64,000 nt of DNA from Tolypothrix bouteillei VB521301 (GTDB lineage Bacteria; Cyanobacteriota; Cyanobacteriia; Cyanobacteriales; Nostocaceae). Both the position numbers and the translations under genes were made by a program. Where the stretch lies: the NCBI RefSeq assembly GCF_000760695.4, contig NZ_JHEG04000001.1, forward strand, positions 1,270,707 through 1,334,706, read 5' to 3'. Shown piece by piece: positions 1-64,000 of the stretch; the first letter of the stretch is position 1, and each line of letters begins with the position of its first letter. The notes under the pieces are model-generated. The model was not told the DNA's origin. It saw only the letters and a list, made by a program, of their open reading frames with translations, and did not search any database.

Positions 1-46
1 AGCTGAGGAGGTAGCAACCTTGAGCGGTGGCTTTAATTGAAGTTTT

Positions 47-1030
47 ATGTCACAAGACAATCCAAATCCACAACCACCTTCTTCTCCCGAACCAAAGGGG
101 AGCCAGTCCCAGCAAAGGGTTGAGCAAGTCACTCAGCCGGACATAAGAGTTCAATCCGCTTGGAAATCTTTTATTATCAGAATTCTGAGAGGAACGATTG
201 GAATTTTAGAAGCAACAGCGAACAGACTGGAGGCTGAATCTCCCGCTGGGGCTGTAGAGACGAGAGGTGGAGCATCTTCACAAGGGTGGGGTGCTGTTTT
301 AGGAAAAATTCGCTCGTTCTTGCCAGAAAATTTATCAACTAAGCTATCAGATACAGCTTTAACGGGAATTATTGCTGGGATTGCTGTCATTGGCTTCTGG
401 ACAACTTCCTCTCTCCTCTCTGGTAAACCTACTGAGGTAGCTACTGTTCCACCAACTCAAGAAACACCTCCTGTAACAATAACAACTCCACCAGTTGCAG
501 AGGAGGTTCCACTTACACAACCTGAGGAAATTCCAACACCACAAGCAGAAGAAGTACCTCCACCAGTTACAGGAGAAGTTCCACTTACACAACCTGAGGA
601 AATTCCAACACCACAAGCAGAAGAAACACCTCCACCAGTGACGGGAGAAGTTCCCCCACAGGTTGAGGAAAGCCCATTACCAGAACCTACTCCCACTCTA
701 ACACCAGAGATAGTATTAACTCCAGAACAAACTTTGATTGCAGCTATCGAAAATCAGGTTGCAGAGATTAGCGATCGCTTTGGTTCAGGATTGATACAGT
801 CCATTCAAGCTAACTTCCGCAGCAGCAATCTGACTGTCAAAATTAGTAACGAATGGTACAATCTGAAACAATCGCAACAGGACAAACTCGCGGCTGATAT
901 ACTACAGCGATCAAAGGACTTGGATTTTAGCCATTTAGAAATTATCGACTCTCAAGGTAGGTTAGTAGCGCGTAACCCTGTTGTTGGTACTGAAATGATT
1001 GTATTTCAACGCCAAGCAAGAAACACTTAG
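47..1030 (+). CDS. Membrane-anchored protein with Pro/Glu-rich linker, function unknown
   Basis: I do not recognise this 327-residue protein. It has a polar N-terminal part and one hydrophobic segment at about residues 105-126 (ALTGIIAGIAVIGFW), which probably anchors it in a membrane. A linker rich in Pro, Glu and Thr follows (about 140-225), then a folded-looking C-terminal domain of about 90 residues with the stretch LEIIDSQGRLVARNP. Part of the linker is a 24-residue unit encoded by two almost identical 72-bp DNA copies (506-577 and 578-649). There is no cleavable signal sequence at the start. It lies upstream of the leucine-rich-repeat cluster on the same strand, but a 68-bp gap separates them and no shared function is evident. 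The ATG at 47 is the only good start. That the gene is real is well supported by its length and composition; a role cannot be assigned. Confidence 0.75.
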   Translation: MSQDNPNPQPPSSPEPKGSQSQQRVEQVTQPDIRVQSAWKSFIIRILRGTIGILEATANRLEAESPAGAVETRGGASSQGWGAVLGKIRSFLPENLSTKLSDTALTGIIAGIAVIGFWTTSSLLSGKPTEVATVPPTQETPPVTITTPPVAEEVPLTQPEEIPTPQAEEVPPPVTGEVPLTQPEEIPTPQAEETPPPVTGEVPPQVEESPLPEPTPTLTPEIVLTPEQTLIAAIENQVAEISDRFGSGLIQSIQANFRSSNLTVKISNEWYNLKQSQQDKLAADILQRSKDLDFSHLEIIDSQGRLVARNPVVGTEMIVFQRQARNT

Positions 1031-1098
1031 GAATCGCATATGTTAACTTACCTGCGATCGTGGGAATTCTGTAGGAAGTACAGAAGTGAGAAAGTGTC

Positions 1099-2364
1099 AT
1101 GCCCGATAATCACAAGCAACCCAAAAAAGATGATGCAGTACTCGGAGGACAATCGCCACCTCCAGTAGAAGGAGCAGTTTTAGGAGGAATCGAGGGCGTT
1201 AAACGTCGTTTGTGGAATCCGGTTGTTGACGTTAGAAGGGCTGCGGTTGAAGAAGCCCTGAATTATGGCGATGCTGGATTAGATGTGGTAATTCAGGCTT
1301 TGAAGGATGAAGCTAAGCAAGTACAGCGTTTTGCTTATCGGCTATTGCGCCCAAGGGAAGAACAAAAAGTCAAGCTTGCTTTACAACAATATACACCATG
1401 GGATTTGGTTGAACGGTTAGCTCAGTACCCGGGGTATCAAGGTATGCACGCTACGAGATTTGCCAATCGTCAAGTGGCGGATTTTGACCCTAATGTTGGC
1501 ATCACCGATCCCATTGGTACAGCTTATGCGATTCGATGGACTTACGATCCGGAAGAATATGCCATCGCAAAACTCGCAAGTCTTTTAGAAGACCCCAAAG
1601 CAAAACAATTGGAAGCTTTAGTATTTGGAATGTGGAGTGAGGAAGTATATAGTGAAAGTCCACCCAGCATTGTGAATGCTTTAGTGAATGCAAAAAATCA
1701 GCTTCCCAATCTCAAAGCAGTCTTCATTGGAGATATTCCCTCCGATGAATGTGAAATTTCTTGGATTAAGCAAACGGATATTAGCCCGATTTTAAGGGCT
1801 TATCCTCAGCTAGAGATATTGCAAGTTCGTGGCGGAGATGGTTTAGAATTTTGCCCGCCTGTACGACACGATCGCTTACGAGCACTTATTGTTGAAACGG
1901 GTGGGTTAAGTCGGACAACAGTTGCTCAAATCTGTAACTTGAAACTACCAGCCCTAGAGCATCTTGAACTGTGGTTTGGTAGTGAAGACTACGGTGGAGA
2001 TTGCTGGGTTGAAAATTTGAGCCCTATTCTTGATGATTTAGTGTTCCCGAATTTGACTTACTTGGGACTCCGCAACAGCCAGTTTTCTGATGAAATGGTT
2101 CATGCGATTGTGCGATCGCCTTTAATGAATTCCATCAGCGTACTTGATTTATCAATGGGGACTTTGAGTGATGAAGGGGCTGAAGTATTACTCAACTCTC
2201 CGGTTGTGAATGAACTCGACATCCTCAATGTCTCAGAAAACTTTCTCTCAGACGAAACGATCGAACGCTTGTCTCAGATCGAAGTTCAAGCGATCGCCAA
2301 CAAGCAAAAAGAAGAAGACGAAGACGACTACATTAGTTCCCGTTACTGCTCTGTTTCGGAGTAG
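1099..2364 (+). CDS. HEAT/leucine-rich-repeat protein, STM4015-like (paralogue 1)
   Basis: This 421-residue protein is one of several related copies here. Residues 1-38 hold the signature with two LGG motifs (DAVLGG, then GAVLGG followed by VKRRL). A HEAT-like helical part follows (about 38-95). The rest resembles the STM4015 family: FDPNVGITDPIGTAYAIRW at about 135-155, then ribonuclease-inhibitor-type leucine-rich repeats (LEHLELWFG, LTYLGLRNS, VLDLSMG, LDILNVSEN). After an acidic stretch (EEDEDD) the protein ends in RYCSVSE, a tail shared by the other full-length copies. The matching radical SAM, ATP-grasp and sulfatase-fold genes lie 10-15 kb downstream. No catalytic residues are visible, so a scaffold or substrate role is more likely than an enzyme role. 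The family call is firm and the function is inferred. Confidence 0.85.
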   Translation: MPDNHKQPKKDDAVLGGQSPPPVEGAVLGGIEGVKRRLWNPVVDVRRAAVEEALNYGDAGLDVVIQALKDEAKQVQRFAYRLLRPREEQKVKLALQQYTPWDLVERLAQYPGYQGMHATRFANRQVADFDPNVGITDPIGTAYAIRWTYDPEEYAIAKLASLLEDPKAKQLEALVFGMWSEEVYSESPPSIVNALVNAKNQLPNLKAVFIGDIPSDECEISWIKQTDISPILRAYPQLEILQVRGGDGLEFCPPVRHDRLRALIVETGGLSRTTVAQICNLKLPALEHLELWFGSEDYGGDCWVENLSPILDDLVFPNLTYLGLRNSQFSDEMVHAIVRSPLMNSISVLDLSMGTLSDEGAEVLLNSPVVNELDILNVSENFLSDETIERLSQIEVQAIANKQKEEDEDDYISSRYCSVSE

Positions 2365-2483
2365 TATCCTTTAATGGTATATTTGTACTACAAAAACTGC
2401 GATTGACGGATCGCATGTCTAAGTCAGATGTGCAACCAATCTTAGGTTATGAGAATTTCAACTTGAGGGCAAGGAGTCAGAAG

Positions 2484-3713
2484 GTGATACCAGACAATCA
2501 AAATCAACCCAGTAAATTTGACGTAGTATTGGGTGACAGAGCCCCGCTTCCCATAGGAGATGTTGTTTTGGGAGGAATGGAAGGAGTGAAGCGTCGCTTG
2601 AAAAGTACAGTTGTAGAAGCACGACTTACGGCTCTTGGCGAAGCATTCAATTATGGAGAAGCAGGTATAAACCTGATAATTGAAACACTGAAAGATGAAT
2701 CAAAGCAAGTGCGGCTTACGGCGGCTCGACTGTTGCGGGAGAAAGGAAGCCAAAAGGAAAAGCAGATATTAATAGATTGCGATCCCTGGTTGTTTTTCAC
2801 AACATTAGAGGGTTGGAATCAATACACAGCAGTGCGAACAACAAAACAACTTGTAAATTTGTTGCAAGAGCCGCAAATAACCACTTTAGAAGCTTTAGTG
2901 TGTGAAATTGAGAAGAATGGTTCATATGGGAAATTTCAAGATTTTGTCAACGTCCTGGTTGCTACTCCCGAGAGGTTACCGTATCTTAAAGCATTATTTA
3001 TGGGAGACCCAAGCGATTCCAAACAATGGAAGCGAGGATACTCCCAAATATGTCTAAGTAATATTAATCCAATTCTTAAAGCCTTTCCTCATTTGCAGGT
3101 ATTGCATCTTTGCGGATTCTTTGGTCATGCTAGCAATCCAATTTTAAAAAACAAACAAAAGCAAGAACTATTACAAATTCGCAATCGTGATGGTTCTCCA
3201 GTAGTTTCTAAAAAAACACACACAGAATTAAAAACATTGATTATTGAAGGAGCAGATTTAACAGACGAACACGTGGCTGAAATTTGCCAGCTTGAGTATC
3301 CATCTCTAGAATATCTTGAATTGTGGCTGGGCAGAAGAGATACGGAGAAAATAGTTAAAAGTTTAGCTCCTCTTCTGTCAGGTAAATCGTGTCCCAATTT
3401 GATTTACTTAGGATTGATTGGTAGTGAAAATACAAATGCAATTGCTAGAGCTATATCTTGTTCGGAGATTATTAAACGCTTAAAGGTGCTAGATTTGGGA
3501 AAAGGCAAGTTGACCGTTGCTGGTGTTACAGATTTACTCAAATGCCCTACAATCGAGAACTTACACACTCTCAATGTTTCTGAAAATTGTTTGCGTCCAA
3601 TTGCAATTGAGCAATTGTCTCATATCAATTGTCAAGTCATTGCTAATTCTCAGTTCCATGACAGTTATCGCTTTGATGATGATAGCGCTCGCTATTATAC
3701 AGCATGGGAGTAA
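2484..3713 (+). CDS. HEAT/leucine-rich-repeat protein, STM4015-like (paralogue 2)
   Basis: Second paralogue. The frame is open from 2403 (TTG) and has an ATG at 2415, but similarity to the other copies begins at PDNQNQP. A GTG at 2484 lies one codon upstream of that, behind AAGGAG at a 7-base spacing. The codon matching the paralogues' ATG has become ATA, so GTG 2484 is the preferred start. The signature is slightly worn (VVLGD, then VVLGG with VKRRL). HEAT-like and leucine-rich repeats follow, but the DPxxGITDP segment of the other copies is missing, and an insertion rich in Lys, Asn and Gln sits in the middle (about residues 215-245). The tail is RYYTAWE, again the shared C-terminal pattern. 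It is divergent but intact. Confidence 0.8.
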   Translation: MIPDNQNQPSKFDVVLGDRAPLPIGDVVLGGMEGVKRRLKSTVVEARLTALGEAFNYGEAGINLIIETLKDESKQVRLTAARLLREKGSQKEKQILIDCDPWLFFTTLEGWNQYTAVRTTKQLVNLLQEPQITTLEALVCEIEKNGSYGKFQDFVNVLVATPERLPYLKALFMGDPSDSKQWKRGYSQICLSNINPILKAFPHLQVLHLCGFFGHASNPILKNKQKQELLQIRNRDGSPVVSKKTHTELKTLIIEGADLTDEHVAEICQLEYPSLEYLELWLGRRDTEKIVKSLAPLLSGKSCPNLIYLGLIGSENTNAIARAISCSEIIKRLKVLDLGKGKLTVAGVTDLLKCPTIENLHTLNVSENCLRPIAIEQLSHINCQVIANSQFHDSYRFDDDSARYYTAWE

Positions 3714-3737
3714 GGGATATGTTACAAAAATACGTAG

Positions 3738-3762
3738 GTTGGATTGAGGAACGAAACCCAAC
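3738..3762. repeat. Hairpin-forming intergenic repeat
   Basis: GTTGGATT and AACCCAAC pair, with one mismatch, around a 9-base loop just after the stop of paralogue 2. The form with GGTTGGGTT...AACCCAAC is a familiar dispersed intergenic element in cyanobacteria. It could also act as a weak terminator, although no T-run follows. Between 3763 and 3984 I see nothing else that looks like a gene. Confidence 0.5.
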
Positions 3763-3984
3763 ATTTACAGACATTTGTTGAGTTTCTCCATGGCGATTCC
3801 AAACCACAAAAATTCTTATCAGAGTAGTATTGATAACGACGCTTGAAACGTTAGTTACCAGCAATAGTTTAAATAAAACAACTTTATCTTGATAGAGGAT
3901 CTTTAATAATGTTCTGGTTATTCGGTAGCTACAAGCTTTAGATATCCCTTTGCTCATACCAGCAATAAAAACAGGAACAAAATA

Positions 3985-4254
3985 CTAGGTTGATTTATCA
4001 GTCTCTAATTCTTCAAGTTGGACAGATAACTTAATAGCATTCCTCACTACTTCGATAGAATCATCTATGTCAGGTTGAACAGCATATAAAGAGACTAAAA
4101 AACGAGAACCTATTACTCGAAGATGAGACGGGATTAAACTAGTAAGTATTTCTATAGAAAACTGTATACGCTCAAAGATTACCCTACTGTAACCACCATT
4201 GAGATGAAATTCTACTCTCACTACTTCTTTCTCCAATAAGGATTTATATTTCAT
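3985..4254 (-). CDS. Small hypothetical protein
   Basis: An 89-residue reading frame on the minus strand in an otherwise empty interval. The N-terminus alternates charged and hydrophobic residues (VVRVEFHLNGGYSRVIFERIQF) in a beta-like pattern, and the C-terminus is an acidic helix-like stretch (VRNAIKLSVQLEELETD). No clear ribosome-binding site precedes the ATG at 4254, and I recognise no family. It could be a small toxin-antitoxin type protein or spurious. Its composition resembles a real protein more than a shadow, since no opposing gene exists. Confidence 0.35.
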   Translation of the reverse strand: MKYKSLLEKEVVRVEFHLNGGYSRVIFERIQFSIEILTSLIPSHLRVIGSRFLVSLYAVQPDIDDSIEVVRNAIKLSVQLEELETDKST

Positions 4255-4379
4255 TTCATATTTTTGTATTAAATACCTAAAGTGTTTATTCCTATTGACT
4301 ATTAATAAATAGTACGTACCATTCTACGTATTAACTTATTAGCACGAGCAAATCAGCGTAGGCTGAAAACGCATAACCT

Positions 4380-4856
4380 ATGGTTCTGGGGAATTTTGGC
4401 AATATTTACTCAGATGAGCTAATTACTGCCACTGAGTTAAATCGTCAGCCTGGACGAGTTCTAGACAAGGCTTTGGAACGTCCAGTGACAATTACTCGTA
4501 ACGATCGGTCTTTTGCGTTGCTGCGGCGGGAGGAAGTAACTTCTCTGGTGAAGGTAGCTACTCAAAGTAAAACTGTTTTTGAAGCATTAACCGTAGCTTT
4601 TTCTCTATTACTAGGGAAAGAAATTGGCTTTGAACATCCTTATGGATGGTTGAGCGTGTTTGATTCAGATGAGTTGCAAGAGTTTATTAAGGAGCTAAGT
4701 GAGACTTTTCGGTTGATAGATTCCTCAACCATAGCATGGGAGATAATTGACGCGCTCATCCATGAATGGCATGAAAGTGCAATTGCCATCTCTAGCCCCG
4801 AACTGGTAGCAGCTTTTAGTGCTGAAACTGATGAAGTCCCATTAACCAAACCATAA
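4380..4856 (+). CDS. Phd/YefM-type antitoxin-like protein, no toxin partner
   Basis: 158 residues. Residues about 14-55 match the Phd/YefM antitoxin DNA-binding domain: ITATELNRQPGRVLDKALE followed by PVTITRNDRSFALLRREE, the usual T-x-T-E-x-x-x-x-P-G-x-V-L arrangement. Antitoxins of this family are normally 75-95 residues, so about 100 extra C-terminal residues are present (acidic, helical, with HEWHESAIAISSPELVAAF near the end). No toxin gene follows: the next gene is on the opposite strand. It may be an orphan antitoxin, an autonomous regulator, or have its neutralising region in the long tail. The domain call is good and the partner is unknown. Confidence 0.7.
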   Translation: MVLGNFGNIYSDELITATELNRQPGRVLDKALERPVTITRNDRSFALLRREEVTSLVKVATQSKTVFEALTVAFSLLLGKEIGFEHPYGWLSVFDSDELQEFIKELSETFRLIDSSTIAWEIIDALIHEWHESAIAISSPELVAAFSAETDEVPLTKP

Positions 4857-4985
4857 AGGGAAGTGCTGTGTGAGAGAGTAAACTGTAGATGCTTTTATAC
4901 ATAATTGGCGAAACTCAGTCAGGCGATCGCACGGGCATTTATCTCAGCAGTGACTTTGTTTACAATCGATAACTGCCAAACTCTT

Positions 4986-5594
4986 TTATTTAGAAAATGC
5001 TTGTACTCGGTCAATACAGCCCTGCTTTACTGCAGAAGCTAAAATGTCTTTAGCACCAAGTCGCTTAAAGTAAAGTGCTGCATAATTCCTCTGCCTTTGC
5101 GTACCGTTGAAAAGGTAATGTTCAATTCGTTTTTGTCCGTGTGGTGTATTGACCAAACTGAGAGTATAGTCAACAAGCTTACAAGTCGCGCTGTTCAGGT
5201 CATTCTCTAAACTTTCCATTAATGTATCGACATCAGACTCTCCTCCAGCACGTCCCATAGCGACAAAAGTGTCATACCTACTGCTTTTTTGAGTGTATTC
5301 CTCAAGTATCTGTTTCACTGCAGGCTCTTCTCGATAGACAAGTAGCACATAAGCAGCGTTCCTGACCATCCATAATCTATCTTCCAACGCCTGAATGACT
5401 AAATTCAAACCTGCTTCGCCATATTTCAGCGCCTCTTCTAGAGCAGCGATTTTTTGCTTGACCTCTGGATTTGCAAACCGTCTTTTAACACCTTCCAATC
5501 CTCCTAACACAACACCATTAACTGGGGCTGGGGATATTGCTTGACCACCAAGGACAGCGTCATCAACTCTGGGTCGATTCGTACTTTCTGGCAT
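4986..5594 (-). CDS. HEAT-only relative of the STM4015-like paralogues
   Basis: 202 residues on the minus strand. It opens with the same signature as its neighbours (DDAVLGG, then GVVLGG with VKRRF) and continues through the HEAT-like segment (IAALEEALKYGEAGLNLVI). It then departs: residues about 95-202 are further alpha-helical, HEAT-like sequence with no leucine-rich repeats and no RYxSVxE tail, ending RVQAFSK. This shows that the VLGG signature is a separate N-terminal module that can be attached to different repeat domains. Orientation is opposite to the other copies, so it has its own promoter or was inverted. It looks intact. Confidence 0.8.
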   Translation of the reverse strand: MPESTNRPRVDDAVLGGQAISPAPVNGVVLGGLEGVKRRFANPEVKQKIAALEEALKYGEAGLNLVIQALEDRLWMVRNAAYVLLVYREEPAVKQILEEYTQKSSRYDTFVAMGRAGGESDVDTLMESLENDLNSATCKLVDYTLSLVNTPHGQKRIEHYLFNGTQRQRNYAALYFKRLGAKDILASAVKQGCIDRVQAFSK

Positions 5595-5884
5595 TGTACT
5601 TTACTTTTGACACTACTACTTAGTATTCCCAATTACTTGAGGTAAGTGATAAGCAAAGCTTAACATCATGCGATCGGGGTAATAGGGTTTTGATTATTAT
5701 GAGTACATTTGTACTGCATACGAAAATACAAATGTAGTCTGTAATGCGATCGCACAATGCTGGTTAATAGCTGGTTAGAAAATTATTTATTTAATTCTCT
5801 GAAAGCTATGGGTATCATTGATGCAAATGAACACCCCTTAGGTAAAACTAGAGGAGGATATAGAAAAAGTAAGGAGATTAAATA

Positions 5885-6124
5885 ATGAAAACAGAACATG
5901 AAAGACAAGAAATAATCAAAGCTATCAACGTACTGCTAAATCAAGCTTCTGACTGTACCTTAGATGAAATACTCGCAATCTTACAAAACATTGAAGATGA
6001 AGAAGATGAAGAAGATTTAAAATCTGTTAAAGAAGCCAGAGAAGAGATCCGGTTACACGGTACATTCTCTTGGGAAGAAATTAAAAAAGAAATTGCTGAA
6101 GAGAGAAAACAAGACGTGGCTTAA
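5885..6124 (+). CDS. Antitoxin-like acidic protein paired with a RelE-type toxin
   Basis: 79 residues, very acidic in the middle (EDEEDEEDLKSV), with a C-terminal helical part (GTFSWEEIKKEIAEERKQ) of the kind that RelB-like cyanobacterial antitoxins use to bind RelE. AAGGAG lies 7 bases before the ATG. It ends at 6124, 3 bases before the ATG of the RelE-containing gene, the usual antitoxin-toxin order. No N-terminal DNA-binding motif is clear. The pairing is firm; the exact antitoxin family is inferred. Confidence 0.7.
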   Translation: MKTEHERQEIIKAINVLLNQASDCTLDEILAILQNIEDEEDEEDLKSVKEAREEIRLHGTFSWEEIKKEIAEERKQDVA

Positions 6125-6127
6125 TTG

Positions 6128-6832
6128 ATGACTTACACAGTTGAATTCTCTCCTAGTGCAAGAAAGATGTTTAAGAAATTACCTCAAGACTTGCAAGACC
6201 GTATACAACCAAAAATAGATGCTTTAGCCACAGAACCTCGGCCTAATGGGGTGAAAAAGTTGAAAGGCGAAGAAAATACCTATCGAATTAAAATTGGAAG
6301 TTATCGAGTAGTTTATGAAATAGAAGACGATGTATTGTTAGTTATTGTTATCAAAGTTGCAGGTCGGAAAGATGATTTGCCAGCATTAGAGTATTTAAAA
6401 TTGTGGTTTGGTCGATATTACGAATCCTCACACAGATCAAACTTATTAATTGATAGTTTGCTTCCCTTTCTTTTTAATGAGTCCTCTCCACACTTAAGTT
6501 ATTTAGGATTGCGTAGTAGTAAAAATGCTGATGAACTTGCTCGTGCTGTTGCGGAATCTCCAATAATTGAACGCCTCGCAGTACTGGACTTGTCTATGGG
6601 GAATTTAACAGACAAAGGAGCAAAAGCATTGCTCAATTCTCGAGCAACCAATCAACTTCACACTCTTAACATCTCTAACAACTGCGTATCTGCAAATATG
6701 ATTCAAGAGTTATCTCAACTGAATTGTCGAATCATAGCGAATGGACAGGAAGAAGTGCTGAAAGAGGGCTTGGAGCCTCACGTTACTGGGTATTATACGA
6801 GTGAGGCAACGCAGTCATTGGGCTCGTGTTAG
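6128..6832 (+). CDS. Chimera: RelE/ParE-type toxin fused to the C-terminal half of an STM4015-like LRR protein
   Basis: The first 80 or so residues are a nearly complete RelE/ParE toxin: YTVEFSPSARKMFKKLP, then GVKKLKGEENTYRIKIGSYRVVYEI and VLLVIVIKVAGRKD. A stop would normally follow within a few residues. Instead the frame runs directly into leucine-rich repeats at about nt 6373 (DLPALEYLKLWFG, LSYLGLRSS, VLDLSMGNL, LHTLNISNN), the same block that ends the neighbouring paralogues. The tail is worn: YYTSEATQSLGSC instead of RYxSVxE. A deletion apparently joined the toxin gene to the distal half of an LRR gene. Whether the toxin is still active is unclear. TTG 6125 is one codon upstream of the preferred ATG. 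Confidence 0.8.
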   Translation: MTYTVEFSPSARKMFKKLPQDLQDRIQPKIDALATEPRPNGVKKLKGEENTYRIKIGSYRVVYEIEDDVLLVIVIKVAGRKDDLPALEYLKLWFGRYYESSHRSNLLIDSLLPFLFNESSPHLSYLGLRSSKNADELARAVAESPIIERLAVLDLSMGNLTDKGAKALLNSRATNQLHTLNISNNCVSANMIQELSQLNCRIIANGQEEVLKEGLEPHVTGYYTSEATQSLGSC

Positions 6833-6917
6833 GCATTTTCAAGTAAAATTGCTACATTACAAACCGCAAATATACGGTAGACAGGGGACGAGAAATAATT
6901 AAGACAGTTAGGACTTG

Positions 6918-7730
6918 TTAGGTGTGACGCAGCTTGGTGAAGCGGCGGATTAAATGTGCTGCAAGGAAAAAGAACGGTGCCCAGCCAACGAGGAAGAGAA
7001 AAAACGCTGGCGAAAACGAACCAGGCTGGTTGCCCAGGTATGCGTTGGTAGTTGGATCGTCGCCCGCGATCGCGATGCCGATAGCCGGTCCAAACCCCTG
7101 AAGCGCACCCCACCAACTGAATGCTGCCAAGCAGCTAGTGCCAAAGCGATGTTGCGCCACAGCCGTCGCACGGTTATGATTGGGGGATGAGGTTGTTCGC
7201 GCAACGACGACAACAATGAGGATGAAAGTCCAGATCATCCACAGCGCACCAGTCCACGGATTGAGTCGCAAAGTGATGATAACTGTGAGTACTAGCCCGG
7301 TCGCGACGAGCAGCGCAGGTACTACCATGACAGCCGGACCACCGCTCTGCCGACGGAATACACGTGGCGGTGTAACCTCTCGTAAAATGTAGAGCATGCA
7401 GAGACCCACGAACAGGAAGCCCAAGCGTGCCGGATAGGTGCTGGGCATGGTATAACCTGCGTATTTTGTATGGTTCTCTTTCACGAAAAAGCAGAGTCGA
7501 ACCACGTCGAGCACGACACCGGTAAGTGCCACGACGACCATCGACCAAGCAAAAAAGCGTCCGGAGCGCACGTGCGATTTGCTGCCCTTTCGCGCTATGA
7601 AAGACACAATAGCGGAGATCGGTGCGATCGCCCCTGCAATGATGTGGAGTAAAAGCATCGTCAAGAAGACATAGTTGGCAAGGGAGCTTCCGTAACTGAC
7701 TGGCTTGTGAAGCAAGAACGTTGATTCCAC
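6918..7730 (-). CDS. Polytopic membrane protein, probably horizontally acquired
   Basis: 270 residues with about seven hydrophobic segments: near residues 18-45, 62-80, 100-117, 130-152, 160-178, 195-215 and 240-262. The opening segments (LLHIIAGAIAPISAIVSFIARKG, then GRFFAWSM) resemble DUF2306-like membrane proteins, but I cannot name it confidently. The DNA looks clearly richer in G and C than its neighbours, with codons such as GCG and ACG in place of A/T-ending codons. It interrupts the LRR gene series on the opposite strand. Both points suggest recent transfer. No function is assigned. Confidence 0.7.
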   Translation of the reverse strand: MESTFLLHKPVSYGSSLANYVFLTMLLLHIIAGAIAPISAIVSFIARKGSKSHVRSGRFFAWSMVVVALTGVVLDVVRLCFFVKENHTKYAGYTMPSTYPARLGFLFVGLCMLYILREVTPPRVFRRQSGGPAVMVVPALLVATGLVLTVIITLRLNPWTGALWMIWTFILIVVVVARTTSSPNHNRATAVAQHRFGTSCLAAFSWWGALQGFGPAIGIAIAGDDPTTNAYLGNQPGSFSPAFFLFLVGWAPFFFLAAHLIRRFTKLRHT

Positions 7731-7914
7731 TATGACTCCTATTCTGACCGTATGCGGTTACAAGTGAAGCATTGTTCGATAATTTTACCACTCTAACTTA
7801 TCGTTAGACGGATTTAGCCATCATTAAATGGGGTGAAATAAGCATTGTACAGACATTTACGCAAGGACTTGATAACCTATTTTCAACATCCTGTCCGCTC
7901 GGAATAAATGGGTT

Positions 7915-7943
7915 TTGACTTTTTTATAGAACAATTGTACTAT
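7915..7943 (+). promoter_or_regulatory. Sigma-70-type promoter of the interrupted LRR gene
   Basis: TTGACT at 7915-7920 and TACTAT at 7938-7943 with 17 bases between. The same arrangement, with the same AGAACAATTG before the -10 box, precedes the next paralogue at 10372-10400. Conservation between the two upstream regions supports a real promoter. The remainder of 7731-8040 has no gene. Confidence 0.65.
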
Positions 7944-9095
7944 TATATCGTTTCGTAGTATTAATCTTGGACTAGAGGTGTGTTACGAACATGAAGTTAT
8001 GGGAATCATAACCTTAGTGTAATGCAGAAGTGAGGGGGCAATGCCAGACAATCAAAATCAACCCAAAGAGTTTGATGCCATTTTGGGCGGACAAACACCT
8101 CCTCCAATTGAGAGTGCTGTTTTGGGAGGACTCCAAGGGGTAAAACACCGTTTGACAAACCCAGCTCTAGAAGCACGGATTGCAGCTCTTTCCGAAGCAC
8201 TCAACTATGGAGAAGCAGGTTTAGATGTGGCAATTGATGCTTTGCAGGATACCGCAGAACAGGTGCAACGTTTTGCTTCGCGGTTGCTGCGGCAAAACGG
8301 AGGTGTTCGAGGAAAGCAAGCTTTGTTAAACCACGATCCATACCTGTTTTTCACTACATTTCAAGATTGGAAAACTGAGAATTTTCACCCTGATATTGGC
8401 ATTACCAACCCAAGCGAGACTGCATATGTTGTAAATTTTGAGCAGTTGAAGTTACTTTTACAAGATCCTCAAGCTTGCAAAATAGAAGCGTTAATCTGTC
8501 AGATGTGGGATTGCAATCATTCCGCCGACCTTTTTATTGATGAGTTGTGTGCATCTTACAAGCAACTGACCAGTCTCAAAGCTCTATTTATCGGCGCTCT
8601 TTACGAACCTGAGTACCTGAGTTTTTCACTCAAACTGTGCAATCTTAGCCCTATTGTGAAAGCTTTTCCCAATTTGGAAGTACTGCACGTATGTGGCAGC
8701 AAAGGCTTGGAATTCAGGCAGGTGAAGCACGATAACTTAAAGACGCTGATTCTTGACGTAAGTAACTTGGTGGACGATATCGATCAACTGAGCGGTCTCA
8801 ATCTACCAGCATTAGAATACCTTGATTTGTGGTTAGGTAACAATTGTTACGATAATAAAAATACTACTAATGTCCTAATGCCGATTCTTTCTGGCAAATT
8901 ATTTCCAAGACTGAGGTATTTAGGACTGCGTGGTAGCCAATATGACGATAAGATCGCCTATGCTATTGCACCTTCTGCAATAGTTAATCACCTCAAGGTG
9001 CTGGACCTTTCTAAGGGGACTTTACGTGATAAGGGCGCAGAAGCTTTACTGAAAAGTTCGGCAATCAATCGGTTACACACTCTCAATGTTAGTAA

Positions 9096-9124
9096 TACAG
9101 CAGTTTCCGATGTTATGAGGTACA
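9096..9124. repeat. Left end of the IS630 element (TA plus inverted repeat)
   Basis: TA target at 9096-9097, then the left inverted repeat, which matches the reverse complement of 10094-10122 with only a few mismatches, in its outer third. Confidence 0.85.
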
Positions 9125-9158
9125 GTTAGTATTAATAAAATCAAAAGATAATACTGTC

Positions 9159-9557
9159 ATGAAAGCATATTCAGTAGATATTCGAGAAAAAATAGTGGCA
9201 GCGCATATTGAGGAAAAAATCTCGATTCGTCAAGTAGCACTCAGATTTGCAGTGAGCAAAAGTTTAGTACAAAAGCTAGTAAAGCAACAAAAAAGTCATG
9301 GTAATTTACAACCATTAAAACCGGGTAAGCCACGATTTAGTCATCTGACAAATGCGGAATTAGAGTTAAGAGAACTAGTGTCAGAGAATCCGGATGCAAC
9401 AATAGTGGAATTCTGTGAATTATTTGCGGCAAAGACAGGTAATTGGGTGAGTCAGACGGCAATGTGTCGTTCTTTACAAAAATTAGGATTAAATCGCAAA
9501 AAAAAACATTGCGGAGTAGCCAAGCAGCAACTCCAAGAGTTCAAAAACTCAGAGTAG
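9159..9557 (+). CDS. IS630 transposase, N-terminal frame (helix-turn-helix)
   Basis: 132 residues carrying the DNA-binding part of an IS630 transposase: YSVDIREKIVAAHIEE, then ISIRQVALRFAVSKSLVQKLV (helix-turn-helix), and a second HTH-like region around ISQTAMCRSLQKLGLNRKKK. It reads in frame 0 and stops at 9557. The catalytic half continues in the -1 frame. A run of nine A at 9498-9506 in the overlap is a likely slippage site, so a fused transposase could be made by -1 frameshifting. The tail after the A-run (HCGVAKQQ...) is out of frame relative to the family. Confidence 0.85.
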   Translation: MKAYSVDIREKIVAAHIEEKISIRQVALRFAVSKSLVQKLVKQQKSHGNLQPLKPGKPRFSHLTNAELELRELVSENPDATIVEFCELFAAKTGNWVSQTAMCRSLQKLGLNRKKKHCGVAKQQLQEFKNSE

Positions 9558-10105
9558 AATATTGGGAAAAAGTCAAGGAGATAGAGCCAGAAAACTTGGT
9601 ATTTTTAGATGAAACAGGGGTAATACTGGGTTTAGCAAGAACGCATGCACGTTCACAAAAGGGAACAAGAGTATATGAAATGAAGCCATTTTACCGGGGA
9701 GCAAAAGTTACGGTGATTGGAGCAATAAGTCTTAAAAAAGTTGTGGCATTAATGACAATAAATAACTCAATGGATAGCCTAGCTTTTGAAGGATTTATTG
9801 AGAAGTTCTTATTGCCTCAATTATGGCCGGGAGCAGTAGTAGTTATGGATAATTTACCGGCACATAAACTAGCATCAATCGAACCAATGATTGAATCTGT
9901 AGGTGCAAAAGTCTTGTGTTTATCTCCATATTCTCCTGATTTTAATCCCATTGAATTATGGTGGTCACAACTTAAATCTTTTTTACGTACTTTTTCTCCA
10001 ACTACAACCGAAATGGTTGATAAAGTTATCTCTGTTGCTCTCGACTTGATGAATCCTCAACATTTAAAAAATTGGTTCACTAAGTGCTGTTATTGTACCT
10101 CATAA
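9443..10105 (+). CDS. IS630 transposase, C-terminal frame (DDE catalytic domain)
   Basis: The frame is open from 9443, but similarity to transposase starts only after the A-run at about 9507 (KTLRSSQ). The three catalytic acidic residues are visible: D in VFLDETGV, D in VVMDNLPAHK and E in SPDFNPIELWWSQLK. The domain is complete to the stop at 10105, so the element may be active if frameshifting joins the two parts. An internal start for a separate catalytic protein is not obvious: the residues encoded before 9500 (MGESDGNVSFF) are shadow sequence of the first frame. Confidence 0.85.
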   Translation: MGESDGNVSFFTKIRIKSQKKTLRSSQAATPRVQKLRVEYWEKVKEIEPENLVFLDETGVILGLARTHARSQKGTRVYEMKPFYRGAKVTVIGAISLKKVVALMTINNSMDSLAFEGFIEKFLLPQLWPGAVVVMDNLPAHKLASIEPMIESVGAKVLCLSPYSPDFNPIELWWSQLKSFLRTFSPTTTEMVDKVISVALDLMNPQHLKNWFTKCCYCTS

Positions 10106-10122
10106 CATCGGAATTTGCTGTA
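10094..10122. repeat. Right end of the IS630 element (inverted repeat plus TA)
   Basis: The right inverted repeat overlaps the end of the transposase gene (stop at 10103-10105) and is followed by the TA duplicate at 10121-10122. The host LRR gene resumes at 10123. Confidence 0.85.
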
Positions 10123-10371
10123 ACTACATATCAAGGAAAATTGTGAAACGGTTTTCTCGGTTGAGTTGTCGAGTCATTGCCCAACCTCAAGATGACTACC
10201 GCTATGATTCTGTATGGGAGTAAATTCAAAGTGTAAAAGCAGGCACTGCAGTGCGCTGCGTATATCGCACCTTTATTTTTGATACGACTACTCGGTATTC
10301 CTAATGACTTGAGGACAGCGATAAACAAGCGAGACATCTGAAGCCGTATCGCCGAGCGTTTAACGGGGGTT

Positions 10372-10400
10372 TTGACTTCTAATTAGAACAATTGTACTAT
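10372..10400 (+). promoter_or_regulatory. Sigma-70-type promoter of LRR paralogue 4
   Basis: TTGACT at 10372-10377 and TACTAT at 10395-10400 with a 17-base spacer. Nearly the whole 120-bp leader down to the ATG at 10499 matches the leader of the interrupted gene (7915-8040), including the GAGGGGGCA before each ATG. The two genes therefore arose by duplication with their control region. Confidence 0.65.
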
Positions 10401-10498
10401 TAGAAGAGTACCGTAGTATTAATCTTAGACCAGAGGTGTGTTACAAACCATAAGTTATGGGAATCATAACCTTAGTGTAGTGGGCAAGTGAGGGGGCA

Positions 10499-11677
10499 AT
10501 GCCAGACAATCAAAATCAACCCAAAGAGTTTGATGCCATTTTGGGCGGACAAGCACCTCCTCCTGTTGAGAGTGCTGTTTTGGGAGGACTCCAAGGGGTA
10601 AAACACCGTTTGACAAATCCTGTTGTAGAAGTACGGATTGCAGCTCTTTCCGAAGCACTCAACTATGGAGAAGCAGGTTTAGATGTGGCAATTGATGCTT
10701 TGCAGGATACCGCAGAACAGGTGCAACGTTTTGCTTCGCGGTTGCTGCGGCAATATGGAGGTGTTAAAGGAAAGCAAGCTTTGCTTAACCATGACCCGTG
10801 TCTGTTTTTTACCACGTTCCAAGATTGGAAAATTGAGGCTTTCCCCGATTTTGGCATTACCGACCCAAGCGGAACTGCGTATGTTGTCAATTGCGAGCAG
10901 CTAAAGTTACTTTTGCAAGATCCCCAAGCTTGCAAGGTTGAAGCTTTAATTTGCGAGATGTGGGAGCGCTCTTATTACAAAGTTACTGACGAATTCTATG
11001 CTTTCGTCGAGACTCTCTTTGATGCTCGCCAGCATTTAACTCAACTGAGAGCTTTATTCATTGGTGACGCTTCAGCACAAGGATATATGAAATCTTACCT
11101 TGGGTTAGGTGATATCAGTTTGATTTTAGACGGGTACCCCAATCTGGAAGTGCTGCAACTTCGGGGTTTCTGTGGAGATTTACAGTGTAGTTCGTACCAT
11201 CACAATCTCAAGACACTCATTATCGAAACTTTGTACCTGAGTGATACAGCCCTAGACCAAATTTATGACCTCCAACTGCCTGCACTGGAGTATTTTGAGT
11301 TGTGGATTGGCAGAAGTGACCGTCTCGATCTCGCTCCAATTCTTTTTGATGAACTGTTTCCTAATTTAAGTTATTTAGGACTGCGTAGTTGTAGTTATAC
11401 GGATGGACTTGTCAGCTATATTGCACAGTCACCACTCATCAATCGCCTATCAGTGCTCGATCTATCAATGGGCGACTTAACCGATGAGGGAGTAGAAGCT
11501 TTACTCAACTGCCCTGCAATCGATCGTCTTCACACAGTCAACGTTGCTTATAATTGCGTGTCTGCAAGTGGAATTTCACAATTATCTCAACTGAATTGTC
11601 GAGTCGTTGCAGAGCCACAAGTAGAGGTATATGACCTAGGATGTGGAAGTGCTCGGTACTCTGTCCTGTATGAATAA
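10499..11677 (+). CDS. HEAT/leucine-rich-repeat protein, STM4015-like (paralogue 4)
   Basis: 392 residues, intact, and the closest relative of the interrupted gene upstream: the first 110 residues are almost the same. It has the signature (DAILGG, SAVLGG, VKHRL), a HEAT-like part, PDFGITDPSGTAYVVNCEQ, leucine-rich repeats (LEYFELWIG, LSYLGLRSC, VLDLSMGDL) and the tail RYSVLYE, a one-residue-shifted version of the shared tail. It ends 15 bases before the STM4014-type gene, so these are probably transcribed together. That makes it the copy most directly tied to the enzyme genes. A strong GAGGGGG precedes the ATG. Confidence 0.88.
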   Translation: MPDNQNQPKEFDAILGGQAPPPVESAVLGGLQGVKHRLTNPVVEVRIAALSEALNYGEAGLDVAIDALQDTAEQVQRFASRLLRQYGGVKGKQALLNHDPCLFFTTFQDWKIEAFPDFGITDPSGTAYVVNCEQLKLLLQDPQACKVEALICEMWERSYYKVTDEFYAFVETLFDARQHLTQLRALFIGDASAQGYMKSYLGLGDISLILDGYPNLEVLQLRGFCGDLQCSSYHHNLKTLIIETLYLSDTALDQIYDLQLPALEYFELWIGRSDRLDLAPILFDELFPNLSYLGLRSCSYTDGLVSYIAQSPLINRLSVLDLSMGDLTDEGVEALLNCPAIDRLHTVNVAYNCVSASGISQLSQLNCRVVAEPQVEVYDLGCGSARYSVLYE

Positions 11678-11692
11678 ACCAAAGGCGAGAAT

Positions 11693-12835
11693 ATGCTAGA
11701 ACTGGTCATCATCGCAAATCCAGAAAATCGTCGGGTTGGTTTCTTGCAACAGGCGCTAGAGTATTTCAGTTTACCACCTGCAACTGTTGTATCTTATGAA
11801 GACGCGATCGCAGGCAGAGAAACATTAGAACGTTTTGATGCACCCAACACCATCATCCGGTTTGATTCCCCTGAGAAAAACTTTGAGGTTGATAAAGCTA
11901 TTATTGCTGCGGGTGCAAATGTACTAGATGACGGTCAGTACCAACGCATCCATCCTGCTGATGCAATAAAATTAAGCTTCGACAAGGGGCTGATTCTTTA
12001 CCACCGCCAGTGGTATCTAGGATGGCAGTATCTATTGCAACAATGGGAAAAGCAACTCAAATGCCCAACAATGAATCATCCCGAAGATATTGCCGTAATG
12101 TTCGATAAACCCCGATGTCACGAAAGATTCAGCAGCTACGGAATTCCAGTACCGCGATCGCTTGGAATAATTAAAAACTACGAACAACTGCGCGAACAAA
12201 TGCGGGTGCAAGAGTGCGATCGCGTATTCGTGAAACTTGCCCACGGCTCTGCTGCTTCTGGAGTGGTTGCTTACCGTGCTACAGCACGAGGTGAATCCGC
12301 TATAACTACAGTAGAAAGAGTGCGAGAAGAAGGTCAAACCCTGCTTTACAACTCACGTAAAATTCGCCACTACACAAGCAGAGAAGAAATTAGTGACATT
12401 ATTAACATCTTAACAGCTGAGGGCGTACAGGTCGAAGAATGGTTACCAAAGGCACACCTGCAAGGGTGCGGATTCGATGTACGCGTGGTTGTCATTAACG
12501 GTCAAGCACAGCACGTCGTTGTGCGTTTGGGCAAAAGTCCCATGACCAATTTGCATTTGGGAAATGAGCGAGGTGACACTGAGGAATTTTTAGCCACAGT
12601 TGGACAAGAGAACTGGGAAAGCATGAAACGAACTTGTGAAGCCGCAGCCGCCTTGTTTCCCAACACCTTATACTGTGGTGTGGATTTACTCATCGCTCCC
12701 AACTTTCGCGATCGCGCCATTTTGGAAATCAATGCTTTTGGCGATTTACTACCGGGAATTTTATGCAATGGAATAGATACGTATACCAGTGAAATCAAAG
12801 CAATGCTAGCAAAAACAACCCCATGCTTAACATGA
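11693..12835 (+). CDS. STM4014-type ATP-grasp protein
   Basis: 380 residues. The N-terminal part (LVIIANPENRRVGFLQQAL) is a Rossmann-like pre-ATP-grasp domain. The ATP-grasp core shows FVKLAHGSAASGVVAY (nucleotide-binding lysine region, about residues 178-193), VEEWLP (about 245) and the metal-binding end AILEINAFGDLLPG (about 342-357). ATP-grasp enzymes join a carboxylate to an amine, thiol or hydroxyl through an acyl phosphate. It is placed between an LRR gene and the sulfatase-fold gene as in the STM4011-STM4015 cluster, and overlaps the next gene by 4-13 bases. The substrate is not known; the acid-ending tails of the LRR proteins are a candidate (inference). Confidence 0.85.
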   Translation: MLELVIIANPENRRVGFLQQALEYFSLPPATVVSYEDAIAGRETLERFDAPNTIIRFDSPEKNFEVDKAIIAAGANVLDDGQYQRIHPADAIKLSFDKGLILYHRQWYLGWQYLLQQWEKQLKCPTMNHPEDIAVMFDKPRCHERFSSYGIPVPRSLGIIKNYEQLREQMRVQECDRVFVKLAHGSAASGVVAYRATARGESAITTVERVREEGQTLLYNSRKIRHYTSREEISDIINILTAEGVQVEEWLPKAHLQGCGFDVRVVVINGQAQHVVVRLGKSPMTNLHLGNERGDTEEFLATVGQENWESMKRTCEAAAALFPNTLYCGVDLLIAPNFRDRAILEINAFGDLLPGILCNGIDTYTSEIKAMLAKTTPCLT

Positions 12836-13629
12836 ATCAAATCGTCGGGACTCACGACATTCTCTTTCTCACCTTAGATACTCTACGATACGATGTTGCT
12901 AAAAACTTGATGTCACAAGGACGCACCCCGAATTTAGCAACCGTTATGCCTCAAGGAGGTTGGGAAGAACGCCATTCTCCAGGAAACTTCACCTATGCTT
13001 CCCATCAAGCCTTTTTTGCAGGTTTTTTGCCCACACCAGCAACACCAGGGATACATTCAAGGCTCTTTGCTTTGGGATTTGAGGGAAGTACGACTACCAC
13101 GGAAAAAACGTGTGTCTTAGAAGGAGCTAATATTATCAGTGGATTTGCTGAAAAAGGCTATCATACAATTTGTATTGGTGGTGTTGGCTTTTTCAACAAA
13201 CTTAACCGCTTGGGAAATGTTTTTCCGTCCCTCTTTGCTGAAAGTCACTGGAGTCCAGAGTTGGGAGTCACCAACCCTAACTCTACAGAAAATCAAGTAG
13301 CACTTGCCCAACAAATCTTAGCCAACACACCTCAAAACCAACGCGTATTTCTCTTTATCAATATCTCAGCCCTGCATCAACCCAACTACTTTTACCTTCC
13401 TGGTGCTAAAACAGACACCCTAGAAACTCACGCTGCTGCTTTGGAATATGTTGACAGTCAATTAGGCAAACTCTGGGAAGCATTCCAACAACGTGCTTCC
13501 ACTTTCTGTATTGTCTGCTCAGATCACGGAACAACCTACGGTGAGGATGGTTATACAGGTCATCGCGTGAGTCACCCTTTAGTATGGACAGTTCCTTACA
13601 CGGAGTTCATCTTACCCACAACAACCTAA
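12823..13629 (+). CDS. STM4013-type sulfatase/alkaline-phosphatase-fold protein
   Basis: 268 residues. The fold is seen in DILFLTLDTLRYDVA (metal aspartate), NFTYASHQAFFAGFLP (nucleophile region), and CSDHGTTYGEDGYTGHRVSH (metal Asp and His). True sulfatases have C-x-P-x-R, with the Cys becoming formylglycine. Here the matching place has Thr/Ser, so a phosphohydrolase, phosphotransferase or related role is more likely than sulfate ester hydrolysis. It starts inside the end of the ATP-grasp gene: ATG 12823 or ATG 12832, the second forming an ATGA overlap with the stop. Translational coupling is likely. No signal peptide is present, so it acts in the cytoplasm. Confidence 0.85.
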   Translation: MLNMNQIVGTHDILFLTLDTLRYDVAKNLMSQGRTPNLATVMPQGGWEERHSPGNFTYASHQAFFAGFLPTPATPGIHSRLFALGFEGSTTTTEKTCVLEGANIISGFAEKGYHTICIGGVGFFNKLNRLGNVFPSLFAESHWSPELGVTNPNSTENQVALAQQILANTPQNQRVFLFINISALHQPNYFYLPGAKTDTLETHAAALEYVDSQLGKLWEAFQQRASTFCIVCSDHGTTYGEDGYTGHRVSHPLVWTVPYTEFILPTTT

Positions 13630-13683
13630 ATCATTCGTAAAATTCACTCTTCCCTCTTTTCTTCGTGCTCTTTGCGACGCCAG

Positions 13684-13722
13684 ATGCTTCAACGGGGGGA
13701 ACCCCCGCACGGCGCTGCTCTC
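13684..13722. repeat. GC-rich palindromic dispersed repeat (copy 1)
   Basis: Contains TGCTTCAACGGGGGGAACCC, whose GGGGGGAACCCCC core can fold. An inverted copy lies at 54717-54756. It sits between the STM4013-type and STM4012-type genes, followed by a CTCTGCGGTT-type intergenic motif at 13829-13845. It is a dispersed genomic repeat rather than a gene. Confidence 0.6.
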
Positions 13723-13869
13723 CGCAATGCACTGGCTCGTCTTTGCGGTTAATAACTTTTATCCATCACATTCCTCAAAATAACTACCTAAATTAAATAC
13801 CAAAAATCCCCATTCTCTCTTTCCTCTGTGTCCTCTGCGGTTCAAAAAAATAAATTATTAAATGCACCA

Positions 13870-15231
13870 ATGACAAACCTACTCAATCAAAATCCCAAAA
13901 CCCAAACCCCAAATCTAAAAACCCTGCTTGAAAAATCCCCCTACCAAGCTTACGTCTACTCGTACCCCCATAAAACAGCCTACCGTCCTCTTACCCCACC
14001 TCTACCCTTCAACGAAGTATGGTCCCAACAAGATAAGCGATCGCTGTTTCTCTACATCCACATCCCCTTTTGTGAAATGCGTTGCGGGTTCTGCAACCTG
14101 TTTACCACTGTCACTCACAATGAGGACTTTGTTACCCAATACGTCCGCACGGTTCAACGACAAGCACAGAGAGTCCGATCTGCATTAGGAGAAGCATCAT
14201 TTGCTCGTTTTGCACTAGGTGGCGGTACACCAACTCAGTTACCCATCCACCAACTCGAAGCAATTCTTAATGTTGCTGAGGAAACAATGGGTGCAAGTTT
14301 GCAAAATATTCCCGTTTCCGTAGAGATGTCACCAGAGACAGCAACTCAAGATAAACTTAAACTGTTACGCGATCGCGGAGTTGACCGTGCTAGCATTGGT
14401 GTCCAAAGTTTTATTGAATCAGAAGTTCTGGCAATTCACCGCCGCCAAAGCACCGCTCAAGTGGAAGCAGCCCTGACTCGAATGCAAGAAGTTGGCTTTC
14501 CCACGATTAACATTGACCTTATATATGGATTACCCGGACAAACTGTTGATACATGGTTGCAAACCATACATCATGCTCTCCGCTTTCAACCAGAAGAAAT
14601 TTACTTGTATCCTCTCTATGTAAGACCCCTAACAGGATTGGGGTGTTCCGATAAAGAATGGGATGATATCCGTTTGGCTTGTTATCGGGAAGGGCGATCG
14701 CTGCTCCTATCTTCTGGTTACACTCAAGTTTCCATGCGGATGTTCAAAGCTTCCCCCTCCTCTCCCTTGTCCCCCGATAGCCCCATATACTGCTGTCAAG
14801 CAGATGGTATGGTTGGTCTGGGTTGCGGCGCACGTTCTTACACAAACACCTTACATTACTCCAATGAGTATGCTGTAGGAGCGAAAGAAGTTCGTCATAT
14901 TCTCCAAGCGTTCATCGAAACACCTGATGAATCCTTTGATTTTGTTCGCTATGGCTTTGAACTAGATGAAGAAGAACGCCGCCGACGCTACATTTTATTA
15001 TCTCTACTTTCCGATGAAGGTTTTAATCTTGACGCTTACTATCAACAATTTGGTACAGATATGTTTGAGGATTTTCCAGAACTTTCTCAACTCTTCTCGC
15101 TTAATCTAGCGACACAGAATGAACAAATCTTGCACCTGACGGAAGTTGGAATTGAACGTTCAGATACTATTGGCGCTTGGTTATTTTCTCAAAGGGTTCA
15201 GCAATTAATGCAGTCTTACAATTTGAAGTAA
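13870..15231 (+). CDS. STM4012-type radical SAM protein (HemW-like)
   Basis: 453 residues from ATG 13870. A GTG at 13828 is in frame, but the sequence between is a common intergenic repeat (TCCTCTGCGGTTC). The radical SAM cluster is C-x3-C-x2-C at C68, C72 and C75 (IPFCEMRCGFCNLF), preceded by LYIHIPF as in HemN/HemW. GGGTPTQLP is the SAM-binding glycine motif, and VSVEMSPET plus INIDLIYGLPGQT follow. The C-terminal part (about 340-453) is HemN_C-like. Family members near STM4011 and STM4013 form one conserved set. Its reaction is unknown; the fold allows radical chemistry or haem handling. It is not a coproporphyrinogen oxidase by context. Confidence 0.87.
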   Translation: MTNLLNQNPKTQTPNLKTLLEKSPYQAYVYSYPHKTAYRPLTPPLPFNEVWSQQDKRSLFLYIHIPFCEMRCGFCNLFTTVTHNEDFVTQYVRTVQRQAQRVRSALGEASFARFALGGGTPTQLPIHQLEAILNVAEETMGASLQNIPVSVEMSPETATQDKLKLLRDRGVDRASIGVQSFIESEVLAIHRRQSTAQVEAALTRMQEVGFPTINIDLIYGLPGQTVDTWLQTIHHALRFQPEEIYLYPLYVRPLTGLGCSDKEWDDIRLACYREGRSLLLSSGYTQVSMRMFKASPSSPLSPDSPIYCCQADGMVGLGCGARSYTNTLHYSNEYAVGAKEVRHILQAFIETPDESFDFVRYGFELDEEERRRRYILLSLLSDEGFNLDAYYQQFGTDMFEDFPELSQLFSLNLATQNEQILHLTEVGIERSDTIGAWLFSQRVQQLMQSYNLK

Positions 15232-15233
15232 AC

Positions 15234-15290
15234 TAGCTAATGGCTAATGGCTAATGGCTAATGGCTAATAGCTAATGGCTAATAGCTAAT
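15234..15290. repeat. Heptameric tandem repeat (STRR), CTAATGG/CTAATAG type
   Basis: About eight units of seven bases. The block is flanked by a direct duplication: the last bases of the STM4012-type gene and what follows (about 15201-15234) recur with few changes at 15292-15326. Short tandemly repeated repetitive sequences of this kind are typical of filamentous cyanobacteria. Confidence 0.85.
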
Positions 15291-15360
15291 CAGCAAATAA
15301 TTCAGTCTTACAATTTAAAGTAAACTACAAATTGAATTCAAAAACCTTAATTTAAAAGTA

Positions 15361-16617
15361 ATGATTAATGAATCGAATCAACCTAAAGAATCTGACGCAG
15401 TACTTGGAGGAAAAGCACCACCACCAGTACAAGGGGCTATCTTGGGTGGAATTGAAGGTGTTAAAAATCGTTTATCGAGTCCTATCCTTGAAGCACGAGT
15501 ATCAGCACTTCAGGAAGCAATGAATTATGGGGAAACTGGGTTAGATTTAATTATTGGGGCTTTAGAATCCAAGTTTAGAAAGGTACGACGCGCAGCAGTA
15601 CAATTGTTGCAGCAAAGAGACGAACCATCTGCCAAGTTATCGCTATACAATTACAAATTTTGGAGTAGTTTTGAACGCTTAAACGGTCTTCCACCAAGTC
15701 ATGCAACCTCATTTGCCAACCGAAAAGTTATAGAATTCGATCCATCAGTAGGTATAACTGACACTATTGGAACTGCATACGCTTTAAGGGTTCACAGGCG
15801 TCAACCCGATATGAATATAACAGATAAGCTACAGATATTCCTACAGGATTCTCGTACAAACGAAGTTGAAGCATTGGTTGTAGGCAATTGGTTCAATGGG
15901 ACAGGAGAATACAGTTCCCTTTTTATTGTCAATGCACTGGTTGATGCTTGTGAAGAACTCACTAACTTAAAAGCTTTATTTATTGGTGATATTGAGGATT
16001 CGGAAGACATGATTTCTTCAATAGAGCAGAGTAATATCAGTCTTATCTTTGTAGCGTATCCTAATTTAGAAGTTTTGAAAATTCGCGGCGATCGCTATCG
16101 CGGACCTTATAACGGAGGACTCGAAATCGAGCCACTTCGACATGATAAATTAAAAGCGCTCATTGTAGAATCTGGTGGATTGCGCCATGAAGTAGTTTCT
16201 CAAATTTGCAACCTTGAACTACCAGCCCTGGAGTATTTGGAATTATGGTTGGGGAGAGATGACTATGGTGGAAGTTCATCTATTTCTGACTTAATGCCAA
16301 TTCTTTCTGGAGTGTTTCCTAAACTTAAGTATCTAGGGCTGCGTAACAGCGAATATTCTGATGATATTGCCTTTGCAATAGTGAATTCTCCAATTATTAA
16401 GCATCTGATAGAGTTAGACCTTTCTATGGGAAATTTAGGAGATGAAGGTGCTGAAGCCTTGCTCAATTGTCCAGCAGTCAATCAACTTGATACTCTTAAC
16501 GTTTCTAACAATTGTTTAACTCGTGCGATGCTTTCTCGATTACAAGATTTAGAAATTGAAACGATTGCTATCCCTCAAAAACAGTATACCTGGCGCTATT
16601 GTTCTGTTGCTGAATAA
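15361..16617 (+). CDS. HEAT/leucine-rich-repeat protein, STM4015-like (paralogue 5)
   Basis: 418 residues, closest to paralogue 1 at 1099-2364: both have HATxFANRxVxxFDPxVGITD near residues 120-140 and the IGTAYA motif. The signature is DAVLGG, GAILGG and VKNRL. The leucine-rich repeats include LEYLELWLG, LKYLGLRNS, ELDLSMGNL and LDTLNVSNN, and the tail is RYCSVAE. It lies between the two radical SAM genes, 38 bases before the STM4011-type start, so it is a probable operon member. No catalytic motif is seen. Like paralogue 4 it is a likely direct partner or substrate of the enzymes. Confidence 0.88.
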   Translation: MINESNQPKESDAVLGGKAPPPVQGAILGGIEGVKNRLSSPILEARVSALQEAMNYGETGLDLIIGALESKFRKVRRAAVQLLQQRDEPSAKLSLYNYKFWSSFERLNGLPPSHATSFANRKVIEFDPSVGITDTIGTAYALRVHRRQPDMNITDKLQIFLQDSRTNEVEALVVGNWFNGTGEYSSLFIVNALVDACEELTNLKALFIGDIEDSEDMISSIEQSNISLIFVAYPNLEVLKIRGDRYRGPYNGGLEIEPLRHDKLKALIVESGGLRHEVVSQICNLELPALEYLELWLGRDDYGGSSSISDLMPILSGVFPKLKYLGLRNSEYSDDIAFAIVNSPIIKHLIELDLSMGNLGDEGAEALLNCPAVNQLDTLNVSNNCLTRAMLSRLQDLEIETIAIPQKQYTWRYCSVAE

Positions 16618-16655
16618 TTTAAATTATACCTTTAAACTCATAAGTGAGGTTATCA

Positions 16656-17525
16656 ATGCATCTTACTATTCTCTATCGCGGGTCTTTAATTAGTTGCAAC
16701 TACGGTTGCGAATACTGTCCCTTTGCTAAACGACAGCAGTCACCAAAAGAATTAGCTGTTGATAAACAAGAATTGGAAAGGTTTACAGATTGGATTGCCC
16801 AACATTCACAGCACAATTTCTCAATTTTGTTCACGCCTTGGGGTGAAGCGCTGATCCATCAGTGGTATCAACAAGCTTTGATAAGACTAACACAAATGCC
16901 TCACGTCCATAAGGCAGCAATTCAAACGAATCTTTCGTGTCAACTCGATTGGGTGGAAGAATGCAACAAGAACCGTCTTGCACTCTGGACAACGTTTCAT
17001 CCAGAATGGGTGTCGCGCCAGCGCTTCCTCGCTAAGTGTCTGGAACTTGATAAGCGGGGTATCCGTTTCAGTACGGGTGTTGTTGGTTTCCCTCAATTTA
17101 AAGATGAGATTGCTGCTCTACGTCATGAATTACCACAACACATCTACTTGTGGATTAATGCAGTTAAGCGAGAACTTGGCAATTTGTCTAAAGAAGACAT
17201 GAATTTTTTCAAGTCTATCGACCCGCTTTTTCAGATAAATATTCACCATTACCCCAGCTTTGGTTATGCTTGTCGTGCTGGAAAATCTGTGATTTCTGTT
17301 GATGGTGATGGCACTATACGACGCTGCCACTTTATTAAAGAACCAATTGGAAACATTTACGACCCCAAGTTTGAAGAAGCATTGTATGACCGACCCTGTA
17401 CCAACACAACTTGTCACTGTCATATTGGTTACGTACATTTAGAGTATTTACAACTAGATAAAGTGTTTGGAAATAGCATTTTGGAAAGAATACCTGTTGA
17501 TTGGGATAGAGAAATTGTGGTATAG
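16656..17525 (+). CDS. STM4011-type radical SAM protein with auxiliary-cluster cysteines
   Basis: 289 residues from ATG 16656, which has GTGAGG upstream; the in-frame GTG at 16644 is part of that site. The SAM-cluster motif is C14-x3-C18-x2-C21 (SCNYGCEYCPF). The C-terminal third has further cysteines in an arrangement like a SPASM/twitch domain: YACRAGK, then GTIRRCHF, then PCTNTTCHCHIGY. Enzymes with such extra clusters often modify peptides or proteins, which fits a cluster built around repeat proteins with a shared tail. Only one base separates its stop from the start of cysC, so the two are translationally coupled. Confidence 0.87.
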   Translation: MHLTILYRGSLISCNYGCEYCPFAKRQQSPKELAVDKQELERFTDWIAQHSQHNFSILFTPWGEALIHQWYQQALIRLTQMPHVHKAAIQTNLSCQLDWVEECNKNRLALWTTFHPEWVSRQRFLAKCLELDKRGIRFSTGVVGFPQFKDEIAALRHELPQHIYLWINAVKRELGNLSKEDMNFFKSIDPLFQINIHHYPSFGYACRAGKSVISVDGDGTIRRCHFIKEPIGNIYDPKFEEALYDRPCTNTTCHCHIGYVHLEYLQLDKVFGNSILERIPVDWDREIVV

Positions 17526-17526
17526 T

Positions 17527-18060
17527 ATGCAACAGAAACAGCAAGGATTCACAATCTGGTTAACTGGGTTAAGTGGTGCAGGCAAAACAACTATTGGTCA
17601 AGCTGTAGCACGGGAATTACAATTCCAAGGTTACAGAGTGACAGCCCTTGATGGTGATGTGATGCGCCAAACCCTATATAGGGACCTGGGATTTAGCAGA
17701 AGCGATCGCCAGGAAAATATTCGGCGTATTGGTTCTCTTGCACGTACTCTTACGTCTCAAGGTGAAGTTGTGGTAGTCTCTACTATCTCTCCATATCGCG
17801 TTCAAAGAGATGCAATGCGACATTCCATTAAAGATTTTATCGAAGTCTATGTCAATGCGCCTCTTGCCGTCTGCGAGCAACGGGATGTAAAAGGTTTATA
17901 TAAAAAGGTACGCTCTGGAGAAATCACAAATTTTACTGGTATTGATGAACCATATGAAGTACCACTCCATCCAGAAGTTGAATGTCAAACAGATTGTGAA
18001 ACTCTTGATAAGAGTGTCACTAAAGTCTTGGCGAAAGTTAAAGAATTAGGTTATTGCTGA
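17527..18060 (+). CDS. cysC: Adenylyl-sulfate (APS) kinase
   Basis: 177 residues from ATG 17527. It makes PAPS from APS and ATP. The P-loop GLSGAGKTT is at about residues 13-21, LDGDVMRQTL at about 40, RQENIRRIGSLARTL at about 60, and VSTISPYRVQRDAMR and GLYKKVRSGEITNFTGIDEPYE follow, all typical of CysC. An upstream in-frame start at 17467 lies inside the preceding gene and is not needed. The unusual point is the context. No other sulfate-assimilation gene is nearby; it is joined to a radical SAM gene and follows a cluster containing a sulfatase-fold protein. It may supply PAPS for a sulfation step (inference) or simply be displaced. Confidence 0.93.
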   Translation: MQQKQQGFTIWLTGLSGAGKTTIGQAVARELQFQGYRVTALDGDVMRQTLYRDLGFSRSDRQENIRRIGSLARTLTSQGEVVVVSTISPYRVQRDAMRHSIKDFIEVYVNAPLAVCEQRDVKGLYKKVRSGEITNFTGIDEPYEVPLHPEVECQTDCETLDKSVTKVLAKVKELGYC

Positions 18061-18138
18061 TATTGGGTTGAGTGAGAGGAAAAAGAATACCTTTTTCTCT
18101 TGACACCAAAGAGTTCAATTATACTTGGAGAAACTGCT

Positions 18139-18357
18139 ATGGCTGAGTATCAAAAAGTGGAATATCGGATTGGTAAAGATGGTAAAATTACGGAAACAGT
18201 TATGAATGCTTCCGGTTCTAGCTGTACAACAACAACTTCAGGTATTGAACAAGCTTTAGGAGAAATAGAAAACCAAGAGCTTTTGCCTGAGTACTACGAG
18301 GGTGAAGAGAACTTAAGCTCCACAGAAAACCAATCCATCGAGCAAAAAGGTGGTTGA
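18139..18357 (+). CDS. DUF2997 family small protein
   Basis: 72 residues from ATG 18139, behind GGAG; the frame is open from TTG 18100. The sequence VEYRIGKDGKITETVMNASG, then SSCTTTTSGIEQALG, is typical of DUF2997. These proteins are usually encoded beside DUF1257 (Ycf35-like) and Ycf46-type AAA ATPase genes, which here are 32-35 kb away. The single Cys in GSSC is conserved in the family as I remember it. It ends 2 bases before the HTH/GrpE-like gene. Function unknown. Confidence 0.85.
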   Translation: MAEYQKVEYRIGKDGKITETVMNASGSSCTTTTSGIEQALGEIENQELLPEYYEGEENLSSTENQSIEQKGG

Positions 18358-18359
18358 GA

Positions 18360-19157
18360 ATGTTTGTTGATTTTAACATCATCATAATTCTGCTTGGGAG
18401 TCTTGTGGTATTCACGGGTGCGATCGCATTCTTACGCGTTCTTTTTGAAGCCATTTACGCTACTGGTAACCCGCAAGATACCTTCCTTTTGGGATTGATG
18501 AAGCAAGAAAGTATTCCCAACTGGCAAACTTTGCAGCAGAAAGCAGAAATCAGCAGCACTACCCTTTGGCAACTTAGGGATGGACAGGTGGCTTCCATAA
18601 AGTTAAGCGAACTAGCACAAGTTGCCAAAGCGCTGTCAATACCTTTCTATGATTTTCTAGAAAAACTGGATGTATTGCCACCACATCCAGAGTTAGAAGC
18701 ACGGCGTAAAGAATGTTTGGAGTTACAGAAGCAGTTGCAATCGCTTGCAAAAGAGAAAGACGCACTGCGTCAGGAAGGAATGCGACTGCATGAAGAATTG
18801 CAACAGCAACGGACTGAACTAACAAACGAGTTTCGTACCGCCACGTTTGAAAAGTTGCAAACATTGCTCTCCAACTACCCCAGCATTTACCAAATGGTGA
18901 GTGTGAAACCAGAACTACCAGCAAAAAATGTTCTTTCGATGTTTACTCCTTTAGAGAACTTGTTGAAGGAATGGGATTACGAACAGATTGGCAAACCTTG
19001 GGAACAAGTCTCTTACAATCCTCAAATTCATCAGCCAGATGCGTCTGACATGACGGAAGGCGAGATGGTTTACATCCGATTTGTAGGTTACAGAAATAAA
19101 GAAGACATTCTCTGTCCGGCTAAAGTCAGCCGCACTTTGCCTGTAGGAGGAAGGTAG
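18360..19157 (+). CDS. GrpE-like protein with membrane segment and HTH domain
   Basis: 265 residues from ATG 18360, with AAGGTGG upstream. Residues about 5-28 form a hydrophobic membrane segment. Residues about 40-95 look like a Cro/C1-type helix-turn-helix (NWQTLQQKAEISSTTLWQLR, then LAQVAKALSIPFYDFLEKL). A coiled coil follows (about 105-155), then a GrpE-like beta domain (LENLLKEWDYEQIGKPWEQV, EGEMVYIRFVGYRNKEDILC). GrpE exchanges nucleotide on Hsp70. The next gene is an Hsp70, so the pair probably works together. The HTH and membrane anchor are unusual for GrpE and suggest a specialised, perhaps regulatory, chaperone pair. Confidence 0.78.
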   Translation: MFVDFNIIIILLGSLVVFTGAIAFLRVLFEAIYATGNPQDTFLLGLMKQESIPNWQTLQQKAEISSTTLWQLRDGQVASIKLSELAQVAKALSIPFYDFLEKLDVLPPHPELEARRKECLELQKQLQSLAKEKDALRQEGMRLHEELQQQRTELTNEFRTATFEKLQTLLSNYPSIYQMVSVKPELPAKNVLSMFTPLENLLKEWDYEQIGKPWEQVSYNPQIHQPDASDMTEGEMVYIRFVGYRNKEDILCPAKVSRTLPVGGR

Positions 19158-19170
19158 AGGGTGGGGATAA

Positions 19171-19202
19171 GGGAGACAAGAGAGACAAGGGAGACAAGGA
19201 AG
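19171..19202. repeat. GGGAGACAAG-type short tandem repeat
   Basis: About three imperfect units of GGGAGACAAG/GAGACAAGG between the GrpE-like and Hsp70 genes. The complementary CCTTGTCTT form appears at 59111-59176 and 60331-60352, so this is a family of dispersed short repeats. Confidence 0.65.
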
Positions 19203-19236
19203 AATAGCGAACAAACCACTAACAAACAACTAACCA

Positions 19237-20796
19237 ATGACAACCGTAGTAATTGATTTTGGTACGAGTAACACAGTTGTATGTACAACTGATTTAATTA
19301 CACAAACACCACGAACTTTAAAGTTTGACTTAATTTCACGTCGGTTTGAAGTTGGGGGAGAGCAAGTTAGTGTTGTACCAAGTTTGGTGTTTGTAGAAGG
19401 GGAAAATCGCATACTTTTTGGCGAACAAGTACGGGCTAAGCGTTTGGGATTTGTTCAACCGGAGCGATATTTTCGAGCTTTTAAACGCGAATTAGCTGCA
19501 GATTTTGTTCCTCCTCCTCGTTTGTTGGATGGTAACAATTACAGTGCGGAAGCTGTTTCGGAACTGTTTGTGAGAAACATTTGGCAGATGGTTGAAGAAC
19601 AATTGCAACCCAGCCATGTTATTTTTACGGTTCCTGTAGGAGCTTTTGAGCGTTATCTCGATTGGTTTCGCGCTTTTGCAGACAAGTTGAGTATTCCTAA
19701 AGTACAAATTGTGGATGAATCTACCGCAGCTGCTCTTGGTTATGCAGTGCAACGCCCTGGTTCTGTGGTGTTGGTGGTAGATTTTGGCGGTGGAACCCTC
19801 GATTTGAGTCTTGTGAGAACTGTAGGTGTTACTTCCGAACATCAAGTAGTACGGGCTGAGGTTCTCGCTAAGTCTGATGCTTTTGTTGGTGGTGTTGATA
19901 TTGATACGTGGATTGTCGAGCATTATCTCAAGCAAATTGGTTCTTCAAGAACTGAGGTAGGAGAAATTGGTTGGCAAAATTTGCTGGAAGTGGCGGAGAA
20001 ACTAAAAATTCGGCTATCGACGGCTGATGAAGCTAAGGAAGCTTGGTTTGATGATGAGAATTTTATGTCCCATGAATTGCAGCTTAACCGAGATGAGTTA
20101 GCAGAGATTTTGGAAGCAGAACAGTTGTTGGAGGTGTTGCGACAAGCTTTGGATGAAGTTCTTGCGATCGCTTTAACTAAGGGAATTAACAAATCGTCTA
20201 TCGAACAGGTGTTGCTGGTAGGCGGTACTTGTCAAATTCCCGCAGTACAGCAACTTGTCACTTCTTATTTTGGGCGACAAAAGGTGAAGTTAGACAAGCC
20301 ATTTGAAGCGGTAGCACACGGTGCGTTAGCTTTGAGCAAGATGGCGGCTGTAGATGATTATTTGCGTCACAGCTATGCTATCCGGCTTTGGGAACCTCAC
20401 AGCAAAACTTATTCTTATCTGACATTAATTGAAAAAGGGATGCGCTATCCGGGAGCACGTTCTCAACCTTTGACGTTACAAGTTGCAACACAAGGACAGC
20501 GAGAGATACGTCTGGATATAGGGGAAGTCGCAGAGGTATCACAGGCGGAGGTTACTTATGATGCTAGCGGACGAATGACAAGTACGCATTTGGTTAAGCA
20601 AGATACCTATCGTTCTTTGGAAAATCATCACCAACAAGTGTGTGTGGCGCATCTCGATCCACCAGGGGAAACGGGAGTAGACAGGATAGAAGTGTTATTT
20701 GAAGTGAACGAACAACGGGTTTTGGTGGTAACGGTTAAGGATTTGCTGACTAAAAAGGTATTGGTGGAGAGAGAGGCGATCGCTAAACTTCAATAA
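19237..20796 (+). CDS. Hsp70-family protein with short C-terminal part
   Basis: 519 residues. The ATPase motifs are clear: VVIDFGTSNTVV (phosphate 1, residues about 4-15), VDESTAAALGYAV, VVDFGGGTLDLSLV (phosphate 2, about 180-193) and VLLVGGTCQIPAV (adenosine motif, about 325-337). After the ATPase domain comes a beta-rich segment to the end. The usual helical lid and acidic end of DnaK (about 610-640 residues) are absent. It is probably a dedicated chaperone working with the GrpE-like protein upstream rather than the housekeeping DnaK. About 80 bases with short repeats separate the two genes. The 230 bases that follow hold no gene. Confidence 0.9.
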   Translation: MTTVVIDFGTSNTVVCTTDLITQTPRTLKFDLISRRFEVGGEQVSVVPSLVFVEGENRILFGEQVRAKRLGFVQPERYFRAFKRELAADFVPPPRLLDGNNYSAEAVSELFVRNIWQMVEEQLQPSHVIFTVPVGAFERYLDWFRAFADKLSIPKVQIVDESTAAALGYAVQRPGSVVLVVDFGGGTLDLSLVRTVGVTSEHQVVRAEVLAKSDAFVGGVDIDTWIVEHYLKQIGSSRTEVGEIGWQNLLEVAEKLKIRLSTADEAKEAWFDDENFMSHELQLNRDELAEILEAEQLLEVLRQALDEVLAIALTKGINKSSIEQVLLVGGTCQIPAVQQLVTSYFGRQKVKLDKPFEAVAHGALALSKMAAVDDYLRHSYAIRLWEPHSKTYSYLTLIEKGMRYPGARSQPLTLQVATQGQREIRLDIGEVAEVSQAEVTYDASGRMTSTHLVKQDTYRSLENHHQQVCVAHLDPPGETGVDRIEVLFEVNEQRVLVVTVKDLLTKKVLVEREAIAKLQ

Positions 20797-21026
20797 ATCG
20801 CTAAGAGGAAGATTCAGTTAGTAACCGCGATCGCCTTAGAGGAACATCGTCAAACTCATGAGGAAAAACATAATCTGGAGCCAAATTGACAATTTGTCTA
20901 TATCAAGCGTACTAGGCATTAAATTCAGTCAATGTTAAAACGCAGTTTGGTTTCTTCATCTAGTTTTGTTAAGAAACTTCAAATTTCTGGGAATACTAAA
21001 TTTGGAAGTCTTGAGAATTTAGCGGT

Positions 21027-24000
21027 ATGGTCAGCGATCTTGTCAGTATTCCCGGATATTGCATAACTGAAGAACTATACAATGGTTCGAGAACCTTAGT
21101 GTATCGTGGATACCGAGAAATTGACTCATTAAGAGTAGCGATCAAACTACTGAAAAATTCTTATCCCACTTTTAACGAACTCTTATTATTTCGCAATCAG
21201 TACACCATCACTAAAAATCTTAACTCACCTCTGATTGTCCAAACTTATAGCCTAGAACCATATCAAAATGGTTATGCGCTGGTAATGGAAGACTTTGGGG
21301 GGATTTCTTTGAAAGAATGGAGCCTCAAGGTAAAGCGTCTATCTCTAGAGGAATTTTTAGTGCTCGCGATCCGGCTGTGCAATACCTTAGATGTACTCTA
21401 TCGGGAGCGCATTATTCATAAAGACATTAAACCCAGCAATATTTTAATTAATCCCGAAACCAAAGAAGTTAAAATTATTGATTTTAGTATTGCATCTTTA
21501 TTACCGAAAGAAAATCAAACACCGAGTAATTCTCATATCCTAGAAGGGACGCTCAGTTATATATCTCCAGAACAAACAGGTAGAATGAATCGCGGTATAG
21601 ACTATCGTACAGATTTTTATTCTTTGGGTGTCACATTCTACGAATTACTGACAGGAAAGTTACCATTTTCAGCAACTGAGCCAATGGAGTTGATACATTC
21701 TCATATTGCCAAAATTGCACCCTCAGTACATGAAATCGATTCAAAAATTCCATTAGTTATCTCAAAAATTATCAGAAAATTAATGGCGAAGAACGCGGAA
21801 GATAGATATCAGAGTGCTTTAGGACTGAGATTAGATTTAGAAAAGTGTTGGCATCAGCTACAAGAAACTGGTCGGATTTCAGATTTTGCAATCGCACAGA
21901 TGGATGCATGCGAGCGCTTCATGATTCCCGATAAACTTTATGGACGAGAAACCGAAGTCTTGACTTTACTGGAAACATTTGAGCGAGTTAGCCTTGGTGC
22001 AACAGAGATGATTCTGGTAGCGGGTTGTTCCGGAATTGGAAAAACTGCAGTTGTCAGCGAAGTTCAGAAACCAATTGTGCGGCAACGCGGCTATTTCATC
22101 AAAGGAAAATATGACCAATTTCAAAGGAACATTCCTTTCGTTGGATTTGTACAAGCCTTTCGGGATTTAATGGGGCAATTGTTAAGCGAAAGTGATGTCC
22201 AACTAGAGCAATGGAAAAATAAGATTTTAGAGGCTGTGGGTGAAAATGGTCAGGTTATCATTGAAGTCATTCCCGAATTATCAAGAATTATTGGCAGCCA
22301 ACCGCCAGTAGTGGAATTATCAGGAACTGCGGCACAAAATCGCTTTAATTTATTGTTTCAAAAATTTACTCAAGTTTTTACGAGTGCAGAACACCCATTA
22401 GTGATTTTTTTAGATGATTTGCAATGGGCTGATTTAGCATCATTAAAGTTAATACAGTTATTAATGGCTGATACAGGTCATTTCTTGTTAATTGGTGCCT
22501 ACCGTGATAACGAAATCAACCCAGCACATCCATTCATGTTGACTGTAAGCGAACTCCAAAAAACAAGAGCAAAGATTCAGACGATTACTCTAGCACCACT
22601 TAATAGAGAGCAAATCAATCAGTTAGTTGCCGAAACATTAAAATGTCAGGAAACTTTAGCATGGGAATTATCGCCATTGCTCTATCAAAAAACTCAAGGA
22701 AATCCGTTTTTTGCTACCCAGTTTCTCAAAGCATTGCATCAAGAAGAACTCATTCAATTTAATTTTGAGTTGGGCTGCTGGCAATGTGACATTGCACAAG
22801 TGACAACTCAAGCAGTCACAGATGACGTTGTTGCCTTTATGGCGTTGCAATTAGGAAAACTGCCAGCATCAACTCAACAGGTGTTGCAGCTAGCCGCTTG
22901 TATTGGCAATCAATTTGATATTGCAACTTTGGCTATTGTCAGCCAACACTCAGAAGTAGAAACAGCTGCGACTTTGTGGAAAGCACTGCAAGAAGGGTTG
23001 ATTGTACCGTTAAGTGATGTATATAAATTTTATCAAACAGAAGCAGGCATTGGGTTGGTACCCAAACATGAGGAGAGCGCTCAACAAATAGCTAAATATA
23101 GGTTTTTACACGATAGAGTCCAGCAAGCAGCTTACTCCCTAATTGCTGACAACCAAAAACAGACAACACATTACCAAATCGGACAACTACTCCTGCAACA
23201 GATCTCCCCAGAAGCACTAGAAGAGCGGATTTTTGAAGTGGTGAATCAATTAAATCACGGAGTGAGTTTAATTAACCAACAAACACAACGAGAGCAACTC
23301 GCACAACTGAACCTCATCGCCTGTCGCAAAGCCAGAGCCGCTACCGCCTATCAAGCTGCGCGTGAATATGTTGCTGTGGGATTGTCCCTGTTGGGAGAAC
23401 AAGCTTGGCAACACCATTATGAAATGACCCTCGCCTTCCATGAATTAGCAGCAGAAGTGGCCATGCTATGTGGTGACTTTGAGGCGATGGAACAATTTAT
23501 TGATGCTGTTATCGCCCAGGCGCACTCTTTACTTGAACAGGTTCATGTTTACTGCATTAGAATTCAATCTCATGCCTCCCAAAGTAAATTTTCCTCTGCG
23601 ATCGCGATTTGCGAAACTATTTTGCAACAACTAGGTGTAACGTTTCACACACCTACACCGACAGATATTCAACAGGCAATACAAGAGATTGAAGAACTCA
23701 TTGCAGACAAGCAAATTGAAGATTTGGTTCATCTAAACGTGATGACCGAAGCAGAGAAATTGGCAATTCTCCAGGTTACCAGTAGCATTCTCTCAACAGC
23801 TCACATCATTGGCTCTCCATTGCTTCCATTGCTAGTTTTGTTGTCGGTTAAACTATCTATTCAATACGGCAATACATCGGTATCAGCCTATACCTATGTA
23901 ATGTATGGAATGGTTTTGTGTAATCTGGTCAACGATGTAGAGACAGCAGTCAAGTTTGGTCGGTTAGCTCTCCAGGTTGTCTATAAACTTGATGCCAAAG

Positions 24001-27000
24001 CGATTAAGCCCGAAGTATTAGCTGTGCTGGGAGGATTTCTCCTGCACCGCAAGTCTCATATAAAAGAAATGTTGCCACTAGCGCAAGAGGGTTACGCGAT
24101 TGGACTGGAAGTTGGAAACTTGGAGTTCGCTGGAAATAATGCGATCAATTTTTGTAACAATTCTTTTTGGTGCAGTCAGCCGCTTGCCATCTTAGAGCAG
24201 GAGGCTCGCACATACAGCAATGGTTGTGCTCAACTGCACCATTTGGCATCAGCTAATCGCTGCCGAATCTTTTGGCAATCGGTGTTAAATCTGTTGGGTT
24301 GTGCAGAGCATCCTACCATTTTATCGGGTGAAGCCCTGCAAGAAACAGAATTTCTGCCAGTGCTGCTAGCTGCTAATGACTTGTTTGCCCTGTATTGTTT
24401 CTATGTGTCTAAGCTGATGCTTTGCTTTTTGTTTGGGGAAATTGAGCAAGCTAACAACCATGCACTCTTAGGCAGAAACTATTTAATTGCAGGTGCAGGA
24501 TTTGTTGGTGAACCTGCATTTTATTTCTACGATTCTTTGATTGCTCTAGCACAGTTGAGTCAACCGTCAGATCACGGCTCGACGGTATTAGAGCGGGTAG
24601 CGCAAAACCAAACGCAGTTACAGTACTGGGCGCACTATGCTCCGATGAATCACCAGCATAAAGTTGACTTAGTTGAAGCCGAAAAATGTCGCGTATTAGG
24701 ACAAATAGCACAAGCGATTGAGCTATACGATAAGGCAATCTCTGGAGCCAAATCCAACGAATACACTCAGGAAGAAGCTTTAGCTAATGAACTAGCGGCA
24801 AAGTTTTACCTGGGGTGGGGTAAACAGCGCATTGCTCGGGAATACATGACCCAAGCCTATTATGACTATGCCCGATGGGGTGCAAAAGCCAAGGTTGCTG
24901 ACTTGGAACGCCGCTATCCCCAACTGCTGGCTCCTATATTACAGCAAACACGTTCTTCCGTCTCACTTCACGAAACTATATCCGCATTGGGGAGCGCCAT
25001 ATCCACTAGTTCCGCTACTTCTAGCAACAGTGTCTCAGATCTCCTAGATTTAAAAGCGATTCTCAAAGCTTCCCAAACTCTCTCAAGTGAAATCGAACTC
25101 GAAAAACTGCTGTCATCGTTGCTTTCTATCGTCATTGAAAATGCGGGAGCCGAGAAGTGTGTGTTAATGCTCTTGCAAAATAATCACCTGCTAATTAAAG
25201 GATCGATTACCCAGGGGAGGGAGCCAGTAGTATTCGAGCACCTTGTGGTTGAGGACACTCAAGAGGTTCCCTTGAAACTGATTTACAAAGTCAAGCACAA
25301 CAGGCAGACTGTTGTGCTCCATAATGCAATGGCAGATCCAACTTTAGCCAACGACCCGTATATCATTCGTCAGCAGCCTAAAAGTATCTTGTGTGGCCCG
25401 ATTTTGCATCAAGGGAAGTTGATGGGCATTTTATATTTAGAAAATAATTTAGCAAAGGAAGCGTTTACAAACAATTGCGTCGAACTCCTGAATTTACTTT
25501 GCACTCAAGCTGCTATTTCTTTAGAAAATGCCAAACTATTCTATGAAAGCAAACAAGCTGAAATCAAGCTCCAGCAAAGTAACGCTTTCCTAGAGGCGCA
25601 ACGTGAATCTTCTCTGGATGGAATCTTGGTTGTTGATAAAGACCGACAAATCAGTTCTTATAATCAGGGTTTTCTAGATCTATGGAGAGTTCCACCAGAA
25701 CTTAGGAATACCCGTGACGATCGCGCAATGCTGGCATTTGTTGTTGAGAAAGTTGCCGATCCACAAGCCTTTTTAGACCGAGTTCTCTACTTATACGAGC
25801 ATATTAATGAATCAAGCCACTGTGAACTGCTCCTGAAAGATGGACGAACGATCGAACGGACATCGGTTCCTGTAAACTCTGGGAATCAAGAAAACTGGGG
25901 GCGGATTTGGTATTTCCGGGATATTAGCGATCGCAAACAAACCGAAGCGGCTCTGCAACAGAAAGAACAATTTCTCCGCAGTATTTACGATGGATCTGAA
26001 ATACTCATTATTGTGACAGATGTGATGGAAGATGGCAGTTTTCGCTATGCCGGATTGAATCCTACTGCAGAAAAGATATGCGGAGTTCGTGAGATTGATG
26101 TTTTAGGAAAAACGCCCTTTGAAGTTTATGGGGAAGAAGTAGGGAGAGCTATCGAAAACATCTTGGTTGATTGTGTAGAAAGTAGGATACCCATTTCCAC
26201 AGAAAATTTGTTAACCATGAAGGGCGAGGAAAAATGGTTCCTGGCGACCCACAACCCGCTCAAAAACGAAAACGGACAGATTTGCCGAATTATTACAACA
26301 ACGATTGATATTAGCGATCGCAAACGAGCAGAACTTGCCTTACAACAAAAATCACTGGAATTAGAACACGCATTACACAACTTGCAAAACGCCCAATTAC
26401 AAATTGTCCAAAGTGAGAAAATGTCTGCTTTGGGTAATTTAGTTGCTGGTGTCGCTCACGAAATGAATAATCCTTTAGGTTTTATTGCTGCTAGTATTAA
26501 ACAAGCTAAACCAATGTTTACTGATATTGTCGAGCACTTGAAACTCTATCAAGAAACTTTCCCCGATTCGAGCGAGCCAATTCTCGTTCATGCTGAAGAA
26601 ATTGACTTGGAATATAGTTTAGAAGACTTACCCAAAATGCTTGATTCCATGTCTATAGCATGTGACAGATTAAAAAACATCAGCACGAGTCTCCGCACTT
26701 TCTCTCGTGCCGATCGAGACTATAAAGTACCATTTAACATTCATCAAGGTATAGATAGCACGATTTTAATTTTGAAGCATCGTCTCAAAGCAAATGAACA
26801 ACATCCATTAATTGAAGTTGTCACTAACTATGGTAATGTACCTCAAATTGAATGTTTTCCCGGTCAGTTAAATCAGGTATTTATGAATATTTTAGCGAAT
26901 GCTATTGATGCTTTAGAAGAATCTAACAATGGACGCACTTTGACAGAAATTCAAGCAAGTCCAAACCGAATTAAAATTACAACTTCAGTCGAAAATAATA

Positions 27001-27236
27001 TAGTAAAAATTGCTATTGCTGATAATGGCAAGGGAATGAGTGAAGAAGTTCAACAAAAAATATTCGACCATTCATTTACTACGAAAGCTGTGGGGAAAGG
27101 AACGGGGTTGGGGTTGGCGATCGCCCGTCAAATCGTTGAAGAAACCCATGGTGGTAAATTGTATTGTTACTCAGTTTTAGGTGAAGGCACAGAATTTACC
27201 ATTACCTTACCAACTACATTAGCGCCAACCAGTTGA
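21027..27236 (+). CDS. Multidomain Ser/Thr kinase - AAA ATPase - GAF - PAS - histidine kinase (HstK type)
   Basis: 2069 residues. Order: Ser/Thr kinase (about 10-270; VAIKLLK lysine, HKDIKPSNILIN catalytic loop, IIDFSIAS in place of DFG), AAA_16-type ATPase (P-loop GCSGIGKT at about 335, Walker B VIFLDDLQWAD at about 465), a long helical region of TPR type (about 700-1320), GAF (about 1340-1490), PAS 1 (about 1525-1640), PAS 2 (about 1650-1770), histidine kinase H-box VAGVAHEMNNPLGFI (about 1805), and ATPase with N-box NQVFMNILANAIDAL, IADNGKGMS and GTGLGLAIARQIVEE. Such hybrid kinases are known in Nostoc-type cyanobacteria for stress and nitrogen-related signalling. No membrane segment is seen. 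All kinase motifs are present apart from the DFS variant. Confidence 0.95.
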   Translation: MVSDLVSIPGYCITEELYNGSRTLVYRGYREIDSLRVAIKLLKNSYPTFNELLLFRNQYTITKNLNSPLIVQTYSLEPYQNGYALVMEDFGGISLKEWSLKVKRLSLEEFLVLAIRLCNTLDVLYRERIIHKDIKPSNILINPETKEVKIIDFSIASLLPKENQTPSNSHILEGTLSYISPEQTGRMNRGIDYRTDFYSLGVTFYELLTGKLPFSATEPMELIHSHIAKIAPSVHEIDSKIPLVISKIIRKLMAKNAEDRYQSALGLRLDLEKCWHQLQETGRISDFAIAQMDACERFMIPDKLYGRETEVLTLLETFERVSLGATEMILVAGCSGIGKTAVVSEVQKPIVRQRGYFIKGKYDQFQRNIPFVGFVQAFRDLMGQLLSESDVQLEQWKNKILEAVGENGQVIIEVIPELSRIIGSQPPVVELSGTAAQNRFNLLFQKFTQVFTSAEHPLVIFLDDLQWADLASLKLIQLLMADTGHFLLIGAYRDNEINPAHPFMLTVSELQKTRAKIQTITLAPLNREQINQLVAETLKCQETLAWELSPLLYQKTQGNPFFATQFLKALHQEELIQFNFELGCWQCDIAQVTTQAVTDDVVAFMALQLGKLPASTQQVLQLAACIGNQFDIATLAIVSQHSEVETAATLWKALQEGLIVPLSDVYKFYQTEAGIGLVPKHEESAQQIAKYRFLHDRVQQAAYSLIADNQKQTTHYQIGQLLLQQISPEALEERIFEVVNQLNHGVSLINQQTQREQLAQLNLIACRKARAATAYQAAREYVAVGLSLLGEQAWQHHYEMTLAFHELAAEVAMLCGDFEAMEQFIDAVIAQAHSLLEQVHVYCIRIQSHASQSKFSSAIAICETILQQLGVTFHTPTPTDIQQAIQEIEELIADKQIEDLVHLNVMTEAEKLAILQVTSSILSTAHIIGSPLLPLLVLLSVKLSIQYGNTSVSAYTYVMYGMVLCNLVNDVETAVKFGRLALQVVYKLDAKAIKPEVLAVLGGFLLHRKSHIKEMLPLAQEGYAIGLEVGNLEFAGNNAINFCNNSFWCSQPLAILEQEARTYSNGCAQLHHLASANRCRIFWQSVLNLLGCAEHPTILSGEALQETEFLPVLLAANDLFALYCFYVSKLMLCFLFGEIEQANNHALLGRNYLIAGAGFVGEPAFYFYDSLIALAQLSQPSDHGSTVLERVAQNQTQLQYWAHYAPMNHQHKVDLVEAEKCRVLGQIAQAIELYDKAISGAKSNEYTQEEALANELAAKFYLGWGKQRIAREYMTQAYYDYARWGAKAKVADLERRYPQLLAPILQQTRSSVSLHETISALGSAISTSSATSSNSVSDLLDLKAILKASQTLSSEIELEKLLSSLLSIVIENAGAEKCVLMLLQNNHLLIKGSITQGREPVVFEHLVVEDTQEVPLKLIYKVKHNRQTVVLHNAMADPTLANDPYIIRQQPKSILCGPILHQGKLMGILYLENNLAKEAFTNNCVELLNLLCTQAAISLENAKLFYESKQAEIKLQQSNAFLEAQRESSLDGILVVDKDRQISSYNQGFLDLWRVPPELRNTRDDRAMLAFVVEKVADPQAFLDRVLYLYEHINESSHCELLLKDGRTIERTSVPVNSGNQENWGRIWYFRDISDRKQTEAALQQKEQFLRSIYDGSEILIIVTDVMEDGSFRYAGLNPTAEKICGVREIDVLGKTPFEVYGEEVGRAIENILVDCVESRIPISTENLLTMKGEEKWFLATHNPLKNENGQICRIITTTIDISDRKRAELALQQKSLELEHALHNLQNAQLQIVQSEKMSALGNLVAGVAHEMNNPLGFIAASIKQAKPMFTDIVEHLKLYQETFPDSSEPILVHAEEIDLEYSLEDLPKMLDSMSIACDRLKNISTSLRTFSRADRDYKVPFNIHQGIDSTILILKHRLKANEQHPLIEVVTNYGNVPQIECFPGQLNQVFMNILANAIDALEESNNGRTLTEIQASPNRIKITTSVENNIVKIAIADNGKGMSEEVQQKIFDHSFTTKAVGKGTGLGLAIARQIVEETHGGKLYCYSVLGEGTEFTITLPTTLAPTS

Positions 27237-27285
27237 GTTTCCCTCTAACTTTCCGACTTATTTCACCCACTATTTACAAATTTTT

Positions 27286-29115
27286 ATGTCACCGTTAACA
27301 GAAGCACTCAACAGAATTGAAACTTGGTTTGTAAAAAACCAGCCTGAATTTGCTTTGGGTTTACAGCCAGGATTAACTCGCGAACAAATAGACGCATTGC
27401 TCGTGAATTTTCCATTTCGACTTCCAGAAGAACTCTACGAATTCTACGGTTGGCATAACGGTTGTACGAGCTTTGGCTACATAATTCCTTACTACGATAA
27501 TTTTTTCTTTTTAGAAGAAGTTTTGAGGGATTATCAATACTGGTTGAGTTGGGACTGGTGGAACCCACACTGGCTACCAATATTGGATGGTAATGGTGAT
27601 TATAGGTATGCTGTTGTTGTAGGCGAGGAAGCAGCTCCTGTTTGGTACATCGATCCAGAGGGCTGTACGAAAGAAATTCGTTGGGACAGCCTGACTGATT
27701 TAATGTTAGCAACAGCAGAGTGTTACGATACAAGCGCTTATTATCTTAATGAAGAGGGATATTTGGAGGAAGATCGGCAAAAGATTGCGGAGATTCAGCG
27801 CAAACATAACTATCGCGTAACTCAGCAAATTAACCCAGATGAATCTTACAATTCCTATCCTCCAACAGCGGCAAGTCAAGTTAATCTATCCGATCCAAAT
27901 GCCTTGGAACAGCTAACACAAGCTCTGCAGGCATCACCTTTAAGCCCTGATGCTACTACTTTGCAAGCTATGGCGGCTAAGACTTTAGATAATCTTGCCA
28001 ATCTAGGTTTATTTCAGGAAATAGGAGCTCAGCCACTGATTTCTTCTTTACAAAACATCATATACGATGGTGCAGGTCATGCTCTAGCAGCACAAAAGTT
28101 GGGTGAATTGGGAGATAGAAGGGCTGTTGAGCCACTTTTACAAGCTTTAAAAGATCGTTCTAGCGAAGTCAGGGCGAAGGCAATTGAAGCATTGGTGAAA
28201 TTGGGCGCAAATCAAGCCGTCGATCCGCTAATTGCGTGCTTGCAAGACTCAGACTTTTTTGTACGTGTTAAAGCAGCATGGGGACTTGCAGAACTAGGAG
28301 ATGTTAAAGCTATCGAACCTTTAATCGAGGCATTGAGACAAGAAAATCAGTCTACAGCTTGCAGTGCGATCGCTACAGCACTTGGAAAGTTTGCAGATCC
28401 TAGAGCGATCGCTCCCCTCATTGAAGTTTTACGTAGTAACGGTCAAAATCTCACAAATGCATTTAGCTTCCATCGTGTCAGAGTTTCTTTAGTAAATGCA
28501 TTAAGTTTGATTGAAGATAGCAAAACAACAAATGCTTTGGTTGAGGTTTTGAGAGATCGACAGAGCCTTTTACAAGCTCAAGGAAGTTCCTGGCAAGAAT
28601 TGATACAAGTAACTCAGCTTTGTGTAAAAACGCTCTTAAAACGCCAGCATTCCGAGTTGATGGAAATTTTGACTCAGTTGCTTCAGGATTCCGAGAGGGA
28701 TATTCGCTCTCATACTCTTTTAGCATTAGCTTACATCTCAGATGCACAAATAGTAGATTTGCTCATCTTAGGATTAGCAGATGACGATGTTTTGTTGCGT
28801 CAAGCAGCAATTCAATCTTTAGGGGAACGACGGGATTTAAGGGCAGTTGAACCCTTGATTCGTCTTCTAAAAGACGTTAATGCGGATGTCCGTTTGGAGG
28901 TAATTCAAGCTCTAGAAAATCTGAACGATTTAAGAGTTGTAGATGCTCTCATTGGGATGTTAAATGATGATAATCCTAATGTTCGTTCTGGAACAGCTTT
29001 AGCTCTGGGTAATCTTGGAAATTCAAGAGCAGTTGAACCGCTTAACCAATGTTTGGAGGATGAAAGCTCTATCGTTCGCAAAATGGTTCAAGAGGCTTTA
29101 AACAAACTTTCCTAG
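27286..29115 (+). CDS. SMI1/KNR4 domain - HEAT repeat protein
   Basis: 609 residues. The first 140 or so look like an SMI1/KNR4 domain: LGLQPGLTREQIDALL, FPFRLPEELYEFYGWHNG, then a Trp-rich stretch WLSWDWWNPHWLPI and VWYIDPEG. After a linker, HEAT/PBS-lyase-type repeats run from about 235 to the end (AVEPLLQALKDRSSEVRAKA, AVDPLIACLQDSDFFVRVKA and later units). SMI1 domains occur in immunity proteins and in protein-binding scaffolds. It follows the giant kinase by 49 bases and may be co-transcribed. Fragments of this gene occur at 29369-29391 (start) and 41443-41625 (end), so the locus has been duplicated and broken. Confidence 0.88.
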   Translation: MSPLTEALNRIETWFVKNQPEFALGLQPGLTREQIDALLVNFPFRLPEELYEFYGWHNGCTSFGYIIPYYDNFFFLEEVLRDYQYWLSWDWWNPHWLPILDGNGDYRYAVVVGEEAAPVWYIDPEGCTKEIRWDSLTDLMLATAECYDTSAYYLNEEGYLEEDRQKIAEIQRKHNYRVTQQINPDESYNSYPPTAASQVNLSDPNALEQLTQALQASPLSPDATTLQAMAAKTLDNLANLGLFQEIGAQPLISSLQNIIYDGAGHALAAQKLGELGDRRAVEPLLQALKDRSSEVRAKAIEALVKLGANQAVDPLIACLQDSDFFVRVKAAWGLAELGDVKAIEPLIEALRQENQSTACSAIATALGKFADPRAIAPLIEVLRSNGQNLTNAFSFHRVRVSLVNALSLIEDSKTTNALVEVLRDRQSLLQAQGSSWQELIQVTQLCVKTLLKRQHSELMEILTQLLQDSERDIRSHTLLALAYISDAQIVDLLILGLADDDVLLRQAAIQSLGERRDLRAVEPLIRLLKDVNADVRLEVIQALENLNDLRVVDALIGMLNDDNPNVRSGTALALGNLGNSRAVEPLNQCLEDESSIVRKMVQEALNKLS

Positions 29116-29172
29116 TTATATCGCAATCCGGTTCAGATAAGACTCGATCCCCCCTAGCCCCCCTTTCGATCG

Positions 29173-29391
29173 CGGGGTTGGGGTTGGCGATCGCCCGTCA
29201 AATTGTTGAAGAAACTTGTTGAAGAAACCTACGGTGGTAAATTGTTTTGTTACTCGGTTGTAGGTGAAGGCACAGAATTTACCATTACCTTACCAACTAC
29301 ATTAGCGCCAACCAGTTGAGTTTCCTTCTCGCTTTCCAACTTATTTCACCCACCATTTACAAATTTTTATGTCACCGTTAACAGAAGCGCT
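29173..29391 (+). pseudogene. Duplicated remnant: kinase 3' end, spacer and HEAT gene 5' end
   Basis: This stretch repeats 27104-27309 almost base for base: the last kinase codons (GTGLGLAIARQ region through PTS-stop), the spacer with TTATTTCACCCAC, and the ATG plus first codons of the SMI1-HEAT gene (MSPLTEAL). The copy has a short internal repeat of GTTGAAGAAAC that breaks the kinase frame, and its HEAT frame stops a few codons after the similarity ends. It shows that the kinase-HEAT pair was tandemly duplicated and the second pair mostly lost. Confidence 0.88.
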
Positions 29392-29448
29392 AGAACCCCA
29401 CTACCTGTAGTATCTCCCCAAGGTATTGGGAAAGTTGTCTGAGTGATG

Positions 29449-29496
29449 CTTAACTGTCTTAATTGTCCTTGCATTTTGATTGAAAGTCGGAGATAT
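29449..29496 (+). promoter_or_regulatory. Repeat-containing promoter of TerB-like gene 1
   Basis: Two direct repeats of the TTAACTGTC type lead into TTGCAT (29469-29474), then 16 bases, then AGATAT (29491-29496). The same layout precedes the other two TerB-like genes (32554-32610 and 37530-37578). The repeats touch the -35 box, as expected for an activator or repressor site. The rest of 29392-29600 has no gene. Confidence 0.6.
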
Positions 29497-29600
29497 TAAG
29501 AAGCACAAAGCTTAGTATTACCTATTCTCAGTATTCTTCTGTAAGCACTAGCTTGAACAAAAAATTTTCCTAGCTTCTTAAGATCTTAGGAACGAAACTC

Positions 29601-30083
29601 ATGTCTGATATCAAAAAAATTGGTTCATCTTGGATAATGAATTGGTTCTTTGGTTTTAACCAAACTCCTACAAATGAAGATAGTAATATTTATATGAAAT
29701 CTGTTTTATGCTGTGCTAAAGCAGATGGAGTTCTCTCACCAGAAGAAAAGGATTGGGCGCTTGGATTCTGTGCGTCTTGGGGAGTTGAAGACTGGGTAAT
29801 TGAAGAGCTAAAAGCATATGAAGCAAATGAAGATATAGAAGATGTCATTGCTCGCTCTCCTCAAGTATCAATGGCACAAAGAGATATACTTCTCACTGCA
29901 ATTTGGGCTTGTGCTGCTGATGGAGAATCTCATGAAAAAGAAAAAGCGAAAATTCGACAAATGGCTTCTATTTTAGGCGTAACAGAAGACGTAGTAGAGC
30001 AGTTAGAGCAGCTACAAAAAGAAGAATCAGTATTACGACAAAAGCGTCTTAAACTCTTATATCCTCAAAAAAGCCCTTATTAA
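29601..30083 (+). CDS. TerB-like protein (copy 1)
   Basis: 160 residues. The all-helical core resembles TerB: SVLCCAKADGVLSPEEKDWA (residues about 34-53) and LTAIWACAADGESHEKEKAKI (about 95-115) are the two acidic A-x-A-D-G-x-x-x-x-x-E motifs that bind metal in TerB/DjlA N-terminal-like domains. It ends LLYPQKSPY. It is the near-twin of 32672-33154, with the MscS channel gene between them. TerB proteins are soluble or membrane-associated and often linked to tellurite or envelope stress responses. The exact role here is unknown. Confidence 0.8.
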   Translation: MSDIKKIGSSWIMNWFFGFNQTPTNEDSNIYMKSVLCCAKADGVLSPEEKDWALGFCASWGVEDWVIEELKAYEANEDIEDVIARSPQVSMAQRDILLTAIWACAADGESHEKEKAKIRQMASILGVTEDVVEQLEQLQKEESVLRQKRLKLLYPQKSPY

Positions 30084-30235
30084 CAATTCAGGTTTACTAC
30101 TGATTGAGGTATGATTTGTGAAAACACGCTATTTGAGACGTGTTTTTATAAATTATATCTGAATTAGCAATGCCATTTTTCTTCCATTGGGAAGATAGAA
30201 AAAGATTTTTTGTATAAACCGAACTAGGAGGAAAA

Positions 30236-30667
30236 TTGCAAGTTTCAAAGATATATGCAAAACTTAACGAGAGTTTAACAAAGGGTTGGGAAGATTTTAA
30301 TAGCAGCGTAGAATTCAATTTATTTTATGAGTTTTTTCAATTTCTTTTGCAAGCAGGATTTGACGAAAGCCATTACAGAAAGTTTATTCCTAACCCAGCT
30401 TATGATAATGCTGCTAAAATAATTGGAAAGCATTTTTTAGCTACAGCAAGGCAGTTTGAAATTTGCTTTGACGAGATTTTCCCTGGCAATTTTTCCATGT
30501 CAAAGGAAGATGATAGAGAAGGTGTCGCGATCCGGGTGTTTTATTTAACTGCTTTTTATCAAAATCAACCTTTATGTCTTTTTGTAATTAAATTTTCTCA
30601 CGATCGCGAAAAGTTCGGATTTCCCCTACCACCAGAATTAGAGATAGTAAAATTGTACGAAGTTTAA
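30236..30667 (+). CDS. Hypothetical protein with TTG start
   Basis: 143 residues. TTG at 30236 follows a perfect AGGAGG at a 5-base spacing and there is no in-frame ATG until about residue 88, so TTG is the start. The protein is rich in aromatic residues (FNLFYEFFQFLLQAGF, FYLTAFYQNQPLCLFVIKF) and has no clear membrane segment. No family is recognised. It is 17 bases upstream of the MscS channel gene and probably co-transcribed with it, so a link to that channel is possible. Confidence 0.7.
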   Translation: MQVSKIYAKLNESLTKGWEDFNSSVEFNLFYEFFQFLLQAGFDESHYRKFIPNPAYDNAAKIIGKHFLATARQFEICFDEIFPGNFSMSKEDDREGVAIRVFYLTAFYQNQPLCLFVIKFSHDREKFGFPLPPELEIVKLYEV

Positions 30668-30684
30668 TAATTTATACTCAAAAG

Positions 30685-32259
30685 ATGAATATACTGATTG
30701 TACTGGGCGAAGTTATATTTTTGATAGTTATTTTCTCGCTATTTTACTGGCTAATTAGCATAGTTTTCAAACAAGTTGCTAAACTCTCTTGGCTTCAAGA
30801 AAAGAATGTCAATATAACTTCTCTCCAACGTCATATTAGCAAAATTTTAATTTTTATTTGTGCGATCGCATGTCTTGCTCTAATTGGCATAAATGGAGCA
30901 GTTATTTATCGAGGTGAAAACATTCAAGAATTTCAGATCAGTCTTATTCGCAATCTTCCTACTCAGTTTTGGAGCAAGTTTTTTACAGCAAGTTTGAAGA
31001 CTGTAAGTTTACTGATGCTAATTAAAGTTAGCATACCACCTTTAAGTCGCGGTATAGACTGGGTTGGTGATTATGCTAAGAAAGTCGATAAAATTAAGGC
31101 TAATGATGAGAGTGTCGAGGCTTTTTTTAAGGTATTAAAAAGAATTATTATTCATGGTGTATGGGGAATTTCTGCTATTTTGTGTGCTAACTTTCTTTAT
31201 CTTCCAGAAGTTGTTGCCAAATATATTTACATTGCTTTAAAAATATATATTACGATCGCGAGCGGTTTACTCATTGTCAAAGCTGTTGCTACTATTGTTG
31301 ATACTCTTGACGATCTAAGTCTGAGATACTCTAGCTCTAACAATCTCCTGAATTTATACGAACGTTTGCGTCATCTCATACCCCTATTCAAGAAATGTTT
31401 GGAGTACGTCCTCTATGTCGGTATAGTAGATTTTATTGTTCCAGAAATAAAACCTATCGCTTGGATCGGTTCGTATACTCCTAAAATTGTGCAGATTATT
31501 GGGATTTTCTTTATCAGCAATGTTTTAGTTGAAGTTGCTTACTTCATTCTTGATGAGTTCTATGTAAAAACTATAGATCTTGATGACTCACAGCGACAAA
31601 AGCGGCTGACACTTATTCCCTTGATGCGAAGTTTTGCCAAGTACTTTGTCTACTTTACTGCCGGAGTAACTATACTCAAGCTGATTGGTATCGACCCTGC
31701 ACCTATTTTAGCAGGTGCAGGAATTGTGGGTATAGCAGTTGGTCTTGGGGCGCAAAATCTGATTAATGATGTTGTATGTGGATTTTTGATTCTGTTTGAA
31801 AACTATTACTTGGTTGGTGATTATGTTGAAGTCGGGAAAGTGGAAGAGAGAAATATTGAGGGGATTGTAGAGGCGATTGAACTGAGAACGACTCACGTCC
31901 GTCATCCTGATGGTCAATTACAGATTGTTCGCAATGGGGATATTGGATCGATTATCAATTACTCTAAACAGTATATATATGCAAGAGTAGAAATTAGCGT
32001 TTCTCATGATTCTAATTTGGATCGTGTCTATAGAGCGATCGAGAATGTAGGACAGCAATTAAAGATAGACGAACAGGATGTTCTGGAACCTACACGAGTC
32101 GCTGGAATAGAAAATTTTGGGGAGAATAATTTATTGCTGCTGACGCTGACAAAGGTAAAACCAGGAAAACACCTTCATATTCAGCGCCTTCTTCGTAGGA
32201 TATTGAAAGATACTTTTAGTCAAGAAGAAATTGAAATTTTTGGTTTTTCTAAGAGTTGA
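30685..32259 (+). CDS. MscS-family mechanosensitive ion channel
   Basis: 524 residues. There are several membrane segments: about 5-30, 52-75, 95-115, 150-172, 180-205, 240-260, 267-290 and the pore region. The channel core has GAGIVGIAVGLGAQNLINDV (about 346-365), the glycine/alanine-rich pore helix, followed by FLILFENYYLVGDYVEVG, the conserved start of the beta domain. The cytoplasmic domain includes VRHPDGQLQIVRNGDIGSI. It opens under membrane tension during osmotic downshock. E. coli MscS has 286 residues, so this is a larger form with extra N-terminal helices. It is flanked by TerB-like genes. Confidence 0.92.
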   Translation: MNILIVLGEVIFLIVIFSLFYWLISIVFKQVAKLSWLQEKNVNITSLQRHISKILIFICAIACLALIGINGAVIYRGENIQEFQISLIRNLPTQFWSKFFTASLKTVSLLMLIKVSIPPLSRGIDWVGDYAKKVDKIKANDESVEAFFKVLKRIIIHGVWGISAILCANFLYLPEVVAKYIYIALKIYITIASGLLIVKAVATIVDTLDDLSLRYSSSNNLLNLYERLRHLIPLFKKCLEYVLYVGIVDFIVPEIKPIAWIGSYTPKIVQIIGIFFISNVLVEVAYFILDEFYVKTIDLDDSQRQKRLTLIPLMRSFAKYFVYFTAGVTILKLIGIDPAPILAGAGIVGIAVGLGAQNLINDVVCGFLILFENYYLVGDYVEVGKVEERNIEGIVEAIELRTTHVRHPDGQLQIVRNGDIGSIINYSKQYIYARVEISVSHDSNLDRVYRAIENVGQQLKIDEQDVLEPTRVAGIENFGENNLLLLTLTKVKPGKHLHIQRLLRRILKDTFSQEEIEIFGFSKS

Positions 32260-32553
32260 TATTCCATTAGTAGGGTTAAGGTCACCCGTTCCACGCCTCT
32301 ACTAAGATGTTTGGGCAAGGGTGTCTGCCGAGATACTAGTACATGAAGGCAGAAGTACGTATAGCCCTTGCGGGCATAGCTGCGGCATCTCGTAGCGTGT
32401 CCGTAAGGAGATACCCGGAGGGGTTAATGGTCAAAAAGCCATTAGCTATTAGCAATTAGCAATCCAAATTTTTTACAAATAATTTAGGATTGCTATATAT
32501 ATTTAATATCAAGCTTTTCACTGGTAAATATTTGTAGATTCAGGTATTTTTTG
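32260..32553. other. Intergenic region with dispersed repeats
   Basis: No gene is seen. It contains a dispersed GC-rich motif (GTAGCGTGTCCGTAAGGAGA, 32393-32412), and a short heptameric block of CCATTAG/CAATTAG type at 32439-32463. The promoter module of the second TerB-like gene follows. Confidence 0.6.
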
Positions 32554-32610
32554 TTAACTGTCTTAACTGTCTTAACTATCCTTGTGTTTTTGCTTTAGTA
32601 CTGGGAATAT
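32554..32610 (+). promoter_or_regulatory. Repeat-containing promoter of TerB-like gene 2
   Basis: Three direct 9-base repeats (TTAACTGTC twice, then TTAACTATC), followed by TTGTGT (32582-32587), 17 bases and GAATAT (32605-32610). It has the most repeat units of the three related promoters. Confidence 0.62.
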
Positions 32611-32671
32611 TCTAGCATTATTCCACGCAGGGATAGACATATAGAAGTTTAGTAAATAGAGGGAAAAAATT

Positions 32672-33154
32672 ATGTCCGACATCAAAAAAATTGGTCAATC
32701 TTGGGTATTCAATTGGTTTTTTGGCTTCAGCGAAGTCCCAACAGATGAAGATTGTTGTATTTATATGAAATCAGTTTTATGTTGCGCTAAAGGAGATGGA
32801 GTTCTCTCAAGTGAAGAAAAAAATTGGGCTATTGGATTTTGTGCATCCTGGGGAGTAGCAGACTGGGTAATTGAAGAGCTAAAAGCATACGAGGCAGATG
32901 AAAATTTAGAAGAGGTCATTGCTCGCTCTCCTCAAGTGTCTATGGCACAAAGAGATTTACTTCTCACAGCAATTAGGGCTTGTGCTGCTGATGGAGAAAC
33001 TCATGAACAGGAAAGAAAAAAACTTCGGGAAATGGCTTCTATTATAGGAGTAAAAGAAGAAATAGTAGGGCAGTTAGAGCAGCTACACCAAGAAGAATTA
33101 GCATTACGTCAAAAGCGTATTAAGCTGCTATATCCGGAGAAAAGCCCTTATTAG
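32672..33154 (+). CDS. TerB-like protein (copy 2)
   Basis: 160 residues, same length as copy 1 and mostly identical, including the opening SDIKKIG, the two acidic motifs (CAKGDGVLSSEEKNWA, CAADGETHEQERKKL) and the end LLYPEKSPY. The first motif has KGDG where copy 1 has KADG. It was produced by duplication, with its repeat-containing promoter, on the other side of the MscS gene. AGAGGGAAAA precedes the ATG. Confidence 0.8.
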   Translation: MSDIKKIGQSWVFNWFFGFSEVPTDEDCCIYMKSVLCCAKGDGVLSSEEKNWAIGFCASWGVADWVIEELKAYEADENLEEVIARSPQVSMAQRDLLLTAIRACAADGETHEQERKKLREMASIIGVKEEIVGQLEQLHQEELALRQKRIKLLYPEKSPY

Positions 33155-33242
33155 GAGTTTATGTGTTTTCAATAACTAGATTCAACTCCAACGCTGAATA
33201 ATTCAAAATTTGCTTATTTGCTTCTTCAAAAGTTAAGAATAT

Positions 33243-33680
33243 TTAGAAATAATTGGTGTGGAGTCTGCAGGTGAAGGTATAGATAGGAAAAAACACGCAG
33301 CAACTTTAGCGCGAGGAAAAGTTGGAATTTTACATGGTGCGATGAGCTATCTATTACAGAATGACGACGGTCAGGTAGTCGAAACGCATTCGATAAGTGC
33401 TGGATTAGACTATCCAGGCGTAGGACCAGAGCATAGTTATTTGAAGGATATTGGTCGGGCTGAATATTACAGCGTGACTAATAAGCAGGCATTAGAAGCA
33501 TTTCAAAGACTTTCGCAATTAGAAGGCATTATCCCAGCTTTAGAAACAGCTCATGCGATCGCCTACTTAAAAACTCTTTGTCCTCAATTAGATAATAGCC
33601 CTTGCGTTATTATTAACTGTTCTGCAAGAGGTGATAAAGATGTCCAAACTGTCATTTCAAACGGTTTGACGATGACTTGA
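33243..33680 (+). pseudogene. trpB: 3' fragment of tryptophan synthase beta subunit gene
   Basis: About 145 codons match the C-terminal third of Trp[87 protein letters not shown] and [12 protein letters not shown]. The N-terminal 250 or so residues, with the PLP lysine, are absent, and the sequence before 33243 shows no trace of them. A GTG at 33258 could start a short peptide but it could not be an enzyme. The frame is clean, so the truncation seems fairly recent. A full-length trpB must exist elsewhere for the cell to make tryptophan. Confidence 0.88.
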
Positions 33681-33780
33681 GCGATATGGAGATGGATGGT
33701 GCAACGTGTCCCCGGAATGCACGTGTATCGGCAAGCACCCGGCAATACATAATTAATTTTTGGAGATGTCTGCAACACGA

Positions 33781-36700
33781 TTATTTTGAGGTGGAGTCGC
33801 AAAGGTGACGATCGCTTTCCTCTAGTGCTACGTTAGTTTTAAAATAATCTCTTGCAAACTTGCAACCGTAATGGACTGCATCTAGGTTGAGAATTTTCTG
33901 TAAATTCCAAAGAATAAGTGTATTGTCATCGCCTCCTGAAGCTAGCAAAGTTCCATCGCGACTGATAGCAAGCCGTCGAATGGCAGCAGTATGTCCTCTC
34001 AGGGTTGTGAGTTCTGTGCCATCAAGCTTCCAAAGTTTAACAGTGGCGTCTACGCTTCCGGAAGCAACAATTTGTCCGTCGGGACTAAAAGCTACTCCCC
34101 ACACAGCACCTGTGTGTCCTTTCAAGGTTCTTAGCAACTTGCCTCTTTGGGTTTCCCCAGTCGCTGGTTCACCGTCCAGCGTCCACAACTTCACAGTATT
34201 GTCGCCACTTCCAGATGCTACCATTTTACTGTCAAGGCTAAAGGCAACTCTCCATACCGATACCGTGTGACCTTTGAGAGTGGTGAGCAAGCTGCCTTCC
34301 AGAGTCCACAACTTTACAGTCTTATCAGCACTCACGGAGGCAACTATCTGACTGTCTGGACTAAATACAACATCCCAAACTTCCGCCTGATGTCCTCGAA
34401 TATCAATGGGAACAGGACGATTCCTTGGCCATATCTGAACGAGATTGTGAACATTTGCTGTTGCAATTGTTTGACTGTTAGGGCTTAAGACTGCTGCTAA
34501 GAGCCGACTGTTAGGATCTTTGTAAATTTTGACTAAACGACCGTCTGATTGCCAAAGTTTGATGACCTCATCAGTAGTAGCAGCAATAAACTGGTTATCA
34601 TCAGCAAATGATACCTGAAATACGGTACTCTCATCCTCAGTCAAAGTTTTGAGCAATGTACCTTCGCGACTCCAAAATTTAGCGGTTTTTTCGTGGCTAG
34701 CTGTAGCAATTGTCGAACTATCGGCAGAAATGGCTATTGACCAAATTCCCGAATTATGAGCGGTGATGGTCTTCTGAAATGGATTCTCATTTTGCCAAAG
34801 TCTAACAACGCTTTCCCCTCCAGCTGATGCGATAAAACTACTGTCGGGGCTAAATTTCACTCCCCAAACTGAGGCACTATGTCCTTTGTAAGTCTTTAGC
34901 TCGGTACCATCAATGTTCCAAACTTTAATTGTTTTGTCAAGACTGGCAGAGGCAATCTTCTGACCATCGGGACTAAAGGCGACGCCCCAAACACCTGCAC
35001 TGTGACCTTGAATAGTTCTAGAAAGGCGATACTTGCCATTTGTGCCGTCTTGCTGCCAGAGTTTGACAGTCCGATCGTCACTTGACGAAGCAATAGTATT
35101 ACCCTGCGGGCTAAAAGCTAATCCTGTAACAAAACCTTTATGACCTCCAAGTGTTTGTACCAGCTTTGCTGTTTGCCAGTCTCTAGTATCTCGCTTCCAG
35201 ATTTTTATGGTTTGGTCTGCACTTGTCGCTGCGATCGTTCGACCATCAGGACTGAAACTGACTCCTGTAAAACCCATAGTATCATTTTGAAACATTTTCA
35301 CCAGGCTGCCATCAAGCTTCCAAATTTTGACTGTTTTGTCATAACTACCAGAGGCAATGAATTTTCCATCTGGGCTAAATTGTACTCCCCATACCCCTCC
35401 AGTGTGACCTTTGATAGTTGACATGACGTGCCAGGTGTTTTTGTTGTCTTTTTCCCAGAGTTTGATGCTGCGATCGTCTCCTCCAGTAACAAGCATCTGA
35501 GAGTCAAAGCTGAAATCCACTGTTCTCACTCCTGCTGTGTGACCTTTGAGAGTCGCCACTTCCATTCCATCAACTTGCCAAAGCTTAACTGTATTGTCCA
35601 TACTTACTGAGGCAATGAGAGATTTATCGGGACTGACATCTACTGCCATAACAGCTGCTGTATGGCTTGACAAACGATTATATTCATCGCTCATGTAAAT
35701 GGCTTGGCGTAGTATATTTTCCGCTCGTTGCTGGATATTTGTGTTTTTCATCCCGAGCTTTTGTAGTTTTTTTCTAGCTTTAATTGCTTCTACAAGGGCA
35801 TCTAACTTACGATTTGAAGCAAACAGCCCTTCAGCAGAGGATATTAGAGCTTGAATTTCGCTGTTTCTTGCTTGATATTCACTACTGGTGGCTTGACGGT
35901 ATAAACTAAAGGCTCCTGCCCCTAATACGCTAGAGATCGCTAACCCGATACACACTGCAATCAACAGAAATCTTTGCAGTTTAGCCACTTTGTTTTGTTG
36001 CTCGAGTTGTGCTTCTACTGCTTTTGCCCTGGCTGCTTCTAGTGCCATTTGCACCTCTTGGGCTTCACATTCTTGACTGGCAGCTAAAAATTGATAATCG
36101 AGGTCGCTCAAACTTTTACCTTGCGCCCACTGTTGAGCATCCTTTAATGCCTGTCCTCGAAGTAAACGCGATTTATCTTGATAGCTTGACTTAACCCAAG
36201 CATTGAATGTCTGTGAGTAAGGGCGGAGATTATCTAATTGCCTGATAACCCAATCAGCATTAAAAACATTGCGGTAGATAAAATTTTTGATGCGGAGATA
36301 GCCATTACGCTTCTCAACTAAACCAGAAAGCAACAGTTCTGTTTGTTCTTGACTGTCATCAGTTGGTACGAGAAGATAAGGAGCAGAGGAAAGTGTATCG
36401 TTATAACTGGTGATTTCTTGACTTCTCCATGTTTCCAGTGTGACGTCATAAGGCTCTTCTGCTTGCAAGATGCGCTGATAAAGCCCTAGTAAACGTCCTG
36501 CTTTTCGTTCGTCGAACAGCAGACGATCGCGAATTGTACGCAAGTGTTCTGGTTCATCTTGTGATTCCCAATTTTGGATGATGCGCGATCGCACGAGTTG
36601 CTCTACCCAAAACTTCTCAGTTCCTACAGGTAAGGCGACTGTTCCCGTGGCAGATTCTAAGGCAACCTGGCAAACTAACTGACAAAGTTTTTGGGTTAAA

Positions 36701-37425
36701 AACGGCTGTCCCTGAGTCCAGACTAGGATCTCTCGCAGCACTGTTTCGCTTTGGTTTACCACTTCTTCTAAACCTTTGAGTAAAGGTCTAGCTTCATGCA
36801 CTTGAAAGCCGTATAACTCAATAGCTGTACCAATGTTAAAAGGTGTTCGGCGTTTGTCAGAGATGAGATCCGAGGGACTGGCTACACCAAATAAGGCAAA
36901 TCCAAGACGGTCAAATTGCGAGTTATGAGATCGTTGGTTGTAGCAATGACGAATCCAAACAAAAAAGTCGTTGACAGAAAAATTTAAACTCAACAAGCTA
37001 TCAATTTCATCTATGAAGATGAAAATACGCTGATGTTGCACGTAACGGAGCAACACTTCTTCCACAAATTGATGCAATCTTTGTATGGGTGAAAGGTCTG
37101 TTTGCTGTTGCCACCACTCTTGGAAATCGATCTGCTGTGCTAAGTTCAAAGAGTGGAACAAGCTGAGAATAGTACCTTTATACCATTGCAACGGCGTGGT
37201 TTCATCGCTACCCAATCTAGATACATCTATGTAAACACAAGCACAGCCTTCTTGTTCCAGATGATAACTGACTCGCTGTAATAAAGATGACTTACCCATC
37301 TGGCGTGAGTTAAAGACATAACAAAAATCACCTGCTTTCAATGCTTTATACAGTATTCCGTCTGCTTCACGAACAACATAGGTCGGATCGTTACTTGGGA
37401 GACTGCCGCCAACCTGATATCGCAT
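33781..37425 (-). CDS. AAA-like ATPase (AAA_35) with transmembrane segment and 14 WD40 repeats
   Basis: 1214 residues. Residues 1-330: AAA-like domain of the cyanobacterial type ([21 protein letters not shown]-loop NSRQMGKSS at 39-47, Walker [13 protein letters not shown] at about 133). A helical middle follows, with a coiled coil at about 450-480 and a membrane segment at about 483-505 ([20 protein letters not shown]). From about 580 there are 14 WD40 units, most with GH...SPDG..IAS.S.D.TVKLW, enough for two seven-bladed propellers. The layout resembles STAND signalling ATPases, where the propeller senses a ligand and the ATPase switches state. No effector domain is visible, so the output is unknown. 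Confidence 0.9.
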
Positions 37426-37529
37426 ATAAAAATGTGATTTAGAGAATGAGTCCTATAAAACATTAGCCTATTATACGTAAGCCAGTAGATTTATAGTAAT
37501 GTCATTTGTCATTGTTTTTTGTAAGTTTA

Positions 37530-37578
37530 CTTAACTGTCTTAACTGTCCTTGCATTTTCACTCTCAATATTGAGATAT
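37530..37578 (+). promoter_or_regulatory. Repeat-containing promoter of TerB-like gene 3
   Basis: Two TTAACTGTC repeats, then TTGCAT (37550-37555), 17 bases and AGATAT (37573-37578). Identical in layout to the promoters at 29449 and 32554, although the gene it serves is only a distant relative. Confidence 0.62.
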
Positions 37579-37723
37579 TTAAACCTATAGAACCAGTAGC
37601 AGCGTATCAGCGATTCTAGAAAGAATTCAGTAGGTGAATATTCCTTAGAAACCTAGCAAAGAATTCTTTCATTTATATATACCTGCTAGACAATCAATTA
37701 TCAAAATATCAAAGAGGTCATTA

Positions 37724-38215
37724 GTGAGCACCATTAAAGAAGTACTACCTGCTTCAGAATTTCTAAAAAAGAACTTAGGTATTTCCGAAATTCCTGTTGA
37801 AGCATACCTCAACTATGGATATGCATTACTTGCTATTGCTGGAGCTGATGGAGAAGTCTCAGAAGCTGAACTTAATTGGTTACTAAATCACCAGCGTATG
37901 GCTGGCGCTCCTGAAGATGCAATCGAGAAATACAAAACATTTGAATATAAAAAGGCTGACTTAGAAAATTTGCTTGCTAAGATTACAGTCGATGTTCCTA
38001 CTTGGTCAAAATCGAGGTCATTACTGTATCACGCAATTCAAATGGCTCGCGCCGATGAGAATTACTCAGTTGAAGAGCAAAAAGCTGTTAAGAAAGCAGC
38101 TAAGCTCTTGAAAGTCGAGGATGACATCGCGCTTGCTCTTCATAGATTGGTAGAGACAGAAGAAGCAGTCACTGCACTACGTAAAGCGCTACTACAGACT
38201 GAAGTTTTGGCTTAA
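37724..38215 (+). CDS. TerB-like protein (copy 3, divergent)
   Basis: 163 residues, starting at GTG 37724 behind AGAGGT. Helical throughout, with AIAGADGEVSEAELNWLL (about 46-63) and IQMARADENYSVEEQKAVKKA (about 105-125) in the places of the TerB acidic motifs. The second motif has ADEN in place of ADG. It lacks the SDIKKIG start and the SPY end of the other two copies. It shares their promoter module, so common control is likely. Confidence 0.75.
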   Translation: MSTIKEVLPASEFLKKNLGISEIPVEAYLNYGYALLAIAGADGEVSEAELNWLLNHQRMAGAPEDAIEKYKTFEYKKADLENLLAKITVDVPTWSKSRSLLYHAIQMARADENYSVEEQKAVKKAAKLLKVEDDIALALHRLVETEEAVTALRKALLQTEVLA

Positions 38216-38334
38216 TTGAGTAGATTCAAAATCTCCACCAGGGTGTGGAGTGTGGGAATCTACAAACAAATAGAGTGCAAGTTGCTATAAAGTTTGTCTA
38301 CACCTCACACCCCTAACACCCTAATTTTTATTAA

Positions 38335-39666
38335 ATGAAACAGGAATTCAATTTTTTTCAACATTGGTATCCTCTTTCGCCAGTCAAAGACTTAGATCCC
38401 AAGCAACCAACTTCAGTGACACTTTTGGGACTTCGTTTAGTCATCTGGAAACCCAAATCATCTGAAACTTTCCAAGTATTTTTAGATCGATGTCCTCACC
38501 GCCTTGCTCCCCTAAGTGAAGGGCGCATTGATGATCGAACGGGGAATTTAATGTGTAGCTATCACGGTTGGCAATTTGATAAACAAGGCATCTGTGCTCA
38601 TATTCCCCAAGCAGAAAGTCCTGCACTCGCAAGCAAGAATAAAGAAAATCTATGTGCTATGGCACTACCAGTTCGTCAGCAACAAGATTTACTCTGGGTT
38701 TGGCCAGATGCAAAATCAAGCGAACAAGCCGCTAGTACACCCTTACCTTTATCACCGCAAGTAGATGCTACTATTGGCTTTGTTTGGACTTCTTTTGTAC
38801 GAGATTTAGAGTACGACTGGCAAACTCTTGTGGAAAATGTGGCAGATCCGAGTCACGTTCCTTTTGCCCATCACGGCGTGCAAGGCGATCGCAATCGAGC
38901 AAAACCGATTCCGCTTGAAATTGTGCGATCGACACCCGATTTAATTGAAGCGACTACAAAAGGAAGTTCTCAAAGAACAATTACTTTTGAACCACCTTGT
39001 CGTTTGGAGTATGCGTTCAGTTTTGGTAATAATGGCAAACGCTTTGGGTTTGTCTCTTACTGTATACCTGTCTGTCCGGGTAAGTCTAGAATTATCATCC
39101 AATTTGCCCGAAACTTTGGCAAAACACTCTATCGTCTCAAACCTCGTTGGTGGGATCATATTAGCGAACGTCATTTGGTGATTGATGGAGATATGGTTCT
39201 TCTACAGCAGCAAGAGTACTTTCTCCAACAAAGGCAATCGACTGAAAGCTGGAAAACTGCATATCAGTTACCGACAAGTGCAGATCGTTTAATCATTGAG
39301 TTTAGGAATTGGTTCGATCGCTATTGTCACGGACAACTACCTTGGAGCGAAGTTGGAATCAGTGTTCCACAAACACGGAGTATAAACGCTCGTCGCCAAC
39401 AAATCCTCGATCGCTACACGCAACACACTCAACATTGTCGTAGCTGTCGAGAAGCACTTTTGGTTGTGCAACGCTTGCAAGCAGTGCTTTTAATCTACTT
39501 TGTGGTTAATGTTTGTGCTGTTGCTATCCTTCCCGATAAATGGCGATTATCTCTCGGTTTACCCTTAATTGCGATCGCACTACTAGGTTTGGGAGTTTTT
39601 GCTTGGCTGAAGTTCTGGCTTTATCCGAGATTTTACTTTGTAGATTACATCCATGCACGCAGATAG
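38335..39666 (+). CDS. Rieske [2Fe-2S] oxygenase, pheophorbide a oxygenase-like
   Basis: 443 residues. The Rieske cluster ligands are C53-x-H55 (RCPHR) and C74-x2-H77 (CSYHGW). The mononuclear iron site is ENVADPSHVPFAHHG (about 178-192), the D/E-x3-D-x2-H-x4-H form. A CRSCREA motif (C-x2-C) near residue 364 and two membrane helices (about 377-397 and 405-430) complete the layout of the PaO/Tic55/PTC52/ACD1 group. Family members oxidise chlorophyll breakdown products or similar ring compounds at membranes. The substrate cannot be told from sequence. It stands alone between unrelated genes. Confidence 0.9.
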   Translation: MKQEFNFFQHWYPLSPVKDLDPKQPTSVTLLGLRLVIWKPKSSETFQVFLDRCPHRLAPLSEGRIDDRTGNLMCSYHGWQFDKQGICAHIPQAESPALASKNKENLCAMALPVRQQQDLLWVWPDAKSSEQAASTPLPLSPQVDATIGFVWTSFVRDLEYDWQTLVENVADPSHVPFAHHGVQGDRNRAKPIPLEIVRSTPDLIEATTKGSSQRTITFEPPCRLEYAFSFGNNGKRFGFVSYCIPVCPGKSRIIIQFARNFGKTLYRLKPRWWDHISERHLVIDGDMVLLQQQEYFLQQRQSTESWKTAYQLPTSADRLIIEFRNWFDRYCHGQLPWSEVGISVPQTRSINARRQQILDRYTQHTQHCRSCREALLVVQRLQAVLLIYFVVNVCAVAILPDKWRLSLGLPLIAIALLGLGVFAWLKFWLYPRFYFVDYIHARR

Positions 39667-39793
39667 ACAGTTTAGTCTGTTTTAAGCGGGCAAAATGCCC
39701 GCATCACAAAAGAAGCGTTATATCTAGCCGATATCTGAAAAATATTTTTTAGACTTTCAATTCTTAAAGGGAACGCAAATAATGAAATGATAG

Positions 39794-41209
39794 CTAATGC
39801 AATATAGATAGTTGTTTTTGAAAATAGGCACGATAGAGTTCGCAACGCGGAACCAGACGTTCGCCAACGTATGCAACCAATCCTAAACTATGAAGCTTAT
39901 AGGCTTCAATGGGGGAAAGAGCAATGCTTTGTTCTGCTTCAAGCAACTGAGTATATGCTCGTATTAGTGTGGGCTTTTCTTGCAGAACTACCCAATGTTG
40001 CCAGAGATGATGTTGGTAGACTCCTCCATTGGCAAGTGCTTCGGCGAGCAGATCGTCTAAAGCCATTCCTTGACAACATATATAATACAAAGCAATCCTC
40101 ACGAGTGCTGGATGCCCGCCTATCAGAGACATCAAATTCCTAGCTTCTTTTCCAGAATTCCAATTCAGCCCGTACCGTTGCGCTAGTTCCTGAACTTGTT
40201 GCTGCGTGAATTCTGGTAGGCGTAATGGTAGCCCAATATTGAACGGAGAACGATTGATATCCAGGGAAACATAAACTTCAGTAGAGTAAACCACAACAAG
40301 TCTTAATTTTTGCCAGTTCTTATCCCGGCGTGCTTCTTCATACCACGATCGCAACAAAGGAAAAAACTCTTGAGCAAGATGAGGGTGTTCAAACAAGCAG
40401 TCAACCTGTTCTAAGACAAGAACTATCGGATTTCTAGATTGCTCGAGCAAGTAGTTTCTTAGGTAGAAGCTACAACTCAACTTACTGCCTATTTCTTCAT
40501 CCCAGTGGGCATCTAAATTGGGCTCGATCCCTAAGTCTTTTGCCATTCGCCAACAAAAACAACGCAAAAACTGGTTGACACTTTTCAAGTTCAGTGAATC
40601 AATTTGCTGACAATCCAGCTTAACTGTATGATAATCTAGCTGTTGAGCAAAGTTTAACAACCGCAATACTAGAGAACTTTTCCCCATGCCTCTTGGCGAT
40701 CGAATGCGGATAACACAGCCCGGTTGAGATATTTCCTGATAAACTGTGTTCTCAATCAGTGGATTTTCTATGTAAAATGGAGAATCCAGGGGAACTGGAC
40801 CATCGGGATAGTGGCATATATCTTGATATCTGTCAAGAGTTTTGTTAAGGGAAGAATGAGCTTTTGCTTCGAGTAGACCTATCTCTTTTTCGTCCGCTTC
40901 CTGTGAAAGCGTTTCAGTCCCATCCTCCCCATCTAACTCGCTCACAATGCTGTAGTCCTCTTTGTGTAATTCTAAATTGAAGGCACTAAAGCAAAGTGTT
41001 AGAGTTCTCCGGTCCACACTTGTATTCAAAGACCATAATCGACTTAATGTTTTATTGGAAACTTTTACGCGATCGCTTAACTCATCTAAGGTAAAGCGCT
41101 CTCCATTGTTTTGTGCCATCTCAAGAGCCAAAATTGCAGCTTGCAACCGTTGTAACCCTGCATTGGTCAGCGAGACACCCCGTTTTCGTCTGATTTTGGA
41201 TTGAATCAT
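39794..41209 (-). CDS. HTH - AAA-like ATPase protein, possible regulator
   Basis: 471 residues. Residues about 15-60 contain a helix-turn-helix (FTLDELSDRVKVSNKTLSRL). An AAA-like domain (AAA_35 type) follows from about 140: P-loop SPRGMGKSSLVLRLL at about 168-182, Walker B IVLVLEQVDCLF at about 262, and HPALVRIALYYI in the lid region. The DNA-binding part plus ATPase suggests a switchable transcription regulator. Repeats like those of the TerB-type promoters lie just upstream of its own start (41221-41270), consistent with control of itself and of the three TerB-like genes. That last step is inference. Confidence 0.82.
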   Translation of the reverse strand: MIQSKIRRKRGVSLTNAGLQRLQAAILALEMAQNNGERFTLDELSDRVKVSNKTLSRLWSLNTSVDRRTLTLCFSAFNLELHKEDYSIVSELDGEDGTETLSQEADEKEIGLLEAKAHSSLNKTLDRYQDICHYPDGPVPLDSPFYIENPLIENTVYQEISQPGCVIRIRSPRGMGKSSLVLRLLNFAQQLDYHTVKLDCQQIDSLNLKSVNQFLRCFCWRMAKDLGIEPNLDAHWDEEIGSKLSCSFYLRNYLLEQSRNPIVLVLEQVDCLFEHPHLAQEFFPLLRSWYEEARRDKNWQKLRLVVVYSTEVYVSLDINRSPFNIGLPLRLPEFTQQQVQELAQRYGLNWNSGKEARNLMSLIGGHPALVRIALYYICCQGMALDDLLAEALANGGVYQHHLWQHWVVLQEKPTLIRAYTQLLEAEQSIALSPIEAYKLHSLGLVAYVGERLVPRCELYRAYFQKQLSILH

Positions 41210-41220
41210 GTTGTTAATAT

Positions 41221-41270
41221 ATTGTCTTACCCCTCCTATTTATCTTAATTGTCTTAACTGCCTTTGTTGT
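41221..41270 (-). promoter_or_regulatory. Operator-like repeats upstream of the HTH-AAA gene
   Basis: On the plus strand this reads ATTGTCTTAC, then CTTAATTGTCTTAACTGCC, the same kind of repeat as upstream of the TerB-like genes but in opposite orientation to the gene it precedes. An AGGAGGGG on the coding strand lies between the repeats, too far from the ATG (41209) to be an ideal ribosome-binding site. Confidence 0.45.
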
Positions 41271-41442
41271 AGCTTTTTCAAAGATAAAATTTAAAAAAAG
41301 CCTGAACTTTCTTCAAATAGGCTACTTTTTCGGTTTTCTGTAGGAAAAGTAGGAAAAGTCGTTACTGCTATATTCCTAAAATAAATCCAGAATATATTAT
41401 TAGATTATATTATTCAACTTTTTTGGATAAATTACCTTACCT

Positions 41443-41625
41443 GATGCTTTCAATGGGATGCTAAATGATGATAATCCTAATGTTTGTTCTGGAACAGCTT
41501 TAGCTCTGAGTAATCTTGGAGATTCAAGAGCAGTTGAACTGTTTAATCAATGTTTGGAGGATGAAAGCTCTATAGTTTGCAAAATGGTTCAAAAGGCTTT
41601 AAACAATCTTTCCTAGTTATATCGC
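41443..41625 (+). pseudogene. 3' fragment of the SMI1-HEAT gene
   Basis: 183 bases match 28942-29124, the end of the SMI1-HEAT gene, including the last two HEAT units, the stop and 9 bases after it (TTATATCGC). The frame is still open (MLNDDNPNV, then ALNNLS and stop; ATG 41458 to TAG 41616), but several conserved Arg codons have become Cys through C-to-T changes. The rest of the gene is absent. It lies 12 kb from the parent. The remainder of 41271-41760 has no gene. Confidence 0.85.
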
Positions 41626-41760
41626 TGTAGCGTTTCTTTATTGAACTGGAGTGCAATGATAAATAATCACAAAGAACCTAAAAAAGATTGCGTTCATCTG
41701 CTACAGGCTGCGGTTCCTTAATTATTTGATGTATTTCACCTAATTGAAATCCGCTACCAA

Positions 41761-42939
41761 TTAACGCTTTAGTCTTTCTTTTTTTAAGGTTTCTAAAGAT
41801 TTACCTATAGACGTTGCTACATCTAAAAACTGTAAGGGTGAATTATTGATAATTTTGAGAGTACTGTCTAAGTTAGCGATCGCTCGCTCTAATTCAGGGG
41901 TAGGAAGCAGGCTAGCTTTTTGCTGAAAGCTCTGAGCAATATTGCTCAAGATATGTGTAGTGTATATACGATTCCCTTGTTCTTGACCCTGCAATTCCTT
42001 CATCAGTAAAGCAAATGCGGTTTCAGTGTGCGAACCAATATCGACTATCAAAGCAGAAGCTGCATGAATGCGAACAATTGCATTTTTATCTTGCAATGCG
42101 TTCATAACGACGGGTAGAATTTCAGAATTGTCTCGCCCAACGACCCCTAAAGCAGAGACAGCAATGGCTCGAACAGATGAATTGTTGTCTTTTTGAGAAA
42201 CTTCAATAAGTGTTGGTATCGCTTGGGCTGCGTCTTTACCTATTTTGCTGAAAGCAATGGCAGTATTCCGACGAACTTCGTCATCCTTATCATATAATAC
42301 CGATATTAAAGCAGGAACAGCTAGGTTATGTTCTTCGCCAATTTCACCTAAAGTAAAAGCCGCCGTTGCACGAACTTCTGCATTCCGGTCTCGCAAAGCT
42401 GCAATAATTTTTGGTACAGCAACTTTGGCTTCTACTCCAATCTTCCCAAGAGCTATGACAGCAGCAGAACGAACGGATGTTTCTTTGTCGTGTAACGCCT
42501 GAATGAGAGCCGGGAAAGCTGCTTTGGCTTCTTTTCCAATACTGCTTAAAGCGAAAGCTGCGCCAAAGCGAACATCTTGCTCTGGATCTTGTAAAGCGAC
42601 AATCAGCACGGGGACTGCTTCGGCAGCAACCTCACCCATTAATGATAAGGCGCTCGTAGCACTCTTACGAACTTCCACATCTTGATTTTGCAATGCTGTC
42701 ATCAAAGCGGGAACAGCTGGCTTACCAATAGAAACCAAATATTTTACAGCCTCCGGTTGCTGCGGACCTCTCTTAAGCTGCTGAATGTAAAAGTTAATTT
42801 GCTGCTGTGCGGGCTGCTGCGCTAGCGTTGTATCTGCTATCAATAATGGTGATAAAAAGCACAGAAAGATGGCTCCGATCTGAACGAGCTGCTTCTTTGG
42901 TTGTAGTAATGTCGGTCTACTGAAATATGCAAGTTTCAA
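41761..42939 (-). CDS. Exported HEAT-repeat protein
   Basis: 392 residues. An N-terminal signal sequence (LVQIGAIFLCFLSPLLIADTTLAQQ, about 18-42) with a likely cut after ALAQ-type TLAQ suggests export to the periplasm. HEAT/PBS-lyase repeats of 36-42 residues follow (AVPALMTALQNQDVEVRKSA, AFPALIQALHDKETSVRSAA and similar, about seven or eight units), then a non-repeat helical end. HEAT arrays bind other proteins; the partner is not known. It stands alone, without operon neighbours. Confidence 0.85.
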   Translation of the reverse strand: MKLAYFSRPTLLQPKKQLVQIGAIFLCFLSPLLIADTTLAQQPAQQQINFYIQQLKRGPQQPEAVKYLVSIGKPAVPALMTALQNQDVEVRKSATSALSLMGEVAAEAVPVLIVALQDPEQDVRFGAAFALSSIGKEAKAAFPALIQALHDKETSVRSAAVIALGKIGVEAKVAVPKIIAALRDRNAEVRATAAFTLGEIGEEHNLAVPALISVLYDKDDEVRRNTAIAFSKIGKDAAQAIPTLIEVSQKDNNSSVRAIAVSALGVVGRDNSEILPVVMNALQDKNAIVRIHAASALIVDIGSHTETAFALLMKELQGQEQGNRIYTTHILSNIAQSFQQKASLLPTPELERAIANLDSTLKIINNSPLQFLDVATSIGKSLETLKKERLKR

Positions 42940-43617
42940 GAGATGTTCGTGGGTATCCTAATCTTATAAGAATAGTATAAATTAAATTTTTAAATAAAAA
43001 TTCTTAGTATAATTACGTAGCTTTTTGCGTTTGGACGTGGTTAAAAATTCAGGCGCATTCTTATAGTCAACACACGTATTTAGTCCTCGCAAGAACTGAC
43101 GCATTTCTTTCGATAAATGATAAAGCTAGCTCTTGATTGTTAACTTTAGTAAAGTTTTTAAAAGATAGTCGGGGGACAATGCCCACCACTAAGACTTTTG
43201 ATGGGCATTGCTTACCCTACTAGCATTGCAAAAATCACATAAGAGTCCCATAGTATATTCAGGCAGCATATAAAAATTAGCCTCGGTGCAAAGCGTTTCT
43301 GCCAAAAGATAGATAACTTATGGCTGCCATAGAGAAAAATCAATAACAATAATAAGAAATTTTACAATTATAAGATTTTCTTAGAGTAAGCATCTATTAA
43401 TTGTGTAGTTCACTAATTTACTTTTGATGACAATAGAAGATAATCTATTAAGAAGATTAAACAACACTTAAATTTTCAATGCATATTTGCATTTTCGGGA
43501 AAACACTCTCCTTACCACAAGGTGACCGATTTTGATTTCCTCTTTTTTAGAGTCCTTTGATGCTTGGGGGTCTATTCAAGTAAGTCATCTTTGGTGGAGG
43601 AGAGAAAAAGTAACAGT
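42940..43617. other. Long intergenic region between exported HEAT gene and ndhF3
   Basis: About 680 bases, AT-rich, with no convincing gene. It holds one clear hairpin, CAATGCCCA (43177-43185) pairing with TGGGCATTG (43202-43210), a form often seen as a dispersed repeat in cyanobacteria. TCAATG at 43477-43482 resembles half of the CcmR/NdhR site (TCAATG-N10-ATCAAT), but the second half is missing. Confidence 0.6.
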
Positions 43618-43632
43618 TGTTATGTGATAACA
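43618..43632. promoter_or_regulatory. Perfect palindrome upstream of ndhF3, possible LysR-type operator
   Basis: TGTTATGTGATAACA is a perfect 6-3-6 inverted repeat, 36 bases before the ndhF3 ATG. CO2-uptake operons of this type are controlled by LysR regulators (CcmR/NdhR, CmpR), which bind partly symmetric T/A-rich sites. The match to a defined consensus is not exact. Confidence 0.4.
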
Positions 43633-43667
43633 GCGTTCTATTGTGCTGCAAATTTAAAGGAGATTGA

Positions 43668-45530
43668 ATGGCTTCTTTTCTGCTTGAAAGTGTTTGGTTA
43701 ATTCCTTGCTATTCTCTTGTTGGCTCTTGTTTAGCCATCTTTTGGTCGCCGGGAATCATTAGGCGTACAGGGCCAAGACCGGCAGGTTATATTAACTTAG
43801 TAATGACGTTTTTGTCGTTTGTTCATGCGGCTTTAGCATTTCCAGCAACCTGGAATCAAGTACCGTATGAAGTATCTATCCCTTGGCTGAGTACGGCTGG
43901 TTTAAATCTCTCTATTGACGTATCCGTCTCTTCTGCAAGTGTAGGTGCGATAATTGTAATCACTGGCTTAAATTTTTTAGCACAAATTTTTGCGATCGGC
44001 TACATGGAGATGGACTGGGGCTGGGCGCGTTTCTATGCTCTGCTGGGCTTGTTTGAAGCTGGTCTGTGTGCTCTTGTATTGTGCAACTCTTTGTTCTTCA
44101 GTTATGTGATTCTGGAAATCCTGACACTGGGAACTTACTTATTAGTAGGACTTTGGTTTAGTCAACCGTTAGTTGTAACTGGCGCTCGAGATGCTTTCTT
44201 AACAAAGCGGGTCGGAGATTTATTTTTGCTGATGGGGGTTCTGGCAATCTGGTCTGTGGCTGGAACGTGGAATTATACAGATTTAGCTCGGTGGGCAGAG
44301 ACAGCTGATGTCAACCCTGTTTTTTTGACTTTAACGTGTTTGGCACTCATTGCAGGTCCAATGGGTAAGTGCGCTCAGTTTCCCTTGCATTTGTGGTTGG
44401 ATGAAGCAATGGAAGGACCTATTCCCAGTACGATTCTACGGAACTCCGTGGTCGTTGCTACTGGCGCTTGGGTACTGATTAAGCTGCAACCTGTTCTTAC
44501 CTTGTCTCCTGTAGCAAGCTCTGCTATGGTAGCAATTGGCGCAGTTACAGCACTGGGTGGTTCTTTGATAGCGATCGCCCAAATTGATATTAAGCGCTGC
44601 TTATCTTACTCTGTTAGTGCTTATATGGGTTTGGTGTTTATCGCTGTAGGAACTCAACAAGATGAAGCAGCATTGTTGTTAGTTCTTACCCATGCCTTAG
44701 CCGCAGCGCTTTTAGTCATGAGTACTGGTTCTGTTGTATGGAATAGCATTACTCAGGATGTCACCCTTCTGGGAGGACTTTGGTCGCGCCGTCCGGTATC
44801 GGGCATAGCTTATGTAGTCGGAATTTTAGGGTTAATTGGTTTTCCACCTTTAGGCGGTTTTTGGGCATTACTGAAACTCGCTTCCGGATTGTGGGAAACT
44901 CATCCTTGGCTTGTAGGAATTATCATAGTAGTCAATGCTTTAACAGGTTTCAGCTTAACGAGGGAATTCAGCTTAATTTTTGGTGGTAAACCAAAGCAAA
45001 TGAGCGAGCGATCGCCAGAAGTCAGTTGGCAAATGGCTCTACCCACAATCGTGTTGTTTGCTTTTAATCTTCATTTACCTTTGGTGTTGCAAAGTTTATC
45101 ACTGCTACCTGATTGGGCAACTCTCAATAAAGATGTCGCATTACTACTTATCTGGTCGAGTATTTTTGGTTGCAGCATCAGTGGCGTCATGTATCTAAGC
45201 AACATAATTGCCAAACCTATTCGCTTCCCTGTCAAGATATTACAAGATCTCCTGGCACACGATTTTTACACTCCAAAACTGTATCGTGGAAGTATAGTTT
45301 TGAGCGTTGACCTAATTTCAAAACTAGCAGACATTATCGACCGTTTCGTATTTGATGGAATTGTTAACTTAGTTGGCTTAATTTCCATCTTAAGCGGACA
45401 AGGTTTGAAATACAGCACCTCCGGACAAACACAGTTTTATGCATTTACCGTGCTGTTAGGAGTCGGTGTTTTAGGAGCGCTGATGAGTTGGGAATACTGG
45501 GGAGTTCATTTTATGAACTTGTTTTTTTAG
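43668..45530 (+). CDS. ndhF3: NDH-1 subunit NdhF3 (inducible CO2 uptake)
   Basis: 620 residues, with many membrane segments typical of the NuoL/NdhF proton-pumping subunit. Recognisable parts are FYALLGLFEAGLCALVLCN, the antiporter core GPMGKCAQFPLHLWLDEAMEGP and AQIDIKRCLSYSVSAYMGL. It is shorter than respiratory NdhF1 and matches the NdhF3 type, which works with NdhD3 and CupA in the thylakoid NDH-1MS complex for high-affinity CO2 hydration. AAAGGAG lies 7 bases before the ATG. The gene order ndhF3-ndhD3-cupA confirms the subtype. Confidence 0.95.
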   Translation: MASFLLESVWLIPCYSLVGSCLAIFWSPGIIRRTGPRPAGYINLVMTFLSFVHAALAFPATWNQVPYEVSIPWLSTAGLNLSIDVSVSSASVGAIIVITGLNFLAQIFAIGYMEMDWGWARFYALLGLFEAGLCALVLCNSLFFSYVILEILTLGTYLLVGLWFSQPLVVTGARDAFLTKRVGDLFLLMGVLAIWSVAGTWNYTDLARWAETADVNPVFLTLTCLALIAGPMGKCAQFPLHLWLDEAMEGPIPSTILRNSVVVATGAWVLIKLQPVLTLSPVASSAMVAIGAVTALGGSLIAIAQIDIKRCLSYSVSAYMGLVFIAVGTQQDEAALLLVLTHALAAALLVMSTGSVVWNSITQDVTLLGGLWSRRPVSGIAYVVGILGLIGFPPLGGFWALLKLASGLWETHPWLVGIIIVVNALTGFSLTREFSLIFGGKPKQMSERSPEVSWQMALPTIVLFAFNLHLPLVLQSLSLLPDWATLNKDVALLLIWSSIFGCSISGVMYLSNIIAKPIRFPVKILQDLLAHDFYTPKLYRGSIVLSVDLISKLADIIDRFVFDGIVNLVGLISILSGQGLKYSTSGQTQFYAFTVLLGVGVLGALMSWEYWGVHFMNLFF

Positions 45531-45637
45531 TTTCAAGATTCTTGGGGACGAATAACGCTTGATATTGATAGAAAGCGATCGAACCCCATCAATCTATAAA
45601 TAAAAACAAAAACACGTCTTTTAGATTGAACTTATCT

Positions 45638-47167
45638 ATGTTGAGTACTTTGATTTGGCTACCTATTTTAGGTGCTGCTGTTATTAGTCTTTTGCCAAAA
45701 ACTATACCTGCAAGTAATATTCGTTTAACAGCCCTAACCACTTCAGGAATAGTTCTTCTTTGGAATATTTTTCTACTGCTGAAATTTGATGTTTCCAATT
45801 CGGGGTTACAGTTACAGGAATATCTACCTTGGAATGAAACCCTTGGTTTAAGCTATCAATTAGGAGCTGATGGGCTTTCCATATTGATGCTGATACTAAA
45901 TAGTTTGCTAACCTGGATTGCTATTTACAGTAGCAGTCAACAGACCGAACGTCCCCGGCTTTTTTATTCCCTTATTTTATTAGTCAGTGGAGGAGTTGCA
46001 GGAGCGTTTGCAGCACAAAATCTCTTGCTTTTCTTCTTGTTCTACGAACTAGAATTAATCCCTTTCTATCTGCTGATTTCTATTTGGGGCGGTGAAAAGC
46101 GAGCTTATGCTGGCATCAAATTTCTGATTTATACGGCTGTGTCAGGAGCATTAATTCTGGCAACATTCTTAGGAACAGTATGGCTCACGGGTTCAACTGA
46201 TTTTAATTACAATACACTCTCAACTCAAACTCTATCCACAGCGCTGCAAATCATTCTTCTTTCCGGAATCGTACTGGGATTTGGTATCAAAATTCCTCTT
46301 GTCCCCCTACACACTTGGTTACCGGATGCTTACGTTGAAGCTTCAGCTCCCATTGCTATTCTTCTTGGTGGCGTGTTAGCAAAGTTGGGAACTTACGGGC
46401 TTTTGCGATTTGGGATGGCGTTGTTTCCTGAAGCTTGGAGTATTCTTGCACCAAGTTTAGCAATTTGGGGGGCAATCAGTGCTCTATACGGAGCGGTAAC
46501 TGCCATAGCACAAAAAGACATCAAGCGCATGGTAGCATATAGTTCCATCGGTCACATGGGTTACATATTAGTAGCAGCTGCTGCTAGCACCCCTCTAGCA
46601 CTTATTGGTGCTATTGCCCAAATGGTGAGTCATGGAATTATTCTGGCAATACTCTTCCATCTGGTGGGAGTTGTGGAAGCTAAGGTCGGAACTCGCGAGT
46701 TGGATAAACTGAATGGTTTAATGAGTCCGATACGCGGGTTACCAATGATTAGCACCTTACTCATTTTAGGAGGAATGGCTAGCGCTGGTATTCCAGGAAT
46801 GACAGGATTTATTTCTGAATTTATCGTGTTTCAAGGTAGTTTTTCAGTTTTTCCTATTCCAACGCTGTTATGTGTCGCCTCTAGTGGTTTGACCGCAGTT
46901 TACTTTGTCATTCTTCTCAACCGTACCTGTTTTGGCAAACTTGACAACAACTTAGCTTACTATCCCAGAGTTTTATGGTCTGAGAAAATGCCTGCCCTTG
47001 TCTTGGCAGCACTGATTATATTTTTGGGAGTACAGCCTAAGTGGTTAGTGCGTTGGAGCGAGCCAACAACAGCAATGGTGACTGCTATTCCTCCTATTGA
47101 AAGAGCGATAAGCCAGGTACGGCTTGCGCCAAGGGCGATCGCGCCTCAAGTCGCTCTTAAAGAATGA
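45638..47167 (+). CDS. ndhD3: NDH-1 subunit NdhD3 (inducible CO2 uptake)
   Basis: 509 residues from ATG 45638 (MLSTLIWLPILGAA); a TTG at 45626 is in frame but less likely. It is a NuoM/NdhD-type antiporter subunit: LGADGLSILMLILNSLL, ELELIPFYLLISIWGG, PLVPLHTWLPDAYVEASAP, AQKDIKRMVAYSSIGHMGYI, VSHGIILAILFHLVGVVE. About 14 membrane helices are expected. It is the partner of NdhF3 in the NDH-1MS complex and the middle gene of the operon, 107 bases after ndhF3. Confidence 0.95.
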   Translation: MLSTLIWLPILGAAVISLLPKTIPASNIRLTALTTSGIVLLWNIFLLLKFDVSNSGLQLQEYLPWNETLGLSYQLGADGLSILMLILNSLLTWIAIYSSSQQTERPRLFYSLILLVSGGVAGAFAAQNLLLFFLFYELELIPFYLLISIWGGEKRAYAGIKFLIYTAVSGALILATFLGTVWLTGSTDFNYNTLSTQTLSTALQIILLSGIVLGFGIKIPLVPLHTWLPDAYVEASAPIAILLGGVLAKLGTYGLLRFGMALFPEAWSILAPSLAIWGAISALYGAVTAIAQKDIKRMVAYSSIGHMGYILVAAAASTPLALIGAIAQMVSHGIILAILFHLVGVVEAKVGTRELDKLNGLMSPIRGLPMISTLLILGGMASAGIPGMTGFISEFIVFQGSFSVFPIPTLLCVASSGLTAVYFVILLNRTCFGKLDNNLAYYPRVLWSEKMPALVLAALIIFLGVQPKWLVRWSEPTTAMVTAIPPIERAISQVRLAPRAIAPQVALKE

Positions 47168-47266
47168 AGGGATTGGTTAGTAGGTAGTCATTTAAACTTC
47201 TGTTGAAGAATTAACTAATAACTACTAACCATTAACGATATAGTCAAGTTCAAGGAAGTCAAAAAC

Positions 47267-48580
47267 ATGGTACAAACTCCAGAGAAAGTTCAAGCGAAAT
47301 TACCTCCTTCAACCCATGAATTTGCAGAAATCATTCATCGTTTGGAAGCTGGCGGTGCAATGTTACCCGATACGCCAGAAAACTTAATGCAAATTATCGG
47401 TCTTTACAAGGCGTATGCAGTCCCTATGGACTTTTACTGGCGGGACCTATTATATATTGCCGAACATGTTTTTTTAAATCCTTTTCCCTTTTTTAAATAC
47501 TTTATTTCTCAGGAATATTTAGACCGTCACAATCATTACGCTGGTGATGATGCTGAGTTAAGAGTTTGGCGTGGGGAAGCCAATGCTCACCCAGAATTGC
47601 TGGCATTTATGGAGAAGGGAGAAACCTTCAAAATGCCAAAGCTATTGCATCATTTATTCCACGATCGCATCAACATGGAATTTGCCGAAGCGTGTATGAG
47701 AGCAATGCTTTGGCATAGAGGTATGGGTGGGAAATTTGACCCTTACTTGGATACAGAAGAATACAAAGCTAACGCCGATAGAGCAATTAAAGCTTACTTT
47801 AAAGGCAATCCATTGATGTTAGGGCTCTACAAGCTGTTCCCAGATATGTTTCTCGAACAGTGCCGTCAGATGTCTTACTATGCTAATTTGGGGCTGTTCT
47901 GGGAAGTCATGGCTCCTGTCTTCTTTGAAATGTCAGATTTGTATGACGAAGGAAAAATTACAACTGTCCCAGAGGCAATGAACTTTATCGTAAATGGGAT
48001 TTTTGCAGTTGCAAATCGTCCGATTTACCATCATGTTTATATCCGTGGTGAATGCTACGAAATCATCCCCAAATCTAAAGGATTTGTATGGCTGTATGAA
48101 GCAGCATTACCTTACGTAGAAGCTGTGTTCTATCGTACAGCACCCTTCCGAGGTACAAAATCCTACAATGCTCAAGCAAATCAAGTGCCAGAAGACCAAA
48201 AAGACTTCCACTACGGAATTCTCTATGCAGACGTTTTTCCAGTCGGTACTGCAGGCATTCCACCCACATTGCTGATGCAAGATATGTTGCACTTCTTACC
48301 ACAATATCTTGTTGATTATTACAAGCAATATTGCCGGGGAGAGGAAGACATGTTGATTCAGTTGGGAATTAGTTTTCAACGGTCAATGTACTGTGTTACC
48401 TCGGCTGTTATTCAAGCATTACGGACGGCGCTTTGTCATCCCTTAGACGATCCCGATCCCGAACATTTACAAGCTAATAGAGACTTTTTTGAGGCTCAGT
48501 TAAATCGCTTCACTCGTCCTGAATACGGTATTCGCAATGCAGCCCGTCTGCGTGATATTCAACGCCAGGATTACCGTTGA
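47267..48580 (+). CDS. cupA: CO2 hydration protein CupA
   Basis: 437 residues, soluble, without membrane segments. It matches CupA (ChpY) across the full length: IIHRLEAGGAMLPDTPENLM, FYWRDLLYIAEHVFLNPFPF, LLHHLFHDRINMEFAEACM, LWHRGMGGKFDPYLDTEEY, and several conserved His, Cys and Asp residues. CupA sits on the NDH-1MS arm and drives conversion of CO2 to bicarbonate, with an energy-linked carbonic-anhydrase-like activity. AAGGAAG precedes the ATG. The usual fourth gene cupS is not found directly downstream. Confidence 0.95.
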   Translation: MVQTPEKVQAKLPPSTHEFAEIIHRLEAGGAMLPDTPENLMQIIGLYKAYAVPMDFYWRDLLYIAEHVFLNPFPFFKYFISQEYLDRHNHYAGDDAELRVWRGEANAHPELLAFMEKGETFKMPKLLHHLFHDRINMEFAEACMRAMLWHRGMGGKFDPYLDTEEYKANADRAIKAYFKGNPLMLGLYKLFPDMFLEQCRQMSYYANLGLFWEVMAPVFFEMSDLYDEGKITTVPEAMNFIVNGIFAVANRPIYHHVYIRGECYEIIPKSKGFVWLYEAALPYVEAVFYRTAPFRGTKSYNAQANQVPEDQKDFHYGILYADVFPVGTAGIPPTLLMQDMLHFLPQYLVDYYKQYCRGEEDMLIQLGISFQRSMYCVTSAVIQALRTALCHPLDDPDPEHLQANRDFFEAQLNRFTRPEYGIRNAARLRDIQRQDYR

Positions 48581-48667
48581 TATCTTTCCTCTGGAAAAAA
48601 CAGGGTCAGCAAAAATCTGAAATAGCTTGCAAATCTAAGTTCGATCTGGAGTGTTACTCCACCCTAA

Positions 48668-48691
48668 CCCTCCCCGATGCATTGGGGAGGG
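48668..48691 (+). terminator. Hairpin after cupA
   Basis: CCCTCCCC and GGGGAGGG pair perfectly around GATGCATT, followed by AATTTAATTT. It may end the ndhF3-ndhD3-cupA transcript, although the same hairpin type also occurs as a dispersed repeat. The rest of 48581-48864 has a second GC-rich repeat (CCCCCGCTCTTAAAAAGGGG, 48722-48741) and no gene. Confidence 0.5.
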
Positions 48692-48864
48692 AATTTAATT
48701 TCCTTAAAACTTACGCATAGCCCCCGCTCTTAAAAAGGGGTGTTAGGGGTTCCCTCTGGGGTTGGGGGAAAATGAGGGGAGCGACAACGTGTGAAACCCT
48801 TAAATAGCGTTAAGGTTGCGTCAGCCCCAAACTTAAACGAGTGAACTTGATAACCACGAGTTGA

Positions 48865-50631
48865 TTACTCACCTTTTACCAAATCCCACAGCAAATCAAT
48901 AGCACTGCCAATATATTTTGAATCCTGATGATTCTCAATCCATAAAGCAAGAGTCGTGACCAAAGTAGGAGTTTTTTTGCCGACTTGATTTAGTACATCT
49001 GCCGTATTAGATCGCACATCAAATTCAGGGTCTTCAAGGAGTTTAATTAAGCTAGGAATAACTGCTTCTGAACCGATTTTACCTAGCGCCTCTACAGCGG
49101 CAGAACGCACACCACATTCGCGATCTTCTAAAAGTTTAATTAAGCTGGGAATAACTGCTTCTGAACCGATTTTACCCAACACCTTCACAGCCTCATAACG
49201 CACACTAGACGCAGGGTCTTCTAGGACTTTAATTAAGCTGGGAATAACCGCTTCTGAACCGATTTTACCCAGTCCCTCTACAGCGGCAGAACGCACCTCG
49301 GATACGTAGTCTTCTAAGAGTTTAATTAAATAAGGAATAACCGCTTCTGAACCAATTTGACCTAACGCTTCTACAGCTGTTGAACGCACATTGGATTTAG
49401 GGTCTTCTAGGAGTTTAATTAAATAAGGAATTGCCGCTTCTGAACCAATTTGACCTAACGCTTCTGCAGCTGTTGAACGCACATTGTATTCAAAGTCTTC
49501 TAGGAGTTTAGTTAAGTCAGGAATGACTGCTTCTGAACCAATTTGACCTAACGCCCGTGCAGCTTTTAAACGCACATCATCTTCAGGATCTTTTAGCAGT
49601 TTAATTAAATCAGAAATGACCGCTCCTGACCCAATTTTATTTAGCGCCTCAGCAGCTTTTGAACGTACAGAGGGTGCAGTGTGTTCTAGGAGTGTAATTA
49701 AACCAGGAATTGCCGCTTCCGAACCAATTTGACCCAGTGCTAACGTGACTCTAAAACGCACATCAGATTCGGGGTTTTCTAGGAGTGCAATTAAACCAGG
49801 AATTGCCGCTTCTGAACCGATTTGAACCAGTGCATCCGCAGCTTCAGAACGCACCTCAATCTTTTGATGTTCTAGGAGCTTGATTAAGCTAGGAATGGCC
49901 GCTTTTAAACGCATTTTACCCAAGGCAAATGCTGCTCTATGCCGCACAAAATGTTCGGGATTTTCTAAAAGTGTGACTAAGCTGGGAATTGCTGCTTCTG
50001 AACGCATTTTTACAAGGGTAAATAAAGCCCTAACACCTACAGATTGTTTGGGTTGTTCTAGGAGTGTAATTAAACCAGGAATTGCCGCTTCTGAACCGAT
50101 TTGAATTAGCGCAATTACAGCTTTTGAATGCAATTCAGGGTGTTCTAGGAGCGTAATTAAGTCAGCAATTGCTGTTTCTGAACTAATTTTACCCAGAACC
50201 TCGACGGCGCTAGAACAAATAGAAAAGCTTTCATGCTTAAGTAGCGCTAACAGGGTGGCTGTTGCCTGTTCTTTTTCACCAAATGCGGCACGATATTCTT
50301 GAAATCTGAGTCGATCTATTTGCTCAGCTTTATCTTTCAACAATTGCAAGACTTTAGTTTTCAAGGCAGTTTCTTTGAAACTACAAAGAGTTTGAAAAAC
50401 CTGCTCTCGAATTCTGTCACTTACCTGTGGTAAATGGGTTACTTCCAGTTCCACCAAAGCCTGTAAAATTTCCTCTAATAAGCCAGTATCCCCAACTTTC
50501 AAATTTTTGGAATTTTCCGCAAGATAACTAGCAGCAACAAATAAATCGCGGTGCAACCATTGTTCATATTCGCTATGCTGGTTAAGAATTTCTCGAACTG
50601 CTTTGGCAACTGAGTTAGTGTCCTCCTTCAT
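48865..50631 (-). CDS. HEAT-repeat protein with near-identical repeat units
   Basis: 588 residues from ATG 50631, which overlaps the stop of the upstream DUF1257 gene (TAATG); ATG 50640 is also possible (591 residues). After a helical N-terminal part (about 1-130), about 13 units of 31 residues follow, with the pattern ALGQIGSEAVIPxLIKLLED and then VRSxA. Neighbouring units are almost identical in DNA as well, with a 93-base period, which indicates recent expansion by unequal exchange or slippage. Such PBS-lyase/HEAT arrays bind proteins. Coupling to the DUF1257 gene suggests a shared task. Confidence 0.9.
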   Translation of the reverse strand: MKEDTNSVAKAVREILNQHSEYEQWLHRDLFVAASYLAENSKNLKVGDTGLLEEILQALVELEVTHLPQVSDRIREQVFQTLCSFKETALKTKVLQLLKDKAEQIDRLRFQEYRAAFGEKEQATATLLALLKHESFSICSSAVEVLGKISSETAIADLITLLEHPELHSKAVIALIQIGSEAAIPGLITLLEQPKQSVGVRALFTLVKMRSEAAIPSLVTLLENPEHFVRHRAAFALGKMRLKAAIPSLIKLLEHQKIEVRSEAADALVQIGSEAAIPGLIALLENPESDVRFRVTLALGQIGSEAAIPGLITLLEHTAPSVRSKAAEALNKIGSGAVISDLIKLLKDPEDDVRLKAARALGQIGSEAVIPDLTKLLEDFEYNVRSTAAEALGQIGSEAAIPYLIKLLEDPKSNVRSTAVEALGQIGSEAVIPYLIKLLEDYVSEVRSAAVEGLGKIGSEAVIPSLIKVLEDPASSVRYEAVKVLGKIGSEAVIPSLIKLLEDRECGVRSAAVEALGKIGSEAVIPSLIKLLEDPEFDVRSNTADVLNQVGKKTPTLVTTLALWIENHQDSKYIGSAIDLLWDLVKGE

Positions 50632-51038
50632 TATAACCATTTCGCTACAACAACCCGTACCGTTCCATCTTCTAAAACTTCATCCTCCTCAATAGTAAAA
50701 TCTTGTTGTTGTGCTGATGCTACTAAAGCATGGTAACCATAGCGCTGCATTAAGCGATTCAACCAAGGTTGTCCGTATTTTTGGCGATCGTATTCAGAGA
50801 TGATAGCTTGAAATTGTCCGTCTTCTTGTCGTTTAAAACCAATATCGTTGCTTGCTGAACCAACGTATTTACGCCGGATAATAACTTCTGCTGTTTCCAG
50901 ACGCACATCACCCTGAAATCCAAAAAGGTGTTGAGCGACTTCATGAATTTCTACATTTTCAAAACCTACGTCTGCTAACGCTTTAATCAGTGCGCCTGCA
51001 TCTTTAATTTGAGTTCTAATGCTAGTAAAATGTGACAT
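50631..51038 (-). CDS. DUF1257 (Ycf35-like) protein, copy 1
   Basis: 135 residues. It begins MSHFTSIRTQIKDAGALIKAL, the typical DUF1257 opening, and ends with DFTIEEDEVLEDGTVRVVVAKWL. Also called Ycf35 because a homologue is encoded in red-algal plastids. Function unknown; the genes often accompany DUF2997 and Ycf46-type ATPase genes. A second copy lies 105 bases upstream on the same strand, with a tandem-repeat block between. Its stop overlaps the start of the HEAT gene. Confidence 0.88.
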   Translation of the reverse strand: MSHFTSIRTQIKDAGALIKALADVGFENVEIHEVAQHLFGFQGDVRLETAEVIIRRKYVGSASNDIGFKRQEDGQFQAIISEYDRQKYGQPWLNRLMQRYGYHALVASAQQQDFTIEEDEVLEDGTVRVVVAKWL

Positions 51039-51043
51039 GATTT

Positions 51044-51130
51044 GCTAATGGCTAATGGCTAATAGCTAATGGTTAATGGCTAATAGCTAATGGCTAATGG
51101 CTAATGGCTAATGGCTAATGGCTAATGGCT
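51044..51130. repeat. Heptameric tandem repeat (STRR)
   Basis: About twelve units of CTAATGG/CTAATAG between the two DUF1257 genes, starting 5 bases upstream of the first DUF1257 start (minus strand). Confidence 0.85.
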
Positions 51131-51143
51131 GATTGAGGGGTTA

Positions 51144-51518
51144 CTAGACCCATCTGCCTACGACAACTCGCACTGTTCCATCTTCCAAGACTTCTTCTTC
51201 CTCAAGGTTAAAGCCTTGTTCCTGTATCGTCGCTTTCAAAGTTTTGTGAGCGTATTTTTGGGTAATTGAATTCACAAACTGTTGTTGATTAATTTTTGCT
51301 CCCCAAAAATCTGCTACTATCTCATAATTTTCTTCATTGCGGCGAAATCCCAAATCGTAGCCGTTTTTCTGCCTAATGACATACTCAGCATGAGTGCGAT
51401 CGCCTTGATATCCACGTACTGTAGTGTTGCATTCTACTTGGTAACCCAATTCCTGCAACACTTGATGTAAAAATTCACCGTTTTTGATTTGGATTTTAAT
51501 TGTTGTAAAGTGTGACAT
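51144..51518 (-). CDS. DUF1257 (Ycf35-like) protein, copy 2
   Basis: 124 residues, MSHFTTIKIQIKNGEFLHQVL at the start and NLEEEEVLEDGTVRVVVGRWV at the end, sharing both with copy 1. The middle differs (CNTTVRGYQGDRTHAEYVIR, with a Cys absent from copy 1). The two copies are old paralogues rather than a recent duplication. It lies between two STRR blocks. Confidence 0.88.
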   Translation of the reverse strand: MSHFTTIKIQIKNGEFLHQVLQELGYQVECNTTVRGYQGDRTHAEYVIRQKNGYDLGFRRNEENYEIVADFWGAKINQQQFVNSITQKYAHKTLKATIQEQGFNLEEEEVLEDGTVRVVVGRWV

Positions 51519-51523
51519 GGTTT

Positions 51524-51552
51524 TGCTAATTGCTAATGGCTAATTGCTAATA
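51524..51552. repeat. Short STRR block
   Basis: About three or four units of CTAATTG/CTAATGG between DUF1257 copy 2 and the end of the four-helix-bundle gene. Confidence 0.7.
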
Positions 51553-51921
51553 GTTGTTTGAGGTTTTGCCTATAGAGTTCAGATAGGCGTTGAGTTTAGG
51601 AGAAATCTCATGAATGAGTGTATGTAAGCATTGGATTTGTTCAGTTGTTAGAAGATTTCGTTTGTAGGCACGTCTTAACCAGCTTATTGTTTCATATAGA
51701 GAACCTCTTGCAACTTTTATAAAACGTTTGTTGTCTTGAAAATTATACCTTCCTTCTCCTTCTGCTATGTTCGCGCTAATACTATCGGCAGATCTAACAA
51801 TTTGTTTTCCAATCGTATCCTTATTAAAAGAGTCCCATTGACTAACAATTCTCCAAATTTCATCTGCTAATTTCTCCGCTAATTTATAAACTTCTAGTTT
51901 CTCAAAATTAGGTCTTGACAC
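51547..51921 (-). CDS. Four-helix-bundle protein (S23/IVP family)
   Basis: 124 residues. The pattern FEKLEVYKLAEKLADEIWRI, then IGKQIVRSADSISANIAEGE, GRYNFQDNKRFIKVARGSLYE and SWLRRAYKRNLLT is typical of the four-helix-bundle family, first noted in intervening sequences of 23S rRNA genes and later as standalone genes. The function is not known. It lies between the DUF1257 and Ycf46-like genes, bordered by tandem repeats, and may have inserted into a formerly continuous set. Confidence 0.9.
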   Translation of the reverse strand: MSRPNFEKLEVYKLAEKLADEIWRIVSQWDSFNKDTIGKQIVRSADSISANIAEGEGRYNFQDNKRFIKVARGSLYETISWLRRAYKRNLLTTEQIQCLHTLIHEISPKLNAYLNSIGKTSNNY

Positions 51922-51940
51922 ATAACTCCTAATCTTAAAA

Positions 51941-52035
51941 TTAACAATTAGCCATTAGCCATTAGCCATTAACAATTAGCCATTAGCCATTAGCCATTAA
52001 CAATTAGCCATTAACAATTAGCCATTAGCCATTAG
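51941..52035. repeat. STRR block at the end of the Ycf46-like gene
   Basis: About twelve units of CCATTAG/CAATTAG type that run directly into the stop codon of the AAA gene (TAG at 52038-52036 on the minus strand), so the array may have shaped the end of that protein. Confidence 0.82.
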
Positions 52036-53673
52036 CTAATCCACCTCCAGTGGCTTAATTCCTTGCTGTAAAGTATATTGCTTTAACTCCTGTATAAGTT
52101 GTACATCATGTGAAGCTGTTCTTGCTCCTGCTCGTGCTGCCCATTGCTTCAAACCTTCAATTTGTTCGCGAGCTATGGATGCTAAAGGAACTGTTTGCTC
52201 GATCGCACGTAAAATATCCTCTGTTGTAAAATCTCGTCTGTGTCCGTTTTCTTTACCAGAGAACGCTATGTGCATGGCGTCTACAATCACCTGTTCAATT
52301 TCCGCACCACTGAAATTACTTGTCTGTTTGGCTAACAAAGACAAATTAAATTCTCTCAGACGGTTTGGACGCAGGCGTTGCAAATGAACTTTAAAAATGT
52401 CTTGACGTTCAACTTCTGTTGGTAAATTCAAAAAGAAAATTTCATCAAATCGCCCTTTTCTCAGTAACTCTGCAGGTAAAATTTGCACGTTGTTAGCTGT
52501 TGCTACAATAAACACGGGACAAGTCTTTTCCTGCATCCAAGTAATCAAACTGCCGAATACGCGCCGTGAAGTTCCGGAATCTCCATCAATTCCGCTCGTA
52601 ATGTTGCCAAATGCTTTATCAATCTCATCAATCCACAGCACGCAAGGAGCCATTGCTTCTGTCACCTGAATCATTTGCCGCACGCGGCTTTCACTTTCCC
52701 CTACAATCCCGCCAAATAATCGCCCAGAATCCAAGCGTAAGAGGGGTAATCGCCATTCATTGGCAATGGTCTTAGCTGATAAGGATTTACCCGTACCTTG
52801 AATTCCTACAAGTAAAACACCTTTAGGGTTTGGTATTCCGTAGCGTCTTGCTTCTTCTGTAAAGGTATCTTGGCGTAACTGCACCCACTGCTTGAGTTGA
52901 TCCAATCCACCAACTCGCTTCAATGATTCCTGTGGTGTGAAGAATTCTAAAATTCCTGTCTGGCGGATCGTTAATTTTTTTTCTTCCAAAACACCACTAA
53001 TATCAGACTCATTGACCTGCTGTTTTGCTGCTAGAGCTTTTGCTAAAACTTTTTGAATCCGCGTGCGGCTTAAACCTTGACAGGCTTTGACGAGTTGTTC
53101 TCTTGCCAAACCAGTCACCTTGAGTTTTTCTGGTACAACTAACTGCTCGATGAGATAATCAATTTCTGAGGTGTCGGGTAAAGGAAAATCAACAACTGTC
53201 ACTTCTTCTTGTAACTCAGTGGGAAGTTCTAGAGTATTGCTAAGCAATATTAAAGTGTTGCGCGATCGCTTTAACTCCCGTGCTAAGTTTCTTAACTCAC
53301 GTACAATAGGGGCATTTCTTTCACTCGTAGGGCTTTTAATAAATGGGTGCAAATCGCGCAGCACAAAGATAGCAGATTGCTTGTCATCGGTTTTGGCGAT
53401 TCGTGAAAGTGCTGCCATCACCGAACCTTTATCTGTAGCATTGTCGCTCCAACCACGTACAACGTCCCAAAACAACAGTTGACGCTTGGGTTGAGAACGC
53501 GAAGCAACTTGCAGCAGAACTTCCTCAACAGGTTCTTCTTCGACTGCAATTAAGTACAGTAGGGGATAGCGGGCGCGAAGCATCAAATCCAGTTGGTCTA
53601 TAAGAGCGATATGTAATTTTTTCTCACCGTCACTGATGGCATTGTCAGCTCCATTTTGCCAAGAATTCGTCAT
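52036..53673 (-). CDS. Ycf46-like AAA ATPase
   Basis: 545 residues. The N-terminal domain (about 20-245; LIDQLDLMLRARYPLLYLIAVEE) is typical of Ycf46. The AAA module has Walker A GIQGTGKS at 290-297, Walker B CVLWIDEIDKAFG at about 344, sensor VFIVATANNVQILPAELLRKGRFDEIFF with the arginine finger at about 385-415, and an AAA lid to about 490. Homologues are encoded in algal plastids and are linked to responses to inorganic carbon or stress. Partners in many genomes are DUF1257 and DUF2997 proteins, both present in this window. Confidence 0.92.
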   Translation of the reverse strand: MTNSWQNGADNAISDGEKKLHIALIDQLDLMLRARYPLLYLIAVEEEPVEEVLLQVASRSQPKRQLLFWDVVRGWSDNATDKGSVMAALSRIAKTDDKQSAIFVLRDLHPFIKSPTSERNAPIVRELRNLARELKRSRNTLILLSNTLELPTELQEEVTVVDFPLPDTSEIDYLIEQLVVPEKLKVTGLAREQLVKACQGLSRTRIQKVLAKALAAKQQVNESDISGVLEEKKLTIRQTGILEFFTPQESLKRVGGLDQLKQWVQLRQDTFTEEARRYGIPNPKGVLLVGIQGTGKSLSAKTIANEWRLPLLRLDSGRLFGGIVGESESRVRQMIQVTEAMAPCVLWIDEIDKAFGNITSGIDGDSGTSRRVFGSLITWMQEKTCPVFIVATANNVQILPAELLRKGRFDEIFFLNLPTEVERQDIFKVHLQRLRPNRLREFNLSLLAKQTSNFSGAEIEQVIVDAMHIAFSGKENGHRRDFTTEDILRAIEQTVPLASIAREQIEGLKQWAARAGARTASHDVQLIQELKQYTLQQGIKPLEVD

Positions 53674-54060
53674 TGCGCCCTACCCCAGTTATTGATTTCC
53701 ACAATGATGCAGCCAGGGTCATTGAAGAAGACAGTAGTTGTCTCACTCATGCCCCCGTTTTTAGAACATTTGTACTTATAAAATACTCTAGTCGATCGGT
53801 TTTGTCTAGACGTTATAGGTATGGTGGCAAAACACCTTCCTCGTTAGCTAGTTAAAATCAAGCAGTTACTTTATCAGCTGATTGCTCTAACTACTGTATA
53901 AATCATTTTTGAAATGATAGCAATCGTCAACAATACTTGATTCTGTTAAAGATATAAATAAGAGGCTTTAGCGAGATCGGTAATAATTACGATTGAGTTA
54001 TTTTTGCAAACCAACAATCTCAACAAAGTTGGGGTGCAACAGCATTGTTATATTAGGGTT
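53674..54060. other. Intergenic region, no gene seen
   Basis: AT-rich spacer upstream of the Ycf46-like gene and downstream of the minus-strand unknown gene. A small hairpin, ATCATTT/AAATGAT (53902-53918), is the only structure seen. Confidence 0.5.
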
Positions 54061-54666
54061 TTAGGGATTGTATTCGCACCAAAACCTATGCTTAAATCCC
54101 AGCCAATCGCCAGTTTGAAGATAACCCAGATTGTATATATATCCACTCTCCCAAAAACTGAAAATGTAACTTTTACAATCTTGAAGTGTCTCTTGCATAA
54201 ATTGTCTGACTTGCTCACCCTTGGGATATTTAATTATGTCTGAGAGTGACTCATCAACAGCAAACATTCCACTAGCTCGCAATCCCAACTCAATAGCCTT
54301 TATTTTATTAGATGAGGTAGTACAAATGATTTGATGTTGGTAAGTATAATTGTAGCCGCCATAATAGTAGCCATAAATTGGAATAGGTGCTAGCCTCGCA
54401 AGAATTTTGTTTACCTTTTCAAACAAGTTCTGTGTATTTGAATTCTCAGATTTGCAAGCAGCAATAATGTCAAGGTTTGCACGCAACGGACGATTATGCC
54501 ACAACCGAACTTGGTCAGGGACCGTGGGCATAACACAGAGCCAGTCAGTCCAGTCATCAGTAACTGGTTTGTGCATCTCGTTATCAATTTCACGGATTTC
54601 TTTTTTTAGTTGGGAAGCTCTGCCCATAAGAACTACTAAGAGGGAATCACTGGGAGCTACCAGCAT
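54061..54666 (-). CDS. Hypothetical protein
   Basis: 201 residues; a later ATG at 54627 would give 188. I do not recognise the family. It has a charged helical N-terminal part (MGRASQLKKEIREIDNEMHK), a Trp-rich stretch (DDWTDWLCVMP), an aromatic and Gly-rich segment (YGYYYGGYNYTYQHQ) at about 115-130, and an aromatic C-terminus. There is no signal sequence or membrane segment and no clear ribosome-binding site for either start. It is a single gene between repeat-rich spacers, possibly acquired. Confidence 0.6.
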   Translation of the reverse strand: MLVAPSDSLLVVLMGRASQLKKEIREIDNEMHKPVTDDWTDWLCVMPTVPDQVRLWHNRPLRANLDIIAACKSENSNTQNLFEKVNKILARLAPIPIYGYYYGGYNYTYQHQIICTTSSNKIKAIELGLRASGMFAVDESLSDIIKYPKGEQVRQFMQETLQDCKSYIFSFWESGYIYNLGYLQTGDWLGFKHRFWCEYNP

Positions 54667-54716
54667 TGTAGCGGGATACGCGGAATGTCAAATAGAACAC
54701 TCTCGGCATCGGAGTG

Positions 54717-54756
54717 AGCAGTGCGGTGCGGGGGGTTCCCCCCGTTGAAGCAACTG
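54717..54756. repeat. GC-rich palindromic dispersed repeat (copy 2)
   Basis: Reverse-complement copy of 13684-13722, with core GGGGGGTTCCCCCC. It sits in the 375-base spacer 54667-55041, where I see no gene. Confidence 0.6.
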
Positions 54757-55041
54757 CGAACCCGAAGGGTCCATTTAACGTCAATTTAACTTTTTGGTGA
54801 ATTTAATGGCTGGTTTGGCTGCTTATACCTATTTGCCCAAAAAATCTTCTGTTGACATTTACCCAAAAGATTTACCTGCACTGCCTCCTGCTGTGTTTTA
54901 GTTCCGTCGAACTTACCTTAAAATTGGAAGTGACACGGTAAGTACAGCCAAGCGTACAAGAAAGTAACAAATTCTCAAACTTAGACAAAATATAATTTTT
55001 CAGGATTAATTTCCTCTTCTATAGCTATCTCACATCTCGGA

Positions 55042-56883
55042 TTAACCTCTATATTCATCTAACAATTGAGGAATGTAATCGTAACCATCTACTCCAATGA
55101 CAGAAATAATTTTAGAACGGTTTTGCTGTAGTAACTGACTGAATGCTTCTGCTCCTATCTGTCCCTGCAAAATTGTAAGTAAACCCGCCGTTTTTCGCCA
55201 TTCATTTGATGCAATTTGATTTAACAAATACATTCCCAAAACCCCAGTATAAACTGCTTGTTCTGGATTTTGCAGTTGATAGTAAGCCTCTGCTAAATTA
55301 GCTAAATTCAAACCTTGAAGGTATAAATCACCAGATATTTGTGCTGTTTGCAAGCCGTCTTCTAGATGTTTAATTGCTGCTTGCGGTTGTCCTATAACTA
55401 AGTAAGCAATACCTAAACTGCTGAAACATAAAGCTTTACTTTGTAGGTCGCCCAATCTCTCTGATAATGCTAAGCCTTGTTGCAAATAGTTAATCGCCAT
55501 TTCATAGGTTTCTGGTTCTGTTTGTTCTGTCTGCTGTGCTTGCATGACTTCGCTGTAACCTAAATTCACCAGAGCATTTGCTTCCCCTGTACGATCGCCT
55601 GTCTGACGGCTCAGTATTAATGCCCGTTGGCTGTAATTAATTGCTTCTGCGTACATTTTTTCCGCAACGCAAGTACGGCTGAGGTGATTGAAATTGGCGA
55701 TTTCACAAGCACGATCGCCTGCATTGCGTGCTATTTCCAGCGCTGCGGAGTGAAATTCTGAGGAACGTCGGTACTGACCCATTGCACGCTGCGAATAACC
55801 TAAAAGTGTCAATACCCTGGCTTTTTCTTGAGTTCCTTCTGCATTTTGTAGTGGTTCGTTCAAATAATCTAGGGCATCTCGTAAATAGCTGCCAGAGAAG
55901 GAAGCAAAAATTCCTCCATATAGAGGGAAATACGGACGTTGTGCAAAGGTTCGTAAAATCTGGAGCATGACTTGATGACAAGCAGCGCTATACACGGGTG
56001 CAGTATTGCTAAATCCGTTTGCAAGTAAACTCCAAATGACTGCAAAGGTTAAGTAAGTTGAAATTGACAAATTCGATCCAGCTTTTACATTGTAGGGTTG
56101 TTGATCGAACCAATTCACTAACCCTTTCTGTAAAGACTGCAAAATCACTGCAATTTCTACCCAATCACTGAGGCTCATACCACTTCTATGTTGGGCAAAA
56201 TCAATGGCAGACTGTTCCATAGCTAAAGTACGAAACAGTGCTTGGGGTATCTCACTGTTTACCTGCTTCGCCCAAGTTGCCCAAGGACCTTGTTCTCCCG
56301 GTACACCTCCAAATCCCAATGTTCCTCGGCTTTGTTCGTACATCCAGCTAATCAAATGATCCTGTAGCCGTTGCCAAGATGTAACACCACGGGTAATGCC
56401 TTCTGAAATTTGCTTAAAATCGGGATTGGCTTGGGCAAATTGCTGTAGAGATTTTGAAACTTGTTGGATTTGCGGTAATGTGAGGGGATTTTTCCGATTG
56501 GGATCGCTTGCTCTTAAGAATGCAGCTAAACGCCCGCTTGAGTCAGCCGAAGTAATTTCTTTGACTGCGGACGTAATCGCCTCTGCGACTTTGTTTTGCT
56601 GCTCGGCGCGTTGCCATTGACTCTGAATAGTCTTCATTGCCCTGAGACTGCGGGTTGCTTTAGCTTGCTTGAGTTCGTCTTTTTCAGTATCGACTTGTTG
56701 CTGAGTGGAGTTGAGGCGATCGCTCAAAACCAATTCAAAAACTTCTCCCGTCCCTGCAGTCACCCCTTTTAGTAACATTTGATACACTTGTTCTTGAGAG
56801 CTAATCTTGCCCTTAAGGGTGCTTTGGACAATTTCATCAATTAAAGTGAGGTAGCGATCGCGCAATGGCAAAGAGTCAGACAC
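55042..56883 (-). CDS. Tetratricopeptide-repeat protein
   Basis: 613 residues. The N-terminal 300 or so are helical and not recognised (with FGGVPGEQGPWATWAKQV at about 195). From about 350 to 540 TPR units are clear: ARVLTLLGYSQRAMGQYRRS, AEAINYSQRALILSRQTGDR, INYLQQGLALSERLGDLQSK, AIKHLEDGLQTAQISGDLYL, LANLAEAYYQLQNPEQAVY. TPR arrays bind protein partners. No signal peptide. It lies upstream of the sulfonate operon terminator on the same strand and is not part of that operon. Confidence 0.88.
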   Translation of the reverse strand: MSDSLPLRDRYLTLIDEIVQSTLKGKISSQEQVYQMLLKGVTAGTGEVFELVLSDRLNSTQQQVDTEKDELKQAKATRSLRAMKTIQSQWQRAEQQNKVAEAITSAVKEITSADSSGRLAAFLRASDPNRKNPLTLPQIQQVSKSLQQFAQANPDFKQISEGITRGVTSWQRLQDHLISWMYEQSRGTLGFGGVPGEQGPWATWAKQVNSEIPQALFRTLAMEQSAIDFAQHRSGMSLSDWVEIAVILQSLQKGLVNWFDQQPYNVKAGSNLSISTYLTFAVIWSLLANGFSNTAPVYSAACHQVMLQILRTFAQRPYFPLYGGIFASFSGSYLRDALDYLNEPLQNAEGTQEKARVLTLLGYSQRAMGQYRRSSEFHSAALEIARNAGDRACEIANFNHLSRTCVAEKMYAEAINYSQRALILSRQTGDRTGEANALVNLGYSEVMQAQQTEQTEPETYEMAINYLQQGLALSERLGDLQSKALCFSSLGIAYLVIGQPQAAIKHLEDGLQTAQISGDLYLQGLNLANLAEAYYQLQNPEQAVYTGVLGMYLLNQIASNEWRKTAGLLTILQGQIGAEAFSQLLQQNRSKIISVIGVDGYDYIPQLLDEYRG

Positions 56884-56986
56884 TGTAGCAACCTGAAAGC
56901 ATTAAAACAATTATGAACTACTTCTCCACAATCGTGCTATTCATCAAGGGCTTTTCGCATTCTTGCTAATTGTAGCAAATACAACA

Positions 56987-57039
56987 AGACGCGCCATAGC
57001 GCGTCTCAACAGGGATGATAGACCGATCGTTTATCGGTC
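56987..57039 (-). terminator. Two hairpins after the sulfonate operon
   Basis: On the minus strand, first GACCGAT/ATCGGTC (57021-57039, loop of 5), then AGACGCGC/GCGCGTCT (56987-57006, loop of 4) followed by TGTTGTATTT. The second is a good intrinsic terminator candidate for the operon ending with ssuC at 57054. Confidence 0.65.
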
Positions 57040-57053
57040 AGCAATATTTGTTC

Positions 57054-57857
57054 CTAAACATTTTGATAACTGGGATGCCATTGCAGCCAATATCTTTCTA
57101 ACGCTCTAGCAACCACATCTGCTAATTTACCAAATAGAGCGTATAATAAAATACTCAGTACTACCACGTCTGTTTGCATAAATTCTCTGGCGTTCATTGC
57201 CATGTAACCAATCCCAGAATCAGCTGCAATTGTCTCAGCTACGATCAGAGTCAACCACATAATTCCCAATGAAAAGCGTACACCAACTAGGATTGAAGAC
57301 ATTGCCCCAGGAAGAATAATTCGCCAGAACAAAGCCCAAGGATTTAAACCGTACACTCTACCCATTTCAATTAAACCTGGGTCAACGCTGCGAATCCCGT
57401 GAAATGTATTTAAGTAAATGGGAAACATAACACCCAAAGACACGAGAAATAGTCTGGCTTCATCACCAATCCCAAACCATAAAATCACTAGGGGAATCAA
57501 AGCCAAATTGGGAATGTTGCGGAGCATCTGAAGAGAGGTGTCTAACAACTTTTCTGCAACAGGGGAGATACCATTCAGCAAACCCAAAGTAAACCCAATA
57601 CTTCCACCTACTATAAAGCCTGATATAGCCCGAATGGCACTGATACTGATATTTCTGAACAGTTCTCCACTTTTAGCAAGTTGAATAGCAGCACCCACAA
57701 CACCTAAAGGAGCGGGCAAAATTCTAGCAGGGATCACTCCTATTGTAGATAAAAGCTGCCAAACGACTAGTATGAGTACGGGTACGCCCCAAGGAATGAT
57801 GGTTTGAACGTGTCGGTTGTGCCAAAAATTGGATTTTAATTTGAGTGCGAGTGTCAT
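57054..57857 (-). CDS. ssuC: Aliphatic sulfonate ABC transporter permease
   Basis: 267 residues, about six membrane helices. The permease loop is GRVYGLNPWALFWRIILPGA (about 168-187), which contacts the ATPase, followed by LVGVRFSLGIMWLTLIVAET, characteristic of the SsuC/TauC/NrtB branch. It moves sulfonates from periplasm to cytoplasm. The last gene of the operon; the ATPase SsuB that should pair with it is not in the window. It starts 8 bases after ssuD ends. Confidence 0.92.
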   Translation of the reverse strand: MTLALKLKSNFWHNRHVQTIIPWGVPVLILVVWQLLSTIGVIPARILPAPLGVVGAAIQLAKSGELFRNISISAIRAISGFIVGGSIGFTLGLLNGISPVAEKLLDTSLQMLRNIPNLALIPLVILWFGIGDEARLFLVSLGVMFPIYLNTFHGIRSVDPGLIEMGRVYGLNPWALFWRIILPGAMSSILVGVRFSLGIMWLTLIVAETIAADSGIGYMAMNAREFMQTDVVVLSILLYALFGKLADVVARALERYWLQWHPSYQNV

Positions 57858-57865
57858 TGTTACCT

Positions 57866-59023
57866 CTAGGAAGCTGTTGGTTGTGGTTGGAGTAAATTCG
57901 ATGTGGAATTAGATGCGGAAGCAAATTCGTTGTAAGGATCGAATTCAGATTGCGATTTGACAGTGGGAAGAGAGTTTAAAGGAAGGCGTGGAAAGACTAA
58001 TTCAGCAACTCGATAAGCTTCTTCTAAAGAAGGATATCCTGATAGCACAAAGGTATCAATTCCTAAGTCAGTGTATTCCAACATTCGTGCAGCAACTGTG
58101 TCAGGATTTCCTACTAAAGCAGTCCCTGCACCCCCACGTACTAAGCCAATACCCGACCATAAATTAGGGCTAATTTCTAATTGCTCGCGATTGCCTTTAT
58201 GGAGTTCCACCATGCGGCGTTGACCTTCTGATTGCGATCGCCCAAACTTTTGTTGAGCAGCAGTTATAGTTTTCTCATCTAAATATTTAATCAGATCGTT
58301 AGCCGCATCCCAAGCTTGTTGGGTTGTTTCTCTAACAATAACGTGCAGACGAATACCGAACCGGACAGTTCTGCCATGTTCTGTAGCCAATCGCCGCACC
58401 TTCGCTATTTTCTCAGCAACTTGTTGTGGTGGTTCACCCCAAGTTAAATAGACATCAGTATGTTTTGCTGCTACTTCAATTGCTGCATCTGAAGAACCAC
58501 CAAAATATAAAGTTGGATGTGGTTTTTGTACGGGTGAAAATTGAAGTTTTGCTCCTTCAACCTTCACATGACGACCGCTAAAGTGTACTTCTTCTCCATG
58601 CATGAGCGATCGCCAAATAGTCAAAAATTCATCAGTTAATTCATAACGCTCATCATGAGATAAGAACACTCCATCCTTAGCCAATTCTTCTGCATCACCA
58701 CCAGTCACCACATTGAGAATAATTCTCCCCTGAGAGATTTGGTCAAAAGTAGCCGCCATCCGCGCAGATAAGGAAGGTGACATAATCGATGGACGAAAAG
58801 CCACGAGAAACCGCAAACGTTGTGTAACAGGAATTAAAGAAGCAGCGACAATCCAAGTATCCTGTTTTTGTCCCGTTCCAATCAGCATCCCGCCATAACC
58901 GAGTTGATCCACAGCTTGGGCGATTTGAGACATATAAGGATAAGTCGCTTCCCTTCTACCAATTTTTGTGCCTAAATAGCGTTCATCCCCTTGAGTTGGC
59001 AAGTACCAAAAAACATCTACCAT
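57866..59023 (-). CDS. ssuD: FMNH2-dependent alkanesulfonate monooxygenase
   Basis: 385 residues. A luciferase-like flavin enzyme that releases sulfite from alkanesulfonates. Typical SsuD stretches: [95 protein letters not shown] with breaks, and [21 protein letters not shown] Gln/Ser-rich tail of about 30 residues follows the usual end. It needs reduced FMN from a separate reductase, not seen here. Confidence 0.94.
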
Positions 59024-59110
59024 TTTGTTATCCTTCCCCTATTTAGTTCAAAATTGAGGGATTGGGGATTGGGGAGATGAGGGAGAGGGGGTAGATGAAG
59101 TAGAACTTTC

Positions 59111-59176
59111 TTCCTTGTCTTCCTTGTCTTCCTTGTCTCCCTTTGGTCCCCCTTGTCCCCCTTGTCTACCTTGTCC
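59111..59176. repeat. CCTTGTCTT-type short tandem repeat
   Basis: About seven imperfect 9-10 base units (CCTTGTCTT, CCTTGTCCC) between ssuD and the first binding-protein gene. Related units at 60331-60352 and, inverted, at 19171-19202. Confidence 0.75.
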
Positions 59177-59177
59177 C

Positions 59178-60227
59178 TTACCTCTGACTCAACAATCTTT
59201 GAGGCGTAATAGCTGCATATTGCTGTGGTGTGAGGATCGCTTGCTGGATATCAATTTTTTTAGGTATCACTTTTTCTTGATAAAAAGCATCAGCAATACG
59301 CTGTTGTTGGTTAATAATATCCGGTGTCAATCTCCTCAAACTATAAGTTCGCCGACGAACGACAACTCCCAGAATAGATGGATCGAGCTTAAGTTCGGGA
59401 GCAAGCAATTTGACAATTTCATTGGGGTTAGCTTCAGCCCATCGTCCTAACTTGTCGATCTCATCCAAAACCACTTTCACAAGTTCGGGGTTTTGTGTCA
59501 CAAAATCACGTCTGGATAAATAGAAACCACCTTGCGTTGCAATTCCACCCGCATTTCTTAAAGTGCGAGCATTCGCTGTTTTTTGTACAAAAGCATAAAA
59601 GGGGTCCCAAGTCACCCAAGCATCAATTTTCTTTTGTAGAAAAGCATCACGGGCTTCTGCTGGAGTCAAACTAATGGGTTGAACATCACTAAATTTTAAG
59701 CCTGCTTCTTGTAAAGCTTTTAATAATAAATAATGAGAAGCTGAACCCTTCTGAAAAACCACTTTCCGACCTTTCAGATCTGCAACTTGCTTAATAGGAG
59801 AATCTTGCCTGACTATAATGCCACTCCCTTCACCTTTGCTGGGTTTGCGCCCTGCAATATAAACAAGTTGTGCGCCAGCCGCTTGAGCAAAGATTGGTGG
59901 TGTTTCCCCCACACTACCTATATCAACTCTACCTGCATTCATGGCTTCCATCAACTGAGGACCGGCTGGAAATGGTGCCCAGTCTACAGAAACTCCTAAA
60001 GCTTGAAGACGTGGTTCTAAGACTCCTTTGAGTCTAACAATATCCCCAGAAGTTTGATAGCCCATTCGGACTGTATTTGTCTTAAATCCAGAAGGTTTTG
60101 TTTGTGCTTGCCCTTTCTCTATAAAATCCCCAATAAGGGGAACTGAAAAACTAGATAATCCTAATAAAGAGTATTGTGCAAAGTTTTTTAAAAATTTGCG
60201 GCGTTGTTGTAAAAAATGTTCGTCCAT
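59178..60227 (-). CDS. Sulfonate ABC transporter substrate-binding protein (Tat-type signal)
   Basis: 349 residues from ATG 60227; GTG 60248 is in frame but overlaps the GAGGAG ribosome-binding site. The signal region RRKFLKNFAQYSLLGLSS is of the twin-arginine kind. The mature protein matches SsuA: VRMGYQTSGDIVRLKG, WAPFPAGPQLMEAMNAGRVD, VGETPPIFAQAAGAQLVYIA, LKGRKVVFQKGSASHYLLLK and AWVTWDPFYAFVQ. It delivers sulfonates to the permease. It is one of three related binding proteins here. Confidence 0.9.
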   Translation of the reverse strand: MDEHFLQQRRKFLKNFAQYSLLGLSSFSVPLIGDFIEKGQAQTKPSGFKTNTVRMGYQTSGDIVRLKGVLEPRLQALGVSVDWAPFPAGPQLMEAMNAGRVDIGSVGETPPIFAQAAGAQLVYIAGRKPSKGEGSGIIVRQDSPIKQVADLKGRKVVFQKGSASHYLLLKALQEAGLKFSDVQPISLTPAEARDAFLQKKIDAWVTWDPFYAFVQKTANARTLRNAGGIATQGGFYLSRRDFVTQNPELVKVVLDEIDKLGRWAEANPNEIVKLLAPELKLDPSILGVVVRRRTYSLRRLTPDIINQQQRIADAFYQEKVIPKKIDIQQAILTPQQYAAITPQRLLSQR

Positions 60228-60370
60228 AATTGTTATGAAACTCCTCACTTTAATTCAGTTTTATTGAAAAATCCAGTAATTGGGGAAATAACCACCAGAG
60301 GTATACAAAGAATAAAGTTCTACCCTCTGTCCCCCTTGTCCTCCTTGTCCCTAAACCCATCTCCACTTCC

Positions 60371-61399
60371 TTACGAAGATTGCGGTGTCCAAACAGCCTC
60401 TTTAATTTGAACTGGTTTCGGAATTAACTTCAACTTGAAAAAGAGATCTGCCATTTGCTGTTGTTCTTGCACTATTTGGTCATCCATATAGACCACACCA
60501 AAATTAGGTCGTCTTTGAAAAGACCATTCCCAATTTTCTGCTTTAACTCCTGTTGCTGTTTCTAGAATTTTGGCAGTTTCTTTGCGGTTACTCTTTGCCC
60601 AATCCTCATCTTTTTTCTGTTCCTCAAGAATTGCCTTGACAAGATCTGCATGCTTGTCAACAAAAGAGCGAGTGGCAATAAAATAAGAACGTTGTTCTGC
60701 CACTTTTTCACCATTAGCAAGAAGACGTGCTTTTCCTGTTCGTTCCGCTTCAGCATAACGAGGGTCAGATGTTACCCAAGCATCAACGTTTCCTCCTTCA
60801 AAAGCAGTCCGAGCTTCTGGCGGTAAAAGATAAACTGGCTGAATGCCTTTAAGTGTCAGTCCAGCTGCTTCCAAAACTTTTACTATAAGATAATGCCCCG
60901 CTGTTCCTTTACCGACAGCTACTTTTTTCCCTTTGAGATCGGTAACTGTCTTAATGGGAGAATTTGGTTTTACTAAAATGACTTGTCCCCTACTATTGGG
61001 TAAACTGCTAGCAACATAAACCACTGGTGTTCCTGCTGCTTGGGCAAAAATGGGAGGTGGCGCACCTACAACCCCAATATCTACCGCTCCAGCATTCATC
61101 GCTTCCATCATGGGCGGTCCTTGAGAAAACTCACTCCACTTGACAGTAACGCCTGAAGAACCCAATCTTTTTTCCAAACTACCTCTAGCTTTAACAATAT
61201 TTAAAAAAGCTGTTCCTTTTTGGAATCCAATGCGAATTTCTGTTTGTTTAACCTTATCGGAAGCTTGTTCGGCTGTTGGATTTTGACTCTTTTGTACGCT
61301 CTGAAGATTTGAATTGCTGCCAGTGTTTGTCCCGCAACTTGTAAGAGTTATCAGTAATAAAACTAAGGGCAACTTTGACTGAACAAATTTGACAATCAT
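60371..61399 (-). CDS. Sulfonate ABC transporter substrate-binding lipoprotein
   Basis: 342 residues. Lipoprotein signal with LTSC at about residues 19-22, so the mature protein is probably tethered to the membrane. SsuA-like stretches: IRIGFQKGTAFLNIVKARGS, WSEFSQGPPMMEAMNAGAVD, VGAPPPIFAQAAGTPVVYVA, LKGKKVAVGKGTAGHYLIVK and AWVTSDPRYAEAERTG. It differs enough from its two paralogues to bind a different sulfonate. Confidence 0.9.
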   Translation of the reverse strand: MIVKFVQSKLPLVLLLITLTSCGTNTGSNSNLQSVQKSQNPTAEQASDKVKQTEIRIGFQKGTAFLNIVKARGSLEKRLGSSGVTVKWSEFSQGPPMMEAMNAGAVDIGVVGAPPPIFAQAAGTPVVYVASSLPNSRGQVILVKPNSPIKTVTDLKGKKVAVGKGTAGHYLIVKVLEAAGLTLKGIQPVYLLPPEARTAFEGGNVDAWVTSDPRYAEAERTGKARLLANGEKVAEQRSYFIATRSFVDKHADLVKAILEEQKKDEDWAKSNRKETAKILETATGVKAENWEWSFQRRPNFGVVYMDDQIVQEQQQMADLFFKLKLIPKPVQIKEAVWTPQSS

Positions 61400-61411
61400 T
61401 GTATTCCCACC

Positions 61412-62275
61412 TTAAAAAGGACGACTACCAGCAAGGCTGACTCGCTTCATAACACGTCGGTAGTTGGGATCGAATGCTTGACGGTAATGCAACGTAGCTT
61501 GGTTATCCCAATAAACAATGTCGCCTACAGACCATTTGTGTTTGTAGTAAAACTGGGGCTGATTGAGATGTTGTCTTAATTGTTCAATGAGTTCCGATCC
61601 TTCTTGTGGATCTAAGCCCACAATTTCTACCTCTGTTGCATAGTCTAGGTAAAGAATCTTTTTACCAGATTCAGGGTGAGTTCTAACTAAGGGATGGGGA
61701 AAAACAGGGCCGATCGGGGGGATGCTTTTATCAAAACGGTACTTTGGTTTTGGCTGGCTGCGATCTCTTAAGAACGGGTTGTATGTAATCAACTGTAAGT
61801 TAGCTATTCTTTGCTTTGTTGCTTTATCTAACTCTTCGTAAGCCAAATTGAGATTTAACCAGTAGGTATCCCCACCTTCAGGAGGGACTTCAAGAGCGTA
61901 GAGCAACGATCCACTTGAAGGGTAAGGAGTCCAGTGGTGATCTGAATGGAAAGCAAGTTCGCCAGTACCAGTGTATCCACCATCGACATTAGAAATGGGA
62001 ATGACAACTGGAGTCACCCCTGGTTCGGAAGCCAGTACTGGAATGTCATCTGGTGGGATGAACAGAGAACCAAAGTAAAAAGCAAAATTTAAGAGTTCGT
62101 CATCAGTAAGATTCTGATTTTTAAAAATGAGAATGTGGCGATCGCGCAAAGCTTGTTTGAGTTGTAATATCACCTCTGGCGCAACAGGTTTGCTAGCGTC
62201 TAATCCAGTGACTACAGCACCTAAAGGAGCATCTAGTGCAGTTATTTTAAATTCTGTTAAGGTTAATGCAGGCAT
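61412..62275 (-). CDS. TauD/TfdA-family dioxygenase (taurine/sulfonate)
   Basis: 287 residues from ATG 62275 (TTG 62305 is in frame). A 2-oxoglutarate- and iron-dependent dioxygenase that cleaves sulfonates such as taurine to release sulfite. The iron ligands are H-x-D in FHSDHHWTPYPSSGSLLYAL (about residue 110) and the distal His in ATLHYRQAFDP (about 264), with the 2-oxoglutarate Arg in NYRRVMKRVSLAG. Between two binding-protein genes, so the operon can use both the SsuD and the TauD routes. Confidence 0.92.
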   Translation of the reverse strand: MPALTLTEFKITALDAPLGAVVTGLDASKPVAPEVILQLKQALRDRHILIFKNQNLTDDELLNFAFYFGSLFIPPDDIPVLASEPGVTPVVIPISNVDGGYTGTGELAFHSDHHWTPYPSSGSLLYALEVPPEGGDTYWLNLNLAYEELDKATKQRIANLQLITYNPFLRDRSQPKPKYRFDKSIPPIGPVFPHPLVRTHPESGKKILYLDYATEVEIVGLDPQEGSELIEQLRQHLNQPQFYYKHKWSVGDIVYWDNQATLHYRQAFDPNYRRVMKRVSLAGSRPF

Positions 62276-62316
62276 GATATTTACCCTATTTTGATGATCT
62301 GTCAACTAATAATTCT

Positions 62317-63420
62317 TCACTGTCTTGCTAAAACTTCTTGAGGAGTAATTTGTGCGTACTCTTCAGGACTGAGAAAGCCTTCTCTCACATTGACTTTCTT
62401 AGGTATCAAGCCCTGACTGTACCACATATCTGCAACCTCTTGTTGCTTGTTGATGACTTTTTCGGTAATTGGTTTCAATCCCCATTCATATTTTCCGTGC
62501 ATTTTCTCTAATGTTGGAACATCTAGTTGAGTCACTGGAGCAAGAAGTTGTGCCATTTCTTTACGATGGTTTTTAGACCAAATTTCTGCTTTTTGCAGTT
62601 CCTCAAAAAATATTTTTATCAGTTCCGGGTTTTCTTGGTAGAACTTGCGTGATGTGGAGTAAAAGTTACCAGTATCCCTTAACTCACCACCATTTAGTAA
62701 CTCGCGACCTATTTTCTTCTGTTCAGTTCTTGTGACAAATGGTTCCCAAATAAACCAACCATCTACTTTTCCCTGACTAAATGCCACATTAGCATCAGGT
62801 GGCGGTAAATAAGTAGACACCACATCGCTTAATTTTAACCCGTCTTTTTCCAGTGCTTTGACTAAGAGATAGTGACCGATAGATGCTTTTTGAAAAGCAA
62901 TTTTTTTACCCTTTAGATCGGCAATCTTTTTGGCAGGAGAATTAGTAGGAACTAGTAGCGAAACTGTTTTGCCATTAAAAGGAGTTGTCGCGAGATAGAC
63001 GAGCGGTGCTCCTGCGGCTTGAGCAAAAACGGGAGGTGACTCAGCAGTCGAAGCAATATCAAGAGAACCTGCGTTAAGGGCTTCTAGTTGTTGCGGTCCT
63101 GCTGCAAACTCTGACCATACGATTTTAACACCTTCAGGTTCCAATCTTTTTTCTAAAGTACCTTGCTTTTCTAAAACTGCTAAAGGCGTCAGTTGTTTTG
63201 AACGAACAATACGTATGACTTTACCGCTGCTAGTGTCAGTTACTTTCTGAGCACTGGTATTAGTTGCTGGTGCTTGCTGTTGAGTTGTCGTTGGTGGTTG
63301 CGAACTACAACTTAGCAAAGTTGTAGAAAGTACTAAGCTATAACCGAATCCAAAAAGTAGAGAACGGCGAGTGACTGGCGAATTGCACCACAATTTAAAT
63401 TTTTTTTTCAAATTTTGCAT
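62317..63420 (-). CDS. Sulfonate ABC transporter substrate-binding lipoprotein (first gene of operon)
   Basis: 367 residues. TRRSLLFGFGYSLVLSTTLLSC combines an Arg-Arg start with a lipobox (LLSC), followed by a Ser/Thr/Gln-rich linker. The mature part is SsuA-like: IRIVRSKQLTPLAVLEKQGT, WSEFAAGPQQLEALNAGSLD, TAESPPVFAQAAGAPLVYLA, LKGKKIAFQKASIGHYLLVK and GWFIWEPFVTRTEQ. It is the first gene of the minus-strand operon. The 210 bases before it hold no recognised site. Confidence 0.9.
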   Translation of the reverse strand: MQNLKKKFKLWCNSPVTRRSLLFGFGYSLVLSTTLLSCSSQPPTTTQQQAPATNTSAQKVTDTSSGKVIRIVRSKQLTPLAVLEKQGTLEKRLEPEGVKIVWSEFAAGPQQLEALNAGSLDIASTAESPPVFAQAAGAPLVYLATTPFNGKTVSLLVPTNSPAKKIADLKGKKIAFQKASIGHYLLVKALEKDGLKLSDVVSTYLPPPDANVAFSQGKVDGWFIWEPFVTRTEQKKIGRELLNGGELRDTGNFYSTSRKFYQENPELIKIFFEELQKAEIWSKNHRKEMAQLLAPVTQLDVPTLEKMHGKYEWGLKPITEKVINKQQEVADMWYSQGLIPKKVNVREGFLSPEEYAQITPQEVLARQ

Positions 63421-63630
63421 ACTGAACTTAATTCCAATCCAATAATTTCAAAACTACAATGCAACAATATTCGTCATTAATAATTTCTAACTCTGAGATC
63501 TATAGCAGTCCTAACTGACTTACAAACACCTCCTCCTTGTTCCGATCTCAAATAGAATTGCTATATAAGTCTGTTATTTTCATAACATGAATCATTTTTT
63601 TCCAAGAATTCCACCAACACCAAATTCGAG

Positions 63631-63825
63631 TTAATGGATCATGACTGTATCTGGCTTCCGTAAGGCTTGATTTTGTTGGCTCAGCCCCGGTATAGCTAAA
63701 GGTGCAATTAAACAGCCTAGTATCACTAAAAGTGATGCGCTAAAAATGAAATTTATTCCAATATCTTCCCCCTTATTAGCAGGCAATTGCACTAACTCTT
63801 TTGACAATTTTTTTTGTAAAGACAT
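63631..63825 (-). CDS. Small putative membrane protein
   Basis: 64 residues from ATG 63825: charged start (MSLQKKLSKELVQL), one hydrophobic segment (FIFSASLLVILGCLIAPLAI, about 28-47) and a polar end. The open frame extends further upstream, but that part overlaps the MFS-like frame on the other strand. No ribosome-binding site is clear and no family is recognised. It could be a true small protein or chance. Confidence 0.3.
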   Translation of the reverse strand: MSLQKKLSKELVQLPANKGEDIGINFIFSASLLVILGCLIAPLAIPGLSQQNQALRKPDTVMIH

Positions 63826-63854
63826 GGGATGAGTGTCAAATAAGAAAAGAGTGA

Positions 63855-64000
63855 GATTACCTAACCCTAACTGGTACATTGAGTTTGGTGGTGGCGATCG
63901 GACAAGTAGGCGGTGGGCTTGGGGGTGCGATCGCAGGAGTCGTCTACGCACAAGTTGGTTATTTAGGCAATGCTATCTTATCGGCATTGGCAATAACCGC
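63855..64000 (+). CDS. Partial MFS-transporter-like reading frame cut by the window edge
   Basis: After a stop at 63852-63854 the plus strand reads YLTLTGTLSLVVAIG, then QVGGGLGGAIAGVVYAQVGY and LGNAILSALAIT, still open at 64000. The Gly-rich helix is like those of major facilitator transporters, in an inner helix rather than a true N-terminus. It may therefore be a 5'-truncated remnant or a gene starting at TTG 63885. Nothing further can be said without the next sequence. Confidence 0.35.

Follow-up and report, generated by a model that had tools for sequence, protein, structure and literature searches.

A conserved glutamate-ending tail on STM4015-type LRR proteins and its possible role in STM4011-STM4015 clusters

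The locus in Tolypothrix bouteillei

The window, by which we mean the whole 64,000-nucleotide stretch of Tolypothrix bouteillei VB521301 analyzed here, encodes five STM4015-type LRR proteins. Copy 1 (421 aa; 1099..2364, +) ends in the tail RYCSVSE (2341-2361) and copy 2 (436 aa; 2403..3713, +) in RYYTAWE (3690-3710). Copy 3 (8041..9129, +) stays open until an insertion element with IS630-type transposase frames (9159..10105, +), past which its tail RYDSVWE and the stop were recovered (10200..10223, +, reading ..DYRYDSVWE-stop). Copy 4 (392 aa; 10499..11677, +) ends in RYSVLYE (11654-11674) and copy 5 (418 aa; 15361..16617, +) in RYCSVAE (16594-16614). The original prediction of a shared tail on all five copies, including the interrupted one, was therefore borne out. 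Against the NCBIfam model for STM4015 (NF038076), copy 1 alone exceeded the cut-off of 275 bits (309 bits), and the other four matched below it (copies 2 to 5: 141, 184, 163 and 259 bits). Additionally, we observed two remnants of further STM4015 copies that had gone unmentioned before, an N-terminal part without a tail (4986..5594, -) and a C-terminal LRR part without an intact tail (6125..6832, +), the in-frame upstream part of which is a ParE-toxin-like domain.

The gene order at 10499-17525 was as predicted, namely LRR protein, STM4014, STM4013, STM4012, LRR protein and STM4011. The four enzymes each exceeded their NCBIfam family cut-off: the ATP-grasp protein STM4014 (11693..12835, +; 428 bits), the alkaline-phosphatase-superfamily enzyme STM4013 (12823..13629, +; 439 bits), the HemN-like radical SAM protein STM4012 with its CX3CX2C motif (13828..15231, +, with an uncertain start that is perhaps nearer 13940; 620 bits) and the radical SAM protein STM4011 (16644..17525, +; 424 bits). 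Immediately after STM4011 follows an APS kinase-like gene (17467..18060, +), a possible accessory to the cluster. The NCBIfam models inspected for STM4011-STM4015 name families without a defined function. Our literature search found no title dealing with the cluster, and in the papers searched any of its genes is mentioned by only two.

Conservation of the STM4015 tail and its co-occurrence with the enzyme genes

The original prediction had been staked on the conservation of the tail in other genomes. We surveyed 89 loci (80 from species genomes, 8 from plasmids and 1 from a viral contig) and found the tail conserved, with a C-terminal Glu in 121 of 126 STM4015-type ORFs, a set that includes one wrong-frame overlap (L094, 3075-4445). 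The end Tyr/Phe-x4-Glu was present in 117 of the 126, versus 17 of 9,934 other ORFs in the same loci, the latter being stop-to-stop frames of which many are non-genic. The consensus is mostly R-Y/F-x-x-V-x-E, preceded by an acidic, variable linker, and the proteins range in length from about 280 to more than 400 aa. Since the LRR parts of the five window copies are only 37-55% identical in pairwise comparison and the end is so rare in the other ORFs, the tail shared by these copies exceeds what chance would give.

The original prediction had also named Tyr and Ser/Thr of the tail as the modified site, which did not hold up. Of the loci surveyed, 47 have just one STM4015 ORF; among these, Glu was last in all 47, the tail Tyr was replaced by Phe in 8 and by Ser or Asn in 3, and Gly or Ala stood at position -2 in 20. 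No conserved Ser, Thr or Lys position was found in the tail across the 126 ORFs. We therefore reject Tyr or Ser/Thr as a general modification site, because single-ORF loci do without them. More than one STM4015 ORF was present in 30 of 77 loci, in one of them (L094) through the wrong-frame overlap.

The LRR segments are conserved between phyla, as seen in an alignment of 100 STM4015 ORFs (>250 bits); all of these were picked to end in Glu, so that this set lends no independent support to the terminal residue. In the window's family, 17 of 103 STM4015-like ORFs (>250 bits, fragments counted) lack a terminal Glu, including one lineage ending in RYYSSYG. Further, the STM4015 profile extends into the tail, and tail-less relatives may therefore be under-sampled.

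In the Myxococcus order, 63 genomes have STM4015, and C-termini were read in 47 of them (30 via the best match and 17 chosen mostly for matches ending before the end of the profile). The two genomes with solely a tail-less STM4015 were the two in which STM4014 and STM4012 are both missing. These are sister lineages, with LRR proteins 64.5% identical, and therefore count as one event. Six enzyme-bearing genomes of the order (G463, G464, G466, G467, G469 and G477) carry, in addition to tailed copies, one that lacks the tail. The labels Myxococcales and Nostocaceae for the compared genomes were inferred from named relatives and loci. One genome of the window's family, G276, has a single STM4015 with a near-intact tail (RHCSVTE) and lacks STM4014, STM4012 and STM4011. 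Genome G308 has tails, STM4014 and STM4011 and is missing STM4012, a tailed STM4015 in L055 is without STM4014 within the fetched locus, and STM4013 was not found in the L078 locus. We conclude that the STM4015 tail is a real, selected feature that is present in many phyla and accompanies the enzyme genes, a conclusion supported by these surveys.

The cluster enzymes and their neighbors

The nearest structural matches of STM4014 were ArgX, RimK and LysX, ligases that act at the C-terminal Glu of a protein (LysW for LysX and ArgX, ribosomal protein S6 for RimK). The ATP-grasp fold and the catalytic residues of these ligases are present in STM4014, which scored 36.7 bits against NCBIfam rimK_fam, under the cut-off of 143.4. 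Foldseek also placed the graspetide ligases PsnB and MdnC among the nearest folds, PsnB being nearly as close as ArgX. No graspetide ligase was among the 50 VIA-align matches listed, which does not count against that similarity. The GSWGR motif, which grips LysW in LysX and ArgX (excerpt of PMC10433800), is not in STM4014, where GSxASG stands instead and the printed LysX alignment stops at GS. As modeled, the STM4014 fold suggests the C-terminal Glu of STM4015 as the site.

STM4013 was foreseen as a phosphatase/sulfatase-fold protein. The alkaline phosphatase superfamily fold and its metal-binding Asp/His residues are present, and Thr57 is invariant (83/83 sequences) in a stretch that aligns with the NPP nucleophile region and which we take to be the NPP nucleophile position. 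The sulfatase half of that description lost support: Thr, neither Cys nor Ser, occupies the formylglycine position in all 83, and an FGly sulfatase is therefore unlikely.

STM4012 was closest to HemN (183 bits across most of its length), an enzyme that decarboxylates propionate groups; against NCBIfam hemN it scored 158 bits, under the cut-off of 325, and exceeded the cut-off of the STM4012 model instead. In STM4011, the radical SAM CX3CX2C cysteines C18, C22 and C25 were conserved in 80/80 sequences. Five extra cysteines (C210, C228, C252, C257 and C259) were kept in 79-80 of 80, in agreement with the SPASM-like cysteines predicted for one radical SAM protein; the full SPASM pattern has seven. 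The C-terminal part of STM4011 matched SkfB (E 5.5e-4).

Gene order, together with a single representative of every one of the 14 largest neighbor groups (ORFs of at least 100 aa, many of them spurious frames), revealed no conserved transporter, peptidase or regulator. Most groups represent shared synteny of Actinomadura-type genomes. An ABC-transporter ATPase group occurred in 15 loci, 13 of them actinobacterial, a frequency compatible with chance, and a HAD group was the clear cross-phylum one. DUF6745, considered as a possible second tailed substrate, ends in Thr rather than Glu in 32 of 34 sequences. As for known phage-defense systems, the PADLOC models gave nothing more than partial matches, which came from the radical SAM pair (PDC-M51A, 39 bits; pVip, about 20 bits), and none for the other four cluster proteins scanned.

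Possible chemistry at the C-terminal glutamate

The conserved tail together with the ArgX-like enzyme suggests a new protein-anchored chemistry. In our proposal, the substrate of the enzymes would be the STM4015 LRR protein, whose acidic C-terminal arm would offer them the conserved RY-x-x-V-x-Glu end and whose conserved LRR part would probably serve as the docking surface. STM4014 would use ATP to activate a carboxylate of the C-terminal Glu and then attach an amine, probably an amino acid, in a step modeled on LysX/ArgX with LysW and RimK with ribosomal protein S6. HemN-like STM4012 and SPASM-like STM4011 could then rework the attached group or the tail end, in this putative order, and STM4013, with its Thr nucleophile, would add or remove a phosphorus group, assisted in some phyla by the HAD phosphatase. 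The product may remain on STM4015 as a terminal prosthetic group or may be released. The proposal is based on the tail and its conservation, the co-occurrence, the folds and the conserved catalytic residues. Against it count G276, G308, L055, L078, the 17 of 103 ORFs without Glu and the tail-less extra copies of the Myxococcus order, as well as the closeness of PsnB and the missing GSWGR motif. Ligation by STM4014 at the C-terminal Glu, followed by the radical SAM and phosphatase-fold enzymes, is in our judgment about evenly balanced between right and wrong.

The closest known counterparts are LysW/ArgW with LysX/ArgX, in which the carrier is likewise acidic and ends in Glu, the ATP-grasp ligase shares the fold of STM4014, and other pathway enzymes adjoin. 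The putative acceptor of STM4015, judged from its sequence, matches in position (Glu last in 121/126 ORFs and in 47/47 single-ORF loci). In contrast, STM4015 is an LRR protein and not a small zinc-binding globular protein with Cys, it ends in RYxxVxE and not in EDWGE, and the accompanying enzymes are radical SAM and phosphatase-fold proteins. RimK targets a ribosomal protein, in contrast to STM4014, which is linked with a pair of radical SAM enzymes and with an LRR family of its own. The pearlin ligase is tRNA-dependent and its radical SAM enzyme is of the cobalamin type; the cluster has an ATP-grasp protein instead, and no cobalamin-binding domain was detected in the cluster proteins scanned. 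The resemblance to pearlins (PEARL pathways, 3-thia-amino acids) is that a carrier polypeptide is worked on at its C-terminus and a radical SAM reaction comes next (excerpt of PMC9303977), as proposed here.

Within the proposed ligation, a LysW-type cycle that frees a small amino acid derivative and reuses the LRR protein would account for the acidic carrier, the C-terminal Glu and the ArgX-like ligase. No LysK-type release peptidase turned up near STM4015 when gene order and the 14 largest neighbor groups were viewed, though one could be encoded elsewhere; the LysW zinc ribbon and EDWGE end are missing, and a recycled carrier has no need of diverging LRR copies. We regard this sub-case as unlikely. 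An outcome we rate as equally improbable is direct, RiPP-like side-chain modification of the tail, through a ring made by STM4014, a radical SAM Glu-Tyr link or a HemN-like decarboxylation of the Glu side chain. In the ring variant, STM4014 would link the Glu side chain to another tail residue in the fashion of a graspetide ligase. The similarity of its fold to PsnB and MdnC, the nearness of STM4012 to the propionate decarboxylase HemN (183 bits) and the SPASM-like cysteines of STM4011 speak for such modification. Graspetide cores, however, have acceptor Thr, Ser or Lys in addition to Asp/Glu, whereas the STM4015 tail has none conserved near its Glu; with Tyr replaceable by Phe (8/47 single-ORF loci) as well, no residue stands out as the ring partner. 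The cores of RiPPs, which are cut from a leader, also usually vary, whereas in STM4015 the end is constant and it is the body and linker that are variable.

Alternatively, the tail could be a mere docking or recognition end, such as an adaptor or degradation signal, while the enzymes act on a small molecule or another target. The LRR protein would then tether or regulate the enzymes. The conservation of LRR segments between phyla and the near-intact tail of the enzyme-less G276 fit this explanation, which would nevertheless make the C-terminal Glu (121/126) and the ArgX/LysX/RimK fold of STM4014 a coincidence; multiple STM4015 ORFs (30/77 loci) also suit substrates more than a tether. We consider it slightly the least probable of these alternatives.

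Returning to ligation at the C-terminal Glu, we tentatively extend it, at rather less than even confidence, to a new class of platform in which the Glu of STM4015 would be loaded by an ArgX-like ligase and converted by the radical SAM pair into a covalent terminal cofactor or signaling group. Such a platform would be common to Cyanobacteria, Myxococcota, Actinomycetota, Planctomycetota, Deinococcota, Bacteroidota and enterobacteria, with copies multiplied where several LRR bodies need the group. If true, loading of the Glu by an ATP-grasp ligase would mean that the concept of the amino-group carrier covers a repeat protein as well as a zinc mini-protein, and would connect that concept with radical SAM chemistry. 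For families that are widespread yet without a function in the models inspected, the proposal names a candidate residue (the C-terminal Glu) and a candidate first enzyme (STM4014), both checkable by mass spectrometry.

As to wider distribution, viral spread was considered, and one viral contig (L100) carries the cluster; loci L015 and L019, from Rhizobium and Cupriavidus, contain no more of it than a distant STM4012, together with a methyltransferase. At least 569 stretches encoding STM4012 relatives were confirmed in one genome collection.

Cluster layout and the C-terminal tail of STM4015

All five NCBIfam families named after Salmonella loci, STM4011 to STM4015, were found in the window with the NCBIfam models. 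As noted originally, LRR (STM4015) copies are interleaved with an ATP-grasp gene, a phosphatase-fold gene and two radical SAM genes. LRR copies 1 and 2 (1099-3713) come first, followed by two STM4015-type remnants, neither with its tail intact (4986-5594, minus strand; 6125-6832, plus strand), copy 3, split by an IS630-type element (8041-10223), copy 4 (10499-11677), STM4014, STM4013, STM4012, copy 5 (15361-16617) and STM4011, with an APS kinase-like gene (17467-18060) directly behind. The whole 9.95 Mb genome gave seven STM4015 matches, six in the window and one elsewhere at E 0.61. A ParE-toxin-like domain lies in frame with the remnant at 6125-6832. APS kinase-like ORFs also occur within loci L168, L057, L065, L084 and L088 of five other genomes.

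The five window copies share the predicted C-terminal tail, RY-x4-E in each. A protein database search found 744 relatives, with Nostoc, Calothrix and other cyanobacteria named among the close ones. Among the best 120 of the 744, 108 ended in R-Y/F-x4-E; the other 12 included fragments and a lineage ending RYYSSYG. A search with an STM4012 profile gave at least 80 loci from species genomes and one viral contig, and eight of 22 plasmid matches were examined as well, for a total of 89 loci. All five genes were present in 69 of these (62/80 species-genome loci), and an STM4015 ORF in 77. The tail was kept well outside cyanobacteria: of 126 STM4015 ORFs, 121 had Glu as the last residue, 103 had Tyr and 15 Phe at position -6, and 101 had Arg at -7, counted from the C-terminus, after a variable, Asp/Glu-rich segment. 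Examples are WRYVALGE in Deinococcus, RYVAVAE in Streptomyces, WRYPSLTE in Paenibacillus, IYMNAMYTE in Salmonella, RYISVSE in Aureispira and RYAAVGE in Myxococcus. A Y/F-x4-E end was present in 117/126 STM4015 ORFs vs. 17/9,934 other ORFs of the same loci (stop-to-stop frames, many of which are not genes), and in none of 75 STM4014, 88 STM4013, 89 STM4012, 81 STM4011 and 34 DUF6745 ORFs.

In the RYYSSYG lineage (loci L132, L140, L148; proteins P0060, P0065, P0067, P0077, P0080), Gly takes the place of the last Glu; each of the three loci read also has adjoining copies that end in Glu.

Tail and enzyme genes across genomes

C-termini were compared in genomes with and without the enzyme genes. 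Among 145 genomes of the Myxococcus order (that of genome G361), 63 carried STM4015 and 60 STM4014. C-termini were read in 47 of the 63, and 45 of these had a tailed copy, accompanied by STM4014 in 44 and by STM4012 in the 45th (G457). At E 1e-40 or better, the remaining two genomes, G497 and G502, had only a tail-less STM4015 match, and both lacked STM4014 as well as STM4012 (Fisher's test over the 47 genomes, completeness not given: 0.003 for STM4014 alone, 0.0009 for either gene). Since they are sister lineages, they count as one loss, not two. Six genomes of the order that do carry the enzymes speak against a strict rule, having an additional copy without the tail next to tailed copies.

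Among the 192 Nostocaceae genomes, STM4015 was found in 31, each with at least one Glu-ending copy, STM4014 in 29 and STM4012 in 27. STM4015 without STM4014 was seen in two of them, G323, with a completeness of 84%, and G276, with one of about 100%. The latter, also lacking STM4011 and STM4012, argues against the association: its single STM4015 copy keeps a near-intact tail, RHCSVTE. Genome G308 retained tails with STM4014 and STM4011 but without STM4012.

Eight STM4012 loci without nearby STM4015 or STM4014 (L031, L035, L036, L051, L061, L063, L065, L090) were traced into their genomes, where each gene was found elsewhere in 7/8; L052, L055, L057, L085 and L094 were left out of this tracing. 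The 17 kb of L055 include a tailed STM4015 and lack STM4014; in L078, STM4014 is present and STM4013 was not found in the locus. A second STM4015-like copy in genus g119 (L131, L133, L136, L141, L145, L147) has lost the tail, ends in RQQALN or similar, and adjoins a tailed orphan copy.

The C-terminal Glu and the cluster enzymes

The original prediction counted Tyr and Ser/Thr as part of the modified site, which was not supported. In the 47 loci with a single STM4015 ORF, the final Glu was kept in 47/47, while position -6 (Tyr 36, Phe 8, Ser 2, Asn 1) and position -2 (Ser 22, Gly 11, Ala 9, Thr 4, Tyr 1) varied; therefore, the constant chemical feature of the tail is the free C-terminal Glu, not a Tyr hydroxyl or Ser/Thr. 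All five ORFs without a final Glu have a tailed sister in the same locus, and one of the five is a wrong-frame overlap.

STM4014 is the predicted ATP-grasp protein, with an ArgX/LysX/RimK fold in its model (pLDDT 95.5). Against solved structures, a 7-sequence profile matched LysX best (1uc8, 1uc9, 3vpd; E about 1.5e-5), then biotin carboxylase and RimK, and a 60-sequence profile ranked RimK first and LysX next; all these matches were weak, with two short stretches each. RimK acts on the C-terminal end of ribosomal protein S6. In Foldseek, the model's first hit was ArgX with bound LysW (3vpb, E 4.6e-13); PsnB, a graspetide ligase, followed, and after it LysX and RimK. VIA-align gave ArgX 23.6 (2.7 A over 272), RimK 23.0, LysX/ArgX 23.0, LysX 22.7 and glutathione synthetase 22.0, rows within 1 being tied. 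K181, D262, R264, R278, D331, N347, G350 and D351 were invariant (72/72), and E345 and N286 were kept in 71/72.

Both predicted radical SAM proteins were recovered, and the extra cysteines are in STM4011, which has five besides the radical SAM cysteines and a weak SkfB match in its C-terminal part. For STM4012 the nearest solved structure was HemN (1olt, 183 bits, most of the length), then NocN (120 bits); C44, C48 and C51 were kept in 86/86. The phosphatase/sulfatase-fold assignment of STM4013 stood for the fold, its model belonging to the alkaline phosphatase superfamily with phosphoethanolamine transferases, phosphoglycerol transferases and sulfatases all near, and sulfatase chemistry is unlikely: formylglycine chemistry requires Cys or Ser, and the invariant Thr57 argues against it. 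Phosphorus chemistry is thus the simpler guess. In 12/80 species-genome loci listed (L030, L032-L036, L043, L046, L049, L059, L060, L063), from Myxococcota, Planctomycetota, Bacteroidota and others, STM4013 is immediately preceded by a gene for an HAD-type phosphatase, which fits this guess; L098 has a weaker relative.

Alongside the observed anatomy, conservation, co-occurrence and folds, we infer every catalytic step. The LRR body would be the recognition part, since segments LeLWLG, LGL and LdLsmG are retained from cyanobacteria to actinobacteria. The acidic STM4015 arm (median protein pI 4.5) may bring the C-terminal Glu to the basic STM4014 (8.3), which would form an acyl phosphate on Glu and then join an amine; the STM4011/STM4012 pair and STM4013 would alter the attached group. 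The cluster gene order and the 14 largest neighbour groups viewed showed no release peptidase, and the final product may therefore be the LRR protein in its modified form.

On present evidence, the cluster would function like the LysW system. There, LysX acts on LysW and attaches an amino group to the gamma-carboxylate of this carrier's C-terminal Glu; in haloarchaea, replacing E54 of the carrier ArgW with Ala (E54A) leads to arginine auxotrophy (PMC10433800). The cluster is not a LysW system, because STM4015 lacks the zinc-binding domain and the EDWGE end. If it works this way, the cluster would be a novel form of carrier chemistry on a C-terminal Glu. Our literature search found no paper on the STM4011-STM4015 cluster; single genes are named in published tables.

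Neighbouring genes and remote relatives

In 34/89 loci, DUF6745 and a second protein, of about 98 aa, are encoded next to the cluster, both being present in all 34 (e.g., L012:9182-10479 and L016:2653-3978). The DUF6745 C-terminus carries a conserved Y-x-P-x-x-[EQ]-T or near variant, and the L012 protein has an LRR-like N-terminus. In L153, L157, L160, L161, L165 and other Nostocaceae loci, the cyanobacterial STM4015 profile also matches neighbouring proteins that end in WD40-like repeats, presumably because the N-terminal AVLGG module is shared. The plasmid loci L015 and L019 (Rhizobium, Cupriavidus) lack the other cluster genes and hold a distant STM4012 relative with a class I methyltransferase behind it; they are a different HemN-like system. 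Locus L034, labelled Comamonas, may be mislabelled, because it has a Myxococcus-type gene order and near-identical neighbours.
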